Source: a bacterium
Lineage (GTDB): Bacteria; Chloroflexota; Dormibacteria; Aeolococcales; Bog-877
Assembly: GCA_021802045.1 (NCBI GenBank)
Contig: JAKABB010000007.1
Coordinates: 1 to 54,021, forward strand
Direction: 5' to 3'
Length of the DNA: 54,021 nucleotides
Shown: piece after piece, positions 1 to 54,021 of the stretch
Layout of the letters: the number at the start of each line of letters is the position of its first letter
Numbering within the stretch: position 1 is the first letter of the stretch
Program-made: the position numbers and the translations under genes
Notes under the pieces: generated by a model
Databases searched by the model: none
The model's input: only the letters and a program-made list of their open reading frames with translations
What the model was told of the DNA's origin: nothing

Positions 1-193
1 CCGCCGGGCCCGGGGCGGGCGCGGCCGCCCTGCGTGCCACCTCGGCGACCGGGTCGCCGCCGGTGCGCGGCCGCAGGACGACCGTCACCTCCACGGGGAC
101 GGCCCCGTCCTCCGGGGCCCCGGCCAGGGCGCCCGCCAGCGGGGGCCGCTCGCTGCCGGGCAGGGCGACGAACTCTTCCGGTGGCTGGGCCAT
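1..193 (-). CDS. N-terminus of a sedolisin/kumamolisin-type (S53) protease, cut by the window edge
   Basis: Read on the minus strand, an ATG at 193 follows a GGAGG ribosome site about 8 bases upstream. It opens a frame that runs off the window start (64 codons visible). The visible residues include FVALPGSERPPLAGA at the N-terminus and then VPVEVTVVLRPR. This pairing of an LPGSER box with a V.VTVVLR strand is the hallmark of the pro-kumamolisin activation domain, which is cleaved off secreted acid serine-carboxyl peptidases. The catalytic domain lies outside the window, so it cannot be checked. The gene diverges from the GNAT gene at 304. Confidence 0.72.
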   Translation of the reverse strand, partial: MAQPPEEFVALPGSERPPLAGALAGAPEDGAVPVEVTVVLRPRTGGDPVAEVARRAAAPAPGPA

Positions 194-303
194 GGCGTCC
201 TCCGTGGCAGGGCAGGGCCGGTCGCCCCAGCATCCCACAGGGCGCGGCCGCCGGGACGGGGGACGCGCCCGCTCTGGCACGATGAGCCCATGGATCTACC
301 CGG

Positions 304-1086
304 GTGCTGAGGCCAGCCCGCGCGCTGGAGCGGGCCATGGCCTTCGAGCACGCCGTGGCCCGGCGCTCCGCCACCCAGGTCCTCCCCGCCACGGGCGGCT
401 TCGCCGTCCTGCACGCGGACTTCCCCCTCTCCCACGAACACAACCGGCTGGTGGTGACCGGGCCCGCTCCCGTCGATCGCGTGTTCGCGGACGCGGAGCG
501 GATCCTGGGCGGGGCCGGCCTGGCCCACCGCCGGGTCGACATCGACGACGACGCCCAGGGGGCGGCGCTCGGCACCGGTCGGCTGCCCCGGGGCTACACC
601 CACCAGGTCGACCTCTGGATGGCGCTGGACGGGGCCCCCGACCGGGAGCCGACCACCCCGGTGGAGCGGGTCCGGTACCCGGCCCTGGCCGACGCCGTGG
701 CGCGCGATTGGCGCCGGGAGCTGCCCGACGCCAGCGAGGAGGCGGTGCGGCAGCTGGTCGAACGGCGACGCGCCACCGCTCGCGCCTGCACCATGACCCA
801 CCACGTCGTCCGGCGGGCGGGGACGGTCGTGGCCCGCTGCGACCTCTACCGCCGCGGGGCCACGGCCCAGGTGGAGAACGTCGTCACCGAGCCGGAGTGG
901 CAGGGCCGCGGCTTCGCCCGGGCGGTGGTCCTGGACGCCGCCCGCGCCGCCCGGGGGCGCGGCTGCACCCTGGTCTTCCTGATCGCGGACGCCGACGACT
1001 GGCCCCAGCACCTGTACCGCCGCTGCGGCTTCCAGGCCCTCGGCCGGACCCACGCCTTCCAGCGGGTCGGCGCTCCTACCGGCTGA
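304..1086 (+). CDS. GNAT-family N-acetyltransferase
   Basis: 260 aa from a GTG start; an in-frame ATG at 337 gives an equally plausible 249 aa form. The C-terminal half carries the GNAT fold: the acetyl-CoA loop is seen in EPEWQGRGFARAVVLDAA (about residues 197-214), followed by the final strand and the LYRRCGFQALGR motif typical of the last GNAT helix. The N-terminal half (LPATGGFAVLHADFPLSHEHNRL) resembles the extra domain of an actinobacterial-type GNAT subfamily that I know only as uncharacterised. The substrate is unknown. The gene stands alone, divergent from the S53 protease gene. Confidence 0.85.
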   Translation: MLRPARALERAMAFEHAVARRSATQVLPATGGFAVLHADFPLSHEHNRLVVTGPAPVDRVFADAERILGGAGLAHRRVDIDDDAQGAALGTGRLPRGYTHQVDLWMALDGAPDREPTTPVERVRYPALADAVARDWRRELPDASEEAVRQLVERRRATARACTMTHHVVRRAGTVVARCDLYRRGATAQVENVVTEPEWQGRGFARAVVLDAARAARGRGCTLVFLIADADDWPQHLYRRCGFQALGRTHAFQRVGAPTG

Positions 1087-1470
1087 GGGCGCCGCCGCCC
1101 CCTGCGGCCCAGCCGCCTGGAGGTCGAGCTGGCCCTGGGCGCGCGTCTCTCAGCCCTCGACCCGCCCCGTCGGCCGATCCTGCTCGCCAGCATCCAGGGG
1201 TTGGCGATCCCCCACGGGGGCCCCGACCCCCAGGTCTACGTGCTCCCCGGCGAGCCGGAGTTCCGGGCCGCGCTGCGCGACCCGGCCGCGTACGGCATCG
1301 CCTTCGTCCTGGTCCCGCCGCCCGGGCCGGGGCCGGGCCCGCAGGCGGCCACCACCCGCCTCGACCCCGCCGTCTGGCGCAGCGGGGACGCCGTCGGCCG
1401 GCTGGTCCCGGCCCGCCGCACCGCGCGCGGGTGGCGCCTCTACCGGGTCGTGGCGCCTCCGCCGCCCTGA
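1087..1470 (+). pseudogene. Possible remnant of the C-terminus of a larger (membrane) protein
   Basis: Directly after the stop of the acetyltransferase the same frame stays open for 128 codons without a good start; the first usable start is TTG at 1201 (89 aa). The translation (ALGARLSALDPPRRPILLA, then YVLPGEPEFRAALRDP and GIAFVLVPPP) reads like the end of a large actinobacterial-type multi-pass membrane protein, where a YV.P...F...L.DP..YG..YLLVP pattern is common. No membrane segments or ribosome site precede it, so a gene fragment is more likely than a working short gene. Low certainty. Confidence 0.35.
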
Positions 1471-1614
1471 CCAGCGCGGAGTCCCGTCGCCGGGCGCTGC
1501 TCCGGTCACCGGGAGGGACGACGCCTGGGGTATGCTCGCCGCCTGGGTCCGCCCGTGCCCGTGCCCTCCCCGCGGGCGGAGGGTCCGGCCGCCGCTCGCG
1601 GGGAGGTGCTGACA

Positions 1615-2235
1615 GTGCCGTTTGCCACCGGCTTCGGGCTTGGGATGCTGGTGGCGGCCCAGGTGGGACCGGTCTGGCTCCTCTGCGCCCGCAGCACGCT
1701 CCGCTGGGGACCCTCGGTGGGGATGGCGATCGGGGCCGGGGCGGCGCTGGTCGACCTGGGCTACGCCGCCCTGGGGATCCTGGGGGTGTCCCGGCTCCTC
1801 CTGGTCCCCTGGCTGCAGGTGGGCCTGGGCCTCGCCGGCGCCGGGGTGCTCCTGTGGATGGGGGGCCGAACGCTGTGGGCGGCGGTGCGAGCGCGCGCGG
1901 GGGCCGAGGCGGACGACGAGGTGGCCTCCCCCCGGAGAGCCCTGGGCACGGCGCTGGCGGCCACCGCCTCCAACCCGCTCACCATCGCCTCCTGGGCCTC
2001 GATCTTCGCCGCGACCTCGATGGGTGCCCGCGCGCTCACACCGGAGGCCGCGGGGCTGCTGCTCGCCGGCGTCGGGCTTGGGAGCCTCGCCTGGTTCACC
2101 GTCCTCTCGCTGGTGGTGGGCGGGTTCCGGCGGCGGGTGGGACCGAGGGCGGTGCGGACCGCCGATGCCCTGGCCGGCTGTGGCCTCCTGGGCTTCGGTG
2201 GCGTCCTGGGCTGGCGCGCGCTGCACGCCCGGTGA
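1615..2235 (+). CDS. LysE/RhtB-family amino-acid exporter
   Basis: 206 aa from GTG at 1615, chosen because GGGGAGG lies 8 bases upstream and the hydrophobic protein begins here; the open frame extends back to 1555. Six hydrophobic segments are visible. The first has the family signature GLGMLVAAQVGPVWLLCAR, a variant of the usual PGP motif near the N-terminus, and a central ATASNPLTIASWASIF segment matches the conserved NP motif of LysE proteins. It would export an amino acid or a small derivative across the inner membrane. It is followed 109 bases later by the CoA-transferase-family gene, without clear functional coupling. Confidence 0.85.
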   Translation: MPFATGFGLGMLVAAQVGPVWLLCARSTLRWGPSVGMAIGAGAALVDLGYAALGILGVSRLLLVPWLQVGLGLAGAGVLLWMGGRTLWAAVRARAGAEADDEVASPRRALGTALAATASNPLTIASWASIFAATSMGARALTPEAAGLLLAGVGLGSLAWFTVLSLVVGGFRRRVGPRAVRTADALAGCGLLGFGGVLGWRALHAR

Positions 2236-2344
2236 CCCCCACACCGTGGCCTGAGCCGGGTCCCTCCGCCGCCTCCCGGGTCGGCTCCCCGGAGCGGGCG
2301 GCGGGCGGCGGCGGGAGGCCCAGCCCCCGGCGGGCCCGCTGACC

Positions 2345-3472
2345 GTGGGCCCCCTGGGCGGGGTGCTGGTGCTGGAGCTGGCCGCGATCGGCCCGGTGCC
2401 GTTCGCGGGGATGGTGCTGGCGGACCTGGGGGCGGAGGTGGTGCGGGTGGACCGGCCGGCGGCGCCGGCCCTGCCCTTCGCCGATGCCACCATGGGGCGG
2501 GGCAAGCGCTCGATCGCGGTCGACCTCAAGCAGCGGGCTGGCCGCGACGTCGTGCTCCGCCTGGCAGCGGGGGCGGACGTGCTGCTGGAGGGGTTCCGCC
2601 CGGGGGTCGCGGAACGGCTGGGCGTCGGCCCGCGGTCCTGCCGGCGCCGCAACCCCGGCCTGGTCTTCGGCCGCATGACGGGCTGGGGCCAGGACGGCCC
2701 GGAGGCCCAGCGCGCCGGGCACGACCTCAACTACCTGAGCCTGGCCGGCGCCCTGCACCCCATCGGGCCGGGCCGGGCTGTCCCGACCCCACCCCTCAAC
2801 TACGTCGCGGACTTCGGCGGCGGAGGCATGCTGCTGGCCCTGGGCGTGGTCAGCGCGCTGCTGGAACGCGCCCACTCCGGTCGTGGGCAGGTGGTGGATG
2901 CGGCCATGGTCGACGGGGCCGCCCTCCAGACGGCCTTCGTCCGTGAGCTGCTGGCCCGGGGCCAGTGGACCGAGGAGCGCGAGCGCAACATCCTGGACGG
3001 CGGCGCCCACTTCTACCGCACCTACGCCACCCTTGACGGGGGCTTCGTGGCGGTGGCCGCCATCGAGCCGGCGTTCTACGCCACGCTCCTGGAGCGCCTG
3101 CGCCTCGACCCGGCGGCCTGGCCCCAGTGGGAGCGCCGTCGCTGGCCCCAGCTCAGCCGGCGGCTGGCCCGGATCTTCAGCACCCGGGCCCGAGCCGAGT
3201 GGGAGGCGGTCTTCGCGGGCGCCGACGCCTGCGTGACCCCGGTGCTGACCCTCTCCGAGGCGCCGGACCACCCCCACGCCCTGGCCCGCCGGGGCTTCGT
3301 CGAGCTGGACGGGTGGCGGCAGCCCGCTCCAGCCCCGCGATTCGGCCGGACCCCCGCGCGGGTGCGCCGTCCGGCCCCCGCCCCGGGCCAGCACACCCGG
3401 CAGGTGCTGGCCAGGGGCGGCTTCTCGCCGGCCGAGATCGCCGCGCTCCGGAGCAGCGGGGCCGTCCGCTGA
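2345..3472 (+). CDS. Alpha-methylacyl-CoA racemase (CaiB/BaiF family III)
   Basis: 375 aa, GTG start. The enzyme should interconvert (R)- and (S)-2-methylacyl-CoA, a step in degrading branched fatty acids and sterol side chains. The fold signature MVLADLGAEVVRVDRP is near residues 23-38. All three active-site residues known from the mycobacterial racemase MCR fall at the same numbers: His126 in GHDLNY, Asp156 in NYVADFGGG and Glu241 in AIEPAFY. This favours racemase over a CoA-transferase, which uses a single Asp. Length is normal for the family. The gene sits alone between a LysE gene and a promoter region; its substrate is not evident from context. Confidence 0.9.
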   Translation: MGPLGGVLVLELAAIGPVPFAGMVLADLGAEVVRVDRPAAPALPFADATMGRGKRSIAVDLKQRAGRDVVLRLAAGADVLLEGFRPGVAERLGVGPRSCRRRNPGLVFGRMTGWGQDGPEAQRAGHDLNYLSLAGALHPIGPGRAVPTPPLNYVADFGGGGMLLALGVVSALLERAHSGRGQVVDAAMVDGAALQTAFVRELLARGQWTEERERNILDGGAHFYRTYATLDGGFVAVAAIEPAFYATLLERLRLDPAAWPQWERRRWPQLSRRLARIFSTRARAEWEAVFAGADACVTPVLTLSEAPDHPHALARRGFVELDGWRQPAPAPRFGRTPARVRRPAPAPGQHTRQVLARGGFSPAEIAALRSSGAVR

Positions 3473-3496
3473 GGAGCCCGCCGCGGGTTCGCGCCC

Positions 3497-3526
3497 TTGA
3501 CACCGCGGGCGTGCAGTCACCAGACT
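3497..3526 (+). promoter_or_regulatory. Sigma70-like promoter for the secreted phosphoesterase
   Basis: A perfect TTGACA (3497-3502) is followed after 18 bases by CAGACT (3521-3526). Predicted transcription start is near 3533, leaving an unusually long 5' leader of about 280 bases before the ATG at 3815. I see no gene and no recognisable riboswitch in 3473-3814, only GC-rich hairpin potential. Confidence 0.55.
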
Positions 3527-3814
3527 CCGCGGCGGCGGGCGGTGCCCTCCAAGGGACCGGGGGACGGACGGCGTCCCCGGGAGTGGGGCACGGGGACCGA
3601 CCGCCGACGGGGAGGCAGGGGGGGGCGGTGTCCAGGCACGAGCCAACGTCGAGCGCGCGGCCGTGGCGCGGGCGCGCCCCGGCCGCGGGGACCACGTCCG
3701 CGCGCTATGGCCGCCACAGCCACCCGAGCCCTGTCGCGCCGTTCGCCATCGCGACCACGCGACCCCGGTCGGAGCCGGGGCTCGTCCACGCACGCAGAGG
3801 GGAGGACTTCTGAC

Positions 3815-4987
3815 ATGCCAACGGCACCCACCCGCCCGACGGACTCGACCGCCGGCCGCGCCCCCGGGCGCTGGCGGCTCCTGCTCAGCGCCGGGGTGGC
3901 CATCGCCGCGCTGGCGCTGGCGACCCTGGCGGTCCCCGCCAGCGTCGCCGCCCAGGGCCAGGGCGATCCCGGGCACGGCACGCCCTACCCCCACATGCCG
4001 CACGTGTTCGTGATCATGATGGAGAACGCGTCCCTGGGCCAAATCATGGCGGCCGGCAACCCCAACACCACCTACATCCGCCACCTGGCCCACGCCTACG
4101 GCCTGGCCGACCAGTACTACGGCGTGACCCACACCAGCCTGCCCAACTACATGGCCGCCACCAGCGGCTCGACCTGGGGCAGCAACAACGATGACGTCGC
4201 CCAGGCGCCCTACTTCAACCACGTCAACCTGGTCGACCAGCTAGAGGCCCACGGCATCAGCTGGAAGGCCTACATGGAGTCGCTGCCGTACCCCGGGTTC
4301 AGCGGCGCTTACAGCAGGAACGGGCTCTACGCCAAGAAGCACGACCCCTTCATGCTCTACCCCGACATCTACCAGAATCGCGCCCGGGCGCGGCACGTGG
4401 TGCCCCTGCGGCAACTGAAGGCGGACCTCGCCAGCAACCACGTGCCGGCCTACTCCTGGATCAGCCCCAACCTCTGCAACGACATGCACGGCGGGGTGTA
4501 CAGCGGCTCCACGACATGCCCGTACGCGTCGTCGAAAACGGTGCCCGGGCCCGACGCCCAGCTGGAGAGCGACGGCAACGCCTTCCTGAAGAAGTGGGTC
4601 CCGGCGATCATGGACAGCCCGGCCTGGACCCAGAACTCCACGATCTTCATCACCTGGGACGAGGGCTCCTACTACAACTACTACCCGTGGAACCCCGTCA
4701 GCAGCGCCGGCTGCTGCGACAGCCCGATCATCCCCAAGCCGCAGTTCGACACCAGCAACACCAGCGGCGGTGACCTCTCCACGGGCACCGTCTACGGCGG
4801 GGGCCGGGTGCCGATGATCGTCATCGCCCGCGAGGGGGCGCGCCACTACCAGAACACCCAGCCCTACAACCACTACTCGCTCCTGCGCACCATCGAGGCC
4901 AACTTCGGCCTGGGCTACCTGCAGGACGCGGGCGACTCGCAGCAGGTGCACTCCCTGCGCGCGTTCCTCATGCCCCGCCACTCCTGA
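3815..4987 (+). CDS. Secreted phosphoesterase (acid phosphatase / phospholipase C superfamily, PF04185)
   Basis: 390 aa from ATG at 3815, preceded by GGGAGG 9 bases upstream. Residues about 20-48 form a Sec signal peptide (charged start, hydrophobic core, SVAAQG cleavage region), so the enzyme is exported. The mature part begins with HVFVIMMENASLGQIM, which holds the metal-binding Glu-Asn motif of this alkaline-phosphatase-like superfamily, then HTSLPNYMAATSG and IFITWDEG, the other conserved metal-site blocks. It should hydrolyse phosphate mono- or diesters outside the cell. It has its own promoter and is convergent with the acyl-CoA dehydrogenase gene. Confidence 0.88.
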   Translation: MPTAPTRPTDSTAGRAPGRWRLLLSAGVAIAALALATLAVPASVAAQGQGDPGHGTPYPHMPHVFVIMMENASLGQIMAAGNPNTTYIRHLAHAYGLADQYYGVTHTSLPNYMAATSGSTWGSNNDDVAQAPYFNHVNLVDQLEAHGISWKAYMESLPYPGFSGAYSRNGLYAKKHDPFMLYPDIYQNRARARHVVPLRQLKADLASNHVPAYSWISPNLCNDMHGGVYSGSTTCPYASSKTVPGPDAQLESDGNAFLKKWVPAIMDSPAWTQNSTIFITWDEGSYYNYYPWNPVSSAGCCDSPIIPKPQFDTSNTSGGDLSTGTVYGGGRVPMIVIAREGARHYQNTQPYNHYSLLRTIEANFGLGYLQDAGDSQQVHSLRAFLMPRHS

Positions 4988-5001
4988 GCAACCGCCGGGG
5001 C

Positions 5002-5025
5002 GGTCCCCCTCCCCGGAGGGGGGCC
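5002..5025. terminator. Hairpin between convergent genes
   Basis: CCCCCTCC (5005-5012) pairs with GGAGGGGG (5015-5022), extended by outer pairs to about 11 bp, in the 100 bases between the convergent phosphoesterase and acyl-CoA dehydrogenase genes. There is no T-run, so a bidirectional terminator role is inferred from position and stem strength only. Confidence 0.4.
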
Positions 5026-5088
5026 GCGTCCGGCCCGGCCGCCGGGGGGCGGGCCGGGGTCAGCCGGGGCCGCGCCGGGCCAGGCGGG

Positions 5089-6330
5089 TCATGCCTCCGG
5101 CCCGGCGTAGAGCCCGGCGGTCTCGGGGAACAGCGCCTTGACGATCTTGAACCGTGAGATGTCGACGGTGGCGTCCATGTGCAGGAAGATGGCCGCGTCC
5201 CGGAAGAGCTTCTCGATGCCGACGTCGAGCATGGCCCCGCCGCCACCGTGGAGCTCCATGGCGTGCTGGCACACCTTGAGGACCTCCTCGGAGGCGAAGA
5301 CCTTGGCCATGTTGCAGAGGGCATCGGCGTCGGGCGCCCCCGCGTCCACCGCCCGCGCGGCCTCCCGCAGCAGGCCACGGACCGCGCACAGCTTGGTCGC
5401 CATCTCAGCCAGCCGCAGCGCCACCGCCTGGTGCTTGATCAGGATCCGGCCTCCCTGCACGTAGGTCTGCACGTACGCGGCGGTCCGCTCGAAGGCGGCC
5501 ATCCCCACGCCCAGGTTCTTGGCGGCTTGGACCACCTTGCCGGGCCGGAAGTACATCCCGGCCCGGGACAGCGCGGTCCCCTCCACCAGCAGGTGGTCGG
5601 CGGGCACGGCGCAGTCCTCGAAGGCGATCTCGCCGTTGTTCATGAAGCGGCAGCCGACCGTCTCGTTGCAGCGCTGGACGATGAGGCCGGGCGTCTCGCG
5701 CGGGACCAGGAAGCTGGAGGTGCCCTGCATCATGCCCACCCCGGGGGTGGTGGTGGCGTAGACCACGTAGAGGCTGGCGTCGTAGCCGTTGCTGATGAAC
5801 TGCTTGCGCCCGTTGATGACCCAGCGGTCGTCCCGCAGGACCGCCCTGGTGTCCATGGCCGCCTCGGGCACGTTGTACGGCAGCCAGCGGTCGGAGGCGC
5901 CGCGCGGCTCAGTGAGGCAGTGCGCCAGCAGAAAGCCGGGGTCGGCCACGACCCGGGGGAACCAGCGCTCCTGCAGGTGGCGGGGGGCAACGTTGCGCAG
6001 CAGCACCGAGACCTTCCAGACCTGCACCAGCTTGTCGGCCAGCCCGGAGTCCCCGCGGGCGATCTCCTCGGCCAGGACGGCGAAGGTCTGCGCCTCCTGC
6101 CCGGGGTCGACCGGAGTGCCCCCGAACTCCTCCGGCACCCCCAGCGTTCGGATCCCGATCCGGTCGGCCGCCTCGAGGATGGCGGGCGGCAGGCGGTCCT
6201 CCGGAGTCATGCACCACTCCCGCTCCCACTCGGTGCGCAGGAAGGGGGTGACGACCTGGTCCACGAACGTCCGGCAAGTCTCCCGCATCAGCCGCTGCTC
6301 TTCGGACAGCCCGCGATCGATCATCTCCAT
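5089..6330 (-). CDS. Acyl-CoA dehydrogenase
   Basis: 413 aa from ATG at 6330, which has a GGAGGGG ribosome site; an upstream in-frame start at 6363 is less likely. FAD-dependent alpha,beta-dehydrogenation of an acyl-CoA ester. Family blocks are present: LAHCLTEPRGASD (FAD/substrate loop, near 135-147), WVINGRKQFISNG (170-182), the helical C-domain, and LHGGGGAML (360-368). At the position of the usual catalytic Glu (YEGT in MCAD) the sequence reads HMDATVD, so the base would be Asp386 unless a Glu elsewhere serves, as in isovaleryl-type enzymes. It lies about 100 bases behind the amidohydrolase and may be the last gene of the liv operon. Confidence 0.88.
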   Translation of the reverse strand: MEMIDRGLSEEQRLMRETCRTFVDQVVTPFLRTEWEREWCMTPEDRLPPAILEAADRIGIRTLGVPEEFGGTPVDPGQEAQTFAVLAEEIARGDSGLADKLVQVWKVSVLLRNVAPRHLQERWFPRVVADPGFLLAHCLTEPRGASDRWLPYNVPEAAMDTRAVLRDDRWVINGRKQFISNGYDASLYVVYATTTPGVGMMQGTSSFLVPRETPGLIVQRCNETVGCRFMNNGEIAFEDCAVPADHLLVEGTALSRAGMYFRPGKVVQAAKNLGVGMAAFERTAAYVQTYVQGGRILIKHQAVALRLAEMATKLCAVRGLLREAARAVDAGAPDADALCNMAKVFASEEVLKVCQHAMELHGGGGAMLDVGIEKLFRDAAIFLHMDATVDISRFKIVKALFPETAGLYAGPEA

Positions 6331-6430
6331 GAGCCCACCCCTCCGCCGACCAGCCCCAACCACCGCGCCGAGCCCACGGCGGCGACCCGGCGCCGGGACC
6401 GCTCCCGGCCGGCCCCCCCGGTGCGGCGGC

Positions 6431-7459
6431 TCATCGCCCCGCGCCCGCGGGGGCCAACAGCCGCTCGGCGTTGCCCCAGAGGATCAGCGCCTCCGCCTCC
6501 GGCGGCAGGCCCAGCTGACGCACCGCCTCGACGGGACGCTCGGTGCCCATGTCGAACGGACGGTCCGACCCCAGCAGGACGTGGTCGGCCCCGGCAAAGG
6601 CGACCAGGTGGGCCAGCAGGGCGGGGTCGTGGGTGACGGTGTCGAAGTGGAGGCGACGCCAGGAGCGGTCGGGTGGCTCGGCCAGGCGGGCCCGCGCCTC
6701 GGGCCGCGTGGCCCAGGCCCGACCCAACCGGCCGACGACGGCCGGCAGGGCGCCGCCGCCGTGGGCCAGCAGGATCCGCAGGCCGGGGTGCCGCTCGAGG
6801 ACCCCGGCCATGACCAGGTGCGCGGCCGTGATGGCCGTCTCCATGGGATTGGCCACCGCGTTCCACAGGTAGTACTCGCCGAACACGGGGAGGCCGAAGC
6901 CGCGCGTCGTCGGGTGCACGAACACCAGCGCCCCCCGCGCCTCCGCGGCCGCCCAGAACGGCTCCAGCCGGTCGTCTCCGAGGTACACACCGGCGGCGCT
7001 GGCCGTCACCTCGACCCCGCTCAGCCCCGAGGCCAGGACGGCCTCCAGCTCCCGGGCGGCCAGCCCGGGGTCCTGCAGCGGCACCGCCCCCAACCCGGCC
7101 AGGTGATCGCGGTCCGCGGCCACCGTGGCGGCCATGGCCTCGTTGTGCAGCCGGCACACCGCGGCAGCGGCGGCGGCGGGCTCCTCGACCGGCAGCGTCG
7201 CCACCCAGGGGGAGAGCAGGAGACGCTCCACCCCGGTGACGGCGGCCTCGGCCAGGACCACCTCCACCCGGCTCAGCTCGGCCACGACCGCGGGCATCGG
7301 CCGGCCGCGCAGCGAGACGGACAGCTGGCGGGATCCGTCGAAGGTCACAGAGGGCCGCCAGGCGTCGTCGCCGCGGGCCGCCGTCAGGCTGGGAGGGACC
7401 AGGTGGACGTGGCAGTCCGTGACCATGGAGCTGACCGCCGCGGCCGGGGGCAGGCTCAC
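6431..7459 (-). CDS. Amidohydrolase-family metal-dependent (de)carboxylase/hydrolase, ACMSD-like
   Basis: 342 aa. The HxH metal pair is in DCHVHLVPP (His17 and His19), followed by FVHPTTRGFG near 180, ILLAHGGGALP near 230 and GSDRPFDMG near 295, which supplies the last Asp. This layout is that of the aminocarboxymuconate-semialdehyde decarboxylase branch (amidohydrolase 2), which acts on ring-cleavage or aromatic-acid intermediates. The GTG start overlaps the livF stop in GTGA, implying translational coupling to the importer. An in-frame GTG/ATG-type start 12 codons later is possible. Exact substrate unknown. Confidence 0.85.
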   Translation of the reverse strand: MSLPPAAAVSSMVTDCHVHLVPPSLTAARGDDAWRPSVTFDGSRQLSVSLRGRPMPAVVAELSRVEVVLAEAAVTGVERLLLSPWVATLPVEEPAAAAAAVCRLHNEAMAATVAADRDHLAGLGAVPLQDPGLAARELEAVLASGLSGVEVTASAAGVYLGDDRLEPFWAAAEARGALVFVHPTTRGFGLPVFGEYYLWNAVANPMETAITAAHLVMAGVLERHPGLRILLAHGGGALPAVVGRLGRAWATRPEARARLAEPPDRSWRRLHFDTVTHDPALLAHLVAFAGADHVLLGSDRPFDMGTERPVEAVRQLGLPPEAEALILWGNAERLLAPAGAGR

Positions 7460-8271
7460 CCGGCCCCCCCGGCGCCCGCCGGCGCGACCGCCCCGCCCAG
7501 GTAGAGCGCGCCGATCTCCGGGTGCTCCAGGACCTCGCGACCGCTCCCCACCAGGCGGACGCGGCCGTTCTCCAGGACGACCCCGTCGGTGCTGAGCCGC
7601 AGCCCGGCCTTGGCGTTCTGCTCCACCAGCAGGATCGTCCGGCCCTGCTCGTGCATCCGCCGGACCGCGGCGAAGACCATCCGCCGGGTGCGGGGGTCCA
7701 GACCCATCGAGGGCTCGTCCAGGACCACCAGCGCGGGGTCGAGCATGAGACAGCGGGCGAACTCCACCAGGCGCTGCTGGCCGCCGGAGAGGCTGCCCGC
7801 CTTGGACCGGGCCCGCTCGGTCACCACCGGGAAGCTCTCCTGGATGGCCTGCAGGCGCCGCCGCACCTCGGTCCGGTCGCGCACGATGAAGCCCCCGCTC
7901 TCGACGTTCTCCAGGACGGTCATCTGCGGGAAGACGCTGTGGTTCTGGGGGACCTGGACGACGCCCCGGGCGAGGATCTGCCGGGGCGTCAGCCCCACCA
8001 GCGACTCGCCGCGGAATCGGATGTCCCCGGCCCGCGGGCGCAGGATGCCGCTGACGCAGGCCAGGAGAGTGGACTTGCCGGCCCCGTTGGGCCCGACGAC
8101 ACAGGTGATCCCGCCCTCGGGGACGCGGAACGAGACGCCCTTCAGCACGTCACCGCCGCCGTAGCCGGCGATGACGCCCGCGAACTCCAGTGACGCCGCC
8201 CCCCGCCCGCGGGGGTCGGCGGTGACCGCCGGGGTGGTCCCGTTGACGGTGGCGTCAGGCGGCACCGGCAC
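7456..8271 (-). CDS. livF: Branched-chain/aromatic-type ABC importer ATPase, LivF family
   Basis: 271 aa. One of the two ATPases of the importer. Walker A GPNGAGKST (near 60), signature LSGGQQRLVEFAR (near 160), Walker B LVVLDEPSMGLDP, and the H-loop position replaced in LLVEQNAKAGL as in LivF proteins. It lacks the long insert typical of LivG, and the phrase LLVEQN is diagnostic for LivF. The start overlaps the end of livG by 17 bases and its stop overlaps the amidohydrolase start, so it is mid-operon. It carries an N-terminal extension of about 25 residues, so the true start may be further in. Confidence 0.92.
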   Translation of the reverse strand: MPVPPDATVNGTTPAVTADPRGRGAASLEFAGVIAGYGGGDVLKGVSFRVPEGGITCVVGPNGAGKSTLLACVSGILRPRAGDIRFRGESLVGLTPRQILARGVVQVPQNHSVFPQMTVLENVESGGFIVRDRTEVRRRLQAIQESFPVVTERARSKAGSLSGGQQRLVEFARCLMLDPALVVLDEPSMGLDPRTRRMVFAAVRRMHEQGRTILLVEQNAKAGLRLSTDGVVLENGRVRLVGSGREVLEHPEIGALYLGGAVAPAGAGGAG

Positions 8272-9028
8272 CCTCCTCCTCGTCGTCAGCCCCGCCCAGG
8301 TAGGCGTCGAGCACTCGGGGGTCGGCCCGGACCTCGTGGGGTGTCCCGGAGACGATGACGCAGCCCTGGTGCATCACGGTGACCCGCTCGCACAGCCCCA
8401 TCACGAACTCCATGTTGTGCTCGACCACGAGGAAGGTGCGGCCCTGGCGGTTGAGTTCGCGGATGCGCTCGGTGATGTAGTGGATGAGGGACGGATTGAT
8501 CCCACCGGCGGGCTCGTCGAGCAGCAGCACCTCGGGGTCGGCGATCAGCACGTAGGCCAGCTCCAGCAGCTTGCGCTGCCCGTAGGAGAGGGTGCCCGCG
8601 GCCTCACCGGCGTGGCCCGCCAGGCCGACGAACTCCAGCAACTCCAGGGCCCGCCGGCGCTCGCCGGCGGAGCTGCCGCGGCGGACCATGCTGCGCGCCC
8701 AGCCCTCGTGGTGCTGGGTGGCGACCAGCATGTTCTCCATCAGGGTCAGGCGGGCGAAGATGCGGGTCAGCTGGAAGGTGCGGCCGATGCCCAGCTTGAA
8801 GACCTGATCGGGCGCGTGGTTGGTGATGGCCCGACCCCGGTAGCGGACCGCCCCCACGTTGACGTGCTCGTAGCCGGTCACGACGTTGAAGAGGGTGGTC
8901 TTGCCCGAGCCGTTGGGCCCGATCAGCCCGGTGATCGTCCCCTCGGCCACGTCCAGGGAGCAGGCCGAGAGCGCCTGCACCCCCCCGTACGCCTTGGAGA
9001 CCCCGTCGATCTCCAGCAGCGCGCTCAC
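8255..9028 (-). CDS. livG: Branched-chain/aromatic-type ABC importer ATPase, LivG family
   Basis: 257 aa from GTG at 9028, which overlaps the livM stop as GTGA. Walker A GLIGPNGSGKTT, the LivG-specific Q-loop phrase GIGRTFQLTRIF, signature LSYGQRKLLELA, Walker B VLLLDEPAGGINP and LVVEHNMEFVM are all in place. The open frame continues upstream through livM, but that part is a shadow. It pairs with LivF to energise the LivHM permease. Confidence 0.93.
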   Translation of the reverse strand: MSALLEIDGVSKAYGGVQALSACSLDVAEGTITGLIGPNGSGKTTLFNVVTGYEHVNVGAVRYRGRAITNHAPDQVFKLGIGRTFQLTRIFARLTLMENMLVATQHHEGWARSMVRRGSSAGERRRALELLEFVGLAGHAGEAAGTLSYGQRKLLELAYVLIADPEVLLLDEPAGGINPSLIHYITERIRELNRQGRTFLVVEHNMEFVMGLCERVTVMHQGCVIVSGTPHEVRADPRVLDAYLGGADDEEEGAGAA

Positions 9029-10101
9029 GTCGGGCTCCCGGTGTGCGCGGCCACCTCGGCTGCGCGGTCGGTGTCCCCCTCGACCTCGGGTGCGTCCGGC
9101 CGCCCCGTCCGACGGGCTCGCAGCCAGTCGCGGGTGGAGGGCACCACCCCGCGGGGCATGAGAAGGATCACCGCCAGGAAGACGACGCCGTAGATGATGA
9201 GGTAGAGGTCGCCGATAGAGAACTGCAGGGTCAGGTACTGCTGCAGCGGTTCCAGCACGACCGCCCCCAGCAGCGGCCCGGCCACGGTCCCGAGCCCTCC
9301 GAAGAAGACCATGAGGGCCACCGACACGTCGAACAGGGGGTCGAAGGCGAACTGGGGGAAGATCTGGCCGATGAAGTAGGCGTACATGGCCCCCACCATG
9401 CCCACCGGTATGGCCGAGATCACGAAGGCCGTCAGCTTGACCCGTCCGGTCCGGACCCCGAGGCCGCGGGCGCGGTCCTCGTCGTCGCGGATGGCCAGCA
9501 GCTGCAGTCCGAAGCGGGAGCGGCGCACGAACCAGGAGGTGGCCACGGCCAGGATCAGGATGCCGAGGGTGATGTAGTAGAAGGGGTCGTTGAAGGTGGC
9601 GGCCGGCCAGAGCGGGGTCGGGATCTGGATCCCCGACGAACCGTTGGTGACCCCGAGGTTGAAGGCCAGCAGCTGGAAGATGAACATGATGGCGATGGTG
9701 ATGACGACGAACGTGTGGCGACGGGTGCGCAGCGCCACCAGCCCGAACGGCAGGGCGAGGAGGCCCGCCACCAGGCCGGCCAGAGGGATCAGCAGGAACA
9801 TCCCGTACCCGCCCACCAGGTGCCAGTCCTGGGCAGCCACCGCCAGGGTGTAGGCGCCGCTCCCGAAGAAGACCACGTGCCCGAGGGGGATGTAGCCGGA
9901 GTAGCCGGCAAAGGTGTTCCACGACGTGGCCGCCGTCATGTAGATGAGGGTGAAGATGGCGATGGACGTGTACGTCGGATTGCTGAGCACCAGGGGCAGG
10001 GCCCCCAGGCCCAGGAGCAGCAACCCCAGGCCGGCGGCGCGCGGCAGCACCGCTCCTCCCCAGCGGCTGGGCACGGCCGCCGCCCGCGAGGCCGGGGTCA
10101 C
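9025..10101 (-). CDS. livM: Branched-chain/aromatic-type ABC importer permease, LivM family
   Basis: 358 aa from GTG at 10101 in a GTGA overlap with livH. About nine hydrophobic segments. Family blocks include AGYSGYIPLGHVVFFGSGAY (near 65-85), the cytoplasmic coupling loop LLAIRDDEDRARGLGVRTGRVKL (quoted in part; near 220), and GGLGTVAGPLLGAVVLEPL near 285. The charged tail of about 35 residues after the last membrane segment is typical of LivM. It forms the membrane channel together with LivH. Confidence 0.92.
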   Translation of the reverse strand: MTPASRAAAVPSRWGGAVLPRAAGLGLLLLGLGALPLVLSNPTYTSIAIFTLIYMTAATSWNTFAGYSGYIPLGHVVFFGSGAYTLAVAAQDWHLVGGYGMFLLIPLAGLVAGLLALPFGLVALRTRRHTFVVITIAIMFIFQLLAFNLGVTNGSSGIQIPTPLWPAATFNDPFYYITLGILILAVATSWFVRRSRFGLQLLAIRDDEDRARGLGVRTGRVKLTAFVISAIPVGMVGAMYAYFIGQIFPQFAFDPLFDVSVALMVFFGGLGTVAGPLLGAVVLEPLQQYLTLQFSIGDLYLIIYGVVFLAVILLMPRGVVPSTRDWLRARRTGRPDAPEVEGDTDRAAEVAAHTGSPT

Positions 10102-10976
10102 TGCGCCCGAGCCGCCGCCCGCCCGAAGAGCCCCACCGGGCGGATGAGGAGCACGGCCACCAGGGCCACGAAGAAGACCACGTCGGACCACACCGGCGAC
10201 CAGATCACCGCCACCACGTCCTCCACCACCAGCATCGCCACCGCCGCCGCTAGGGCCCCACCGATGCTGCCCAGGCCGCCAAGGATGACGATGGCCAGCA
10301 GGCGCGAGATCAGGTCGTACCCGCTGTTGGGGTTGAAGGCGTTGGTGGCGCCGAAGATCATGCCGCCGGCGGCGGTCACCGCCACCCCCAGCCCGAAGGT
10401 GAGGGTCGAGACCCGGGCCACGTTGACCCCGATCAGCTGGGCCGCGGTCCGGTTCTGCAGGGACGCCCGCACGCTCCGCCCGAATCGGGTGCGGTACAGG
10501 ATGACGAAGAGCACCGCCAGGAGGGCTGCGGCCAGGAGGAACCCGAAGACGTAGATGTAGGGGAGGTAGAACCCGAGGAGCTGGAACGAGCGCGTCACGT
10601 ACCAGCCGTGCAGCTGCACGTAGTTGACTCCGAAGGTGACGCTGAGGACACCCTCGATGATGATCGCCACCGCGTAGGTCACCAGGATCGACATCGCGGT
10701 CTTCTCCTGGCTGCGCAGCCGCCGGATGAAGAGCCACTCCACCGCGACCCCCAGCAGGAACAGCACCGGGATGGTGACCAGCAGTCCGACGAAGAGGTCC
10801 AGTCCGAAGCGGATGGAGAGGAAGTAGCTGAGGTAGGCCGCCAGCACCACCAGCACGCCCTGGGCGATGTTGATGATGTCCATGACCCCGAAGATGAGGG
10901 TCAGGCCAGCGGCCATGAGGGCATAGACCCCGCCGGTGAGGATCCCGTCGATCACCGCCCCGTAGAGTGCCGCCAT
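10098..10976 (-). CDS. livH: Branched-chain/aromatic-type ABC importer permease, LivH family
   Basis: 292 aa, ATG start, 4 bases after the livK stop. Eight or so hydrophobic segments. LivH signatures are GGVYALMAAGLTLIFGVMDI near the N-terminus (residues 15-34), the coupling loop ASLQNRTAAQLIGVN near 175, and AIVILGGLGSIGGALAAAV near 235. Its stop codon overlaps the livM start. Confidence 0.93.
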   Translation of the reverse strand: MAALYGAVIDGILTGGVYALMAAGLTLIFGVMDIINIAQGVLVVLAAYLSYFLSIRFGLDLFVGLLVTIPVLFLLGVAVEWLFIRRLRSQEKTAMSILVTYAVAIIIEGVLSVTFGVNYVQLHGWYVTRSFQLLGFYLPYIYVFGFLLAAALLAVLFVILYRTRFGRSVRASLQNRTAAQLIGVNVARVSTLTFGLGVAVTAAGGMIFGATNAFNPNSGYDLISRLLAIVILGGLGSIGGALAAAVAMLVVEDVVAVIWSPVWSDVVFFVALVAVLLIRPVGLFGRAAARAQ

Positions 10977-10980
10977 CCGC

Positions 10981-12237
10981 TCAACTCCCCCAGGGGGGCT
11001 TGGGGTAGACGGGAGGGGAGGAGCCGGGGGCGTTGGTGGGCAGGACCTGGGTCAGCGTCCCGTGGATCCACTGGAAGGCGAACGCCACCGCCTTGCCGTT
11101 CTCCCCCAGGCTGTCGAACTGCACCGGGCCCTGCACCGACTGCAGGACGACCCCGCTGTGCAGGTAGGCGATGATCTTGGCGTTGTTGAGGCTGTGGGTG
11201 GCCTCGACGGCCTGGGCCACCACCTGGCCCACCGAGTAGGCCTCGGCGACGTCGGAGTTCACCCCCGAGGGGGTGCCGCCGTACTTGGCGATGTACGCCT
11301 GGACCATGGCCTGGCTGGCGGCGTTCTTGAAACCGGGGTACCAACCGTTGGGCACCATCACCCCACCGGTGTTGTTGGCGCCCACGGCGTTGACGAAGGC
11401 CGCTCCCTGGTCGGGGCCGGCGGTGGCGATGAAGGCCTTGGGGTTGTAGTGCTGCTGGGCGAAGGCCTGGATGAAGGCCGAGACCGTGGGCACGTCGACC
11501 GACCCGAGCAACACCACCTGGGCGTGGCGGGCGGCGACCTGGTCGGCGATGGGGGTGTAGTCGGTCACCTCCGCGGGGAAGACCCTGGAGTAGACGGTCC
11601 GGACCCCGGCCGCCTGGAGGATGCGCTCGGCGACCGGGAGCTGGGGCTCGGTGAAGGGGTCGTTGCTGGTGGGGTAGGCCGCGGTCTTGGGTCGCTCGCT
11701 GGCGGGCAGGGAGGCGATCCACTGCGCGAACGGCACCAGGTCGTCCTTGACCGGCAGGCTGACGTCGAACATGTTGTGCAGCCCGGCGGCGAAGGCCAGA
11801 GGCGCCCCGCCTGCCCCCTCCACGAAGGCGTAGCCGTAGCGGGCGGCGACCTTGGAGGAGGGCACCGTCAGCAGCGTCGAGAAGGGCCCGAAGACGAGGT
11901 TGACGTGGTCCAGGCTGATCAACGTCTGGTAGTTGGTCACCACCTGGGTCGGGCTGCTGGCGTCGGAGACGATGTCCAGCTTGACCTTGCGTCCCAGCAG
12001 GCCTCCGTGGCTGTTGACGTAGGCGGCCCAGAGCTCGTAGCCGCGCTGGAAGGCCTGGCCGTCGGCGGAGAAGTCGCCGGACAGCGAGAGGGAGGCCCCG
12101 ATCACGATCGGTCCCTTGCCACCCTTGCTGGCGGTGGACGGGGCGGCTCCACAGGCCGAGAGCAGGAGTGCCGCGGCCCCCACCCACAGCGCCGGCTGCC
12201 AGCGCCGGATCCGGTGTCGTCTGATCCCTGTGCTCAC
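10981..12237 (-). CDS. Substrate-binding lipoprotein of the Liv-type ABC importer
   Basis: 418 aa from GTG at 12237, with GGAGG 7 bases upstream; the open frame continues far upstream but not as real protein. The N-terminus has a lipoprotein signal: basic residues, a hydrophobic stretch and the lipobox LSAC at about residues 29-32, so it is anchored outside the membrane. The body is a periplasmic-binding-protein type 1 fold (PIVIGASLSLSGDFSADG; VFGPFSTLL; ANNTGGVMVPNGWYP). The ligand class of such LivK/aromatic-binding proteins cannot be told from sequence. The GTG overlaps the stop of the upstream dehydrogenase as GTGA. Confidence 0.92.
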   Translation of the reverse strand: MSTGIRRHRIRRWQPALWVGAAALLLSACGAAPSTASKGGKGPIVIGASLSLSGDFSADGQAFQRGYELWAAYVNSHGGLLGRKVKLDIVSDASSPTQVVTNYQTLISLDHVNLVFGPFSTLLTVPSSKVAARYGYAFVEGAGGAPLAFAAGLHNMFDVSLPVKDDLVPFAQWIASLPASERPKTAAYPTSNDPFTEPQLPVAERILQAAGVRTVYSRVFPAEVTDYTPIADQVAARHAQVVLLGSVDVPTVSAFIQAFAQQHYNPKAFIATAGPDQGAAFVNAVGANNTGGVMVPNGWYPGFKNAASQAMVQAYIAKYGGTPSGVNSDVAEAYSVGQVVAQAVEATHSLNNAKIIAYLHSGVVLQSVQGPVQFDSLGENGKAVAFAFQWIHGTLTQVLPTNAPGSSPPVYPKPPWGS

Positions 12238-13280
12238 CCTCGTCCCTCCACTACTTCCGCTTCGTGGCCGGCCCCGTCGGTCGACCAACGTCCGCCGCCC
12301 GTCACCACCCGCGTGGTCTGCTGCTGCTCCAGCCCCCTGGGCTCCGGGCCCAGGCCGTCGGCCACCTCGCCGTGCTCGCTCTCCAGCCGCAGCCCCGCGG
12401 CGCGGGCCTCCAGTTCCAGCAGGGCGGCGAAGTCGGCCTGCCCGAAGCCCAGGCCGACCAGGCTCTGCACGATCTGCTGCACCTGGGCCGCCACCGGCAG
12501 CGGCACCTCGAGCCGCCGGGCGGCCGCCAGCCCCAGGTCGAAGTCCTTGCGCAGCAGCTCGGTGGTGAAGGTCGGGTGGAAGTCGGCGTTGACCAGGGCC
12601 GGCGCCTTGTAGCGCGTGAAGAGGGAGCCCATGACGCTCCGGTTCAAGTACTCCAGGAAGACCTGGCGGCTCACCCCCCCCTTCTGGGCCAGGATCGTGA
12701 CCTCGGCCAGCGACTGCGCCACCACGCCCAGGAAGAGGTTGTGGCACAGCTTGACCAGCCGCGACAGCTCGCCCTCGCCCACGTAGGTGGCTCCCGCGCC
12801 GAGCAGCGACAGGTAGCCGGACACCGCCTCGAAGGCCTCGAGGGGACCGGAGACGGCCAGGGTCAGGCGACCGGCCCGGGCCACCTTGGGATTGCCGCTG
12901 ACCGGGGCGGCGAGGAAGGCCACGCCGCGCGCCGCCAGTCCCTGCCGGGCGGCCGCCGAGGCCTCGGCCGAGACCGTGGAGCAGTCGACCACGATCTTGG
13001 GGGCCCCCGGCCCGGCCAGGAGCCCCTCCGGGCCGAGGATGACCGCCAGCAGGTCCTCGGAGGAGCTGACGGTGATGAAGACCAGGTCCCGTTCGCCGAG
13101 GGCCGCCATGGTGTCCACCACCCGCGCGCCCTGCGCCGCCAGCGGCTCGGCCCTGGATCGAGTGCGGTTCCAGACGGCGACATCGCACTGGGCGCGGAGC
13201 AGGCGCTGGACCATCTCCGTGCCCATCCGCCCGGTGCCCGCCCAGCCAACCGTGAGCGGGGACGCCCCCCGTGTGGTCAC
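12234..13280 (-). CDS. 3-hydroxyisobutyrate dehydrogenase-family NAD(P)-dependent oxidoreductase
   Basis: 348 aa, GTG start. Rossmann motif VGWAGTGRMG at residues 11-20, substrate loop DCSTVS (99-104), the GG-type motif replaced by PVSGNPKVARAGRLTLAVSG (126-145), and catalytic Lys177 in LVKLCHN. The family oxidises beta-hydroxyacids such as 3-hydroxyisobutyrate, tartronate semialdehyde or 6-hydroxynicotinate-pathway intermediates. The last 40 residues (QQQTTRVVTGGGRWST and on) extend past the usual end of the fold. It is the first gene of the liv operon, directly behind a strong promoter, and its stop overlaps the binding-protein start. Confidence 0.88.
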   Translation of the reverse strand: MTTRGASPLTVGWAGTGRMGTEMVQRLLRAQCDVAVWNRTRSRAEPLAAQGARVVDTMAALGERDLVFITVSSSEDLLAVILGPEGLLAGPGAPKIVVDCSTVSAEASAAARQGLAARGVAFLAAPVSGNPKVARAGRLTLAVSGPLEAFEAVSGYLSLLGAGATYVGEGELSRLVKLCHNLFLGVVAQSLAEVTILAQKGGVSRQVFLEYLNRSVMGSLFTRYKAPALVNADFHPTFTTELLRKDFDLGLAAARRLEVPLPVAAQVQQIVQSLVGLGFGQADFAALLELEARAAGLRLESEHGEVADGLGPEPRGLEQQQTTRVVTGGGRWSTDGAGHEAEVVEGRG

Positions 13281-13298
13281 TCCCGTACCCCCGCGAGC

Positions 13299-13310
13299 AC
13301 AACCGATTGC
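13299..13310 (-). promoter_or_regulatory. LacI-type operator-like site at the liv operon start
   Basis: Minus-strand GCAATCGGTTGT matches the LacI/CcpA-family pattern GCAANCGNTTGC with one mismatch outside the N positions. It covers about +2 to +13 of the predicted transcript, a classic repression position. Two related sites occur at 14478-14489 and 18990-19001. Confidence 0.5.
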
Positions 13311-13318
13311 ACGCGGCG

Positions 13319-13347
13319 AGTATCGACCTCGAGCCGACGGGTGTCAA
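13319..13347 (-). promoter_or_regulatory. Sigma70-like promoter of the liv operon
   Basis: On the minus strand a perfect TTGACA (13347-13342) is separated by exactly 17 bases from GATACT (13324-13319). Predicted start of transcription is near 13312, about 32 bases before the GTG of the dehydrogenase gene at 13280. Confidence 0.72.
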
Positions 13348-14441
13348 GCGCCTGTGACGGGGACGCTGGTCCCCGCCGGCGACCCGGGCACCGCTGGCCC
13401 CACCGCTGGCGGGGCTGCGGACCCGACTCCGGCCCATCCGATCTCCGCAAACCCCCAAGGAAAGCCGTGGAGAGACTCCACGCCCCGCTCGGCGCTGAGG
13501 AGCACTTGCCCCCGCCTGCACCCCGGCACGGCCATCTCGCGCGACCACATTCGGTTGCACCACCACCTCATGCCCGGGACCGGCACCGGCGCGGCCCCCG
13601 GCCCGCCCGCCCCCGGAGAACAGCGGGGGCAGATGGTCACCACAGGTGGTGAAGCCGACGGGGCCTCCACCCCGGCGGCGGCCAGCTCGGCCGTCGTCGT
13701 GCCCGGGCCCAACCCGGTCGAGGACGGCGTCGAAGGCGGAGGTGGCCACGCGGTGGAGCCGCCGGTGGCGCGGGGTGGGCGGCGCGGCCACCGCGAAGGG
13801 CCGCAGGGGCCGGCACGCGGCCGTCGGGGGCGGCGATCGTCGCCACCCCGAGGCAGTGGACATGGGCGGTGCCCCACGGCCCATGGGCGCCGCGGCCAGC
13901 AGGGCCCCCAGCTCGGCCTCGGAGTGCCCCGGACAGGCGCCCGCGGCCTGGGCATGCACCGCCAGATCGGCGAGCTCGGCCCCGGTTCGCAGCCAGGCGA
14001 TCTCCTCGGCCGACTTCACCAAGCGCGGATCGATGTGGGCCTGGTCCAGGAAGACCGGCTCGCCGACCGCGCCAGCCAGGCGCGCGTGCGGCCGGACCGG
14101 CACCGCGCCCACCAGACCGACCCGCCCCACCGGGCCCCCGGTCGCCAGCTGGCGCGCCTAGCCTCGGTCGTCGATGGCCGGCCGGTCCGCCCTGACCCCT
14201 CGCACCGTCAGGGAGCGTCCAGGACGTGGTTGGCGAACTGCGCCGGCTCGCCGCCCGGGCGCCGGGCAACGGCCACCTCCCGCGTGACCGGTCACTCGGT
14301 GAACCAGGCCACGGCGCCGCCCGAGCGCTCGGCCCCGTGGAGGACCACCTGGCGGACCCCGGCTCGCTCCATCGCCACCGCCAGCGCTACCCGGCGGCGG
14401 GCCACCTCCACGGCCGAGAGGCTGGGGTGCTCCGCCGGCAC
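13344..14441 (-). pseudogene. Decayed M24-family (Xaa-Pro peptidase-like) gene
   Basis: Pieces of one M24 protein appear in order but in different frames. From a GTG near 14441 comes SLSAVEVARRRVALAVAMER and HGAERSGGAVAWFTE, ending in TGA at 14292 where homologues have Trp. The same frame resumes with PVTREVAV and AQFANHV. Another frame holds VFLDQAHIDPRLVKSAEEIA and CPGHSEAELGALL; a third holds HEVVVQPNVVARDGRAGVQA; yet another ends with GVESLHGFPWGFAEI. So there is at least one nonsense change and several indels. The order and wording match a complete M24 protein, including its C-terminal FPWGF ending. The metal-binding core is not intact. The gene is dead unless the assembly is wrong. Confidence 0.7.
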
Positions 14442-14477
14442 GGCCTGGTCGCTCTCGGCCACACTCTTGCGGGGACC

Positions 14478-14489
14478 ACAAACGTGTGC
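14478..14489 (+). promoter_or_regulatory. LacI-type operator-like site at the hydrolase promoter
   Basis: ACAAACGTGTGC matches GCAANCGNTTGC at most fixed positions and overlaps the TG of the extended -10 element of the hydrolase gene. It is weaker than the sites at 18990 and 13299. Confidence 0.38.
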
Positions 14490-14495
14490 AAGACT
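14487..14495 (+). promoter_or_regulatory. Extended -10 element, leaderless start of the hydrolase gene
   Basis: TGCAAGACT places its hexamer (14490-14495) exactly 12 bases before the GTG at 14502, so transcription would begin on or next to the start codon. The geometry is identical at the toxin-antitoxin gene (19208-19223). No ribosome site precedes the GTG. Confidence 0.5.
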
Positions 14496-14501
14496 GCCGG
14501 C

Positions 14502-15575
14502 GTGGCAGATGAGCGCGTGCAGAGCGCGATCGCCCATTGGGCCCCGCGCTTCATCGCCAACGGGGTTGACGCCAGCGACTTCAGCCGCGTCACCGCCGGC
14601 ATCGCCCGCTGGGAGGACTGGTGCCAGGGCTGGTGCGCCGCAGCCGAGGTGTACGAGGACCTCGGCCGTGCGGCGCTGGCCCGGGGGCGGCGCCGCTCCG
14701 CCGGCGCCCAGCTGGCCCGGGCCGCCGTGTACTACCACTTCGCCAAGTTCCTCTTCGTCCAGGACCTGGAGCAGATGCGGGCGGCGCACCAGCGGGCCGT
14801 CCGCTGCCTGGCCGACGCGCTCCCCGACCTGGATCCCCCTGGCCACCGGGTGACAGTCCCCCTCGGGTCCAGCGAGATGGTGGGCGTCCTTCGGCTGCCG
14901 AGTACGGGTGGTCCCCACCCGGTGGTGGTCCTCATCGCGGGGCTGGACTCGGCCAAGGAGGAGTTCCGGTCGACGGAGGCGCTCTTCCTGGAGCGCGGCC
15001 TGGCCACGTTCGCGGTGGACGGCCCGGGGCAGGGGGAGGCCGAGTATGCCCTCCCGATCCGCCCCGACTGGGAGGTGCCCGGGGCGGCGATCCTCGACGC
15101 CCTGAGCGCGCTGCCCGCCATCGACGCCGACCGCGTCGGTCTGTGGGGCGTCAGCCTCGGAGGGTACTACGCCCCGCGCTGGGCCAGCGCCGACGACAGG
15201 GTCCGGGCCTGCATCGCGCTGGCGGGCCCATACGACTTCGGCGAGGGGTGGGATCGCCTCCCCGCCCTCACCCGCGAGGCCTTCCGAGTCCGGGCGCGCT
15301 GCGCGTCGGACGCCGAGGCGGCGCGGCGGGCCGGGGAGCTGACGCTGGCGGGCCGGGCGGACCGCATCCGCGCGCCGCTCCAGATCGTCTTCGGCAAGCA
15401 GGACCGCCTCATCCCCTGGGCGCAGGCGGCGCGGCTGGCCCGGGAGGCCAGCGGCCCCGTGGACCTCCTTCTCTTTGAGGACGGCAACCATGTGTGCACC
15501 AACATCTCGTGGCACCACCGTCTGCGCAGTGCCGACTGGATGGCGGAGCAGCTGCGCGCCCGCCCCCACGGCTGA
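14502..15575 (+). CDS. Alpha/beta-hydrolase of the 2,6-dihydroxypseudooxynicotine hydrolase type
   Basis: 357 aa from GTG at 14502; the frame is open further upstream but has no homology-like content there. An N-terminal helical cap domain (AIAHWAPRFIANGVD, RWEDWCQGW, AAVYYHFAKFLFVQDLEQM) precedes the hydrolase core. The nucleophile is Ser218 in GVSLGG, the acid Asp301 in KQDRLIPW and the base His330 in DGNHV. As I recall, the Arthrobacter nicotinovorans enzyme has its triad at 217/300/329, so spacing and length are essentially the same. That enzyme cleaves a C-C bond beside a pyridine ring. The nearby molybdenum hydroxylase makes an N-heterocycle or aromatic pathway conceivable, but the substrate is inference. 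Confidence 0.85.
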   Translation: MADERVQSAIAHWAPRFIANGVDASDFSRVTAGIARWEDWCQGWCAAAEVYEDLGRAALARGRRRSAGAQLARAAVYYHFAKFLFVQDLEQMRAAHQRAVRCLADALPDLDPPGHRVTVPLGSSEMVGVLRLPSTGGPHPVVVLIAGLDSAKEEFRSTEALFLERGLATFAVDGPGQGEAEYALPIRPDWEVPGAAILDALSALPAIDADRVGLWGVSLGGYYAPRWASADDRVRACIALAGPYDFGEGWDRLPALTREAFRVRARCASDAEAARRAGELTLAGRADRIRAPLQIVFGKQDRLIPWAQAARLAREASGPVDLLLFEDGNHVCTNISWHHRLRSADWMAEQLRARPHG

Positions 15576-15592
15576 CGGGACCCGCCCCCGAA

Positions 15593-16624
15593 TCAGCCCC
15601 CGCGGGGCGGCGGGGCGGTCGACTGGCGGACGACCAGCTCGGGCTGCAGGAACGTGGCCGTCACCGGCGCGTGGCGGTCGGCGATCCGCTCCAGCACCAG
15701 CCGCGCCGCCTCGGCGCCGATCCGGTAGTGGGAGAAGGCCACCGACGTCAGAGGCGGGTGCACCCGGTCGATGAAGGGCATGTCGTTGAAGCCCACGATG
15801 GACACGTCCTCCGGGCAGCGCAGGCCGGCCTCCGCCAGGGCCGCGTAGCAGCCAAGGGCCAGGAGGTCGTTGGCGACCACCACCGCGGTGCAGCGGGGCG
15901 AGACCCGCAGGAGGTCGCGGCACCGGCGCGCCCCCTCCTGCTGAGAGAAGCCGTCCGCGAAAGCCACCAGGGCCGGGTCGACCTCCAGCCCAGCCGTCTC
16001 CATGCCGGCCAGGAACCCCTGGTAGCGCCCCACCCCGGTGGAGAGCGCCTGGGGCCCGCCGAGGTGGGCCAGGCGGCGGTGCCCGAGCCCCGCCAGGTGG
16101 GCCACCGCCAGCCCGCTGCCGCGCGCGTCGTCGACCGATGCCGAGGGGAAGGCGTGGCTGTCCACCACTCGGTTGACCAGGACCACGGCCAGCTCGTCCT
16201 CCGCGGCCCGCAGCAGCAACGGGTGCCGGCGCCGAGCGGTGGCGAGGATGAAGCCGTCCACCTGACGGGAGCGCATCCCCTCGAAGACCCGCATCTCCCG
16301 CTGGTCATCGTTGTCGGTGTTGCCGATGAGGGCCACGTAGCCCCGAGCCGCCAGGTGGTCCTCGATGCCCCGGACGATGGGGGGGAAGAGCGGATTGGTG
16401 AGGTCGGGGATGAGGACGCCAACCGTGTCCGAGCGCCGGGTCTTGAGGCTGCGCGCCACCGGGTTGGGCCGGAAGTCAAGGGTGAGGGCCGCCTCCAGCA
16501 CCCGCTGCGCGGTCTCGCTGTTGACCAGGCTGCGGGTGGCGGCGTTCAGGGCGCGCGAGGCCGTGCCCGGGTGGACGCCGGCCAGCCGGGCGACGTCCCG
16601 CAGCGTCACGCGCTCACGAGGCAC
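15593..16624 (-). CDS. LacI-family transcriptional regulator
   Basis: 343 aa, GTG start 3 bases after the stop of the molybdenum-hydroxylase gene, so the two form an operon. The N-terminal helix-turn-helix and hinge are clear: VTLRDVARLAGVHPGTASRA (6-25), then RPNPVARSLKTRRSDTVGVLIPDLTNPLF. The rest is a periplasmic-binding-protein-like effector domain ending in the dimer/ligand segments AVVVANDLLALG and DVSIVGFNDMPF. It should bind a small catabolic ligand. The operator-like dyad upstream of its operon (18990-19001) suggests autoregulation. Confidence 0.93.
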   Translation of the reverse strand: MPRERVTLRDVARLAGVHPGTASRALNAATRSLVNSETAQRVLEAALTLDFRPNPVARSLKTRRSDTVGVLIPDLTNPLFPPIVRGIEDHLAARGYVALIGNTDNDDQREMRVFEGMRSRQVDGFILATARRRHPLLLRAAEDELAVVLVNRVVDSHAFPSASVDDARGSGLAVAHLAGLGHRRLAHLGGPQALSTGVGRYQGFLAGMETAGLEVDPALVAFADGFSQQEGARRCRDLLRVSPRCTAVVVANDLLALGCYAALAEAGLRCPEDVSIVGFNDMPFIDRVHPPLTSVAFSHYRIGAEAARLVLERIADRHAPVTATFLQPELVVRQSTAPPPRGG

Positions 16625-16627
16625 GGC

Positions 16628-18967
16628 TCACCCCTTTCGGGTGGGCCGTGCCCCAGCGGCCCGCCGCAGAGCCGTCCACACCCGCTCCGAATGGTACGGC
16701 GGGTCAAGGTGGCGGACCCCGAAGGGGGCCAGGGCGTCGATGACCGCATTGGCGATGGCGGCCGGGGCCCCGATCGTCCCGCACTCGCCGACCCCCTTGG
16801 CCCCGAGCGTGGTGAACGGCGTGGGGGTCGGGCGGAACTCCGTCACCAGCTCGAAGCCGATCTCACCGATCGTCGGGATGGCGTAGTCGAGGAAGGTGCC
16901 CGTGCGCAGCTGCCCCTCCTCGTCGTAGACGACCTCCTCCAGGAGGACGGCCGCCGCCCCCTGGAGGATGGCCCCGACCACCTGCCCCTCGGCCAGGAGG
17001 GGATTGACGATCGTCCCGGAGTCGTCGACGGCGACCAGGCGGTGCAGCCGCACCAGCCCCGTGTCACGGTCCACCTCCACCACCGCGGCGTAGGCGCCCG
17101 AGGGGAACACCGGCCCGGGAAGGCTGGATCGGCTCTCCGCCGCCAGCCCGTCCTGGAGGCCGCCGACGCCGGCCGGCCGGCGGGCGGGGTCGGCGGCCAG
17201 CCGCGCGAGCTCACCCAGGCTCACTGACTGCCCCGGCGAGCCGGCCACCGCCAGGCGGTCGCCGTCCCACACCAGGTCCCCCTCGGCGGCCTCGAAGAGG
17301 TCGGCGGCCAGCCGGCGGGCGATGGCCCGCACCTCCTCCGCCGCCAGCCGGATCGCCGACCCGCCCACCGCCACCGAGCGGCTGGCGAAGGTCCCGACCC
17401 CCGGCCCATCGGCGGAGTCCCCGTGACGGACGACGACCCGGCCCGGGTCGACGCCCAGGGCGTCGGCGACCACCTGGGCAAAGGTCGTGGCGTGTCCCTG
17501 CCCGTGCGGGCTCGCCCCCGTCTGGACCTCGATCACGCCGGCTGGCGTGACCGCCACCCGGGCGCGCTCCCAGAGCCCGTGACCTGCGCTCTCCACGAAG
17601 CTGGCCACGCCGATCCCCAGCACCGCGCCCGCAGCCCGGGCCCGCGCCTGCTCCGCGCGCCAGGCCGCATACGGGAGCAGCTCGCAGGCCCGGTCCAGCA
17701 TCGCGCCGTAGTCGCCTGAGTCATAGGTCAGCCCGAGAGGGGTGCGATGGGGGAAATGGTCCGGCGGGATCAGATTGCGACGGCGCAGCTCGACCGGATC
17801 CTCCCCTAGCGCCGCGGCTGCGAGGTCCACTAGGCGCTCGATACAGAACGCGGCCTCGGGGCGGCCGGCACCGCGGTAGGGACCGGTTGGCACCTTGTTG
17901 GTGGCGACACCGACGATCTCCACCTCGGCGGCGGGCACGTCGTAGGGACCGGTGAACAGGCTCCCGGCGGTGATCGGCGGGACCACGGTCGTGGGGTACA
18001 GGTAGGCGCCGAGGTCGGCGACCAGCCGCGCCCGCAGGCCGCGAAACCGACCGTCGGCGGAGAGGGCCAGCTCCGCCTCGACCTCCATCCCGCGACCCTG
18101 GTAGGCGGCCTGGAAGTTCTCGGCCCGATCCTCCACCCACTTCACTGGTCTCACCAGGCGCCACGCGCACCACGCCGCGAGCGCATGCTCCGGGGCCAGG
18201 GCGCCCTTGCTGCCGAAGGCTCCACCGACATCGGGCACGATGACCCGGAGCCGGCCCGCTGGCCACCCGAGGACGGCGGCCAGCTGCGCCAGCGGCCGGT
18301 GGGGGTCCTGCGCCGACGGCCACAGGGTCAGGGTGTCCTGGACCGCGTCGTAGACGGCGACGCAGCCCCGCGGCTCCATCGGAGCGGCGGCCAGCCGGGG
18401 GATGGTGAACCGGCCGCGGACCACGTGGGCGGCGGTCTCGAAGGCCGTGGTGACGTCCCCGCCCGCCCGCCGCCAGTGCAGCAAGCGGTTGCCGGGTGCG
18501 GCCTCGTGGAGAGGGGGATCGGCCTCAAGCGCTGCGCCGGGGTCCGTCACGACCGGCAGCGGCTCGTACTCTGGTGCCACCAGCGCGGCGGCGTCCTCGG
18601 CCTGGGCCCGGGTCTCGGCCACGATGCCGACCACCGGTTCACCGACGTAGCGGACCCGCCCTGTCGCCAGCGGTCGCACCGGGGTCGGGGCCACCTCCGC
18701 TCCCTCGACCACCGGCAGAGGCAGTGCCCCGAGAGTGTCCCCCAGATCTCCAGCGGCCACCACCGCCAGCACGCCGGGCATGGCGCTGGCGGGTTCGAGG
18801 TCGATCGGACCCAGCCGCGCATGGGCGAACGGGCTGCGGACCACCAAGAGCTGGACCTGGCCGTCGAACGGGAGGTCATCGACGAAGCGCCCCTGGCCCC
18901 GGAGGAGCGGTTCGTCCTCGCGTCGGAGCAGGGGTCGCCCGACCCACTCCCCTCCGTTGACCCTCAT
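16628..18967 (-). CDS. Molybdenum hydroxylase large (Moco-binding) subunit, xanthine dehydrogenase family
   Basis: 779 aa from ATG at 18967. Blocks of the large subunit occur in order: GRPLLRREDEPLLRGQGRFV, MEPRGCVAVYD (197-207), the Moco-binding GGAFGSKG (248-255), PYRGAGRPEA (363-372), TGASPHGQGH and the catalytic Glu728 in KGVGECGTIG. The AYXCSFR loop of form I CO dehydrogenase is absent, so it is not CoxL proper. Such enzymes hydroxylate N-heterocycles, purines or aldehydes using water. The FAD and 2Fe-2S subunits normally encoded beside it are missing here and must come from elsewhere. It forms an operon with the LacI regulator. Confidence 0.9.
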   Translation of the reverse strand: MRVNGGEWVGRPLLRREDEPLLRGQGRFVDDLPFDGQVQLLVVRSPFAHARLGPIDLEPASAMPGVLAVVAAGDLGDTLGALPLPVVEGAEVAPTPVRPLATGRVRYVGEPVVGIVAETRAQAEDAAALVAPEYEPLPVVTDPGAALEADPPLHEAAPGNRLLHWRRAGGDVTTAFETAAHVVRGRFTIPRLAAAPMEPRGCVAVYDAVQDTLTLWPSAQDPHRPLAQLAAVLGWPAGRLRVIVPDVGGAFGSKGALAPEHALAAWCAWRLVRPVKWVEDRAENFQAAYQGRGMEVEAELALSADGRFRGLRARLVADLGAYLYPTTVVPPITAGSLFTGPYDVPAAEVEIVGVATNKVPTGPYRGAGRPEAAFCIERLVDLAAAALGEDPVELRRRNLIPPDHFPHRTPLGLTYDSGDYGAMLDRACELLPYAAWRAEQARARAAGAVLGIGVASFVESAGHGLWERARVAVTPAGVIEVQTGASPHGQGHATTFAQVVADALGVDPGRVVVRHGDSADGPGVGTFASRSVAVGGSAIRLAAEEVRAIARRLAADLFEAAEGDLVWDGDRLAVAGSPGQSVSLGELARLAADPARRPAGVGGLQDGLAAESRSSLPGPVFPSGAYAAVVEVDRDTGLVRLHRLVAVDDSGTIVNPLLAEGQVVGAILQGAAAVLLEEVVYDEEGQLRTGTFLDYAIPTIGEIGFELVTEFRPTPTPFTTLGAKGVGECGTIGAPAAIANAVIDALAPFGVRHLDPPYHSERVWTALRRAAGARPTRKG

Positions 18968-18989
18968 CGACCTATGCAACCACGCGGCC

Positions 18990-19001
18990 GCAAGCGTTTG
19001 C
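18990..19001. promoter_or_regulatory. LacI-family operator upstream of the molybdenum hydroxylase-lacI operon
   Basis: GCAAGCGTTTGC (plus strand), or GCAAACGCTTGC on the coding strand, is a near-perfect dyad with the central CG and GCAA/TTGC arms typical of LacI-family operators. It lies 22 bases upstream of the hydroxylase start codon. It sits within CCGCAAGCGTTTGCAAGCGG, where GCAAGC is also directly repeated. Confidence 0.62.
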
Positions 19002-19119
19002 AAGCGGACCTGCCGATGGGGGCATCGAGCCCCCGGTCCGCCGCGAGGAAGGCCGGGGCGCTCGTCGCCGCGGAGGGAAGTCCCCGTTAGGGACGGTGTG
19101 GTGCCGCCGGGGCATTTGA

Positions 19120-19139
19120 AGCCCCCTAGGCTGGGGGCT
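19120..19139. other. Hairpin in the divergent promoter region
   Basis: AGCCCCC (19120-19126) and GGGGGCT (19133-19139) pair around a 6-base loop between the divergent hydroxylase and toxin-antitoxin operons. It may be an operator or part of a 5' leader. Nothing else is recognised in 19008-19196. Confidence 0.3.
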
Positions 19140-19196
19140 GGCGGCGGACAGCGACGGTTCAGGCACCGCCGTCAGCTCATCCCGTCACCTGGACAC

Positions 19197-19225
19197 CACA
19201 AGACCAGTGCTAGACTGGTCTTGTG
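19197..19225. promoter_or_regulatory. Perfect dyad operator with embedded extended -10, toxin-antitoxin operon
   Basis: CACAAGACCAGT (19197-19208) and ACTGGTCTTGTG (19214-19225) are perfect 12-base inverted repeats around GCTAG. The extended -10 TGCTAGACT (19208-19216) is centred in the dyad and its hexamer lies 12 bases before the GTG start, which is itself the last three bases of the right arm. Repressor binding would cover promoter and start codon together, as expected for autoregulation by a TA complex. Confidence 0.8.
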
Positions 19226-19459
19226 GAGATCGGGGCGTACGAGGCTAAGACCCACCTGTCACGCCTCCTCGACGAGGTGGCCGACGGCAAACGCTTCGTC
19301 ATCACCAAGCACGGGGTCCCCGTCGCCGTCCTCCAGCCCGCCGACCCCGGTCGCCGCCTGGGCTCTCAGGACGCCGTCGCGGCCCTGAAGCGGTTCCGGG
19401 AGGGGATCACCCTGGGTCAGCCGGGGCTGCGCCAGCTGCTCGAGGAGGGGCGCCGATGA
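19223..19459 (+). CDS. Phd/YefM-type antitoxin
   Basis: 78 aa, GTG start, probably on a leaderless transcript. The N-terminal DNA-binding fold shows the family pattern: IGAYEAKTHLSRLLDEVADG, then KRFVITKHGVPVAVLQP. The C-terminal half (ALKRFREGITLGQPGLRQLL) would wrap the toxin. It overlaps the toxin gene by 4 bases (ATGA). Together with the toxin it should bind the perfect dyad that covers its own promoter. Confidence 0.9.
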   Translation: MEIGAYEAKTHLSRLLDEVADGKRFVITKHGVPVAVLQPADPGRRLGSQDAVAALKRFREGITLGQPGLRQLLEEGRR

Positions 19460-19881
19460 CCTTCGTCCTCGACGCCTCGATCACCCTGTCCTGGTGCTTC
19501 TCGGACCAGGCGACGCCGCTCTCCGACGCCGCGCTGGCGCGGCTCACGGAGGACGAGGCGCTGGTGCCCGAGCTGTGGCCCTTCGAGGTCGCCAACGTGC
19601 TGGCGGTGGCGGAGCGGCGGGGCCGGCTGCGTTCGGCGCAGACGCTCCAGTTCGTGCAGCTCCTCGGTCAACTCCCGATCACCGTGGAAGAGCTCGGTCG
19701 AGGCGCCATCCTCAGCACAGTCGTCGATCTCGCCCGGACAACGGGGCTGACCGCGTACGACGCCTCGTACCTGGCGCTCGCGGCGAGTGCCGGCCTGCCG
19801 CTGGCGACCGACGACAGCCTCTTGCGCCAGGCCGCGCTGGCCGCCGGCGTGGAGCTGCTGGGGCTCACCGGCGCGGCCTGA
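19456..19881 (+). CDS. vapC: PIN-domain toxin, VapC family
   Basis: 141 aa. The acidic cluster of a PIN-domain ribonuclease is complete: Asp6 (FVLDAS), Glu44 (PFEVAN), Asp102 (TAYDASYLALA) and Asp119/Asp120 (LATDD). Such toxins cut tRNA or rRNA and are neutralised by the antitoxin encoded just upstream. The ATGA overlap with the antitoxin stop keeps expression coupled. Confidence 0.92.
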   Translation: MTFVLDASITLSWCFSDQATPLSDAALARLTEDEALVPELWPFEVANVLAVAERRGRLRSAQTLQFVQLLGQLPITVEELGRGAILSTVVDLARTTGLTAYDASYLALAASAGLPLATDDSLLRQAALAAGVELLGLTGAA

Positions 19882-20689
19882 GGAACGCGGGAGGGCGCAG
19901 GCTCCAGGCGCAGGCCCCGGCTGGCCGTGGGGCCGTCCCGCGCCTGGCCCTCGTGCCCCGGGGCCGACGTCCGGATCAGACCTAATGGATCAATGAACAA
20001 GCCATGCAGTGTCGACAAGTCCGGAAGGGCTGTCGCCCCGGATGTTGGCGGAGCGTGAACCACGGTCTTCAAGTGCCTGGTCAGGGGTTGAGCGGCACCG
20101 GAAGGACCTGGAGCGAGGTCCGCAGGGGTCGAGCCGCTGGTCCTGGGACCGCGTTTGGACGTGAGTAATCGCTGATTCGGTGCGGGCGAAGCGCCGGTCG
20201 GGAGGCGGGTCGGGTGACCGTGACGAGGCGGAGCCGCTGGTAGGTGGCGGCGAAGATCTCCGCCCACCACCACCCTCGGGACAGCCAGAGACGCAGCTGT
20301 CGGGAGCGGTGCACCATCCGCCAACCCGACGCACCACGCATCGTCCGAGCACTCACCCTTCTCACCACCCAACTCAACACGGAGCCGCCCGACCTCTCGG
20401 GCGAGACCCGTCCCATCACCCACATCAGCCCCAACCCTTGACCTCTCGGGCAAGCCCACTGCCGGAGATCGGGGACCTGAGACGGCGAAACGCCACCGGC
20501 ATAGATGTGTGTGACTTCAGGGATCTGCGGTGGGCTGGTGCTCGTGTGGGAGGACGTGGTCGATGGGCCCGAGCATGACCATGATGAGGGTGAGAGCGAC
20601 CACGACCCTCCACTCTTGTTCGACTCGTGGTCGCGAAGCACCGTGGTCGCCAGACGCCCCGACGCCTGAAGACCGGCTCGTGGATCTCC
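19882..20689. other. About 800 bases without a supported gene
   Basis: No frame on either strand gives a protein I recognise, and codon-position GC looks weaker than in the neighbours. The stretch is less GC-rich in places. It holds a 12-base direct repeat, GACCTCTCGGGC at 20391-20402 and 20440-20451, in similar surroundings. A short minus-strand frame near 20519-20610 encodes a hydrophobic stretch (ALTLIMVMLGPIDHVLPHEH) next to the cyclase stop, but it lacks a convincing start. It may be the remains of an inserted element or of deleted genes. Confidence 0.45.
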
Positions 20690-21796
20690 CTAACCCGGGC
20701 GGCGATTCGTCCACGCAACCACGCGGTTCCTCCCCTCCTCCTTCCCGCGGTAGAGCGCTTCGTCCGCCTGGCTGATCGTCCGCTCTGCGTTGCCAGACCC
20801 GACATGCTCCGCAACGCCGACGGTCACGGTCACCTTGACCTCCTCGCGTTGCCAGAGCATGTGGGACTCCGCCACCGCGCGGCGCAGCCTTTCCGCCAGT
20901 CCGAGCGCCCCCTCCACGCCTGTCTCCGGCACCAGCAGCAGGAACTCCTCCCCGCCCCATCGCGCGATCTGGTCGACTTCCCTGACCGCCCCCCGAAAAA
21001 CGTTCGACACGTGCCGCAGCACCAGGTCGCCGCACTCGTGACCGTGATGGTCGTTGAAGTCCTTGAAGTGGTCGATGTCCGCAAGGATGAGCGAGAAAGC
21101 CCTTCCGCTCCGGTTGGACCTCAATGCTTCCGAGTTCAGCGCCTCGGTCATGCCACGTCTGTTGTGGAGGCCCGTCAGAGGATCGGTCATAGCCGTGAGA
21201 TACATCTGAGCGTTCAATTCGTGCATCTGCTTGTTCCGATCCGCCAGCTCCTTGTTGGCGAGATCGAACTCGGCGGTACGTGCCGCGACCATTTCTTCCA
21301 GATGTTGCTGGTACTCCAGGACCGCTTGCTCCGCCCGCTGGCGATCAGTGATGTCCCGGACGGACTCGATGGCGCCGACGACGTTGCCGTTGCTGTCGTA
21401 GATGAGGGAGGCCGTCCCGAAGACATAACGGCCGATCTTGGGCAGCATCGTCTCCACGGACATGAAGTTCTTCCCGCGGCGAAGCAGCTTGTCGTAGTGG
21501 CGCTCGACGAGCTTATCGGGCAACATGACGAGGTCAATGAGGATCGGCCGCCTCTCACCGTAGAAGGCGATGGCGTACTCGTAGTTGCCCTTGCCAATCA
21601 TGTCCGCCGCCTTGACGCCGGTCATGTCCTCAACGACCCGGTTCCAGAGGACCACCTTGCCCTCGGTGTCTATGACGAAGGTGGCATCCGGGAGGAACGC
21701 GATGACCTCCGCCAGGCGCGTCTGGATCACGGCCTCGTCCACACCCGCAGCCCCCTCTTCTTCGTCCGATCCCTCCTTGGGTCGAAGCGCCGCCAT
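20690..21796 (-). CDS. PAS-GGDEF diguanylate cyclase
   Basis: 368 aa from ATG at 21796; a longer frame to 21901 starts upstream of the predicted promoter and is unlikely. A PAS sensor domain (about residues 20-155; FLPDATFVIDTEGKVVLWN, IGRYVFGTASLIYD, VRDITDRQRAE) is joined by a coiled-coil signalling helix (QHLEEMVAARTAEFDLANKE) to a GGDEF domain. The active-site loop RWGGEEF is intact (281-285), and an RxxD inhibitory site (REVD, 272-275) stands five residues before it. It should make cyclic di-GMP from GTP with product feedback. No transmembrane segment, so the PAS ligand is cytoplasmic. Confidence 0.93.
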   Translation of the reverse strand: MAALRPKEGSDEEEGAAGVDEAVIQTRLAEVIAFLPDATFVIDTEGKVVLWNRVVEDMTGVKAADMIGKGNYEYAIAFYGERRPILIDLVMLPDKLVERHYDKLLRRGKNFMSVETMLPKIGRYVFGTASLIYDSNGNVVGAIESVRDITDRQRAEQAVLEYQQHLEEMVAARTAEFDLANKELADRNKQMHELNAQMYLTAMTDPLTGLHNRRGMTEALNSEALRSNRSGRAFSLILADIDHFKDFNDHHGHECGDLVLRHVSNVFRGAVREVDQIARWGGEEFLLLVPETGVEGALGLAERLRRAVAESHMLWQREEVKVTVTVGVAEHVGSGNAERTISQADEALYRGKEEGRNRVVAWTNRRPG

Positions 21797-21887
21797 CTTG
21801 CCAGGTCGATGTCGTCGTGCTCGAGGCCGACGATCCTCGCCCTGCAATCGGCACCGCGTCCTTAGCCAGAGAGAACCCCCCGTTTCG

Positions 21888-21896
21888 ATTCTATCA
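21888..21896 (-). promoter_or_regulatory. Extended -10 promoter of the diguanylate cyclase
   Basis: Minus-strand TGATAGAAT is a near-consensus extended -10. The transcript would start near 21881, about 85 bases before the chosen ATG. No good -35 hexamer is seen, which is usual for extended -10 promoters. Confidence 0.55.
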
Positions 21897-22025
21897 GCCA
21901 AAGTGTGGGGAAACCGGGGGCCGGGTCATGTCGGATGGGGCCGCAAGTTCGTTCACGGTCGCATCGCCTTCGGCCAAGCGGGCCACGATCCCTGGCCGGG
22001 CCGGATCCGCCCAGGCGTTGGACAT
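21894..22025 (-). pseudogene. Truncated ArsR-family regulator
   Basis: From ATG at 22025 the minus strand encodes NAWADPARPGIVARLAEGDA followed by TVNELAAPSDMTRPPVSPHFG and a stop. This is the first half of an ArsR/SmtB winged helix (compare ADPTRR.IL.RLAEGEATVNELA.PFDMS.PAVSKHL). The recognition helix is damaged (PVSPHF for AVSKHL) and the protein ends there; LIESKRG just after the stop resembles the next conserved segment. It is a remnant of 43 codons. Confidence 0.65.
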
Positions 22026-22373
22026 GGCGTCTCCCCGACACCCTGGGGCGGGCGCATCGACGTCCGCAGCCGGCCGACAGGGTGAGCCGGTGCCGCCACC
22101 ACTCTGCAGGGCAGGATTCCGGCACCAGGGCATTGCGCCACCCGGTCAGGTGGCCGACGGCTTCGATAGGGTGATGCGAGCCCCTGTCGTGTGCCTCCAC
22201 TTTCCGGTTCACCAGCGGCCGCCTGTCCCCTCCGCGAGTTCAGGAGTGGCTTTTCCACACCCCTCAGCCTAGCCGGCGTGCGGAACCCCGGGGTTCGGTC
22301 GCACTGGCGGCACCGGAGCGTCCGCGCCGACCCCCCAGGGGGCCGTCTTCCTCGTGACCGCGGCCGGGCTCCG

Positions 22374-23564
22374 CTAGCGGCGACCGGCCGCCATGGCGTC
22401 CAGGAGCAGAGCGGGCTCCTCCAGGGACTCGCACAGCGTGCCCAGGAACGTGGCGGCCTGGACCCCGTCGAGGACCCGATGGTCACAGCTCAGCGTCAGG
22501 GAGAGGATCGGCTCGACGGCCGCGCGCCCGTCCACGGGCACCACCGCGTCCCGCACCCGACCCACCGCCAGGATGGCGCTCTGCTCCTCCGGCAGGACGG
22601 CCCCGAACCGGTCGACCCCATGCATGCCCAGGTTGCTGATGGTGAGCACCGCGCCCTCGACGTCGGCGGCGCGCAGCCGCCCCGCCTGGGCCCGCGCCAC
22701 CACCGCCTCGCGGGCGGCGACCAGCTGGGGCAGATCCAGGGAGGGCACGTCGCGGACGACGACCACCAGCAGGCCCCGCGGGGTGGAGACCGCCAGGCCG
22801 ACATGCACCGCCGGGTGGTGGCGCAGGCCGCCCCCGTCCCAGTACCCCAGCATCTCGCGATGCCCGGCCAGGGCCTTGCCGGCCACGCGCAGGAGCAGGT
22901 CGGTGTACGTGACCGGCAGCCCGCTGCGCCGCCGCACCGCCTCCCGCCAGTCGCGGAGGCGCCGGGCGCGCACGTCTCGGCTCAGATAGAAGTGCGGCGT
23001 CGTGGTCCAGACCCGGGTGGTGTGCTCCGCCATCTGCCGCGCCAGGGGGCCCGGCTCGCCGCCGGACCCGGCGGTCACCGGTCCGGGGGCGGTCACGTCG
23101 GCGGCCACGACCGCCCCCCCGGGGCCGGTGCCGGCCCGGCCGGCGAGCTCCAGTCCACGCTCCGCCGCCAGTCGGCGCGCCAGAGGCGAGGCCAGGGGCC
23201 GCTGGGACGCGCCGGGAGCGGCGGTGCCCCCGACCGCGAGCGGCGGGCTCGGCTCCGCGCTCCGGGCAGTGGAACCGGGAGCGGTCGGGGTGGGCGGCGT
23301 GGACTCCGTCGATGGCACGGTCTCCCCTGGGGCGAGGATCCAGGCCAGGACGGTGCCCACCGCCACCTCCTCATCCGGGTGGACACGCACGCCCGCGACC
23401 ACGCCGCTGGCGGGCGCCTCGACCTCGACCCGGGACTTGTCCGTCTCGATCTCCATCAGCGGATCGCCCTGGGCCACCGACGACCCCTCCGCCCGGAGCC
23501 AGCCGACCAGGCGACCGGTGTCCTGGGCCATGCCGAGGGCCGGCATGATCACCTGGGTGGCCAT
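22374..23564 (-). CDS. Lipoyl-bearing dihydrolipoamide acyltransferase (E2) of a 2-oxoacid dehydrogenase complex
   Basis: 396 aa from ATG at 23564. One N-terminal lipoyl domain with the lipoylated Lys43 in IETDKSRVEVE, a Pro/Ala/Ser/Thr-rich linker (about 85-120), an E3/E1-binding domain (ASPLARRLAAERGLEL, about 125-160) and the catalytic acyltransferase domain with His362 and Asp366 in SCDHRVLDG. The opening MATQVIMPALGMAQDTG is like that of acetoin dehydrogenase-type E2 proteins. It is the last gene of the GntR-E1alpha-E1beta-M24-E2 cluster. No E3 (lipoamide dehydrogenase) gene is nearby, so E3 must be shared. Confidence 0.92.
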   Translation of the reverse strand: MATQVIMPALGMAQDTGRLVGWLRAEGSSVAQGDPLMEIETDKSRVEVEAPASGVVAGVRVHPDEEVAVGTVLAWILAPGETVPSTESTPPTPTAPGSTARSAEPSPPLAVGGTAAPGASQRPLASPLARRLAAERGLELAGRAGTGPGGAVVAADVTAPGPVTAGSGGEPGPLARQMAEHTTRVWTTTPHFYLSRDVRARRLRDWREAVRRRSGLPVTYTDLLLRVAGKALAGHREMLGYWDGGGLRHHPAVHVGLAVSTPRGLLVVVVRDVPSLDLPQLVAAREAVVARAQAGRLRAADVEGAVLTISNLGMHGVDRFGAVLPEEQSAILAVGRVRDAVVPVDGRAAVEPILSLTLSCDHRVLDGVQAATFLGTLCESLEEPALLLDAMAAGRR

Positions 23565-23577
23565 CGGTGTGCCCGGC

Positions 23578-24936
23578 TCAGCGCCCCAGCGGGGAGCGGT
23601 GTACCCCGCCGGCGATCTCCGCCAGCCCAGCCAGGCCCCCACGGTTGCGGTGCGACTCCACCTCCCGAGTCGTGGGCAGGGGCCCGTCGACGGTCTGGTA
23701 GCGCTGGCCGGTGACCATCAGCTCCTCGGCCGGGAAGCGAGTGATGACCTCACAGCCGTCGGCGGTGACCACCAGCTGCTCCTCGATGCGGGCCGCGGTC
23801 CAGCCGTCGCTGGAGGGCCAGAAGGTCTCCAGGGAGAAGACCATGCCCTCCTGGATCACCTCGGGGTGGTCCAGGGACACCAGCCGGCTGAGGATCGGCT
23901 TCTCCCAGATCGAGAGACCCACCCCGTGCCCGAACTGGAGGGCGAAGGCCGCCTCCTCGTCGCCGAAGCCGAACTCCTGCGCCTTGGGCCAGACACTGAC
24001 CACATCGGCCGTGGTCGCCCCGGGCTTGACCTGGTCGATGGCCAGGTCAAGGATCTCGCGGGCCTTCTGGTAGGCGGCGACCAGGCTGCGGGACGCCGAC
24101 CCGATGGCGAAGGTGCGGTAGTAGCAGGTCCGGTAGCCGTTGACGCTGTGCAGGATGTCGAAGTAGGCGGGGTCGCCGGGACGCAGGATGCGGTCGGTGT
24201 AGACGTGGGGGTGGGGATTGGCCCGCTCTCCGGTGATCGCATTGACCCCCTCCACGTGCTCGGAGCCGAGGTCGTAGAGGATCTTGGCCACCAGCCCCAC
24301 GCACTGGTTCTCGGTGATCCCGGGGCGCAGCGCCTCGTAGAGCCGGTCATAGGCCGCGTCGACCATCGAGCAGGCGGTGCTGATCAGGGTGATCTCGTCG
24401 CGGGTCTTGATCATGCGGGCCTGCTGCATCAGCTGCTGGCCGTCGACCACCCGGAGCCCTTCATTCTGGAGGGCGACGAGCACCGGCATCTCGACGACAT
24501 CGACGCCCAGCGGCTCCCCAGCCAGGCCGCGCTCCTCCAGTTCGATCCGGATCTTGCGGGCCACGTCCTCGGCCCGGCCGGTGCTGGGGTCGAACGCCCC
24601 GCGCATCGTCGAGACCCCGGCCCGCGAGCGCTCCTCGCCCAGCCACGGGCAATACAGCTGGTGGTGGCGCGCCGCCGAGCCGAAGTCCCACATGATCGGC
24701 TCGTCGTCCTGGGGCAGCAGCGAGAAGCGCATCAGCTTGTCCATGGCCCAGGTGCCGATGTGGGTGGCGGTGACATACCGGATGTTGTTCATGTCGAAGC
24801 AGAGCAGGGCTCCCATCTCAGACGCCTTCAGAAGGCGCTTCAGGCGGGCCAGCCGCTCCGTGCGCAGCCGCGGGTAGTCGACCCGGGCCTCCCAGTCGAC
24901 CCCGTCGAGTCCGTACGTCCTGGTCAGCTGACTCAC
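23578..24936 (-). CDS. M24-family (creatinase/Xaa-Pro peptidase fold) protein with altered metal site
   Basis: 452 aa from GTG at 24936, with GGGGAG upstream. An N-terminal creatinase domain (1-180) precedes the pita-bread domain. The usual five metal ligands would be Asp260 (YFDILH), position 271, His337 (QFGHGVG), Glu370 (FSLETF) and Glu385/386 (ARIEEQ). Position 271, normally Asp in GY..D.TR, is Cys here (GYRTCYYRTF). The wording (THIGTWAMDKLMRFSLLP, IMWDFGSAARHH) recalls the DddP/creatinase-like branch, whose members are not peptidases. Placement between E1beta and E2 suggests it supplies a substrate to the complex. The true reaction is unknown. Confidence 0.8.
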   Translation of the reverse strand: MSQLTRTYGLDGVDWEARVDYPRLRTERLARLKRLLKASEMGALLCFDMNNIRYVTATHIGTWAMDKLMRFSLLPQDDEPIMWDFGSAARHHQLYCPWLGEERSRAGVSTMRGAFDPSTGRAEDVARKIRIELEERGLAGEPLGVDVVEMPVLVALQNEGLRVVDGQQLMQQARMIKTRDEITLISTACSMVDAAYDRLYEALRPGITENQCVGLVAKILYDLGSEHVEGVNAITGERANPHPHVYTDRILRPGDPAYFDILHSVNGYRTCYYRTFAIGSASRSLVAAYQKAREILDLAIDQVKPGATTADVVSVWPKAQEFGFGDEEAAFALQFGHGVGLSIWEKPILSRLVSLDHPEVIQEGMVFSLETFWPSSDGWTAARIEEQLVVTADGCEVITRFPAEELMVTGQRYQTVDGPLPTTREVESHRNRGGLAGLAEIAGGVHRSPLGR

Positions 24937-24962
24937 AGGCGCTCCCCTTCCATGCAGCGGCG

Positions 24963-25964
24963 CTAGGCCCGGTCGCAGAGCTCGCGCACCGCCACCACCA
25001 ACTGGTCCACCGTCGGCACCGTCAGGTCCTCCAGCGCTGGCGAGAACGGCACCGGCACGTCCAGCGCCCCGAGCCGCCGGACTGGCGCGTCGAGGTGGAA
25101 GAAGGCCCCCTCGGCCACGGTCGCCGCGATCTCCGCCCCCACCCCGTAGCGGCGGTGGCCCTCGTCGACCACGATCGCGCGGGTGGTCCGCTGCGCTGAC
25201 GCCACCAGCGTTGCCGCGTCCAGGGGGACGGTGGTGCGGGGGTCGATCACCTCGCACTCGATCCCCTCCGGCCCCAGCTGGGCGGCGGCGGCCAGGGCCA
25301 GCTCCACCATGCTGCTGGTGGCGATGACAGTGATGTCCCGGCCGGGCCGCTTGACGTCGGCGACCCCCAACGGGACGGTGTAGTCGCCGGCCGGCACCAG
25401 GCCCCGCTGCTGGTAGTTCATCTTGTCCTCGAAGATCACCACCGGGCTGTCGTCGCGGATGGCGGCCTTGAGGAGCCCCTTGGCGTCGGCGGGCGTGCTC
25501 GGCAGCGCCACCTTGAGGCCGGGGATGTGGCTCACCCAGGCGTGCAGGCTCTGGCTGTGCTGCGCCGCCGAGCGACGGGTGGCCCCCAGAGTGGTCCGGA
25601 CCGTCAGGGGGACCCGCAACTTGCCTCCGGACATGTAATGGGCCTTGGCCGCCTGGTTGGCCAGCTGGTCCATGACCAGCCCCAGGAAGTCGCCGAACAT
25701 GATGTCCACCACCGGTCGGCGTCCGGTCATGGCGGCGCCCACCCCGATCCCGGTGAACCCCGCCTCGGAGATCGGCGTGTCGATCACCCGGTCGGTCCCG
25801 AACTCCTCCACCAGCCCGCTCAGCACCTTGAACGGGGTCCCGGCCTCGGCCACGTCCTCCCCGAGGATGAAGACCGCAGGATCGCGGCGCATCTCCTCAG
25901 CCAGCGCCTCCCGGATCGCCTGGGCCATGGTGAGCTCGCGGGCGCCGGCGTCAGGCGTAGACAT
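24963..25964 (-). CDS. 2-oxoacid (acetoin/pyruvate-type) dehydrogenase E1 beta subunit
   Basis: 333 aa. The transketolase-like pyrimidine-binding domain starts at LTMAQAIREALAEEMRRDP with FILGEDVAEAGTPFKV, followed by DTPISEAGFTGIGVGAAMTG and the conserved HSQSLHAWVSHIPGLKV. The C-terminal domain has ECEVIDPRTTVPLD and VDEGHRRYGVGAEIA. It pairs with E1alpha in an alpha2beta2 thiamine-diphosphate enzyme. It overlaps E1alpha by 14 bases and is followed after 26 bases by the M24 gene. Confidence 0.93.
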   Translation of the reverse strand: MSTPDAGARELTMAQAIREALAEEMRRDPAVFILGEDVAEAGTPFKVLSGLVEEFGTDRVIDTPISEAGFTGIGVGAAMTGRRPVVDIMFGDFLGLVMDQLANQAAKAHYMSGGKLRVPLTVRTTLGATRRSAAQHSQSLHAWVSHIPGLKVALPSTPADAKGLLKAAIRDDSPVVIFEDKMNYQQRGLVPAGDYTVPLGVADVKRPGRDITVIATSSMVELALAAAAQLGPEGIECEVIDPRTTVPLDAATLVASAQRTTRAIVVDEGHRRYGVGAEIAATVAEGAFFHLDAPVRRLGALDVPVPFSPALEDLTVPTVDQLVVAVRELCDRA

Positions 25965-26970
25965 CGGCGTCCACCTTCGACGGGTCCGGGTAGTCGGCCT
26001 CCAGCGCGAAGGCCACCCCGGCGTCGACCTCCACGGTCACCGCGGCGTGTACCTGGTCGAGGGTTGCGGGGGTCGTCAGCCCGTCGCCGATGAGCCAGGC
26101 CCGCGCCAGCGCCAGCGGGTCGCGCTCCTCGCGCCAGAGGCGCTCCTCGTCCCGCTCCCGGTAGTAGGCGCGGTCGACATCACCCACGTGGTGGCCGGAG
26201 TAGCGGTAGGTGTTGCACCACAGGAAGCTGGGGCCGCCGCCGGCGCGGGCCCGGTCGATCGCCTCCCCGGTCGCCGCGTGCACCGCGCGCACGTCCTGGC
26301 CGTCAACCTCAGCGGCGGGGATGCCGAAGGCCCGCGGGCGGGCCAGCGCCTCGCCGGCGATGGTCTCCGTCCCCGGGGTGTACTCCCCGTAGAGGTTGTT
26401 CTCGCAGACGTACAGCACCGGCAGCCGCCAGAGGGCGGCCATGTTCATCACCTCGTAGAGCAGGCCCTGGCCCAGCGCCCCGTCGCCGAAGAAGCAGACC
26501 GCCACCTGGTCGGTGCCGCGCTGCTTGCTGGAGAGCGCGGCGCCGGTGGCGATCCCCATCGAGCCGCCCACGATGGCGTTGGCGCCGAGGTTCCCCCGCT
26601 CCTGGTCCGCGATGTGCATCGAGCCGCCCTTGCCGCCACAGTACCCGGCCGCCTTGCCCAGGAGTTCGGCGAACATGCGGTCCACCGCCGCCCCCTTGGC
26701 CAGGCAGTGCCCGTGCCCCCGGTGGGTGCTGGTGATGTAGTCGTCGTCCCGCAGCCCGAGGCACACCCCCACCGCCACCGCCTCCTCCCCGCTGGACAGG
26801 TGGGCCAGGCCCGGCATGCGCCCGCGCTGGTAGAGGTCGTTGACCCGGTCCTCGAAGAGCCGGATCTTCAGCATCCGCTCGTACGCCCGCAGCCAGTCGG
26901 GGCCGGGTCGCTTCCGGGCTCGCTTCCGCGCCAGCGGGCTGGGGTCCGCCGCTCCCCTCGCCGGCGTCAT
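25951..26970 (-). CDS. 2-oxoacid (acetoin/pyruvate-type) dehydrogenase E1 alpha subunit
   Basis: 339 aa. Thiamine-diphosphate-binding motif from GDGALGQG (162-169) to CENNLYGEYT (189-198). The phosphorylation-loop-like segment YRYSGHHVGD and GYCGGKGGSMHIAD (110-122) are typical of the PDH/acetoin dehydrogenase alpha family rather than the branched-chain type. The ATG overlaps the stop of the GntR regulator by 4 bases, so regulator and enzyme are co-translated. It decarboxylates the 2-oxo substrate and transfers the acyl group to E2. Confidence 0.93.
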   Translation of the reverse strand: MTPARGAADPSPLARKRARKRPGPDWLRAYERMLKIRLFEDRVNDLYQRGRMPGLAHLSSGEEAVAVGVCLGLRDDDYITSTHRGHGHCLAKGAAVDRMFAELLGKAAGYCGGKGGSMHIADQERGNLGANAIVGGSMGIATGAALSSKQRGTDQVAVCFFGDGALGQGLLYEVMNMAALWRLPVLYVCENNLYGEYTPGTETIAGEALARPRAFGIPAAEVDGQDVRAVHAATGEAIDRARAGGGPSFLWCNTYRYSGHHVGDVDRAYYRERDEERLWREERDPLALARAWLIGDGLTTPATLDQVHAAVTVEVDAGVAFALEADYPDPSKVDADVYA

Positions 26971-27821
26971 GCGGGCTCGCCCCCAGCGGGAACGGCCCGC
27001 GACCCGCCCCCTCCGCCGGTCGCTAGGCCGGATCCCACCGCCACCCCACGCTGCGGCGGCCGCCCGGTCGGCGCCGTGGCGTCGGCCAGGTCCAGCTCGA
27101 CCCGGGTCAGGTGCTCGCGCATGCGGTCGGCGGCGGCCGGGGCGTCCCCCGCCGCCACCGCCGCGTGGATGGCGCGGTGCTGGACGATCGAGCGCTCCGG
27201 GCTACCGGGGATCTCGAAGGCGACGACGAAGGCCCGGGCCATCACGTCCCGGATCCCGTCCATGAGCCGGACCAGGAGACGGTTGCCGGAGGCGTCGGCG
27301 AGCGCGGTGTGGAAGGCCAGGTCGGCGGCGCCGTAGCGGTCGGAGGATCCGAGGCCGGCCTCCATCTCGCGGATCCGGCCCTCGAGGCGGACCAGGTCGG
27401 CGCCGGTCCGGCGGTTGGCGGCCAGCGTCACCGTCTCGACTTCCAGCGTCCTGCGCACCTCGAAGAGCTCGGTCACCCCGACCTCCTCCAGGGCGACCAG
27501 CAGCTGCAGCGCCCGCCCCAGGAGGTCGCCGTAGTCGGCGACGACGAACGTCCCCCGGCTGCGGGCGCGCAGCAGCCCACGGGACTCCAGCACCCGTAGG
27601 GCCTCGCGCACCGACGACCGCCCGACAGCGTAGGCGGCGGCGAGCTCCCGCTCCGGGGGCAGCGCATCCCCAGGCCGCAGGCGCCGGGAGGTGATGGCCA
27701 GCACCAAGTCCTCGGCGACGAGATCGTAGGTGTTGCGCCGGGCCACCGGCCCGAACGTGGACCCGGGGGCCACCCTGGCCCGGTCCGGCCGCTCGAGGAC
27801 CTCGGACATCACCCTCGCCAC
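26967..27821 (-). CDS. GntR-family regulator, FadR/FCD subfamily
   Basis: 284 aa from GTG at 27821 (an ATG at 27809 is the alternative). Winged-helix domain near 30-95: LVAEDLVLAITSRRLRPGDA, LPPERELAAAYAVGRSSVRE, ALRVLESRGLL. The FCD effector domain follows, with its metal/ligand residues around ADLAFHTALADASGN and VQHRAIHAAVAAGD. The tail after residue 245 is low-complexity. As first gene of the operon it probably controls itself and the dehydrogenase genes through the operator dyad at 27829-27846, in response to an organic acid. Confidence 0.92.
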   Translation of the reverse strand: MARVMSEVLERPDRARVAPGSTFGPVARRNTYDLVAEDLVLAITSRRLRPGDALPPERELAAAYAVGRSSVREALRVLESRGLLRARSRGTFVVADYGDLLGRALQLLVALEEVGVTELFEVRRTLEVETVTLAANRRTGADLVRLEGRIREMEAGLGSSDRYGAADLAFHTALADASGNRLLVRLMDGIRDVMARAFVVAFEIPGSPERSIVQHRAIHAAVAAGDAPAAADRMREHLTRVELDLADATAPTGRPPQRGVAVGSGLATGGGGGSRAVPAGGEPA

Positions 27822-27828
27822 CCATGTG

Positions 27829-27846
27829 GGTCTGATGGTCAGACCA
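27829..27846. promoter_or_regulatory. GntR/FCD operator
   Basis: GGTCTGA-TGG-TCAGACC is a perfect inverted repeat (27829-27845). It contains TGGTCAGACCA (27836-27846), an exact TGGTNNNACCA site as used by FadR/PdhR-type GntR regulators. It covers about -6 to +11 relative to the predicted start of the gntR operon, so binding should block initiation. Confidence 0.8.
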
Positions 27847-27875
27847 AAAATAGCCCAGAATCAGCCCCGCGTCAA
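27847..27875 (-). promoter_or_regulatory. Sigma70-like promoter of the gntR-E1-M24-E2 operon
   Basis: Minus-strand TTGACG (27875-27870), exactly 17 bases, then TATTTT (27852-27847). The transcript would start near 27840, leaving a leader of about 19 bases before the GTG. Confidence 0.78.
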
Positions 27876-28282
27876 TCCCACCACGGGAAGCCGAGCCTGG
27901 CGAGCGGGTCCCCGCGGTCGGGCCCCGCGGGGCTGGCGCCGCCCGGCGCGCCCCGGGGCAGGACGCCGGTCTGCCTCCTGGGGAGGGACGGCCGGAGCAG
28001 AGCCCGCCACGATCCCGCGGGGCGGTGCGTCGTCGACCCTCGCGCTGCCCGCGGGAGGTGACCCCACCTGGGGCTGGTGGCGCGGGGACGGTCACCGGAC
28101 CACCGGGGCGGCTGTCGTGTCGGGAGACGGCCTCGGCGATCTCCACGGCCGCGGCCAGCTGGCCCGGCTCAAGGGGCCGTGGCGCTCGGCGGCTCCGGCC
28201 GTGCCAACAGCCAGGTCCGAAGCGGCGCCGACGCCGTCGCTTCCACCTCCTGGTCCTGGTGGGTGGCGGGTCGGGCCCGCGG
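27876..28282. other. About 400 bases with no gene seen
   Basis: Between the promoter of the gntR operon and the end of the glutamine amidotransferase gene. A CCCCGCGG / CCGCGGGG pairing near 27908-27930 could terminate transcripts arriving from the amidotransferase side. No protein-like frame or RNA structure is otherwise recognised. Confidence 0.4.
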
Positions 28283-29032
28283 TCAGCCGCCGGGCGCCGC
28301 GCCCCCCGGCGCCCCCATGCTGGCTGTCGGAGCCGCCGGACCCGGCCCCGCTTCGGTGACCCCCACCGTCCCCGGGGCCACCTGTCGGTGGTCGGTGGCC
28401 CCAGGGAAGCAGAGGGTGAAGAGCGCCTGGTCCGCGGAGTGCAGGCTGGTGCTGGCCGCGACGGCCCCCTCCAGTCGGAACCGGCGGACCGCGTTGCCGG
28501 GGGCCCCGGCGTAGACGAGCGGCGGCCCCACCGCCGGCAGCACGGCCAGGTTGGCGGTGCCGCCCAGCCGCTGGTGCACCGCGGGGAGCGCGGCGGCGGC
28601 GGTCATCCCCTCGGCCAGCAGGGCCTCGAACAGTCGGAAGCCGACCTCGCTGTCCGCCCGGCCGTGGAGCTGGGCCGCGATCCGCTCCCGCCAGGCCTCG
28701 GCGCCGTCGAGCCGGCCGTTGTGGGCAAAGGCGAAGGCGCCGCCGTCGGCCAGGAACGGCTGGGTGTCCGCCAGGGCGGTGGTCGACAGCTGAGAGGGCC
28801 GCCGCAGGTGGACCAGGAAGTGCTGCGAGCGCACACCGGCCAGGTGGGCCTGTCCGGTCAGGTCGTCGACCAGGCGGCCACTGTCCCGGTGGCGCTGCAC
28901 CGTCCCGTCGGCCTGCCACGCCACCCCCCACCCGAAGCCCGCGATCCCGTAGCGTTCGAGCGCCAGTGCCCACGGCAGGATCCGGGCGAAGGGCTCGGGC
29001 CGGGGCCAGGCCACGGTCAAGAGCTCACACAC
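28283..29032 (-). CDS. Class II glutamine amidotransferase
   Basis: 249 aa. The N-terminal nucleophile is Cys2 after processing of the initiator (MCELLTVAW). Other N-terminal-nucleophile hydrolase blocks follow: RSQHFLVHLRRPSQ, FAFAHNGRLDGAE (near 100) and ADSEVGFRLFEALL (near 125). Only the glutaminase half is present, as in YafJ/EgtC-type proteins; the ammonia-accepting partner is not adjacent. The last 20 residues are low-complexity. It follows the Lrp gene by 27 bases on the same strand and is probably co-transcribed with it. Confidence 0.88.
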   Translation of the reverse strand: MCELLTVAWPRPEPFARILPWALALERYGIAGFGWGVAWQADGTVQRHRDSGRLVDDLTGQAHLAGVRSQHFLVHLRRPSQLSTTALADTQPFLADGGAFAFAHNGRLDGAEAWRERIAAQLHGRADSEVGFRLFEALLAEGMTAAAALPAVHQRLGGTANLAVLPAVGPPLVYAGAPGNAVRRFRLEGAVAASTSLHSADQALFTLCFPGATDHRQVAPGTVGVTEAGPGPAAPTASMGAPGGAAPGG

Positions 29033-29059
29033 CGACCGCCCCCCGTCCCCCCGGCGCGT

Positions 29060-29671
29060 TCAGCCCCGGCCCGGTCGGCCGGGGTCGGACGCCCGCGCCA
29101 GCAGCGACTCCGCCAGCTCCAGGTCGAACGCCTTGGGCGGGAGGTCACCGATGCAGACCAGCGTCTCCGTCCGGTGGATGCCAGGGATCGCCCAGATCCG
29201 CTCGAACAGGCACTCGCGCAGATGCTGCTGGTCGCGCGCGCGCAGGCGCAGCAGCAGGTCGGAGGGCCCGGTCACCACCTCGACCTGCTCGACCTCGGGC
29301 ACCGCCCGCAGGGCGGTCACCGCCTCCTCCTGCTGCCGACCCTGCACCGCCGTCACCGCGACGTAGACCGTGACCCCGTAGCCCAGACGCCCCCAGTCGA
29401 CCTCGGCGCGGTAGCCGCGGATCACCCCCGAGCGCTCCAGGCGGGCGATCCGCTCCGCCACCGCGGGAGCGGACATTCCGACCTCGGCGGCGATCCGGCG
29501 CACCGAGCGCCGGGCGTCGCGGAGGAGCAGGACCAGGATCGCGAGGTCGATGCGGTCGAGGGCGCCGCCGGAACCCGGGCCGCCGCCGGACGAGCCGGCC
29601 GGCCACGGACCGTTCTCCAGGCGCTTTCGGCCGTTCACCGTCACGCCGGGACTGGCTCTGCGGCTCTGCAC
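29060..29671 (-). CDS. Lrp/AsnC-family transcriptional regulator
   Basis: 203 aa from GTG at 29671; a GTG at 29638 is a plausible shorter start because the first 35 residues are not part of the family fold. Helix-turn-helix near 38-95: ALDRIDLAILVLLLRDARRS, IAAEVGMSAPAVAERIARLE, GVIRGYRAEVD. An AsnC-type effector domain follows (VTVYVAVTAVQGRQQEE, VEQVEVVTGPSDLLLRLRA). Such proteins sense amino acids. It diverges from the cupin-SDR-dehydratase operon, with TGATCA and a possible minus-strand TATGAT -10 in the shared 130-base region. A PLP amino-acid dehydratase across the divergent promoter is a sensible target. Confidence 0.88.
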   Translation of the reverse strand: MQSRRASPGVTVNGRKRLENGPWPAGSSGGGPGSGGALDRIDLAILVLLLRDARRSVRRIAAEVGMSAPAVAERIARLERSGVIRGYRAEVDWGRLGYGVTVYVAVTAVQGRQQEEAVTALRAVPEVEQVEVVTGPSDLLLRLRARDQQHLRECLFERIWAIPGIHRTETLVCIGDLPPKAFDLELAESLLARASDPGRPGRG

Positions 29672-29802
29672 CTTGTGATCATAGGGTCCACGGCGGAATC
29701 AACTAACCTGCCAGCATCGCGCCGGACGCCTGGGATCGGGACCGAGCGACGGAGCGTGGGACGGCAGGGGCCGGGCACCGGCCCCACCCGGAGGGGAGCG
29801 GA

Positions 29803-30234
29803 ATGAGCGCCGCCGAGCAGGACGTTGCCGCCCCGGAGCCCGGGCGGCAGCCGACTCGGCCCGGGCGGTGCCCGGAGCCGGTCCGCGACGCGCCCGCCGT
29901 GGCCTTCGTCGACGGCCTGGGGGGCCACCCCGCGCTGGGCGGGTCGGCGCCGGCCAGCACCGTCCGCTTCGCCCGTCCCCCCGAGGCCCCGCGTCACGCC
30001 CGCGACGAGGAGGCCACCGTCGTGGGCCAGGGCAAGCTGGCCCTCGATCTGGGCGGCTCAGGGCAGCGGCTGCGGCGGAGCCGGCTGGCGGTCAGCCCCG
30101 CCAACGTCTTCCGTGCGGCGCGAGCCCACGGCCGGCGGTCGCTGGAGTACCAGGTCTACTGCCCTCCGCGGCAGGCGCCGCTGGACCGCGCCGCGACCCC
30201 GGGACCAAAGGAGGAGCGGTGGACCTGGGACTGA
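29803..30234 (+). CDS. Cupin-like protein that has lost metal-ligand histidines
   Basis: 143 aa from ATG, preceded by GGGGAG. After a disordered N-terminus of about 30 residues the sequence follows a small cupin: TVRFARPPEAPRHARDEEAT, VVGQGKLALDLGG, then SPANVFRAARAHGRRSLEYQ and VYCPPRQAP. Compared with the cupin motifs HxH(x)3-4E and PxGxxH, the second His is Arg (HAR) and the last His is Arg (FRA), so metal binding and classical catalysis are doubtful. It overlaps the SDR gene by 16 bases. It is a degenerate or non-catalytic cupin, or a gene in decay. Confidence 0.6.
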   Translation: MSAAEQDVAAPEPGRQPTRPGRCPEPVRDAPAVAFVDGLGGHPALGGSAPASTVRFARPPEAPRHARDEEATVVGQGKLALDLGGSGQRLRRSRLAVSPANVFRAARAHGRRSLEYQVYCPPRQAPLDRAATPGPKEERWTWD

Positions 30235-31001
30235 GCGGCCGCCGCGCCGTCGTCACCGGCGGCTCCAAGGGCCTGGGGGCGGCCATCGCCCAGGAGCTGG
30301 TGGGCGAGGGGGCGGCGGTGGCCATCTGCGCCCGCAGCGAGACCGAGCTGGCCGCGACCGCGGCCCGCCTGCGGGCCGGGGGCGGTCAGGTCTTCGCCCA
30401 GGTGGCGGACGTCACCCGGCCTGACGAGGTGGAGCGGTTCATCGCCACCAGCGCCCAGCGGATGGGCGGCATCGACATCCTGGTCAACAACGCCGGCCGG
30501 GCCCAGCCGGGCGGATTCGCGACCCTGACCGACGCCGACTGGCAGGCCGACCTCGACGTCAAGCTGTTCTCCCAGATCCGCTGCAGCCGGGCGGCGCTGG
30601 GCCACCTGCGGGCCAGCGGCGGCGGGGCGATCATCAACATCAACGCCGTCTACGGGCGCCAGCCCGACCCCGCCTTCTTCGCCACCACCGTCGCTCGGGC
30701 CGCCTGCCTGGCTTTCACCAAGGCGCTGGCGATGGAGGTGGCCCGGGACGGGATCCTGGTCAACAGCGTCAACATCGGCTTCGTGCGCACCCCCCAGTGG
30801 CACAACATCCACCAGCGCCGGGCACCCGAACTCCCCGAGGAGGCGTTCCTGGCAACGCTGGCCGCCGCCGAGGTGCCGCTGGGCCGCTTCGGCGAACCGG
30901 AGGAGGTGGCGGGGTTGGTGGCCTTCCTGGCCAGCCGGCGCGCCAGCTACATCACCGGCGCCTCGATCGACGTCGCCGGCGGGATGGGCCGGTACGTGTG
31001 A
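30219..31001 (+). CDS. Short-chain dehydrogenase/reductase-family protein lacking the catalytic triad
   Basis: 260 aa from GTG at 30219, which has an ideal AAAGGAGG site. The Rossmann fold is complete: TGGSKGLGAAIA (13-24), Asp64 in QVADVTR, NNAGRAQPGG (90-99), and the C-terminal PEEVAGLVAFLASRRASYIT and GASIDVAGG. The catalytic positions are not: Ser is Ala143 (INAVYG), Tyr is Thr156 and Lys is Arg160 (ATTVARAAC). Co-factor binding is likely but normal hydride transfer is not expected. The stop overlaps the next start as GTGA. Confidence 0.85.
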   Translation: MDLGLSGRRAVVTGGSKGLGAAIAQELVGEGAAVAICARSETELAATAARLRAGGGQVFAQVADVTRPDEVERFIATSAQRMGGIDILVNNAGRAQPGGFATLTDADWQADLDVKLFSQIRCSRAALGHLRASGGGAIININAVYGRQPDPAFFATTVARAACLAFTKALAMEVARDGILVNSVNIGFVRTPQWHNIHQRRAPELPEEAFLATLAAAEVPLGRFGEPEEVAGLVAFLASRRASYITGASIDVAGGMGRYV

Positions 31002-31411
31002 CCGCACCAGGAGACGGCGTCTCCTTCGAGGGCGAGTTCGTCGAGCATGCCCGCGCCCGGATCCCGATCGACACCCACGCCTCCCCCCGCGGGACCGGGG
31101 GCTTCGAGGACATCCGCGCCGGCTTCGGGGACTGCGGGATCCGCCCGCCGGAGGCCAACCCCATCCACGCGCCGACCGCGGTGCTCGACCGGCTCGAATG
31201 GCGCCGGGAGCTGGCCCCGGGGACGCGGTTCCTCCGCGGCCCCGAGGGGCACGGGGCCCCGGAGGGCCCGTGCTTCGCGGCCCTGGTGATCCAGGAGGCC
31301 TGGAGGGAGGCGCGCCGGCGCTGGGCGCGCCGGGCCGCACGGACGTCGGGGCTGGACTCGATCGAGATCACGAGCGTCGCCGGGAACACCCGGCGCCTCG
31401 ACGGGTTCTGA
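30998..31411 (+). CDS. Uncharacterised protein in the SDR-dehydratase operon
   Basis: 137 aa, GTG start in a GTGA overlap with the SDR stop, ending 3 bases before the dehydratase start. I do not recognise a family. The sequence is soluble, with an opening FEGEFVEHARARIPIDTHAS, a middle PPEANPIHAPTAVLDRLEWR, a basic helix REARRRWARRAART and a tail SIEITSVAGNTRRLDGF. Operon position and normal codon usage support a real gene. Its partner may be one of the adjacent proteins. Confidence 0.65.
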   Translation: MTAPGDGVSFEGEFVEHARARIPIDTHASPRGTGGFEDIRAGFGDCGIRPPEANPIHAPTAVLDRLEWRRELAPGTRFLRGPEGHGAPEGPCFAALVIQEAWREARRRWARRAARTSGLDSIEITSVAGNTRRLDGF

Positions 31412-31414
31412 GCG

Positions 31415-32407
31415 GTGGCGGACGCGCGCACGGCCCCCACGACGATGGCCTGGCCGACCCTCCGCGACGTCCTGGAGGCGCGGCGGCGGCTCCACGAGCA
31501 CCTCCTGGCGACGGCCCTGCACCCGGCCCCGGGCCTCTCGGCACTGGTGGGCGCGGAGGTCCTGGTCAAGCACGAGAACCACCTGCCCACCGGCAGCTTC
31601 AAGGTCCGGGGCGGAGTCAACCTGCTCTCCCAGCTGGACCCGGCCACCCGGGGCCGGGGCGTGCTGGCCGCCTCCACCGGCAACCACGGTCAGTCCGTGG
31701 CCTTCGCGGCCCAGCGCTTCGGGGCACCGGCGACGATCTTCGTGCCGGAGGACGCCAACCCGGTCAAGGTGGCGGCGATACGTCAGATGGGCGCCACCGT
31801 GGTCGCCGCCGGCGCCGACTTCGACGACGCCCGCGTGGCCTGCGAAGCCCAGGCCGCCGCCACCGGCCAGCGCTACATTCACTCCGGCGACGAGCCGCTC
31901 CTCATCGCCGGAGTGGCCACCCACACCCTGGAGCTGCTGGAGCAGGACCCGGCGGTGGAGGTGATCGTGGTGCCGATCGGGGGCGGCAGCGGCGCGGCCG
32001 GCGCCTGCCTGGCCGCCAAGGCGATCGACCGCAGGATCGCGGTCATCGGCGTGCAGTCGGCCGCCGCCCCGGCTGCGCACCGCTCCTGGCTGCAGGGGAC
32101 GCTGGTGGAGGCCCCGATGGAGACCTTCGCGGAGGGGCTGGCGACGCGGACGGCCTTCGCCCTCCCCCAGGGGATGCTCCGCGCCCACCTCGACGACTTC
32201 GTCCTGGTCAGCGATGACGCCATCCGGGCCGCGATGGTGGCCATGCTCGAGCATGCCCGCACCCTCTGCGAGGCCGCCGGCGCCGCCCCGCTGGCAGCGG
32301 CGCTGCAGCTGCGGGACCGCCTGCGCGGGCGCCGGGTGGCTCTCATCTGCAGCGGCGGCAACGTCAGCCCGGGGCAGCTGCGCACCATCCTCGACGCCGC
32401 CGGCTGA
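31415..32407 (+). CDS. PLP-dependent threonine/serine dehydratase-family enzyme
   Basis: 330 aa, GTG start. Fold type II: the Schiff-base Lys63 is in TGSFKVRGG, the substrate loop is STGNHGQS (87-94), the phosphate-binding glycine loop is GGGSGAAG (189-196), and CSGGNVS near the end holds the pyridine-nitrogen ligand. It should deaminate a hydroxyamino acid (threonine, serine or a hydroxyaspartate) to a 2-oxoacid. There is no ACT domain, so it is the catabolic short form. Last gene of the plus-strand operon begun by the cupin, and convergent with the alcohol dehydrogenase. Confidence 0.9.
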   Translation: MADARTAPTTMAWPTLRDVLEARRRLHEHLLATALHPAPGLSALVGAEVLVKHENHLPTGSFKVRGGVNLLSQLDPATRGRGVLAASTGNHGQSVAFAAQRFGAPATIFVPEDANPVKVAAIRQMGATVVAAGADFDDARVACEAQAAATGQRYIHSGDEPLLIAGVATHTLELLEQDPAVEVIVVPIGGGSGAAGACLAAKAIDRRIAVIGVQSAAAPAAHRSWLQGTLVEAPMETFAEGLATRTAFALPQGMLRAHLDDFVLVSDDAIRAAMVAMLEHARTLCEAAGAAPLAAALQLRDRLRGRRVALICSGGNVSPGQLRTILDAAG

Positions 32408-32425
32408 CAACGGCCCGCCCGGACG

Positions 32426-33466
32426 CTACGGCTGGAGCAGCACCTTGCTGGTCTGCCGGGCGGCGAGGCGGCGGTACGCGTCGGGAGCAGCGTCCAGCGG
32501 CACCCGCTCCGACACGATCCCGGCCGGGTGCAGGCGTCCCTGGGCGATGAGGCGCAGCAGGGGGCCCCGGTGGGCGTAGGGCCGGCCCAGCACCGAGCGG
32601 ACGGAAAGGTTGCGCAGCCAGGTCTGACCGGCCGACTGGGGAAAGGGCTCGTCGACGAGGAGCCCGACCAGCACCACCCGCCCGCCGGTGTCGACCAGGC
32701 GCCAGGCGGTCTCCAGGGCGGACGCCGACCCGACCACCTCCAGGACGGCGTCCACCCGCCGGCCCGCGTTGAGCTCCCGCAGCCGCGCCAGCGGGTCCCC
32801 GCCGGCGGCGTCCAGGGGGATCGCCCCCAGGGCCGCGGCGCGCCGGAGCCGCTCCGGGAGCACGTCGACGGCGTACACCGCCCCCGGCCCGAACAACGGC
32901 AGGCACTCCAGGACCAGCTGCCCGACCGGGCCCACCCCCACCACCGCGACCGACTCGCCCGGCTGCAGGGCGGCCTCGAGGCAGGCGGTGTACGCGGTGG
33001 CCAGGATGTCGCCGACGAAGAGGGCGTCGGCGTCCGCCAGCTCCGCCGGCACCGGGGTCAGGGTCATGTCGGCCAGCGGCACCCGCACCAGCTCGGCCTG
33101 GCCGCCGGCGAGGTCCCCGAACAGCTCGCCGCACCCGAACATGGCGTAGCGCGGGCAGCGCTGGTGCTGGCCCGCCAGGCAGCGCGGGCAGCGACCGCAG
33201 GCGGTGTACATGGCGGCGACGCAGCGCTCGCCGGGCCGGTGCATTCGCACCGCCGGGCCCATCGCCTCGATCGTGCCCATGAACTCGTGGCCGATGACCG
33301 TGCCCGGGCGCACCTTGGGCAACTTGCCGTGGTACAGGTGCAGGTCGGAGCCGCAGATGGCACTGGTGCTGACGCGCAGGATGGCGTCGTCGGGCTCCTG
33401 CAGCGATGGCGGCTCGACCTCCGCGACGTCGACGGCGTCCGGCCCGGTCCAGCGCACGGCCCGCAT
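32426..33466 (-). CDS. Zinc-dependent medium-chain alcohol/polyol dehydrogenase
   Basis: 346 aa from ATG with GGAGG upstream. Catalytic zinc ligands Cys38 (ICGSDLH) and His60-Glu61 (GHEF); structural zinc Cys90, Cys93, Cys96 and Cys104 (CGRCPRCLAGQHQRC). The NAD-binding motif is VGVGPVGQL near 175. The sequence is closest in style to the glutathione-independent formaldehyde/sorbitol-type dehydrogenases. It diverges from the second E1alpha/beta pair, whose promoter lies between them. Confidence 0.92.
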   Translation of the reverse strand: MRAVRWTGPDAVDVAEVEPPSLQEPDDAILRVSTSAICGSDLHLYHGKLPKVRPGTVIGHEFMGTIEAMGPAVRMHRPGERCVAAMYTACGRCPRCLAGQHQRCPRYAMFGCGELFGDLAGGQAELVRVPLADMTLTPVPAELADADALFVGDILATAYTACLEAALQPGESVAVVGVGPVGQLVLECLPLFGPGAVYAVDVLPERLRRAAALGAIPLDAAGGDPLARLRELNAGRRVDAVLEVVGSASALETAWRLVDTGGRVVLVGLLVDEPFPQSAGQTWLRNLSVRSVLGRPYAHRGPLLRLIAQGRLHPAGIVSERVPLDAAPDAYRRLAARQTSKVLLQP

Positions 33467-33515
33467 TGCAGTCCCTCCTCGTCGGCGCCTGGCGCGGGAC
33501 GCCGGCAGCGCCCGG

Positions 33516-33521
33516 TATCAT
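33516..33521 (+). promoter_or_regulatory. Possible -10 element for the second E1 operon
   Basis: TATCAT lies 10 bases before the GTG at 33532, implying a transcript with almost no leader. No good -35 is visible. Confidence 0.35.
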
Positions 33522-33531
33522 CCCAGGTCCG

Positions 33532-34590
33532 GTGACGGCCTCCCCGCGACGGCTGGCGGTGCTCTCGATGACCGGTCGCCTGCGCCGGGGCCAGCGGCCG
33601 TCGCTGGACGACGCCCAGGTCCGCGAGGGCCTGGAGCTGATGCTGCTCTCCCGGCTCTTCGACGCCCGCGCCACCACCCTCCAGCGCCTGGGGCGGTGGG
33701 GCGTCCACTCCCCGGTGGAGGGACAGGAGGCGGCCGTCGTCGGCGCCTGCCTGGCGGTGGACCCCGGACGGGACTGGCTGGTCCCCCAGTACCGGGAGTT
33801 CCCGGCCTACATCCACCACGGCATGCCCCTGGCCGGCATCGCCGCCTTCTTCACCGGCCACCCGGCCCAGGGCCGCATCCCGGACGGGGTCCGCATGCTG
33901 CCGATCCAGGTGGCGATCGCGGCCCAGCTGCCGCACGCCGCCGGCCTGGCCTGGGGGCTGCGCCGCCAGGGCGGGGGGGCGGTGGTGCTGGCCTACTGCG
34001 GTGACGGCGCCACCTCGGAGGGCGACTTCCACGAGGCCTGCAACCTGGCCGGGCGGATGCAGGCCCCCGTCGTCTTCCTGGTGCAGAACAACGGCTGGGC
34101 CATCTCCACCCCCCGAAGCCTGCAGTCGGCGACCCCCAGCCTGGCCCTGCGGGCTCTCGGCTACGGCTTCCCCGGGGTGCGCGTCGACGGCAACGACCTG
34201 CTGGCGGTGCACCAGGCCACGGCCACCGCCGTGGCCCGGGCCCGGGCCGGGGAGGGCCCCACCCTGATCGAGGCGGACACCTACCGCTACAGCTTCCACA
34301 ACACCACCGACAACCCGGCGGCCTACGCCGACCCCGTGGAGCTGGCCGCGGCCCGCCGCCAGGACCCCATCGAGCGGGTGCGGCGGTACCTGACCCAGCG
34401 CGGCGCCTGGGACCCGGCCCGCGAGGCCGCAGTCCGAGAGCGACTCACCGCCACCCTGGACGCCGCGGTCAACGCCGCCGCCCGGCTGCCGCCACCGGGC
34501 CCCGACGAGTGCTTCGACGACATCTACGCCCGCCCCCCGGCGCGCCTGCTGCGCCAGCGGGCCGGCCACGGCGCCCCGAGCGAGGCCTGA
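33532..34590 (+). CDS. 2-oxoacid dehydrogenase E1 alpha subunit (second copy)
   Basis: 352 aa from GTG at 33532; ATG at 33568 is an alternative. The thiamine-diphosphate motif runs from YCGDGATSEGDFHEACN to LVQNNGWAIST. The segments QEAAVVGACLAVDPGRDWLV, QYREFPAYIHHGM and YRYSFHNTTDNP are of the branched-chain 2-oxoacid/pyruvate E1alpha type of Gram-positives, distinct from the acetoin-like copy at 25951. No E2 or E3 gene follows, so it must use an E2 encoded elsewhere, perhaps the one at 22374. Confidence 0.92.
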   Translation: MTASPRRLAVLSMTGRLRRGQRPSLDDAQVREGLELMLLSRLFDARATTLQRLGRWGVHSPVEGQEAAVVGACLAVDPGRDWLVPQYREFPAYIHHGMPLAGIAAFFTGHPAQGRIPDGVRMLPIQVAIAAQLPHAAGLAWGLRRQGGGAVVLAYCGDGATSEGDFHEACNLAGRMQAPVVFLVQNNGWAISTPRSLQSATPSLALRALGYGFPGVRVDGNDLLAVHQATATAVARARAGEGPTLIEADTYRYSFHNTTDNPAAYADPVELAAARRQDPIERVRRYLTQRGAWDPAREAAVRERLTATLDAAVNAAARLPPPGPDECFDDIYARPPARLLRQRAGHGAPSEA

Positions 34591-34591
34591 C

Positions 34592-35569
34592 ATGCCCCAG
34601 ATGACCCTGGTCGAGGCGGTGCGCGACGCCCTCCGCCTGGAGTTGCGGCGCGACCCCCGGGTGATGCTGCTGGGGCTGGACATCGGCCGCCTGGGCGGCG
34701 TCTTCCGCGCCACCGACGGGCTGCAGGCGGAGTTCGGGGCCGAGCGGGTGGTGGACATGCCCCTGGCGGAGGCGGCCATCGTCGGCGCCTCGATCGGGCT
34801 GGCGGTGGCCGGCTTCGTCCCCGTGGCCGAGATCCAGTTCCTGGGCTTCACCCACCAGGCGTTCCACCAGATCGGACCCCAGGTGGGCCGCTGGCGCCAG
34901 CGCTCCCGGGGGCGCTTCTCGGCGCCCCTCGTGATCCGGGCCCCGTTCGGGGGGGGCATCCGCAGCCCGGAGTTCCACTCCGACGCCATCGAGGCCCAGT
35001 TCGTGCAGACCCCAGGGATCAAGGTGGTGATGCCGGCCAGCCCCTACGACGCCAAGGGGCTCCTGCTGGAGGCGATCCGCGACCCCGACCCGGTGCTCTT
35101 CTGCGAACCGGACCGCCTCTACCGCCTCCACCGCCAGGAGGTCCCGGCCGGCGAGTACACCATCCCCTTCGGGCAGGCGCGGACGGTGCGGGAGGGGGAC
35201 GACGTGACCCTGGTCGCCTGGAGTGCGGCCGTGGAGCTCTGCGAGCGGGCCGCCGCCCAGCTGGACGGCGAGGGCATCGCGGCGACGGTCCTGGACCTGC
35301 GCACCCTGGTCCCGCTGGACGTCGAGGGGCTGGTCCGGGCCGCCACCCGCACCGGCCGGGTGGTGGTGGTCCACGAGGCCCCCCTCTCCGCCGGCTTCGG
35401 CGCGGAGGTGGCGGCCACCATCCAAGAGGAGGCCTTCTTCGCCCTGGATGGGCCGGTTCGCCGGGTGGCGGCCTGGGACGCGCCCTACCCGTCCGCGGCG
35501 CTGGAGGCCAGCTACCTGCCCACGGTGGCCCGGGTGGTGGCCGCGGCCCGCGCCGCCGTGCGCAGCTGA
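34592..35569 (+). CDS. 2-oxoacid dehydrogenase E1 beta subunit (second copy)
   Basis: 325 aa, ATG one base after the E1alpha stop. Typical blocks: TLVEAVRDALRLELRRDPRV, LGLDIGRLGGVFRATDGL, DMPLAEAAIVGASIGLA, PFGGGIRSPEFHSDAIEAQF, and LDLRTLVPLDVEG. It forms the thiamine-dependent E1 tetramer with the preceding gene. Confidence 0.93.
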   Translation: MPQMTLVEAVRDALRLELRRDPRVMLLGLDIGRLGGVFRATDGLQAEFGAERVVDMPLAEAAIVGASIGLAVAGFVPVAEIQFLGFTHQAFHQIGPQVGRWRQRSRGRFSAPLVIRAPFGGGIRSPEFHSDAIEAQFVQTPGIKVVMPASPYDAKGLLLEAIRDPDPVLFCEPDRLYRLHRQEVPAGEYTIPFGQARTVREGDDVTLVAWSAAVELCERAAAQLDGEGIAATVLDLRTLVPLDVEGLVRAATRTGRVVVVHEAPLSAGFGAEVAATIQEEAFFALDGPVRRVAAWDAPYPSAALEASYLPTVARVVAAARAAVRS

Positions 35570-35573
35570 GCCG

Positions 35574-36336
35574 GTGCCCGTGGCCGGTTCCGGCTTCCCC
35601 GCGTCGGACCCCTTGGACCAGACACCGGCGGGTGTGCGCTTCGACTGGGGGCCCACCGGAGCCAGAGAGCTGGTCCGGGGGGGCTGCTGCGTCGTGGTCG
35701 ACGTCCTCACCTTCACGACCGCGGTCTCGGTGGCGGTCGAGCGGGGCATGACGGTGTGGCCAGCGGGCCTCAACCCCGTCCGTGCCCTTCACCGGGCTGC
35801 CGGTGGCGGTGCGGCGGGGCGAGGTCGACGCGGCCCGGCCCTGGTCGCTCTCCCCCGCCCACCTGCGGCGGGCGCCGGTGGCGCCGGCGCTGGTCCTGCC
35901 CTCCCCCAACGGGTCGGCCATCGCGGCCATGGTCGCCGGCCTGGTGGTGGCCGGCTGCCTGCGCAATGCCGCGGCCGTGGCCCACTGGCTGCTGGCGGCC
36001 GGCTACGGGGTCCCCAGCCGTCCGGTGGTGGTCATCGCCGCCGGGGAGCGGTGGCCGGACCAGACCCTCCGTCCCGCCCTGGAGGACCTGCTCGGGGCGG
36101 GGGCGATCGTGGAAGCCCTGGCCGCCGGGGGCGCGGCCAGCCTCTCGCCCGAGGCCGGGGCGGTCCGGGCGGTCCACCGCGCCACGGGGGACATCAGGTC
36201 CACCCTGCGAGACTGCGCCTCGGGACGGGAGCTGGTGGCCCGCGGCTACGCTGAGGACGTGGACATTGCCGCCGAGAGCGACCAGAGCGCGGTCGTGCCG
36301 GTCCGACGGGGCGGGGCGTTCGCGCCCGCGGCCTGA
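35574..36336 (+). pseudogene. comB: 2-phosphosulfolactate phosphatase-like gene (comB) with a frameshift
   Basis: From GTG at 35574 the first frame gives GVRFDWGPTGARELVRGG and VVVDVLTFTTAVSVAVERG, then loses sense after WPAGLNP near 35778. The protein resumes in the next frame with VPFTGLPVAVRRGEVDAARP, LVLPSPNGSAIAAM and AGCLRNAAAVAHWLLAAGYG to a stop at 36336. These are consecutive ComB-family blocks. One extra base, most simply in AACCCCG at 35769-35775, explains the break. The middle is also about 20 residues shorter than usual. Either a pseudogene, an assembly error in a C-run, or recoding. The family dephosphorylates phosphosulfolactate on the way to coenzyme M or related compounds. 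Confidence 0.72.
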
Positions 36337-36370
36337 CGAGCCGCCGGCCAGCGCCGTCAGACTGGGAGTG

Positions 36371-36886
36371 ATGAGCACGTACCGTCGGCCGGGGTGGTGG
36401 ACCCGTCAGGTCCTCAACCGTCTGGTGGCGGCGCTAACCGGTCACGGGGTCAGCGTCCTCGGTTCGCGGCTGCTGACCGTCCGGGGCCGCACCAGCGGGC
36501 GGCCCCGGACGACGCCGGTCAACGTGCTGACGCTCGCCGGTGGGGAGCGCTATCTGGTGGCGCCCCGTGGCGAGACCGACTGGGTGCGCAACCTGCGCGC
36601 CGCCGCCGGCGCCACCCTCCGCCACGGCGCCCGCACCGAGCACGTGGTGGCGGAGGAGGTCGCAGACGCGGCCAAGCCGGAGATCCTGCGCGCCTACCTG
36701 CAGCGGTGGCGCTGGGAAGTGGGGACCTTCTTCGACGGGGTGGGGCCGGCCGCCCCCGACGCGGAGCTGCGGCGGATCTCCGGGCGGCACCCGGTCTTCC
36801 GCATCGCTGCGCGGCCGGTGACGGACGCCACCGGACCCCTGCCCGGGTCCGGACGCGGTGCGCCCCCGGTGGCGGCCCCACGATGA
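36371..36886 (+). CDS. Deazaflavin (F420)-dependent nitroreductase-like protein, Ddn family
   Basis: 171 aa from ATG at 36371. The split-barrel Ddn fold is seen in LTVRGRTSGRPRTTPVNVLT and ERYLVAPRGETDWVRNLRAA, where the SG..R..P segment and the W.RN motif contact F420. Members reduce quinones or nitro compounds with F420H2, implying that the host makes F420. The C-terminus is extended by a Pro/Gly-rich tail. It overlaps the MaoC gene by 4 bases (ATGA). Confidence 0.88.
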   Translation: MSTYRRPGWWTRQVLNRLVAALTGHGVSVLGSRLLTVRGRTSGRPRTTPVNVLTLAGGERYLVAPRGETDWVRNLRAAAGATLRHGARTEHVVAEEVADAAKPEILRAYLQRWRWEVGTFFDGVGPAAPDAELRRISGRHPVFRIAARPVTDATGPLPGSGRGAPPVAAPR

Positions 36887-37386
36887 GCGGGCCCGCCGGG
36901 GACGGGCCTTTGGCCGCTCCCGTCGACGACCGCTACTGGGAGGACTACGAGCCCGGCACGGTCCACGAGTGCGGGAGCGTCACCGTGACCGCGGAGCAGA
37001 TCGTCGAGTTCGCCACCCAGTTCGACCCGCAGACGCTGCACGTCGACCCGGCCGCGGCCGCCCAGGGGCCGTTCGGCGGGCTCATCGCCAGCGGGTGGCA
37101 CACCACGGGGCTGATGATGCGCCTGCTGGCCGACCACTACCTCTCCCACGTCGCCAGCCTGGGATCCCCCGGCATCGACGAGTTGCGCTGGGTGCGGCCC
37201 GTGCGGCCCGGCGACACCCTGCGCGTGCGGGCGACGGTGCTGGAGACCCGACGGTCGCAGTCGAAGCCAGATCGTGGCCTGGTACGGACGGCGGTGGAGA
37301 TGACCAATCAGGACGGGGATGTCGTCCTGCGCCTCTCGGCGCTCAACTTCCTGCGGGCGCGTCACCTCGACCCGCAGCCGGACTGA
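36883..37386 (+). CDS. MaoC-family (hot-dog fold) dehydratase
   Basis: 167 aa. The hydratase 2 pattern is present: FATQFDPQTLHVDPAAAA (Asp and His of the active site), GPFGGLIASGWHTTGLM, and LRWVRPVRPGDTLRVRATVL, followed by VEMTNQDGDVVLRLSALNFL. Probably hydrates or dehydrates an acyl-CoA ester. Translationally coupled to the Ddn gene. A decayed partial copy of the 3' half of such a gene lies 1.3 kb downstream (38699-38910). Confidence 0.92.
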   Translation: MSGPAGDGPLAAPVDDRYWEDYEPGTVHECGSVTVTAEQIVEFATQFDPQTLHVDPAAAAQGPFGGLIASGWHTTGLMMRLLADHYLSHVASLGSPGIDELRWVRPVRPGDTLRVRATVLETRRSQSKPDRGLVRTAVEMTNQDGDVVLRLSALNFLRARHLDPQPD

Positions 37387-37618
37387 CGGAGAGGGTTCGC
37401 GGCCGCGAGGCGCGGAGCGGGGAGCGCCGGAGGGCAGCGGGTTCGTCGGGGCAGACCCCGCCCGATCACCCGGCCCCAGCGGGAATCGGGCCGCCCCGGT
37501 TCGAGTTCCCGCCCGGCCTGGGCGGATGCCCTGCGGAGGCCTGCATGGCTGCGGCCCGGCTCCATCCCTGGCCACCGCGTCTCACCGCACGATCCCCGTG
37601 CGGCCTTCGTGTGGGCGC

Positions 37619-37624
37619 TACATT
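37619..37624 (+). promoter_or_regulatory. -10 element for a leaderless ACT-GNAT transcript
   Basis: TACATT begins exactly 12 bases before the GTG at 37631, so transcription should start at the first base of the start codon. There is no ribosome site. The 240 bases before it (37387-37618) hold no gene I can support. Confidence 0.5.
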
Positions 37625-37630
37625 TGGCCC

Positions 37631-38524
37631 GTGCGCGGCCAGACGGACCTTGAGGAGCTGCTGGCCGACCTGCGGCCGGAACGTCGGCCGGGCGCCTACG
37701 TGTTCGTCGTCGCGCCCGACCGGCGAGCGGTTCCCGCCGTTGACGTGCTGGCCAGCGTTCTCGAGCCCGAGGGCCTCACGTTGGTCGCCAGTCAGGAGCA
37801 GGCGGACCGGGCCGGCCTGGACTACGAGTTCGTCGCGGGGTGGATCACCCTCCGGGTCCACTCCGCGCTGGCCGCGGTCGGCCTCACCGCGGCCGTCAGC
37901 GGCGCTCTGGCCGGGGCCGGGATCAGCTGCAACCTGCTGGCGGGCTACCACCACGACCACCTGCTGGTCCCGCTGGACCGGGTCGAGGAGGCCCTGGGCG
38001 TCCTTGACGAGCTCCGCCGCCGCGCTTCCGACCGCCGGGCTCTGCCTGAGGGCGTCACCGTGCGACGCGCCGTGGCCGCGGACGCCGACGCGATGCGCGG
38101 GCTCGCCCGAGCCGCCTACGCACGATGCGTGCCTCGCTTGGGCCGAGAGCCCGCCCCCATGGGCATCGACTACCAGGATGTCGTCGCGCGGGGCGATGCC
38201 TGGCTGGCCGAGCACGGGGGTCAGCTGGCGGGACTGCTCGTCCTGGTGCCCGCCGCCGACCATCTCCTGATCGAGAATGTCGCCGTCGCACCGCGCCTGC
38301 AGGGCCGGGGCATCGGCGGCCACTTGCTTCGGCTGGCGGAGGAGCAGGCCCGGGCCCGAAGGCTACCCGAGGTGCGTCTCTACACCAACGAGGCCATGAC
38401 CGAGAACCTCACCTACTACCAGCGGCACGGGTACCGCGAGACGCACCGCATGACGCACGACGGCTACCGACGTGTCTTCTTCAGCAAGGCTGTCGGCCGC
38501 GGCGGCGGCCGGCCCTCCGCCTGA
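37631..38524 (+). CDS. ACT domain-GNAT acetyltransferase fusion
   Basis: 297 aa from GTG at 37631. Residues 1-130 are an ACT-type (PF13840/PF10000-like) ligand-binding unit: DLEELLADLRPERRPGAYVF, EGLTLVASQEQAD, WITLRVHSALAAVGLTAAVS, GISCNLLAGYHHDHLLVPLD. Residues 140-290 are a GNAT enzyme: VTVRRAVAADADAMRGLARA, IENVAVAPRLQGRGIGGHLL and YYQRHGYRETHRM. Both halves are usually separate proteins. The fusion suggests an acetyltransferase controlled by a small ligand such as an amino acid. Confidence 0.88.
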   Translation: MRGQTDLEELLADLRPERRPGAYVFVVAPDRRAVPAVDVLASVLEPEGLTLVASQEQADRAGLDYEFVAGWITLRVHSALAAVGLTAAVSGALAGAGISCNLLAGYHHDHLLVPLDRVEEALGVLDELRRRASDRRALPEGVTVRRAVAADADAMRGLARAAYARCVPRLGREPAPMGIDYQDVVARGDAWLAEHGGQLAGLLVLVPAADHLLIENVAVAPRLQGRGIGGHLLRLAEEQARARRLPEVRLYTNEAMTENLTYYQRHGYRETHRMTHDGYRRVFFSKAVGRGGGRPSA

Positions 38525-38698
38525 CCAGGCGGGCAGCCGGCGTCCAAGGCCCGTGCCGGCCCGCGGCCGGACGCCGAGCCCTCGCCTGTGGCGGGGCTCC
38601 GCGGGAAGGGGCCGGGGCCGTCAGCGGCCGGGCCTGTGCGGCGGCTCGGGCTGGAACACGCCCACGGTCGGTCGCCCGGCCGCCGTCGGGAGCGGTCC

Positions 38699-38910
38699 CC
38701 GGTGGATGACGGTCAACCCGCGGTGGGTGCAGCCGGTGCGGCCGGGCGACACCCTGCACGGACGGCCGACGGTGCTGGAGGCCCGACCGAGGGCTGGTGC
38801 GGACCGCGGTGCACATGACCAGCCAGCGGGGGGAGGTGGTGCTGCGACTGCCCCTCCTCAACTTTCTCCGGGCCCGCCGGCCCGAGGGAGCCGACGCCCC
38901 GCCGTCCTGA
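38699..38910 (+). pseudogene. Fragment of a MaoC-family dehydratase gene
   Basis: The frame NPRWVQPVRPGDTLHGRPTV LEARP matches the intact MaoC protein (LRWVRPVRPGDTLRVRATVL). A frameshift follows, then GLVRTAVHMTSQRGEVVLRL and LNFLRARRPEG in another frame, matching GLVRTAVEMTNQDGDVVLRL of the intact copy, ending at TGA 38908-38910. Only the 3' third is present. A decayed paralogue, probably from duplication. Confidence 0.75.
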
Positions 38911-38911
38911 G

Positions 38912-38941
38912 CGCCGGGCGCCGGCGCGCCGGCGGCGCCGC
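38912..38941. terminator. GC-rich palindrome between converging genes
   Basis: CGCCGGCGCGCCGGCG is a 16-base perfect palindrome flanked by further complementary GC. It lies just after the MaoC remnant and before the 3' end of the LysE gene. Terminator role inferred from position only. Confidence 0.3.
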
Positions 38942-38992
38942 GACTCACCTCGGCGGGCGGCCCGATCCCAGTCTGCCCCGGCCCGGGCCGAG

Positions 38993-39607
38993 CTAGCGCC
39001 GCTCCAGCGCGACCCGCAGGCCAAGGCCGATGAGCACCACGCCCGAGGCCCGCTCCAGTCGCCCCCGTGTCCGGTCGAAGAGACGGCGGCTGCGGACCAC
39101 GAGCGAGAGCAGGATCACGTGCCAGGTCGCGTCCATCGCCGCCCACACAAGGCCCAGGAGAGGGTCGTGCCGAGCACGGGCGCACCCGGGGGGACGAACT
39201 GGGGCAGGAAACGACATCGCGAACACGGCGGCCTTGGGATTGACCAAGTCTGTCACCAGGCCGATCCGGTGGCCCTTGACACCCTGACATCGGCATGACG
39301 GCCGTCGACCCGTCGCCCCGTGGGGCGCGGCCCGGCGCGAGCGGAGGAGGGACTGGACGCCGAGCCCCACGAGCACTGGGGCGCCGGTGATCCGCAGGGT
39401 GTCGCCGGCCACCTGCGAGGCCGCGACCAGCGCCGATAGGCCGAAGGCGGCGGCGACCGCCCACAGGAGCAGCGCCGCCTGGCCGCCAGCGGTCGTCGCC
39501 AGCGCGCCCCGGCGGCCGCTTCGCAGGGCTTGGCGCCCGACCACCGCGGCGGTCGGGCCGGGGAGGATCACCAGCACCAGGACGACGCCGGCGAACGGTG
39601 GCACCAT
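38993..39607 (-). CDS. LysE-family exporter carrying a compensated double frameshift
   Basis: 204 aa from ATG at 39607; the frame is open to 39649. LysE signatures are FAGVVLVLVILPGPTAAVVG, RQALRSGRRGAL and the NPKAAVF motif. Directly after it the protein reads MSFPAPVRPPGCARARHDPL, unlike any LysE, whereas the next frame reads SFLPQFVPPGAPVLGTTL, the family consensus. One extra base at TTT 39209-39211 and one missing base near 39156-39164 would account for about 17 out-of-frame codons before LGLVWAAMDATWHV resumes. The gene stays open but a loop or helix is scrambled, so function is doubtful. Otherwise an amino-acid exporter. Confidence 0.8.
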   Translation of the reverse strand: MVPPFAGVVLVLVILPGPTAAVVGRQALRSGRRGALATTAGGQAALLLWAVAAAFGLSALVAASQVAGDTLRITGAPVLVGLGVQSLLRSRRAAPHGATGRRPSCRCQGVKGHRIGLVTDLVNPKAAVFAMSFPAPVRPPGCARARHDPLLGLVWAAMDATWHVILLSLVVRSRRLFDRTRGRLERASGVVLIGLGLRVALERR

Positions 39608-39662
39608 GCACAGCACGGCCCCAGCATGCGGGTGGCCGGAGCCGGCCACCCGTCGGGCCCGG

Positions 39663-40052
39663 TCAGCCGCCGCCCTCGCGCTCGGCGACCCGTCGCAGTC
39701 CGTCGTCCAGCGTCAGAAGCTCTACCCCCGAGATCAGCGCGGTGGCGAGGGAGAAAGCGTCGGGGAGGCGCAGGGTGTTGTGGCGGGCTCTGAGCTGGGC
39801 AGCCTGGCGAGCGATCGAGCGGTCGACGGGGACCACCTCGGCTCGGACCGAGTCGAGGAAGTCATCCACGGTGGCGTCGGTGCCTGCCAGCAGCGGACGG
39901 ACGAGAACTTCCGCGTAGACGCTGGCGCTGATCACGAGTCGGTCGCCATCCGTGATCCGTGGGCGCAACTCGCTCACGGCGCGGTCGTGGTGAGCGTCCG
40001 AGGGGTCCAGGAAGCCGATGAGGACATCGGCGTCGATGGCTACCGCACCCAT
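39663..40052 (-). CDS. vapC: PIN-domain toxin, VapC family (second TA pair)
   Basis: 129 aa, ATG start. PIN acidic residues: Asp7 (AIDADVL), Glu48 (VYAEVLV), Asp98 (LRLPDAFSLATAL) and Asp116/117 (LTLDDG). It overlaps the antitoxin gene by 13 bases. Expected to be a ribonuclease held inactive by the AbrB-type antitoxin. Unrelated in detail to the pair at 19223, so they are not recent duplicates. Confidence 0.9.
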   Translation of the reverse strand: MGAVAIDADVLIGFLDPSDAHHDRAVSELRPRITDGDRLVISASVYAEVLVRPLLAGTDATVDDFLDSVRAEVVPVDRSIARQAAQLRARHNTLRLPDAFSLATALISGVELLTLDDGLRRVAEREGGG

Positions 40053-40261
40053 TCGCCGCGCAACTGGTCCAGGTAGCCGGGGGGATAGGTGCCCGGCGGG
40101 AGACTGCCGGCGTAGCGGCTGACGAGCTCGGCCGCGCGCTCCACCTCGATGCGGCCCGGGGCGCTGGCGCGGACAATCACGTCGTCACCGGAAGAAATGC
40201 CGGCCGCGCGAAGCACGCGGACAGGGATGGTGATCTGATGCTTGCGGGACACCTTGCTCAT
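40040..40261 (-). CDS. AbrB/MazE (SpoVT-AbrB fold) antitoxin
   Basis: 73 aa from ATG at 40261. The swapped-hairpin DNA-binding motif is clear: SKVSRKHQITIPVRVLRAAG followed by SGDDVIVRASAPGRIEVER. The C-terminal part (YAGSLPPGTYPPGYLDQLRG) would bind the toxin. First gene of the TA operon. Confidence 0.9.
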   Translation of the reverse strand: MSKVSRKHQITIPVRVLRAAGISSGDDVIVRASAPGRIEVERAAELVSRYAGSLPPGTYPPGYLDQLRGEWVR

Positions 40262-40270
40262 ACCCTTACC

Positions 40271-40279
40271 ACTCTACCA
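40271..40279 (-). promoter_or_regulatory. Extended -10 promoter of the second TA operon
   Basis: Minus-strand TGGTAGAGT, with the hexamer ending 9 bases before the ATG at 40261. The transcript would start within about two bases of the start codon. The flanking GGTAAGGG and TTTACTCC may belong to an operator. The nonamer also occurs near 46524-46532 on the minus strand, in the region upstream of the acyltransferase gene. Confidence 0.55.
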
Positions 40280-40511
40280 TTGGAGTAAAGCAGCGAAGGG
40301 CTTCTCTCGGCCCCCTCCCTGTGATCGCCACGGCCAAGGCCCCGGAACGACTGAGGCCACGGTTCGCCAGTGCTGATCGGCCACCCACCAAGAGGCCCAG
40401 CGCTCGAAATCGACGTTGTGCGCCCAGGTGATGGCGACCCCGGCGGCAAAGGCGGCACCTGAAGGCGGTCCGCTTTCTGCTCGAGGGAGAGACGGAAGAG
40501 TGGCTGCTTGT

Positions 40512-40800
40512 CGAAGAGCAAGGCTCCCGTCGCTCCCGGCCGCGTCTGGACGAGCATCTGCGCGGGCAGCACTCCCAGCGAGAACCCGGCAGAGACGATG
40601 TCGCTGAGCGGACCCTCGGCAGCGACTCGACCGCGCGCGAGGACGGTGTCGAAGCCGGGGTGCTCCGCGTGGCCAACGCCGTCCCCAAGGGTGGCCAAGG
40701 TCTTGCCTTCGTAGAGGTCGGGCACGGCCACCCGATGGCCGGCGCTGCGGAGGTGGTCGGCGAACCGGTGGACGCCGTCAGTGAGCCCCTCGGCGTGCTG
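40512..40800 (-). pseudogene. Fragment of a dienelactone hydrolase-family gene
   Basis: The minus strand encodes QHAEGLTDGVHRFADHLRSA, then VAVPDLYEGKTLATLGDGVG, SAGFSLGVLPAQMLVQTRPG and GALLF, the middle of an alpha/beta-hydrolase of the dienelactone hydrolase family, with the nucleophile in GFSLG. No start is present upstream and after GALLF the family resemblance ends. A further unassigned frame (AITWAHNVDFERWASWWVAD) lies between here and the TA promoter and may come from another lost gene. Not a working gene. Confidence 0.65.
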
Positions 40801-40901
40801 GAACGGTCACGGGTCGCTCTGTCGCTTGCGGTTGGACAGCGTTCGCTACCCTGGGATCGCGTGGCTCATCACTCTCCGGTCGAGGGTGAATCGGCGCCGG
40901 T

Positions 40902-40922
40902 CCCTGACATCGTGTGTCAGGG
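40902..40922. terminator. Hairpin downstream of the isochorismate synthase gene
   Basis: CCCTGACA (40902-40909) pairs perfectly with TGTCAGGG (40915-40922) around TCGTG. It lies about 190 bases beyond the stop of the minus-strand isochorismate synthase gene. There is no T-run. Nothing else is recognised in 40801-41106. Confidence 0.45.
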
Positions 40923-41106
40923 GCACGGCGCGGTGGCGCTCCGGGCTCGTCCTGGCCGCGCGCGGCGGGGCCCTCACGGCTCAGGCGCGAGCGGTCACGG
41001 CTCGTCTCCCGCCTGTCGCGGCCCCTGGGGGTCAGGTCCCTCGTGATCGACCACCCGGTCGGCTCGCTCCGCACGGGGCCAGCGTCGCCAGCCCGGTCTG
41101 CTGCCC

Positions 41107-42483
41107 TCAGCCCTGCAACGCTGCCAGCAAGGGACGCAGTTTCCACTCCGTCTCCGCCAGCTCGGCCGCCGGCGCGGAGTCCGGCATGATCCCCGCCCCG
41201 GCGAAGAGGCGCAGCCCGTCCTCCCAGAGCAGGCCGCAGCGCAGCGCCAGCGCGAACTCCCCATCCCCGCGGGCGTCGATCCACCCCACGGCGCCACCGT
41301 ACCAGCCGCGGTCCAGCGCCTCCAGCTCGTCGATGACCCGCAGCGCCGCCGCCCGTGGTGTCCCCGCGATGGCGGCGGTCGGGTGCAGGGCCGCGGCCAG
41401 GTCCAGCACCGATGCGGCGGTCCCGGCGGGGAGCAGCCCCGTCACCACCGTGGCCAGGTGCTGGACCGTCGGCAGGCGCCGGACCCGAGGCTCCGCAGCC
41501 ACGTGGACCGTCTGGCAGAGCGGCCGGAGGGCCTCCAGGATCCCCTCGACCACCGCCTGGTGCTCCGCCCGGTTCTTGGCGCTGTGCCGCAACTCCCGGG
41601 CCAGCCGCTCGTCGGCGGCGGGGCTCGCGCCCCTGGCAGCGGAGCCCGCCAGCGGCTCCGAGACCAGGTGGCGCCCGCGGCGGCGGATGAGCAGCTCCGG
41701 GGAGCTCCCGACCAGCGTCGTGCCGTCCCCGCCATCCACGGTGTAGGTCCAGCTGCCGGGGTTGGCCCCCCGGAGCGCGGACACCAGCCGGGCGGCGCCG
41801 ATGGGGCCGTCGGCCCGGGTCACCACCTCCCGCGCCAGCACCACCTTCCGCAGCCTCGGGCCCGACAGGCGCCGGACCGCGACGCCCACCGCGGCGCTCC
41901 AGTCCGCCTCGGGGCGGGAGGGGACGACCTCCCGGACGGCGGCGGCGGGCGGCAGCCCCGAGCGGCCGGCGGCCGCCAGGAGCGCTGCCGCCCAGCCGCG
42001 GCCCCGGGCGATGGCCGCCTGGTCGGGCCCGGGGCGGCCCTGGGAGAGGACGGTCAGCGTGGCGAAGCTGCGGTCCCGGACGCGCACCACGGCCAGCTCC
42101 GGCACCCGCAGCAGCAGGGCCGGGAAGCCCGACCAGGCGCCGGACGGGTCCCGGTCGGGCCGGAAGGCGAAGCCCCCGGCCCCGAGCAGCCCCGTCCCGG
42201 GCAGCCCGGGGTCGCCCGCGCCGGACCCGGACGCCGCCCAGCGCTCCCACAGCCGCGCGGCCTGGCGGACCGCGCGGCTCACCTCTCCCGGCCGAGCCGT
42301 GGACGGGACTCGGGTGACCGGGCCCAGCGGGCGGCCGGCTGCGGTCTCCAGGCGAACGGTGCCGCCGGACGAGACCAGCTCGGCGACCGACCCCACCGCG
42401 GCGACGCTGACCGCCTCGGGCATGGGGCGCTCGATCACCGTGGCCAGGTGGCCCCGGTCCCGGCCGGCAGCGACCAGCGCCAC
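41107..42483 (-). CDS. Isochorismate synthase (MenF/EntC family)
   Basis: 458 aa from GTG at 42483. The chorismate-binding fold has its conserved blocks: LRKVVLAREVV with the catalytic Lys, GSSPELLIRRRGRHLVSEPL, LRHSAKNRAEHQAVVEGILE, HPTAAIAGTPRAAAL and RGWYGGAVGWID, with FAGAGIMPDSAPAAELAETE at the end. It turns chorismate into isochorismate for menaquinone, salicylate or a siderophore; no other such gene is nearby. The frame is open up to a CTG at 42549 that overlaps the MerR stop as CTGA, so a longer protein with a CTG start is possible. Confidence 0.9.
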   Translation of the reverse strand: MALVAAGRDRGHLATVIERPMPEAVSVAAVGSVAELVSSGGTVRLETAAGRPLGPVTRVPSTARPGEVSRAVRQAARLWERWAASGSGAGDPGLPGTGLLGAGGFAFRPDRDPSGAWSGFPALLLRVPELAVVRVRDRSFATLTVLSQGRPGPDQAAIARGRGWAAALLAAAGRSGLPPAAAVREVVPSRPEADWSAAVGVAVRRLSGPRLRKVVLAREVVTRADGPIGAARLVSALRGANPGSWTYTVDGGDGTTLVGSSPELLIRRRGRHLVSEPLAGSAARGASPAADERLARELRHSAKNRAEHQAVVEGILEALRPLCQTVHVAAEPRVRRLPTVQHLATVVTGLLPAGTAASVLDLAAALHPTAAIAGTPRAAALRVIDELEALDRGWYGGAVGWIDARGDGEFALALRCGLLWEDGLRLFAGAGIMPDSAPAAELAETEWKLRPLLAALQG

Positions 42484-42545
42484 CAGGTCCGAGCCCCCGG
42501 GGAGCTCCCAGGTGAAGCTGAAGGGGCGGGGCCAGGCGCTGGCGG

Positions 42546-43289
42546 TCAGGCGGCGCCGCCCCGCGGTCTGGACGCTGGAGGCGGAGGGCCGGCGGCCAGC
42601 CCCTCGATGCGGGCCCGGGCCTGGGCCCGGAGCGTCCGCTGGAAGTGGTGCCGGACCAGGGTGCCGCTGGCCGTCAGGAGGGCGTCGAACGCCGCCACCA
42701 GCTCCGTCGCCGCCGTCGCGGCGTCGGCCTCCCCGGCCAGGATCCGCTCGCGCACGTTGCGATCGAAGATGGTCACCGCCTCGGCCGCGAGCTCAGCCGT
42801 GGCCAGGGCGTACGCCTGGCCCAGCCGGAGGATCTCCGCCAGCGGGATCCCGGCCTCCAGGAGGCGCAGCCCAGCGCGCAGCGCCTCGCGCTCGCTGGCG
42901 GCGTACCGCGGCGGGTCGGTGCTCGCCACCGGGGCCAGGAGCCCGACCGACTCCAGCGCCTGCAGCATCGACTCCGGCACCCCGGACTGGATGGCGAGCT
43001 CCCGGAGCGTCAGGGTCGCGGCGGGCGGATCCGGGTGGGTGACCGCGACCACCAGCGCCTCATCGGGCGGCTCGAGCTCGCCCTCCAGGAAGCGGCGGAT
43101 GACCGCCAGGGAGAACCCCTGGTCCTGCAGGGCCCGGATCCGGTCCAGGCGCTCCTCGTGTCCGGAGCTGTACCAGGTGACCCGGCCCGCCCGCCGCGGC
43201 GGCGGCAGCAGGCCCCGCCCCTGGTAGAAGCGGATCGTGTCGACCCCGACCCCGGAGCGGCGCGACAACTCTTCGATTCGGTACTCCAC
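42546..43289 (-). CDS. MerR-family regulator with a second MerR-like domain
   Basis: 247 aa from GTG at 43289. The N-terminal MerR helix-turn-helix is EYRIEELSRRSGVGVDTIRF (2-21) with YQGRGLLPPPRRAGRV and the wing. A second, similar unit begins near residue 88: LTLRELAIQSGVPESMLQAL and ESVGLLAPV. The C-terminal helical part (about 150-247) would sense a ligand. The start codon is preceded by a palindrome and a -10 element that reuse the stop codon of the HAD gene. Confidence 0.87.
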   Translation of the reverse strand: MEYRIEELSRRSGVGVDTIRFYQGRGLLPPPRRAGRVTWYSSGHEERLDRIRALQDQGFSLAVIRRFLEGELEPPDEALVVAVTHPDPPAATLTLRELAIQSGVPESMLQALESVGLLAPVASTDPPRYAASEREALRAGLRLLEAGIPLAEILRLGQAYALATAELAAEAVTIFDRNVRERILAGEADAATAATELVAAFDALLTASGTLVRHHFQRTLRAQARARIEGLAAGPPPPASRPRGGAA

Positions 43290-43303
43290 GAGTGAACACT
43301 CTA
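43290..43303 (-). promoter_or_regulatory. Promoter and palindrome directly before merR
   Basis: Minus-strand TAGAGT (43303-43298) begins 14 bases before the GTG and shares its TAG with the stop codon of the HAD gene. GAGTG-TT-CACTC (43301-43290) is a dyad overlapping it, a likely operator for autoregulation. The leader would be at most a couple of bases. Confidence 0.5.
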
Positions 43304-44083
43304 ATGGTCGGCTGGGCACACGAGGGGGACGAGCGCCCGCAGACCGGAGATCGTGGGGCAGTCGGGCCGGGCCGGGCCGGCGCCAGCCGGACCGCCGCCG
43401 CCACTGCTCAGCGCCGGTCGCCGGCCGGCGCGCAGCAGCAGTACCGGGCGGATCCCGGCGGCGCGGGCCCCCAGGACATCGGTGCGGTAGTTGTCCCCGA
43501 CGTGCCAGCACCCCTCGGGGGCGAGGCCCATCGCGCGCAGGGCGGCGCGGAAGATGCTGACGTCCGGCTTCTGGGATCCGGCCTGGGCCGAGGGGAGGAT
43601 GACCTCGAACGCGGACGCGAGGCCGTGCGCCTCGCACAGGGCATGAATGATGGTGGTGAAGTTGCTGATCACCCCAAGGCGGATCCCCCGGCGGCGCAGG
43701 GCCCCCAGGGTCGGGGCCGCGTCCGGGTAGGGCCGCCAGGCCGCCGGGTCCCAGAACGCCCGCGTCAGGCGGCTGGCGAGCTCCGCCTGGTGCCGCTGGA
43801 CGCCGAGCGCGAGCAGCAGCTCCGCGTTGTACTGGTCCCAGAAGCGGGCGGCCTCCTCCGGCGAGGTCTCGAAGGCGAGCCCAGCCCGGTCCGCCGCCAC
43901 GTAGAAGGTGCTGGCCACGCGCAGCGCGCCGCGCAGCCGGGCCCGAGGAGCCGGCACCCCCAGGCCGGTCAGGACGCGCGCGTAGTGGCCGGGGATGCTG
44001 GGGGTGATGTGCAGGAGGGTGTCGCCGAGGTCGAAGAAGACGGCCCGGGTCCCAGGACCCAGGCCATCCTCGTCAGGCGCCAC
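43301..44083 (-). CDS. HAD-superfamily hydrolase
   Basis: 260 aa from GTG at 44083, overlapping the glycosyltransferase by 11 bases. Motif I is VFFDLGDTLL (Asp18 nucleophile and Asp21), motif II is GVISNFTT, motif III is QKPDVSIF and motif IV is HVGDNYRTDVLGA. A helical cap lies between motifs I and II. Probably a sugar- or nucleotide-phosphate phosphatase. Linked to a GT4 enzyme, it could act on a glycosyl phosphate, but this is inference. Confidence 0.88.
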   Translation of the reverse strand: MAPDEDGLGPGTRAVFFDLGDTLLHITPSIPGHYARVLTGLGVPAPRARLRGALRVASTFYVAADRAGLAFETSPEEAARFWDQYNAELLLALGVQRHQAELASRLTRAFWDPAAWRPYPDAAPTLGALRRRGIRLGVISNFTTIIHALCEAHGLASAFEVILPSAQAGSQKPDVSIFRAALRAMGLAPEGCWHVGDNYRTDVLGARAAGIRPVLLLRAGRRPALSSGGGGPAGAGPARPDCPTISGLRALVPLVCPADH

Positions 44084-45365
44084 GCCCCGCGGCGACGGCG
44101 GCGGCCGGCTCCAGCCCGTACTCCCCGGCCAGGATGTCGACGGTCCGCTCCCAGGTGAAACCCTCGGCCCGCTGGCGCGCCGCCCGCTGCAGCCGGGAGC
44201 GGTCGGCCCGGCCGCCCACGGTGGCGGCGATGGCATCGGCGTAGGCCCTGGGGTCATGGCCCTCGACTAGGTGACCGGTCCGCCCCGGGACGACGATGTC
44301 CCGTAGCCCGCCGACGGCGGCGGCGACCACTGGGGTGCCGCAGGCCTGGGCCTCCAGGGCGACGAGGCCGAACGATTCGGTGTGGGACGGGACCACCACC
44401 ACGTCCGCCAGGGCGTACAGGAGGGCCAGGCGGTCCTGGCTGACGGCCCCCAGGAAGCTGATGCGCTCCTCGATGCCACGGCGGGCGGCCAGGGCCGCCA
44501 GCTCCCGCCGCTGCCCCACCCGGGCACCCTCGCTGCTGACGTCGCCGGCGAAGAGCCCGTGCACGCGCTCCCGGACCCCGGGCTCCCCGGACGCCGCCAG
44601 GCAGGCCACCGCCTCCACCAGGGTCTCCGGGCCCTTCAAGGGCTCGAGCCGCCCGGCGAACATCGCCACCAGCCGGTCGGAGAGCCCCAGGCGGAGGCGC
44701 AGGCTGGTGGTCTCCCGCGGCTGGAAGCGGACCAGGTCCACGCCCGGCGGCGCGAGCAGGCACTGGTCCGGGCGGGCCCCGTAGAGCCGGACCAGGTCAC
44801 TGGCCTCGGACCGGGTGTTGACCACCAGCCTGGCCCCGGCGGCGACGATCCGGTGCTCTCCGATGAGCCGCTCCGGGACATCGCCGTCGAAGCCGTGCTC
44901 CCGCTTCACGGCGACCAGGGTGTGGGCCGTGTGCAGCCACGGGACGGCCATCTCCCTCGCCAGGGCCTGGCCCGCGTCGCCGGTCAGCCAGTAGTGGCTG
45001 TGCACCGCCCGGTAGCGTCGGGGCCGGTGGGCGAGGTACGCCCGGACCGCGGCCAGGTAGGCGGCACGGACCCCCGGCAACTGGTGCTTGGGCAGGCGGC
45101 GCAGGGGGCCGGCCTCGAGGGCCACCACTCGGCCCCGCGGCCCGAGGGGCCGCTCCACGGGCTCCGCCTCTGAGATGCGGCGGACGAAGATGTCGGTCTC
45201 GACCCCGCGCGCCCCCAGCTCCTCACAGATGGCCCGGACGTAGACGTTGAGCCCGCCGTTCTCCCGCTGCCCGAGACGGGCCAGGGGCGAGGCGTGGAGG
45301 CTGAGGAAGGCGACCGCCGCCCGTTCCCCGTCCCAGTCGGGCACCGGACTAAGCGCCGCGCTCAT
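44073..45365 (-). CDS. GT4-family glycosyltransferase, MshA/sucrose-phosphate-synthase-like
   Basis: 430 aa from ATG at 45365. GT-B fold: the acceptor domain begins LSLHASPLARLGQRENGGLN, with HSHYWLTGDAGQALA near 120 and HTAHTLVAVKREH. The nucleotide-sugar domain has FAGRLEPLKGPETLVEAVA and the EX7E motif in HTESFGLVALEAQACGTPVV. The opening and GGLNVYV loop resemble D-inositol-3-phosphate glycosyltransferase MshA of mycothiol synthesis, but the other mycothiol genes are not here. The start overlaps the acyltransferase gene by 17 bases. Confidence 0.9.
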   Translation of the reverse strand: MSAALSPVPDWDGERAAVAFLSLHASPLARLGQRENGGLNVYVRAICEELGARGVETDIFVRRISEAEPVERPLGPRGRVVALEAGPLRRLPKHQLPGVRAAYLAAVRAYLAHRPRRYRAVHSHYWLTGDAGQALAREMAVPWLHTAHTLVAVKREHGFDGDVPERLIGEHRIVAAGARLVVNTRSEASDLVRLYGARPDQCLLAPPGVDLVRFQPRETTSLRLRLGLSDRLVAMFAGRLEPLKGPETLVEAVACLAASGEPGVRERVHGLFAGDVSSEGARVGQRRELAALAARRGIEERISFLGAVSQDRLALLYALADVVVVPSHTESFGLVALEAQACGTPVVAAAVGGLRDIVVPGRTGHLVEGHDPRAYADAIAATVGGRADRSRLQRAARQRAEGFTWERTVDILAGEYGLEPAAAVAAGRGA

Positions 45366-46416
45366 CCGCAGGGGTCGGGGTGGATCGGCTGACGCGCAGG
45401 TGGACCAGGGTCCGATCCCTGGCGCCGAGGTCGTACTTGTAGGGCTCGTCCCCGCGCAGGAAGTCGGCGCGGTCGCAGCCCTCGGCGATGGCCATGCGGA
45501 TCCCCTCGGCCACGCACAGCAGCCCCACCGACCACCGCGCCGCCGCCGGGTCGTAGCCGGAGTTGTAGAGCAGCCAGCCGCCCCCGAGGGTGAAACCCAA
45601 TGTGGCCGCGACCGCCCCGTCGCCCGTCTCGAGCAGGTGCAGGCGCAACCACCCGGCCGCGGCGAAGCGGGCCCCGACCAGGCGGAAGAAGCGCTCGATG
45701 TCGGCGGTCCAAAAGGCGGCCTTGCCGGGGGTGCTGAGGCGGTGCAGCTCGAAGAAGCGCTCCAGGGCCGGCTCCCAGCCGTCACGCGAGCAGTCGCGCA
45801 CCCGCCAGCCTGGGTGCTCGGCGTCGAGGCGGCGACGCTTGCGGCGCAGCTCGTGGCGGTCCTTCTTCGACAGCCGGGTCTGGACCCACTCTTCGAAGTC
45901 GGCGGCCAACGGGACCCAGGGGCTGACCGCCTCCGCCTCAGCCACGACCTGGCACTGCAGCCGGGGCCCCGCCTCCTGGATCGCCGTCGCCACCGCCCCG
46001 TCCTCCGGCACGAAGTGGAGATCGAGGACGGGGTTGGACAGGGAGGTGCCGTCGCCACCGACCGCCCCGGCCGCCAGCCAGCCCAGGCCGGCGGCGGCGA
46101 CCGCCGGGGCCCACTCGGTGGCGGCGAGGAAGCCCAGGTGATCGCTGAGATCGAGACCCCCGATCACCCGCAGCTGGTCTGGGGCCGCCGGGTCCACGTA
46201 CAGGGGCCAGAGACCGCGCAGCCGGCCTCCGTCCCACACCGCCAGTGACCGCAGGGCGTAGCCGGCGCCGAAGACCTCCCACCACATCGTCTGCCAGTCC
46301 CAGGTGAGGAAGGGGTTGACGGGCGCGTCGGCCTGCAGCGACATCCAGGCGTCCCGGAGCGCCATCAGGCGCGCGGGATCCTCGATCACCTCCGTCAGCA
46401 ACGCCGTGCCGGCCAC
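45349..46416 (-). CDS. CelD/BcsL-type acyltransferase (GNAT-like, PF13480)
   Basis: 355 aa. The N-terminal half has NPFLTWDWQTMWWEVFG and SDHLGFLAA; the C-terminal GNAT-like half has LSKKDRHELRRKRRRL, the FFELHRLSTPGKAAFW segment, and FLRGDEPYKYDLGARDRTLV, which is diagnostic for this family linked to polysaccharide and lipid biosynthesis. First gene of the minus-strand unit acyltransferase-GT4-HAD-(MerR-isochorismate synthase). TGGTAGAGT about 110 bases upstream on the same strand could be its promoter. Confidence 0.87.
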   Translation of the reverse strand: MAGTALLTEVIEDPARLMALRDAWMSLQADAPVNPFLTWDWQTMWWEVFGAGYALRSLAVWDGGRLRGLWPLYVDPAAPDQLRVIGGLDLSDHLGFLAATEWAPAVAAAGLGWLAAGAVGGDGTSLSNPVLDLHFVPEDGAVATAIQEAGPRLQCQVVAEAEAVSPWVPLAADFEEWVQTRLSKKDRHELRRKRRRLDAEHPGWRVRDCSRDGWEPALERFFELHRLSTPGKAAFWTADIERFFRLVGARFAAAGWLRLHLLETGDGAVAATLGFTLGGGWLLYNSGYDPAAARWSVGLLCVAEGIRMAIAEGCDRADFLRGDEPYKYDLGARDRTLVHLRVSRSTPTPADERGA

Positions 46417-46577
46417 CCGGGAGCCCTGGGCTGCCCCACACGGCGCGTTACCGCATGCCGCGATCGTCCTTGTCCTCTACCGGGGCCGCATCCGCGCGGC
46501 GCTTCACACCGCAGCTAGCCTGCCCACTCTACCATCGGCGGCGCAGCTGCTCGATCGCCGTCCCCAAGGGAATCCCC

Positions 46578-47738
46578 GTGCCCCCCCCCCCCCCCCCTTC
46601 CATCCTGCTGTGGATCGCCGACACCGGCGGCGGCCACCGGGCCGCCGCCGCCGCGGTGGCCGCCGCCATCGAGGCCGCCGCTGGGGACACGGTGTCGGTC
46701 GTCACGCGCAGCCCTGGTCCGGAGACCGGCTGGTCCCTCAGCCGCGCGCCCGCGGCCCTCTACGGCCCCCTGGTGCGGCTGGCACCGGCCCTGTGGGGCG
46801 CCGGCTTCCACCTCACCGACCGTCGGGCCGGGGGCTGGGCCCTTGGAGCCGCGACCCGCCGTGCCCTCTCCGGAGCCCTGGCCAGCGAGCTGGCCCGCCT
46901 GCAGCCGGCGGCGGCCGTCTCCCTCCATCCCCTCCTGGTCGCCCCGCTGGCCACCGCCGCCCGCCGGGCGGCCTGGCCTGGCAGACGGGCCACGGTGGTC
47001 ACCGACCTGGTCCGGGTCCACCGCTCCTGGGTCTCGGCCCCGGTCGACCTGCTCTGCGTCCCCTCCGCCGCCGCGGCCGCCGAGTGCCGACGCCACCGCG
47101 CCCTTCCGGAGGCGGTGGAGACCGGTCTGCCGATCGCGGCCCAGTTCTCCGCGACCCTGCCGCCCGAGGCTGAGGCCCGTCCGGCGCTGCGGCGCCGCCT
47201 CGGCCTCGACCCGGAGCGTTTCTGCGTCCTGCTGACCGGTGGCGGCGAGGGGGCGGGCCTGCGCGCCCAGACCGTCCGTGAGCTCGCCCGGGCCGGGCTG
47301 CCCATCCAGCTGGCCGTGGTGTGCGGCCGTAACCGGCGCCTGGAGGGGACGCTCCGGGCGGCAACCTTCCCGGTGCCGGTGCGCGTGGTGGGCTATGTCG
47401 ATGCGATGGCCGACTGGTTGCGGGCGGCGGACGTGGTCATCGGCAAGGCGGGGCCCGCCACCATCGCCGAGACGGCGGCGATGGAGCGTCCGCTCCTGTG
47501 CTCCGGGCACCTGCCCGGACAGGAGGGTCCGAACGTGGGCATGGCGGTCCGGGCCGGGTTCGCCCGGGCCACGCCGGGCCCGCGCGCGATGCTGGCGGCC
47601 GTCGCCGAGCTCAGTGTGGCGGGGAGCCCGGCCCTGGCGAGGATGGGGAGCGCAGCGCGGCGCTGGTCGCGTCCCGATGCCGCCGCCCGCGTCGCCGCCG
47701 AGCTGCTGGCCCTGGTCGGCACCACCGGGGCTGCCTGA
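46578..47738 (+). CDS. MGDG synthase/UgtP-like (GT28) glycosyltransferase with a C17 tract at the start
   Basis: 386 aa from GTG at 46578, chosen because the conserved N-terminal strand and glycine loop SILLWIADTGGGHRAAAAAV follow at once. Other blocks: VVTDLVRVHRSW, VLLTGGGEGAGLRAQTV and VVIGKAGPATIAETAAMERP with LLCSGHLPGQEGPN, which hold the donor-sugar site of this family. Members add glucose or galactose to diacylglycerol or related acceptors. Codons 2-7 are made of 17 consecutive C (46581-46597). A change of one base in that run would shift the frame immediately and stop expression. Confidence 0.85.
   Translation: MPPPPPPSILLWIADTGGGHRAAAAAVAAAIEAAAGDTVSVVTRSPGPETGWSLSRAPAALYGPLVRLAPALWGAGFHLTDRRAGGWALGAATRRALSGALASELARLQPAAAVSLHPLLVAPLATAARRAAWPGRRATVVTDLVRVHRSWVSAPVDLLCVPSAAAAAECRRHRALPEAVETGLPIAAQFSATLPPEAEARPALRRRLGLDPERFCVLLTGGGEGAGLRAQTVRELARAGLPIQLAVVCGRNRRLEGTLRAATFPVPVRVVGYVDAMADWLRAADVVIGKAGPATIAETAAMERPLLCSGHLPGQEGPNVGMAVRAGFARATPGPRAMLAAVAELSVAGSPALARMGSAARRWSRPDAAARVAAELLALVGTTGAA
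46581..46597 (+). repeat. Homopolymer of 17 C at the start of a glycosyltransferase gene
   Basis: It begins at the second codon (GTG then C17 then TTCC). It is by far the longest homopolymer seen in the window. Position and length are those of phase-variable contingency loci. In an assembled sequence the exact number of C is uncertain. Confidence 0.9.
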
Positions 47739-47741
47739 GCG

Positions 47742-48047
47742 CTACCGCCAGCTGGGGCCACCGGCCGGGTCCCCGACGAAGCGCAGGCGCCGGATGGGCG
47801 GTGGCCCGATCACCAGGTTGACGGCGTCGAGCACTGGCTGCACCTCCAGCTGGAGCTGGTGGGCGACCGCCGGGTGGGCGCAGGCGACCACCAGGACGCC
47901 CCCCTCCAGCCGCAGGGCCCGAACGTGGGGCCGCAGGAACTCCCCGCACACGTCCTCGAAGGCCCGGCAGGCCTGGGCCTCCCGGACGTGCCCCGCCACC
48001 CCCATGCGCCGCAGCACCCGGGGCAGGACGGAGTCGATGCCCTCCAC
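47742..48047 (-). CDS. DUF721 (DciA-like) protein
   Basis: 101 aa from GTG at 48047, 3 bases after the recF stop. The family core is present: DSVLPRVLRRMGVAGHVREA, AFEDVCGEFLRPHV and GVLVVACAHPAVAHQLQLEV. DciA-type DUF721 proteins help load the replicative helicase in bacteria without DnaC/DnaI, and the gene commonly follows recF in Actinomycetota-like origin regions. gyrB, often next, is absent here; the neighbour is the convergent glycosyltransferase. Confidence 0.87.
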   Translation of the reverse strand: MEGIDSVLPRVLRRMGVAGHVREAQACRAFEDVCGEFLRPHVRALRLEGGVLVVACAHPAVAHQLQLEVQPVLDAVNLVIGPPPIRRLRFVGDPAGGPSWR

Positions 48048-48050
48048 CCT

Positions 48051-49199
48051 TCAGGCCTCGCGGGGCCGCGCCTGTCCCCGCTCCACCACCAGCTGGTGGA
48101 GGGGGTGGACCGCCGCCGGGATCGCGCCCGCGGTGGTCAGCAGCGTCTGCAGCTCTCGGCCCTCCCCCGCCAGCAGGGCGGAGAGCCGCTCCTGACGGAG
48201 CGGGTCCAGCTCCGAGAAGACGTCATCGAGCAGGACGACCGGGGTGGTTCCCAACCGCTCCCGGATGACGCGAACCTCAGCCGCCTTCACGGCAAGGACG
48301 ATACCGCGCTGCTGTCCCTGGGAGGCGAAGGCCCTGGCGGACCGGCCGTCGAGGTCGAGGATGAGGTCGTCACGGTGAGGGCCGCACACGGTGATCCCGC
48401 GCAGTCGCTCCTCCTCGGCGGCGGCCTGCAGGGCCGCCCCCAGGACGTGGGCCGCGGTGCTGGGGTCGGCCAGTGCCTCCGGAGGCACCCCCTGGGTGGG
48501 TAGACCGGGCCGGTACCGGATCGCGATCGCGGTGGGCTCCCCCAGCTCCATGGCGGCGGCCGCCACCAAGGGCTGCATGGTCCCGACCAGGGCCGCCCGA
48601 GCCGCCATGACCGGCGCTCCGTGGTCGATGAGAGCGGCCGTCCAGACCGCCAGCGGGCGGGGCGCGAGTCCTGCGGCTCCCGACCCCCGCAGGAGGGCGT
48701 TGCGCTGCTCCAAGGCCCGCCGGTAGCGCAGGGCGGTCTCGGCGTAGGCCGGGTGGGCCTGGCTCAGGACGACGTCCAAGAGCCGGCGCCGTCCCTCCGG
48801 GGGGCCCTTGACCAGGGCGAGGTCCTCCGGCCAGAAGAGCACCACCGGGACCAGGCCCAGCACGGCGCGCGCCGAGCGGGTGGTGCCGTTCACGCAGTAG
48901 CGGCGCACCGCCCGCTCGGGGCTGGATGGGAGCCGGTCCAGGCGGCAGTCCACCTCCAGGGGCCCGGCGCCTCCGTCCGTCCAGCCGGTGACCCGGGCGG
49001 CCGGCGCCCCCCAGGCGATGCATTCCGCCAGGCTGCCCGCCCGCGGGGACCGGGTGAGGGCCAGGGTGGCGATCGCCTCCAGGAGGTTGGTCTTGCCCTG
49101 GCCGTTGCGCCCGACCACCACGGTCAGGCCGGGACCAAGCTCCAGGCGGGTGTCCTGGTGGTTGCGGAAGGCGAAGCAGCGCAGCTCGCGCAGGTGCAC
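48051..49199 (-). CDS. recF: DNA replication and repair protein RecF
   Basis: 382 aa from GTG. SMC-like ATPase: Walker A VGRNGQGKTNLLEAI (GRNGQGKT at 30-37), signature ASQGQQRGIVLAVK and Walker B VVLLDDVFSELDP. RecF helps load RecA at single-strand gaps. Follows dnaN by 26 bases in the conserved dnaA-dnaN-recF order. Confidence 0.96.
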   Translation of the reverse strand: MHLRELRCFAFRNHQDTRLELGPGLTVVVGRNGQGKTNLLEAIATLALTRSPRAGSLAECIAWGAPAARVTGWTDGGAGPLEVDCRLDRLPSSPERAVRRYCVNGTTRSARAVLGLVPVVLFWPEDLALVKGPPEGRRRLLDVVLSQAHPAYAETALRYRRALEQRNALLRGSGAAGLAPRPLAVWTAALIDHGAPVMAARAALVGTMQPLVAAAAMELGEPTAIAIRYRPGLPTQGVPPEALADPSTAAHVLGAALQAAAEEERLRGITVCGPHRDDLILDLDGRSARAFASQGQQRGIVLAVKAAEVRVIRERLGTTPVVLLDDVFSELDPLRQERLSALLAGEGRELQTLLTTAGAIPAAVHPLHQLVVERGQARPREA

Positions 49200-49225
49200 G
49201 GGGTCCGCCCCTGCGACCTACCCGG

Positions 49226-50356
49226 TCAGAGGGCCACCCGCACCGGCATGATCACGTAGCGGTAGCTGTCGTCCCCGACCGGACGGATCAGGCCGGGGGC
49301 CAACGAGCCATTGCACACCAACTCGACCTCCTCCGTCTGCAGGATCTGGAGCACGTCCAGCAGGTAGCGGGCATTGAAGGCTATGGCCAGCTGCTCTCCC
49401 TCGATCGTGGCCGGCAGGGTGGCGACGTTGTCCCCCACCTCGTTGGTGTTGGCGGAGAGGGTGAGCATCCCGGGCTCGGAGCGGATCTTGACCACGTTGG
49501 CGGCGTCCCGCGCGAAGAGGGCCACCACCCGGGCGGTCCGCAGGAACTCCTTGGTGTTGGTGCGGATCGTGGTCTGGGCGGTTTCCGGGACCACTTTGCT
49601 GTAGTTGGGGTAGGTGCCCTCCAGGAGGCGCGTGCTCACCTCGTACCCCGAAAGTTCGAAGGTGATATGGGTCCCGTTCTGGGCCAGCTTGAGGGAGAGC
49701 GGGCCTGCTCCGTCGCCCCCCTGGGGACGGAGGAGGCGGCCGAGCTCGGCCAGCGCTCTTGCGGGCACTATGAAGCTGGTCCTGGTCCCGGCCTCGGTCT
49801 CCGGGACCCCCATCTGACGGATCGCCAAGCGGTGGCCGTCGGTGGCGACCATGGTCAGGACCGAGTCGGCGACCTCGGTGAGGACCCCGGTGTAGAGGGG
49901 TCGGCCCTCGTCGACGCTGGCGGCGACCACGGTCTGCTCCGTCGCGGTGGCGAAGGCGATGGGGTCCAAGACGACCCGTGAGCCACCCTGGAGCACGGGC
50001 AGCTGGGGGAACTCGGCGGCGTCGATGCCCCGGATGTGGGCGGTGTAGGGCCCACTGCGCAGGGCCACGGTCTGGCTGCTGGCGTCGAGCTCCCACTCCA
50101 TGGTCCCGTCCGGGAGCGCTGCCACGAACTCGCTGAGGATCTTGGCCGGGAGGGTGATGCTGCCGGGCTCGTCGATCTTCGCCGGCAGGTGGTGCCGGAT
50201 GGTGAGGTCCAAGTTGGTGGCCAGGAGGTGCACCGCTCCGTCCCGGGCCTCGATGAGCACGTTGCTGAGGATGGGCAGCGTCGCCCGCGGTGAGACCGCG
50301 CGGGTGACGGCACCGAGACCGGCGGCGAACTGGTGGGCTGAGAGGGAGCACCTCAT
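49226..50356 (-). CDS. dnaN: DNA polymerase III beta clamp
   Basis: 376 aa from ATG at 50356; the frame continues upstream but homology starts with MRCSLSAHQFAAGLGAVTRA. Three clamp domains are recognisable (LPILSNVLIEARDG, FIVPARALAELGRLL, FNARYLLDVLQIL), and the C-terminus ends YRYVIMPVRVAL, close to the usual MPMRL ending that lines the clamp pocket. Normal length. Confidence 0.96.
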   Translation of the reverse strand: MRCSLSAHQFAAGLGAVTRAVSPRATLPILSNVLIEARDGAVHLLATNLDLTIRHHLPAKIDEPGSITLPAKILSEFVAALPDGTMEWELDASSQTVALRSGPYTAHIRGIDAAEFPQLPVLQGGSRVVLDPIAFATATEQTVVAASVDEGRPLYTGVLTEVADSVLTMVATDGHRLAIRQMGVPETEAGTRTSFIVPARALAELGRLLRPQGGDGAGPLSLKLAQNGTHITFELSGYEVSTRLLEGTYPNYSKVVPETAQTTIRTNTKEFLRTARVVALFARDAANVVKIRSEPGMLTLSANTNEVGDNVATLPATIEGEQLAIAFNARYLLDVLQILQTEEVELVCNGSLAPGLIRPVGDDSYRYVIMPVRVAL

Positions 50357-50659
50357 GGGGTGGGACTCCGTGGGGCCGGACCCGGCGGTGGCGTCAGCGA
50401 CCGTGGGTGAGGGCGGTTGTGAACAGGCAGGAATGGTATGACCTGGGCCTGTATTCATTGGTCATCGTCATAGGGCGGGGGAGACTGGGGAAAACCCCGG
50501 TCGGGGAGATCAATGACGGGTTGGATAACCTGTGTGCAAGCTTGGCCTCTCCACGGTGAGACGGGGGATGTCGTTGGGAGTTGGTGCTTGTCCACAACCA
50601 TCAGCGCCAGTACCCCCAGGGGCAGTGGACATCGCCGACGCGAGGACCGGCCGGGACCG
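50357..50659. other. dnaA-dnaN intergenic region with DnaA-box-like sites, candidate oriC part
   Basis: 303 bases without a gene and locally richer in A/T. TTGTCCACA (50588-50596) is a consensus-type DnaA box. TTGTGAACA (50417-50425) and minus-strand TTATCCAAC (50528-50520) are weaker matches. In many Actinomycetota-like genomes oriC lies between dnaA and dnaN. It must also carry the dnaN promoter. Confidence 0.55.
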
Positions 50660-52123
50660 TCAAGCGTAGAGCACCTCCCGAAGCCGGGTCAGGTCGGCCA
50701 GGATGCGGGGGTCCTCCTTGGCCTCGGTGTTGATCTTCTCGTAGGAGTGGAGGACGGTCGTGTGGTCCCGGTCCCCGAAGGCGTGGCCGATGGCGGGCAG
50801 GCTCATGGCGATCTCCTCCCGGATCAGGTACATCGCCACCTGCCGCGGGAGCACGATGTGCTTGTCGCGGCGCTTGCCCTTCATCTCCTCCACGCTGATG
50901 CCGTAGTAGCCGGCGACCGTCTCCTGGATGGTCTCCACGGAGAGGGGACGGACGTCGGCGGTGGGGATGATGTCGTGGAGGATCCTGGCGACCTGCTCGA
51001 CGTCCAGGGGCTCCCCGGGGTTGAGGGAGGCGTGGGCCAAGACCCGGATCAGAGCCCCCTCCAGCTCGCGGATGTTCTTTTGGATCTTGTGGGCGATGAA
51101 GGAGAGGACCTCCTCGGTGAGAAGGGAGTGGTGGCCGGGGAGCTTGCTCCGCAGGATCGCCAGGCGGGTTTCGAAGTCCGGGGGTTGGATGTCGGCCATC
51201 AGGCCACCCTCGAACCGGGTCCGCAGCCGATCCTCCAGGGTCGGAATCTCCCGTGGGGGCCGGTCGCTGCTGATCACCACCTGCCGGTTGACCTGGTGCA
51301 GGGCGTTGAAGGTGTGGAAGAACTCCTCCTGGGTTCGGTCCTTGCCCGCCAGGAACTGGATGTCGTCGACCAGGAGGACGTCCACGGTCCGGTAGCGGTT
51401 GCGGAACTCCGCCATCCGGTTCTCCTGGATGGACAGGATCATCTGGTTGAGGAAGTTCTCGGAGGTGACGTAGGCCACCCGGCAGCGGCGCTCGCGCCAG
51501 ACTGCGTGGCCGATGGCGTGCATCAGGTGGGTCTTGCCCAAGCCCACCCCACCGTAGAGGAAAAGGGGGTTGTAGGCCCGGCCCGGGGCCTCGCTGACCG
51601 CACGGCAGGCGGCGTGGGCGAAGTGGGAACTGTTCCCGACCACGAAGGCCGAGAAGGTGTACCGGGGATTGAGGGTGCCCACCACGATGGAGGCTTCCGC
51701 CTCGGAGGGGGGGGCCAGCCCCTCCGCTGGGGCCGGGGAGGGCGCCTGGGGGACCCAGGCGGCCAGTCCCTCGGGTTCGGCTTCCTCGCCGGGGACCAGC
51801 GTTGCGGCCGAGCCCTGCGGGCCCATCACCGTCAGATCCAGCTCCACCTCGCGGGACAGGATGGCGGCCAGGGTCTCGCGGATGAGCGGGGCGTAGCGCT
51901 CGCCGATCCAGTCCCGCGCGAGCTCGGTGGGGACGCCCAGCTGCACCCGACCGGTCTCCTCGTCCACCGTGAGCAGCCTGGCGTTCTTGATCCAGGCTTC
52001 GTACCCGGGTCGGCTGACCTGGAAGCGCAACTCCTCCTGAGCCGCGGCCCACACCTGGTCAGCGGTCACGCGGGGGGGCCGGTCCGGGACCGCGCGAAGT
52101 GGCTGCCCGGAAGGCAGGCGCAC
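50660..52123 (-). CDS. dnaA: Chromosomal replication initiator DnaA
   Basis: 487 aa from GTG at 52123; GTG at 52069 (before [16 protein letters not shown]) is an alternative. Domain I (about 20-100), a short Pro/Ala-rich domain II (105-145), the AAA+ domain with Walker A GGVGLGKT (191-198), Walker [11 protein letters not shown] (249-258) and sensor residues in SSDRPP, and domain IV with the DnaA-box-binding signature [15 protein letters not shown] near the C-terminus. A DnaA box upstream (52146) suggests autoregulation. Confidence 0.97.
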
Positions 52124-52421
52124 ACGAACGCCATGGATTCACACCTTATGCACAGGAGTGGAAAACTCTGGCCGAGCCTACGCCACAGACCCTGTTCGCG
52201 TCTGTGGTGCCGTCCGCTCCACCCCGGCGGCGATCTCGGATCATAGCACCGGTCGGCGAGCCTGGCAATGCGGGCGGAGCCCTCGGAATGCCCGCTTCGA
52301 GGCCCCGGTCGCGGTCCAGGGAAAGCCCTTTGCTATGCTGGCGGCGACTGATGCAGGCGCGAGTGCCCGCGCGTGCCCCGACTCCCGACCCTGTCGATCA
52401 TGGCCGGGTGGAGGATCTCCC
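52124..52421. other. Divergent dnaA-rpmH region with a DnaA box
   Basis: 298 bases between the replication and ribosome/membrane-insertion operons. TTATGCACA (52146-52154) is a good DnaA box, and minus-strand TTTTCCACT (52165-52157) is a near match beside it. Both are within 45 bases of the dnaA start. The rpmH promoter is at the far side. Either an oriC segment or an autoregulatory site. Confidence 0.5.
52331..52339 (+). promoter_or_regulatory. Extended -10 promoter of the rpmH operon
   Basis: TGCTATGCT is a strong extended -10 (hexamer 52334-52339). The transcript would start near 52346, giving a leader of about 75 bases to the rpmH start. Confidence 0.6.
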
Positions 52422-52568
52422 ATCAAGCGAACGTACCAGCCCAAGAAACGCTACCGGCTCAAGACGCATGGGTTCCGGGCCCGGATGGCGACCCCTGGAG
52501 GGGTGCGCATCCTGAAGGCTCGCCGGCGCAAGGGCCGGCACCGGCTGACGCCTGCGCCCGTGCGGTGA
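52422..52568 (+). CDS. rpmH: 50S ribosomal protein L34, apparently with an ATC start
   Basis: 48 aa. The sequence [20 protein letters not shown] is an unmistakable L34, basic and of typical length. At the place of the usual ATG is ATC (52422), with GGAGG at 52410-52414, exactly 7 bases upstream. There is no ATG, GTG or TTG in frame near it: the next Met is at codon 21, inside the protein, and the nearest upstream ATG (52335) lies in the -10 element. Either initiation is at ATC, as known for rare ATT/ATC starts, or a base is wrong. The stop overlaps rnpA as GTGA. Confidence 0.9.
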
Positions 52569-52897
52569 AGCGCCAGCACCGCCTCCGGCGGTCGCGGGAC
52601 TTCGTGGCTGTGAGGGCGGCGCGGATCGGCGCCGGCGGGGCGCTACTGCGGGTCGAGCGGCGGGGCAACCGCCTGGGGCACCCACGGATCGGGATCAGCG
52701 TGCCCGCCCGCGTGGGGGGGGCGGTGGTCCGCAACCGGGTTCGCCGCCGGCTGCGGGTGGTGGCGGGGCGGCGTCTGCCGTCCCTGGGGAGCTTCGACCT
52801 GGTGATCGTGGCCCGTCCCCCGGCCGCTGGGGCGACCAGCCTGGAGCTGGGGGCCGCCCTGGACCAGGGGCTCGGGCGAATCGGGGCGCGCGCGTGA
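52565..52897 (+). CDS. rnpA: Ribonuclease P protein component
   Basis: 110 aa from GTG at 52565, overlapping the rpmH stop. Opens [20 protein letters not shown] and contains the RNA-binding signature [11 protein letters not shown] with FDLVIVARP after it. It assists the RNase P RNA in trimming pre-tRNA 5' ends. Its stop overlaps yidD as GTGA. Confidence 0.94.
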
Positions 52898-53136
52898 GGC
52901 GCGCCTCCCTGGTGTTCATCCGCTTCTACCAGTTCGGCCTCTCCCCGATCCTGGGCCTGTTCGGAGGCTGTCGGTACGAGCCCAGCTGCTCGCACTACAC
53001 CTACGAGGCGATCCAGCTCTACGGCGCCGGCCGGGGATGGCTGATGGGCCTCAAGCGGCTGGCCCGCTGCCACCCGTTCCATGCGGGGGGCTACGACCCC
53101 GTGCCGCTGCCCGAGGAGCTGACCCGTGTTCGGTGA
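52894..53136 (+). CDS. yidD: Membrane protein insertion efficiency factor YidD
   Basis: 80 aa from GTG. Family core [33 protein letters not shown] and [16 protein letters not shown] with the three conserved cysteines. A small inner-membrane-associated helper of YidC. Overlaps both neighbours (4 bases with rnpA, 11 bases with yidC). Confidence 0.95.
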
Positions 53137-54021
53137 GCTGCTGACCTTCGTGAACCCGGCGTGGCCGCCGCCCGCCAACCCCCTGCTGGCGATCTTCTTC
53201 TGGGTCTTCCTGACCCCGGTCGCGGTCACGCTGCAGTTCTTCAACACCGTCTTCCACGCCTTCGGCCCCACCCGCTTCATTGGCTCCTTCGGCCTGGCGG
53301 TGATCCTGGTGACCCTGATCATCCGCGGCCTGCTCTTCCCGCTCTTCCGCTATCAGATCCGCACCACCCGGCGGATCCAGGAGGAACAGCGCAAGGTGGC
53401 TCCCGAGCTCAAGGAGCTGCGTCAGAAGTACAAGAAGGACCCGCAGAAGCTGAACCAGGAGGTGATGGCCCTCTACCGGGCCCACGGGGTCAACCCCCTG
53501 GGGCAGCTCTCCGGCTGCCTCACCTACCTGCCCCAGCTGCCCATCATCTATGCGCTCTACGGGTCGGTCCACAAGCTGGGGACCGAGCTCCACGGCTCTC
53601 TCAGCTTCCTGTGGATCAGCGACCTCAACCAGGCCCCGTTCAAGGCCGGTCTGCTGGCGCATCCCACCGGACTGCTGGTGCCACTGGTGTCGGCGGTCCT
53701 GACCTTCGCCCAGGCGAAGATGGTGATGCAGCAGGCGCGTCCCGACATGAGCGACCAGGAGCTGCAGATGTACAAGGTCAGCTCCCAGATGGCCTATCTG
53801 ATGCCGGTGGTGATCTTCGTCGTCGCCCTCCAGTTCCAACAGGCGGTCGGGCTCTACTGGATCACCCAGAGCGGTGTGATGGTCCTGCAGCAGTACTTCA
53901 TCATCGGGTGGGGCCAGCTGCGGGTCCCCAGCTGGTTCCCTGGGGCCAATCGGATGCCGCCGGCGGTGCCGCCGCCGCCCGCTGGCGGTGGGGCCGGCGC
54001 GGGCCGGCGCCCCCGACCCGG
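53126..54021 (+). CDS. yidC: Membrane protein insertase YidC (3' end outside the window)
   Basis: Starts with GTG at 53126 ([18 protein letters not shown]) and is open to the window end, 298 codons. It is the short, Gram-positive type without the large periplasmic domain. Hydrophobic segments are near 22-45, 50-72 (with [20 protein letters not shown]), 125-150 ([20 protein letters not shown]), 175-195 and 215-250. The cytoplasmic loop [20 protein letters not shown] follows the second. The Pro/Gly/Ala-rich tail begins just before the window ends. Confidence 0.95.

Follow-up and report, generated by a model that had tools for sequence, protein, structure and literature searches.

A C17 tract directly after the start codon of a core glycolipid-type glycosyltransferase gene in a Dormibacterota genome: a candidate slippage-grown frameshift hot spot

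A gene for a GT28/MGDG-synthase-type glycosyltransferase in a Dormibacterota draft genome opens with a GTG codon that runs directly into 17 consecutive cytosines. We propose, with a probability of roughly one half, that this is a genuine tract, peculiar to this lineage, which has grown by slippage in a dispensable tail at the N-terminus of a core gene and which works like a contingency locus. As read from the sequence, the locus is built like a simple-sequence contingency locus, both in tract length and in position relative to the reading frame. We do not claim selection for switching: if the C17 is real, the locus would behave as a contingency locus whether or not it had been selected to do so. 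The window analyzed, i.e. the whole 54,021-nucleotide stretch of DNA, is one contig (C198) of a MAG (3.01 Mb in 206 contigs, 86% complete), from whose assembly alone the tract length is taken; the organism is the sole member of its genus among the genomes compared. A preliminary description of the locus had implied a Gram-positive-type (actinobacterial) host, but the relatives of the protein place the organism in the Dormibacterota.

Direct reading gives the locus as ...CCCCAAGGGAATCCCC-GTG-C17-TTCCATCCTGCTGTGG..., with the GTG at 46578-46580 and the C17 at 46581-46597 of the forward strand, closed by TTCC at 46598-46601. The run supplies codons 2-7, filling five CCC triplets and all but the last base of a CCT, i.e. 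the codons from the start are GTG, CCC x5, CCT, TCC, ATC, CTG, CTG and TGG (M-P6-S-I-L-L-W). Translation then continues through the first conserved strand and glycine-rich loop (ILLWIADTGGGHR, 46602-46640, forward strand), which the alignment of homologues places directly after the run (M-P6-S-I-L-L-W-I-A-D-T-G-G-G-H). A Shine-Dalgarno-like AAGGGA precedes the start at 46566-46571. Thus, the C17 lies exactly where it had been described, right after the start codon, and the claim of a GTG start with the fold close behind agrees with the upstream AAGGGA and with a conserved fold that begins two residues past the run.

The GTG is the only ATG, GTG or TTG between a promoter-like motif and the C17. 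A start downstream of the run was rejected because none of these codons recurs until the in-frame GTG at codon 27, already beyond the conserved glycine loop, leaving no alternative start there; an in-frame ATG at 46455 was rejected because it lies upstream of the conserved promoter-like motif. This intergenic motif (CTCTACCATC, 46527-46536), conserved in the family as CTYTACCATC in the divergent GNAT/GT28 intergenic region of five genomes (the window and L077-L080), fits a -10 element; read in reverse as GATGGTARAG(T), it would serve the GNAT-GT4 operon on the other strand well as an extended -10 (TGnTAnnnT). We infer a promoter role for it. A tract-dependent RNA structure at the start was also considered and rejected, the predicted fold being identical for C14 to C20.

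The gene (46578-47738, forward strand) encodes a 386-residue protein which matches the Pfam families MGDG_synth (6.4e-11, 43.1 bits against a gathering score of 25) and Glyco_tran_28_C (7.6e-10, 39.5 bits against 22). A profile of its family matches Arabidopsis MGDG synthase 1 (MGD1, 4wyi) over the full length with 1.2e-93 and the processive diacylglycerol glucosyltransferase structure 9wde with 1.9e-47, and the glycine-rich loop and the C-terminal GT28 domain of these enzymes are conserved in the focal protein. By these domain and profile matches it is a GT28/MGDG-synthase-type glycosyltransferase, which bears out the earlier assignment as a glycolipid glycosyltransferase. It differs from diglucosyl-diacylglycerol synthase in falling below the equivalog cut-off: the NCBIfam model for UgtP/YpfP (NF010135) gives 85.1 bits against 500.

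Homologues were recovered from 58 of the 61 genomes searched, nearly always as one full-length copy, and from all 22 relatives that are at least 90% complete. In draft genomes, two homologues are split into two matches (G042:C31:270-1214 and G031:C60:10099-10988) and one carries a stop codon (G002:C245:2697-3821), each through either assembly error or real decay. The neighborhood is likewise stable. Upstream on the minus strand lie a divergent GNAT gene (Acetyltransf_6 by Pfam, 45349-46416), syntenic in relatives, and adjoining it a GT4 glycosyltransferase gene (44073-45344), conserved at 63-68% in the family, whose best NCBIfam model is MshA (mycothiol D-inositol-3-phosphate glycosyltransferase) with 371.6 bits, under its cut-off of 462.5. 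Downstream, the gene converges on a DUF721/dciA-recF-dnaN-dnaA block (47742-52123, minus strand). The two nearest relatives, G003 and G007, show the same convergence and keep the order isochorismate synthase - MerR - HAD - GT4 - GNAT, divergent from the glycosyltransferase gene; G001 and G005 share a shorter part of this order over the regions compared. On this comparative evidence the gene is a core, single-copy, oriC-proximal one, with no island of variable surface genes around it, and the likening to the variable surface-glycan genes of pathogen switches is not supported by its presence in 22 of 22 genomes, its position near oriC and its conserved synteny.

What precedes the first conserved strand is far less constant. 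In G003 and G007 the start is likewise a GTG in the corresponding position, behind a strong GGGAGG Shine-Dalgarno sequence, and the tails have nine residues each (VSVSGAPPP-LLVW and VATSRPSAP-VLIW), against eight in the focal protein (VPPPPPPS-ILLW); more distant homologues often have just 1-4 residues there. Since the homologous tails vary in both length and sequence, the tail is unconstrained and codons 2-8 are free to drift. Conserved mixed proline codons, named in the preliminary description as evidence against a repeat tract, were not found: the homologous tails are unrelated to one another, and G003, the closest relative, alone has mixed codons (CCA CCG CCG). By the alignment, the run takes the place of tail sequence and leaves the conserved sequence uninterrupted. 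The conserved flanks on both sides, together with the tail of eight residues against nine, argue that the run joins no unrelated sequence; a misassembly fusing unrelated flanks was thus ruled out by synteny and by spacing, with the TACCATC motif upstream and the fold downstream.

Base composition does not account for the tract. In the window (74% GC) the next longest C or G run is 8, i.e. 9 bases below the C17, and a first-order chain predicts 0.0013 C-runs of at least 17 per window, or 0.07 per 3 Mb; these figures err on the high side, since after five C's the chance of another falls to 0.23. Across the draft genome (3.0 Mb) there are 35 C/G runs of 9, eight of 10, three of 11 and then just three of 14 or more: a single 14, a run of at least 16 that is cut by a contig end, and the C17. 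When the ratio of about 0.24 from 9 to 10 to 11 is extended (our own arithmetic), about 5e-4 runs of at least 17 are expected. The three longest runs lie outside the falling length tail of the genome, and chance by composition was ruled out as the source of the C17 by the window and genome counts.

A technical origin would make the C17 polymerase stutter or a consensus error from a high-GC short-read metagenome, standing for a tract that is in truth shorter, interrupted or otherwise different in length. We regard this as unlikely. In its favor, runs of C13 or longer occur 15 times in 9 of 110 genomes of the class, and of these 15, 6 are no more than about 260 nt away from a contig end and 2 are beside an N gap, so that many long C/G runs in the MAGs of this class are suspect; the focal genome's own run of at least 16, at a contig edge, is of this kind. 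One MAG (G102) has runs of 34 (L167), 16 (L172) and 21 (L175), all near contig ends, which are probably assembly products and call for caution in homopolymer surveys of MAGs. Poly-G artefacts occur with two-color sequencers. Against a technical origin, the C17 sits 7.4 kb inside its 54 kb contig, away from the ends, with gene and promoter motif flanking it at the expected spacing and the frame intact; nor do poly-G artefacts at read ends reach across from one unique flank to the other.

The length of the tract decides the frame. Among lengths from C14 to C21, only C14, C17 and C20 (a C count that leaves remainder 2 on division by 3) are ON, the others giving wrong-frame products of 197-219 residues. 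The gene is thus ON as assembled, with the C17 in frame with all 386 residues, as had been claimed, where a random length would be ON one time in three. The further claim that gain or loss of a single C breaks the gene also stands, every change by other than a multiple of three yielding a nonsense product in the frame table. In the mechanism we favor, replication slippage would have enlarged the C tract inside the dispensable tail, in the focal lineage only, and slipped-strand mispairing would go on adding and removing cytosines, making the site a local frameshift hot spot; lengths with remainder 2 would be ON and the others would probably lose function with the 197-219-residue product. As the gene is ON at remainder-2 lengths alone, a population should hold an OFF minority, and as every near-complete relative has the gene, such OFF cells may be strongly selected against. 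The C17 exceeds the cut-offs used for switch candidates, 7 or more G/C in the PhasomeIt analysis of Campylobacter phasomes (PMC6321876) and more than 8 bases in Bordetella (PMC1891110), and at phase-variable loci the mutation rate of repeat tracts is 100-10,000 times that of the genome at large (PMC11868660). Given these cut-offs, slippage around 17 is very likely if the C17 is real, even with MutS and MutL homologues present in the genome. Mismatch repair formed by these homologues, if working, would slow it; their presence led us to reject loss of mismatch repair as the cause of the C17.

A stronger reading is that of an evolved phase-variation switch, in which slippage of the C17 is kept by selection to toggle a membrane glycolipid, e.g. 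against phages, antimicrobials or envelope stress. Its attractions are a tract beside a single usable start codon, where a frameshift is maximally disruptive, and the envelope-lipid function suggested for the glycosyltransferase by domain and profile matches. Its difficulties are evolutionary. In the 90 nt that lead up to the glycine loop, no other homologue has a C/G run of more than 8 (108 loci, some counted twice between collections), and the two nearest relatives, at 49% identity, do not retain the tract at the same gene; the cross-genome comparison of run lengths that had been called for thus found the tract confined to the focal genome and absent from the other homologues examined. The gene is also core and single-copy in all 22 near-complete genomes. 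A search for RTG followed by C10 across 110 genomes of the class gave five matches in four genomes, with the focal one alone at a recognizable gene start, and a lineage-wide program of poly-C at gene starts was rejected on this count of one in five. Ten-base runs near the start are found elsewhere in the focal genome: a PIG-L (GlcNAc-PI de-N-acetylase) gene (L041:2030-2746, G000:C34; MSGTDPPPFHRAMVVVAHPDD), preceded by AGGAG, has a C10 at codons 5-8, and aroE (shikimate dehydrogenase; L063:1148-2008, minus strand, G000:C112), a housekeeping gene, has a G10 at its codons 5-8. These two cases suggest that the unconstrained tail of any gene gathers runs in a GC-rich genome. Three of about nine intragenic runs of at least 10 lie within 15 nt of a start, to which little weight attaches, the gene calls being crude and tail drift predicting the same.

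The only other run of at least 13 in the focal genome that is away from a contig edge is a G14 (L032:4034-4047, G000:C92:24533-24546), which precedes a GntR/FCD regulator gene by 55-68 nt. With a TGATAAT -10-like element following 12 nt after its end, it would fill the -35 region, making it a candidate promoter-type length switch, 0.8 kb from the contig end. This too is a textbook switch position, and it is the one hint in favor of an evolved switch. Taken together, the evolutionary tests available from these genomes (whether relatives keep the tract, whether the gene is dispensable, whether there is a wider program of such tracts) do not favor an evolved switch, which is not supported and which we rate as rather unlikely. 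Its extension to the Dormibacterota, with slippage of long C/G tracts acting as a contingency switch on envelope lipids and on regulators (the codon-2 C17 of the MGDG-synthase-type gene and the G14 upstream of GntR), we hold to be quite doubtful.

The tract might also act in translation, GTG-CCC-C with six prolines making a start that is prone to +1 shifts or stalling, with output that is low or dependent on EF-P or m1G37-tRNA. Of the positions tested in E. coli, CCC-C beside the start codon shifts to +1 most readily, and suppression for the GGG isoacceptor needs EF-P (PMC6335274). The focal gene has CCC directly after its GTG and six prolines in a row, so that some frame loss may also arise in translation; but neither the prolines nor the CCC-C are conserved in homologues, and as the explanation of the tract a translational effect is improbable.

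The slippage-grown hot spot remains our preferred reading. Should the run vary in reads, it would be a case in which a homopolymer switches a core glycolipid enzyme of the Dormibacterota, for which a literature search found no report of phase variation; were the contingency-switch reading true, phase variation would extend to a soil phylum that is uncultured and has no known host. According to a 2025 review, soil is a gap that has yet to be filled (PMC11868660). Should the run be invariant, it would caution that long C/G runs in GC-rich MAGs arise in unconstrained N-terminal tails or by assembly, and that anatomy alone is no ground for calling such runs switches.

The preliminary description had called poly-C/G switches little described in free-living high-GC Gram-positive-type bacteria; among high-GC bacteria, phase variation through homopolymers is known from Bordetella (PMC1891110) and M. 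tuberculosis (PMC11898584). In three Bordetella species, 69 homopolymeric tracts occur above chance, e.g. in tcfA, bapC, BP3651 and the fim genes (PMC1891110). As with the C17, the setting is a high-GC genome with C/G tracts beyond composition, some in coding sequence where an indel shifts the frame; the Bordetella tracts, however, vary between strains and within single cultures, whereas the C17 is known from one assembly and lies in a glycolipid glycosyltransferase gene that is core, in a bacterium that is uncultured and has no known host. In Campylobacter, the flagellin-glycan gene Cj1295 is phase-variable through poly-G/C (PMC3068675), and like the focal gene it is a glycan gene that contains a poly-G/C tract by which an ON/OFF frame is predicted; there, many tracts are spread over accessory surface-glycan genes, whereas the focal genome has three runs of at least 14 and the affected gene is core. 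Finally, in M. tuberculosis, homopolymeric-tract phase variants are reported to be ESX-1-associated (PMC11898584) or to affect the glycerol kinase gene glpK (PMC6667613). It belongs to another phylum and its phase variation has been shown experimentally; the parallel with the focal locus is a high-GC genome in which frameshifting homopolymers reach metabolic or envelope genes beyond the classic surface antigens.
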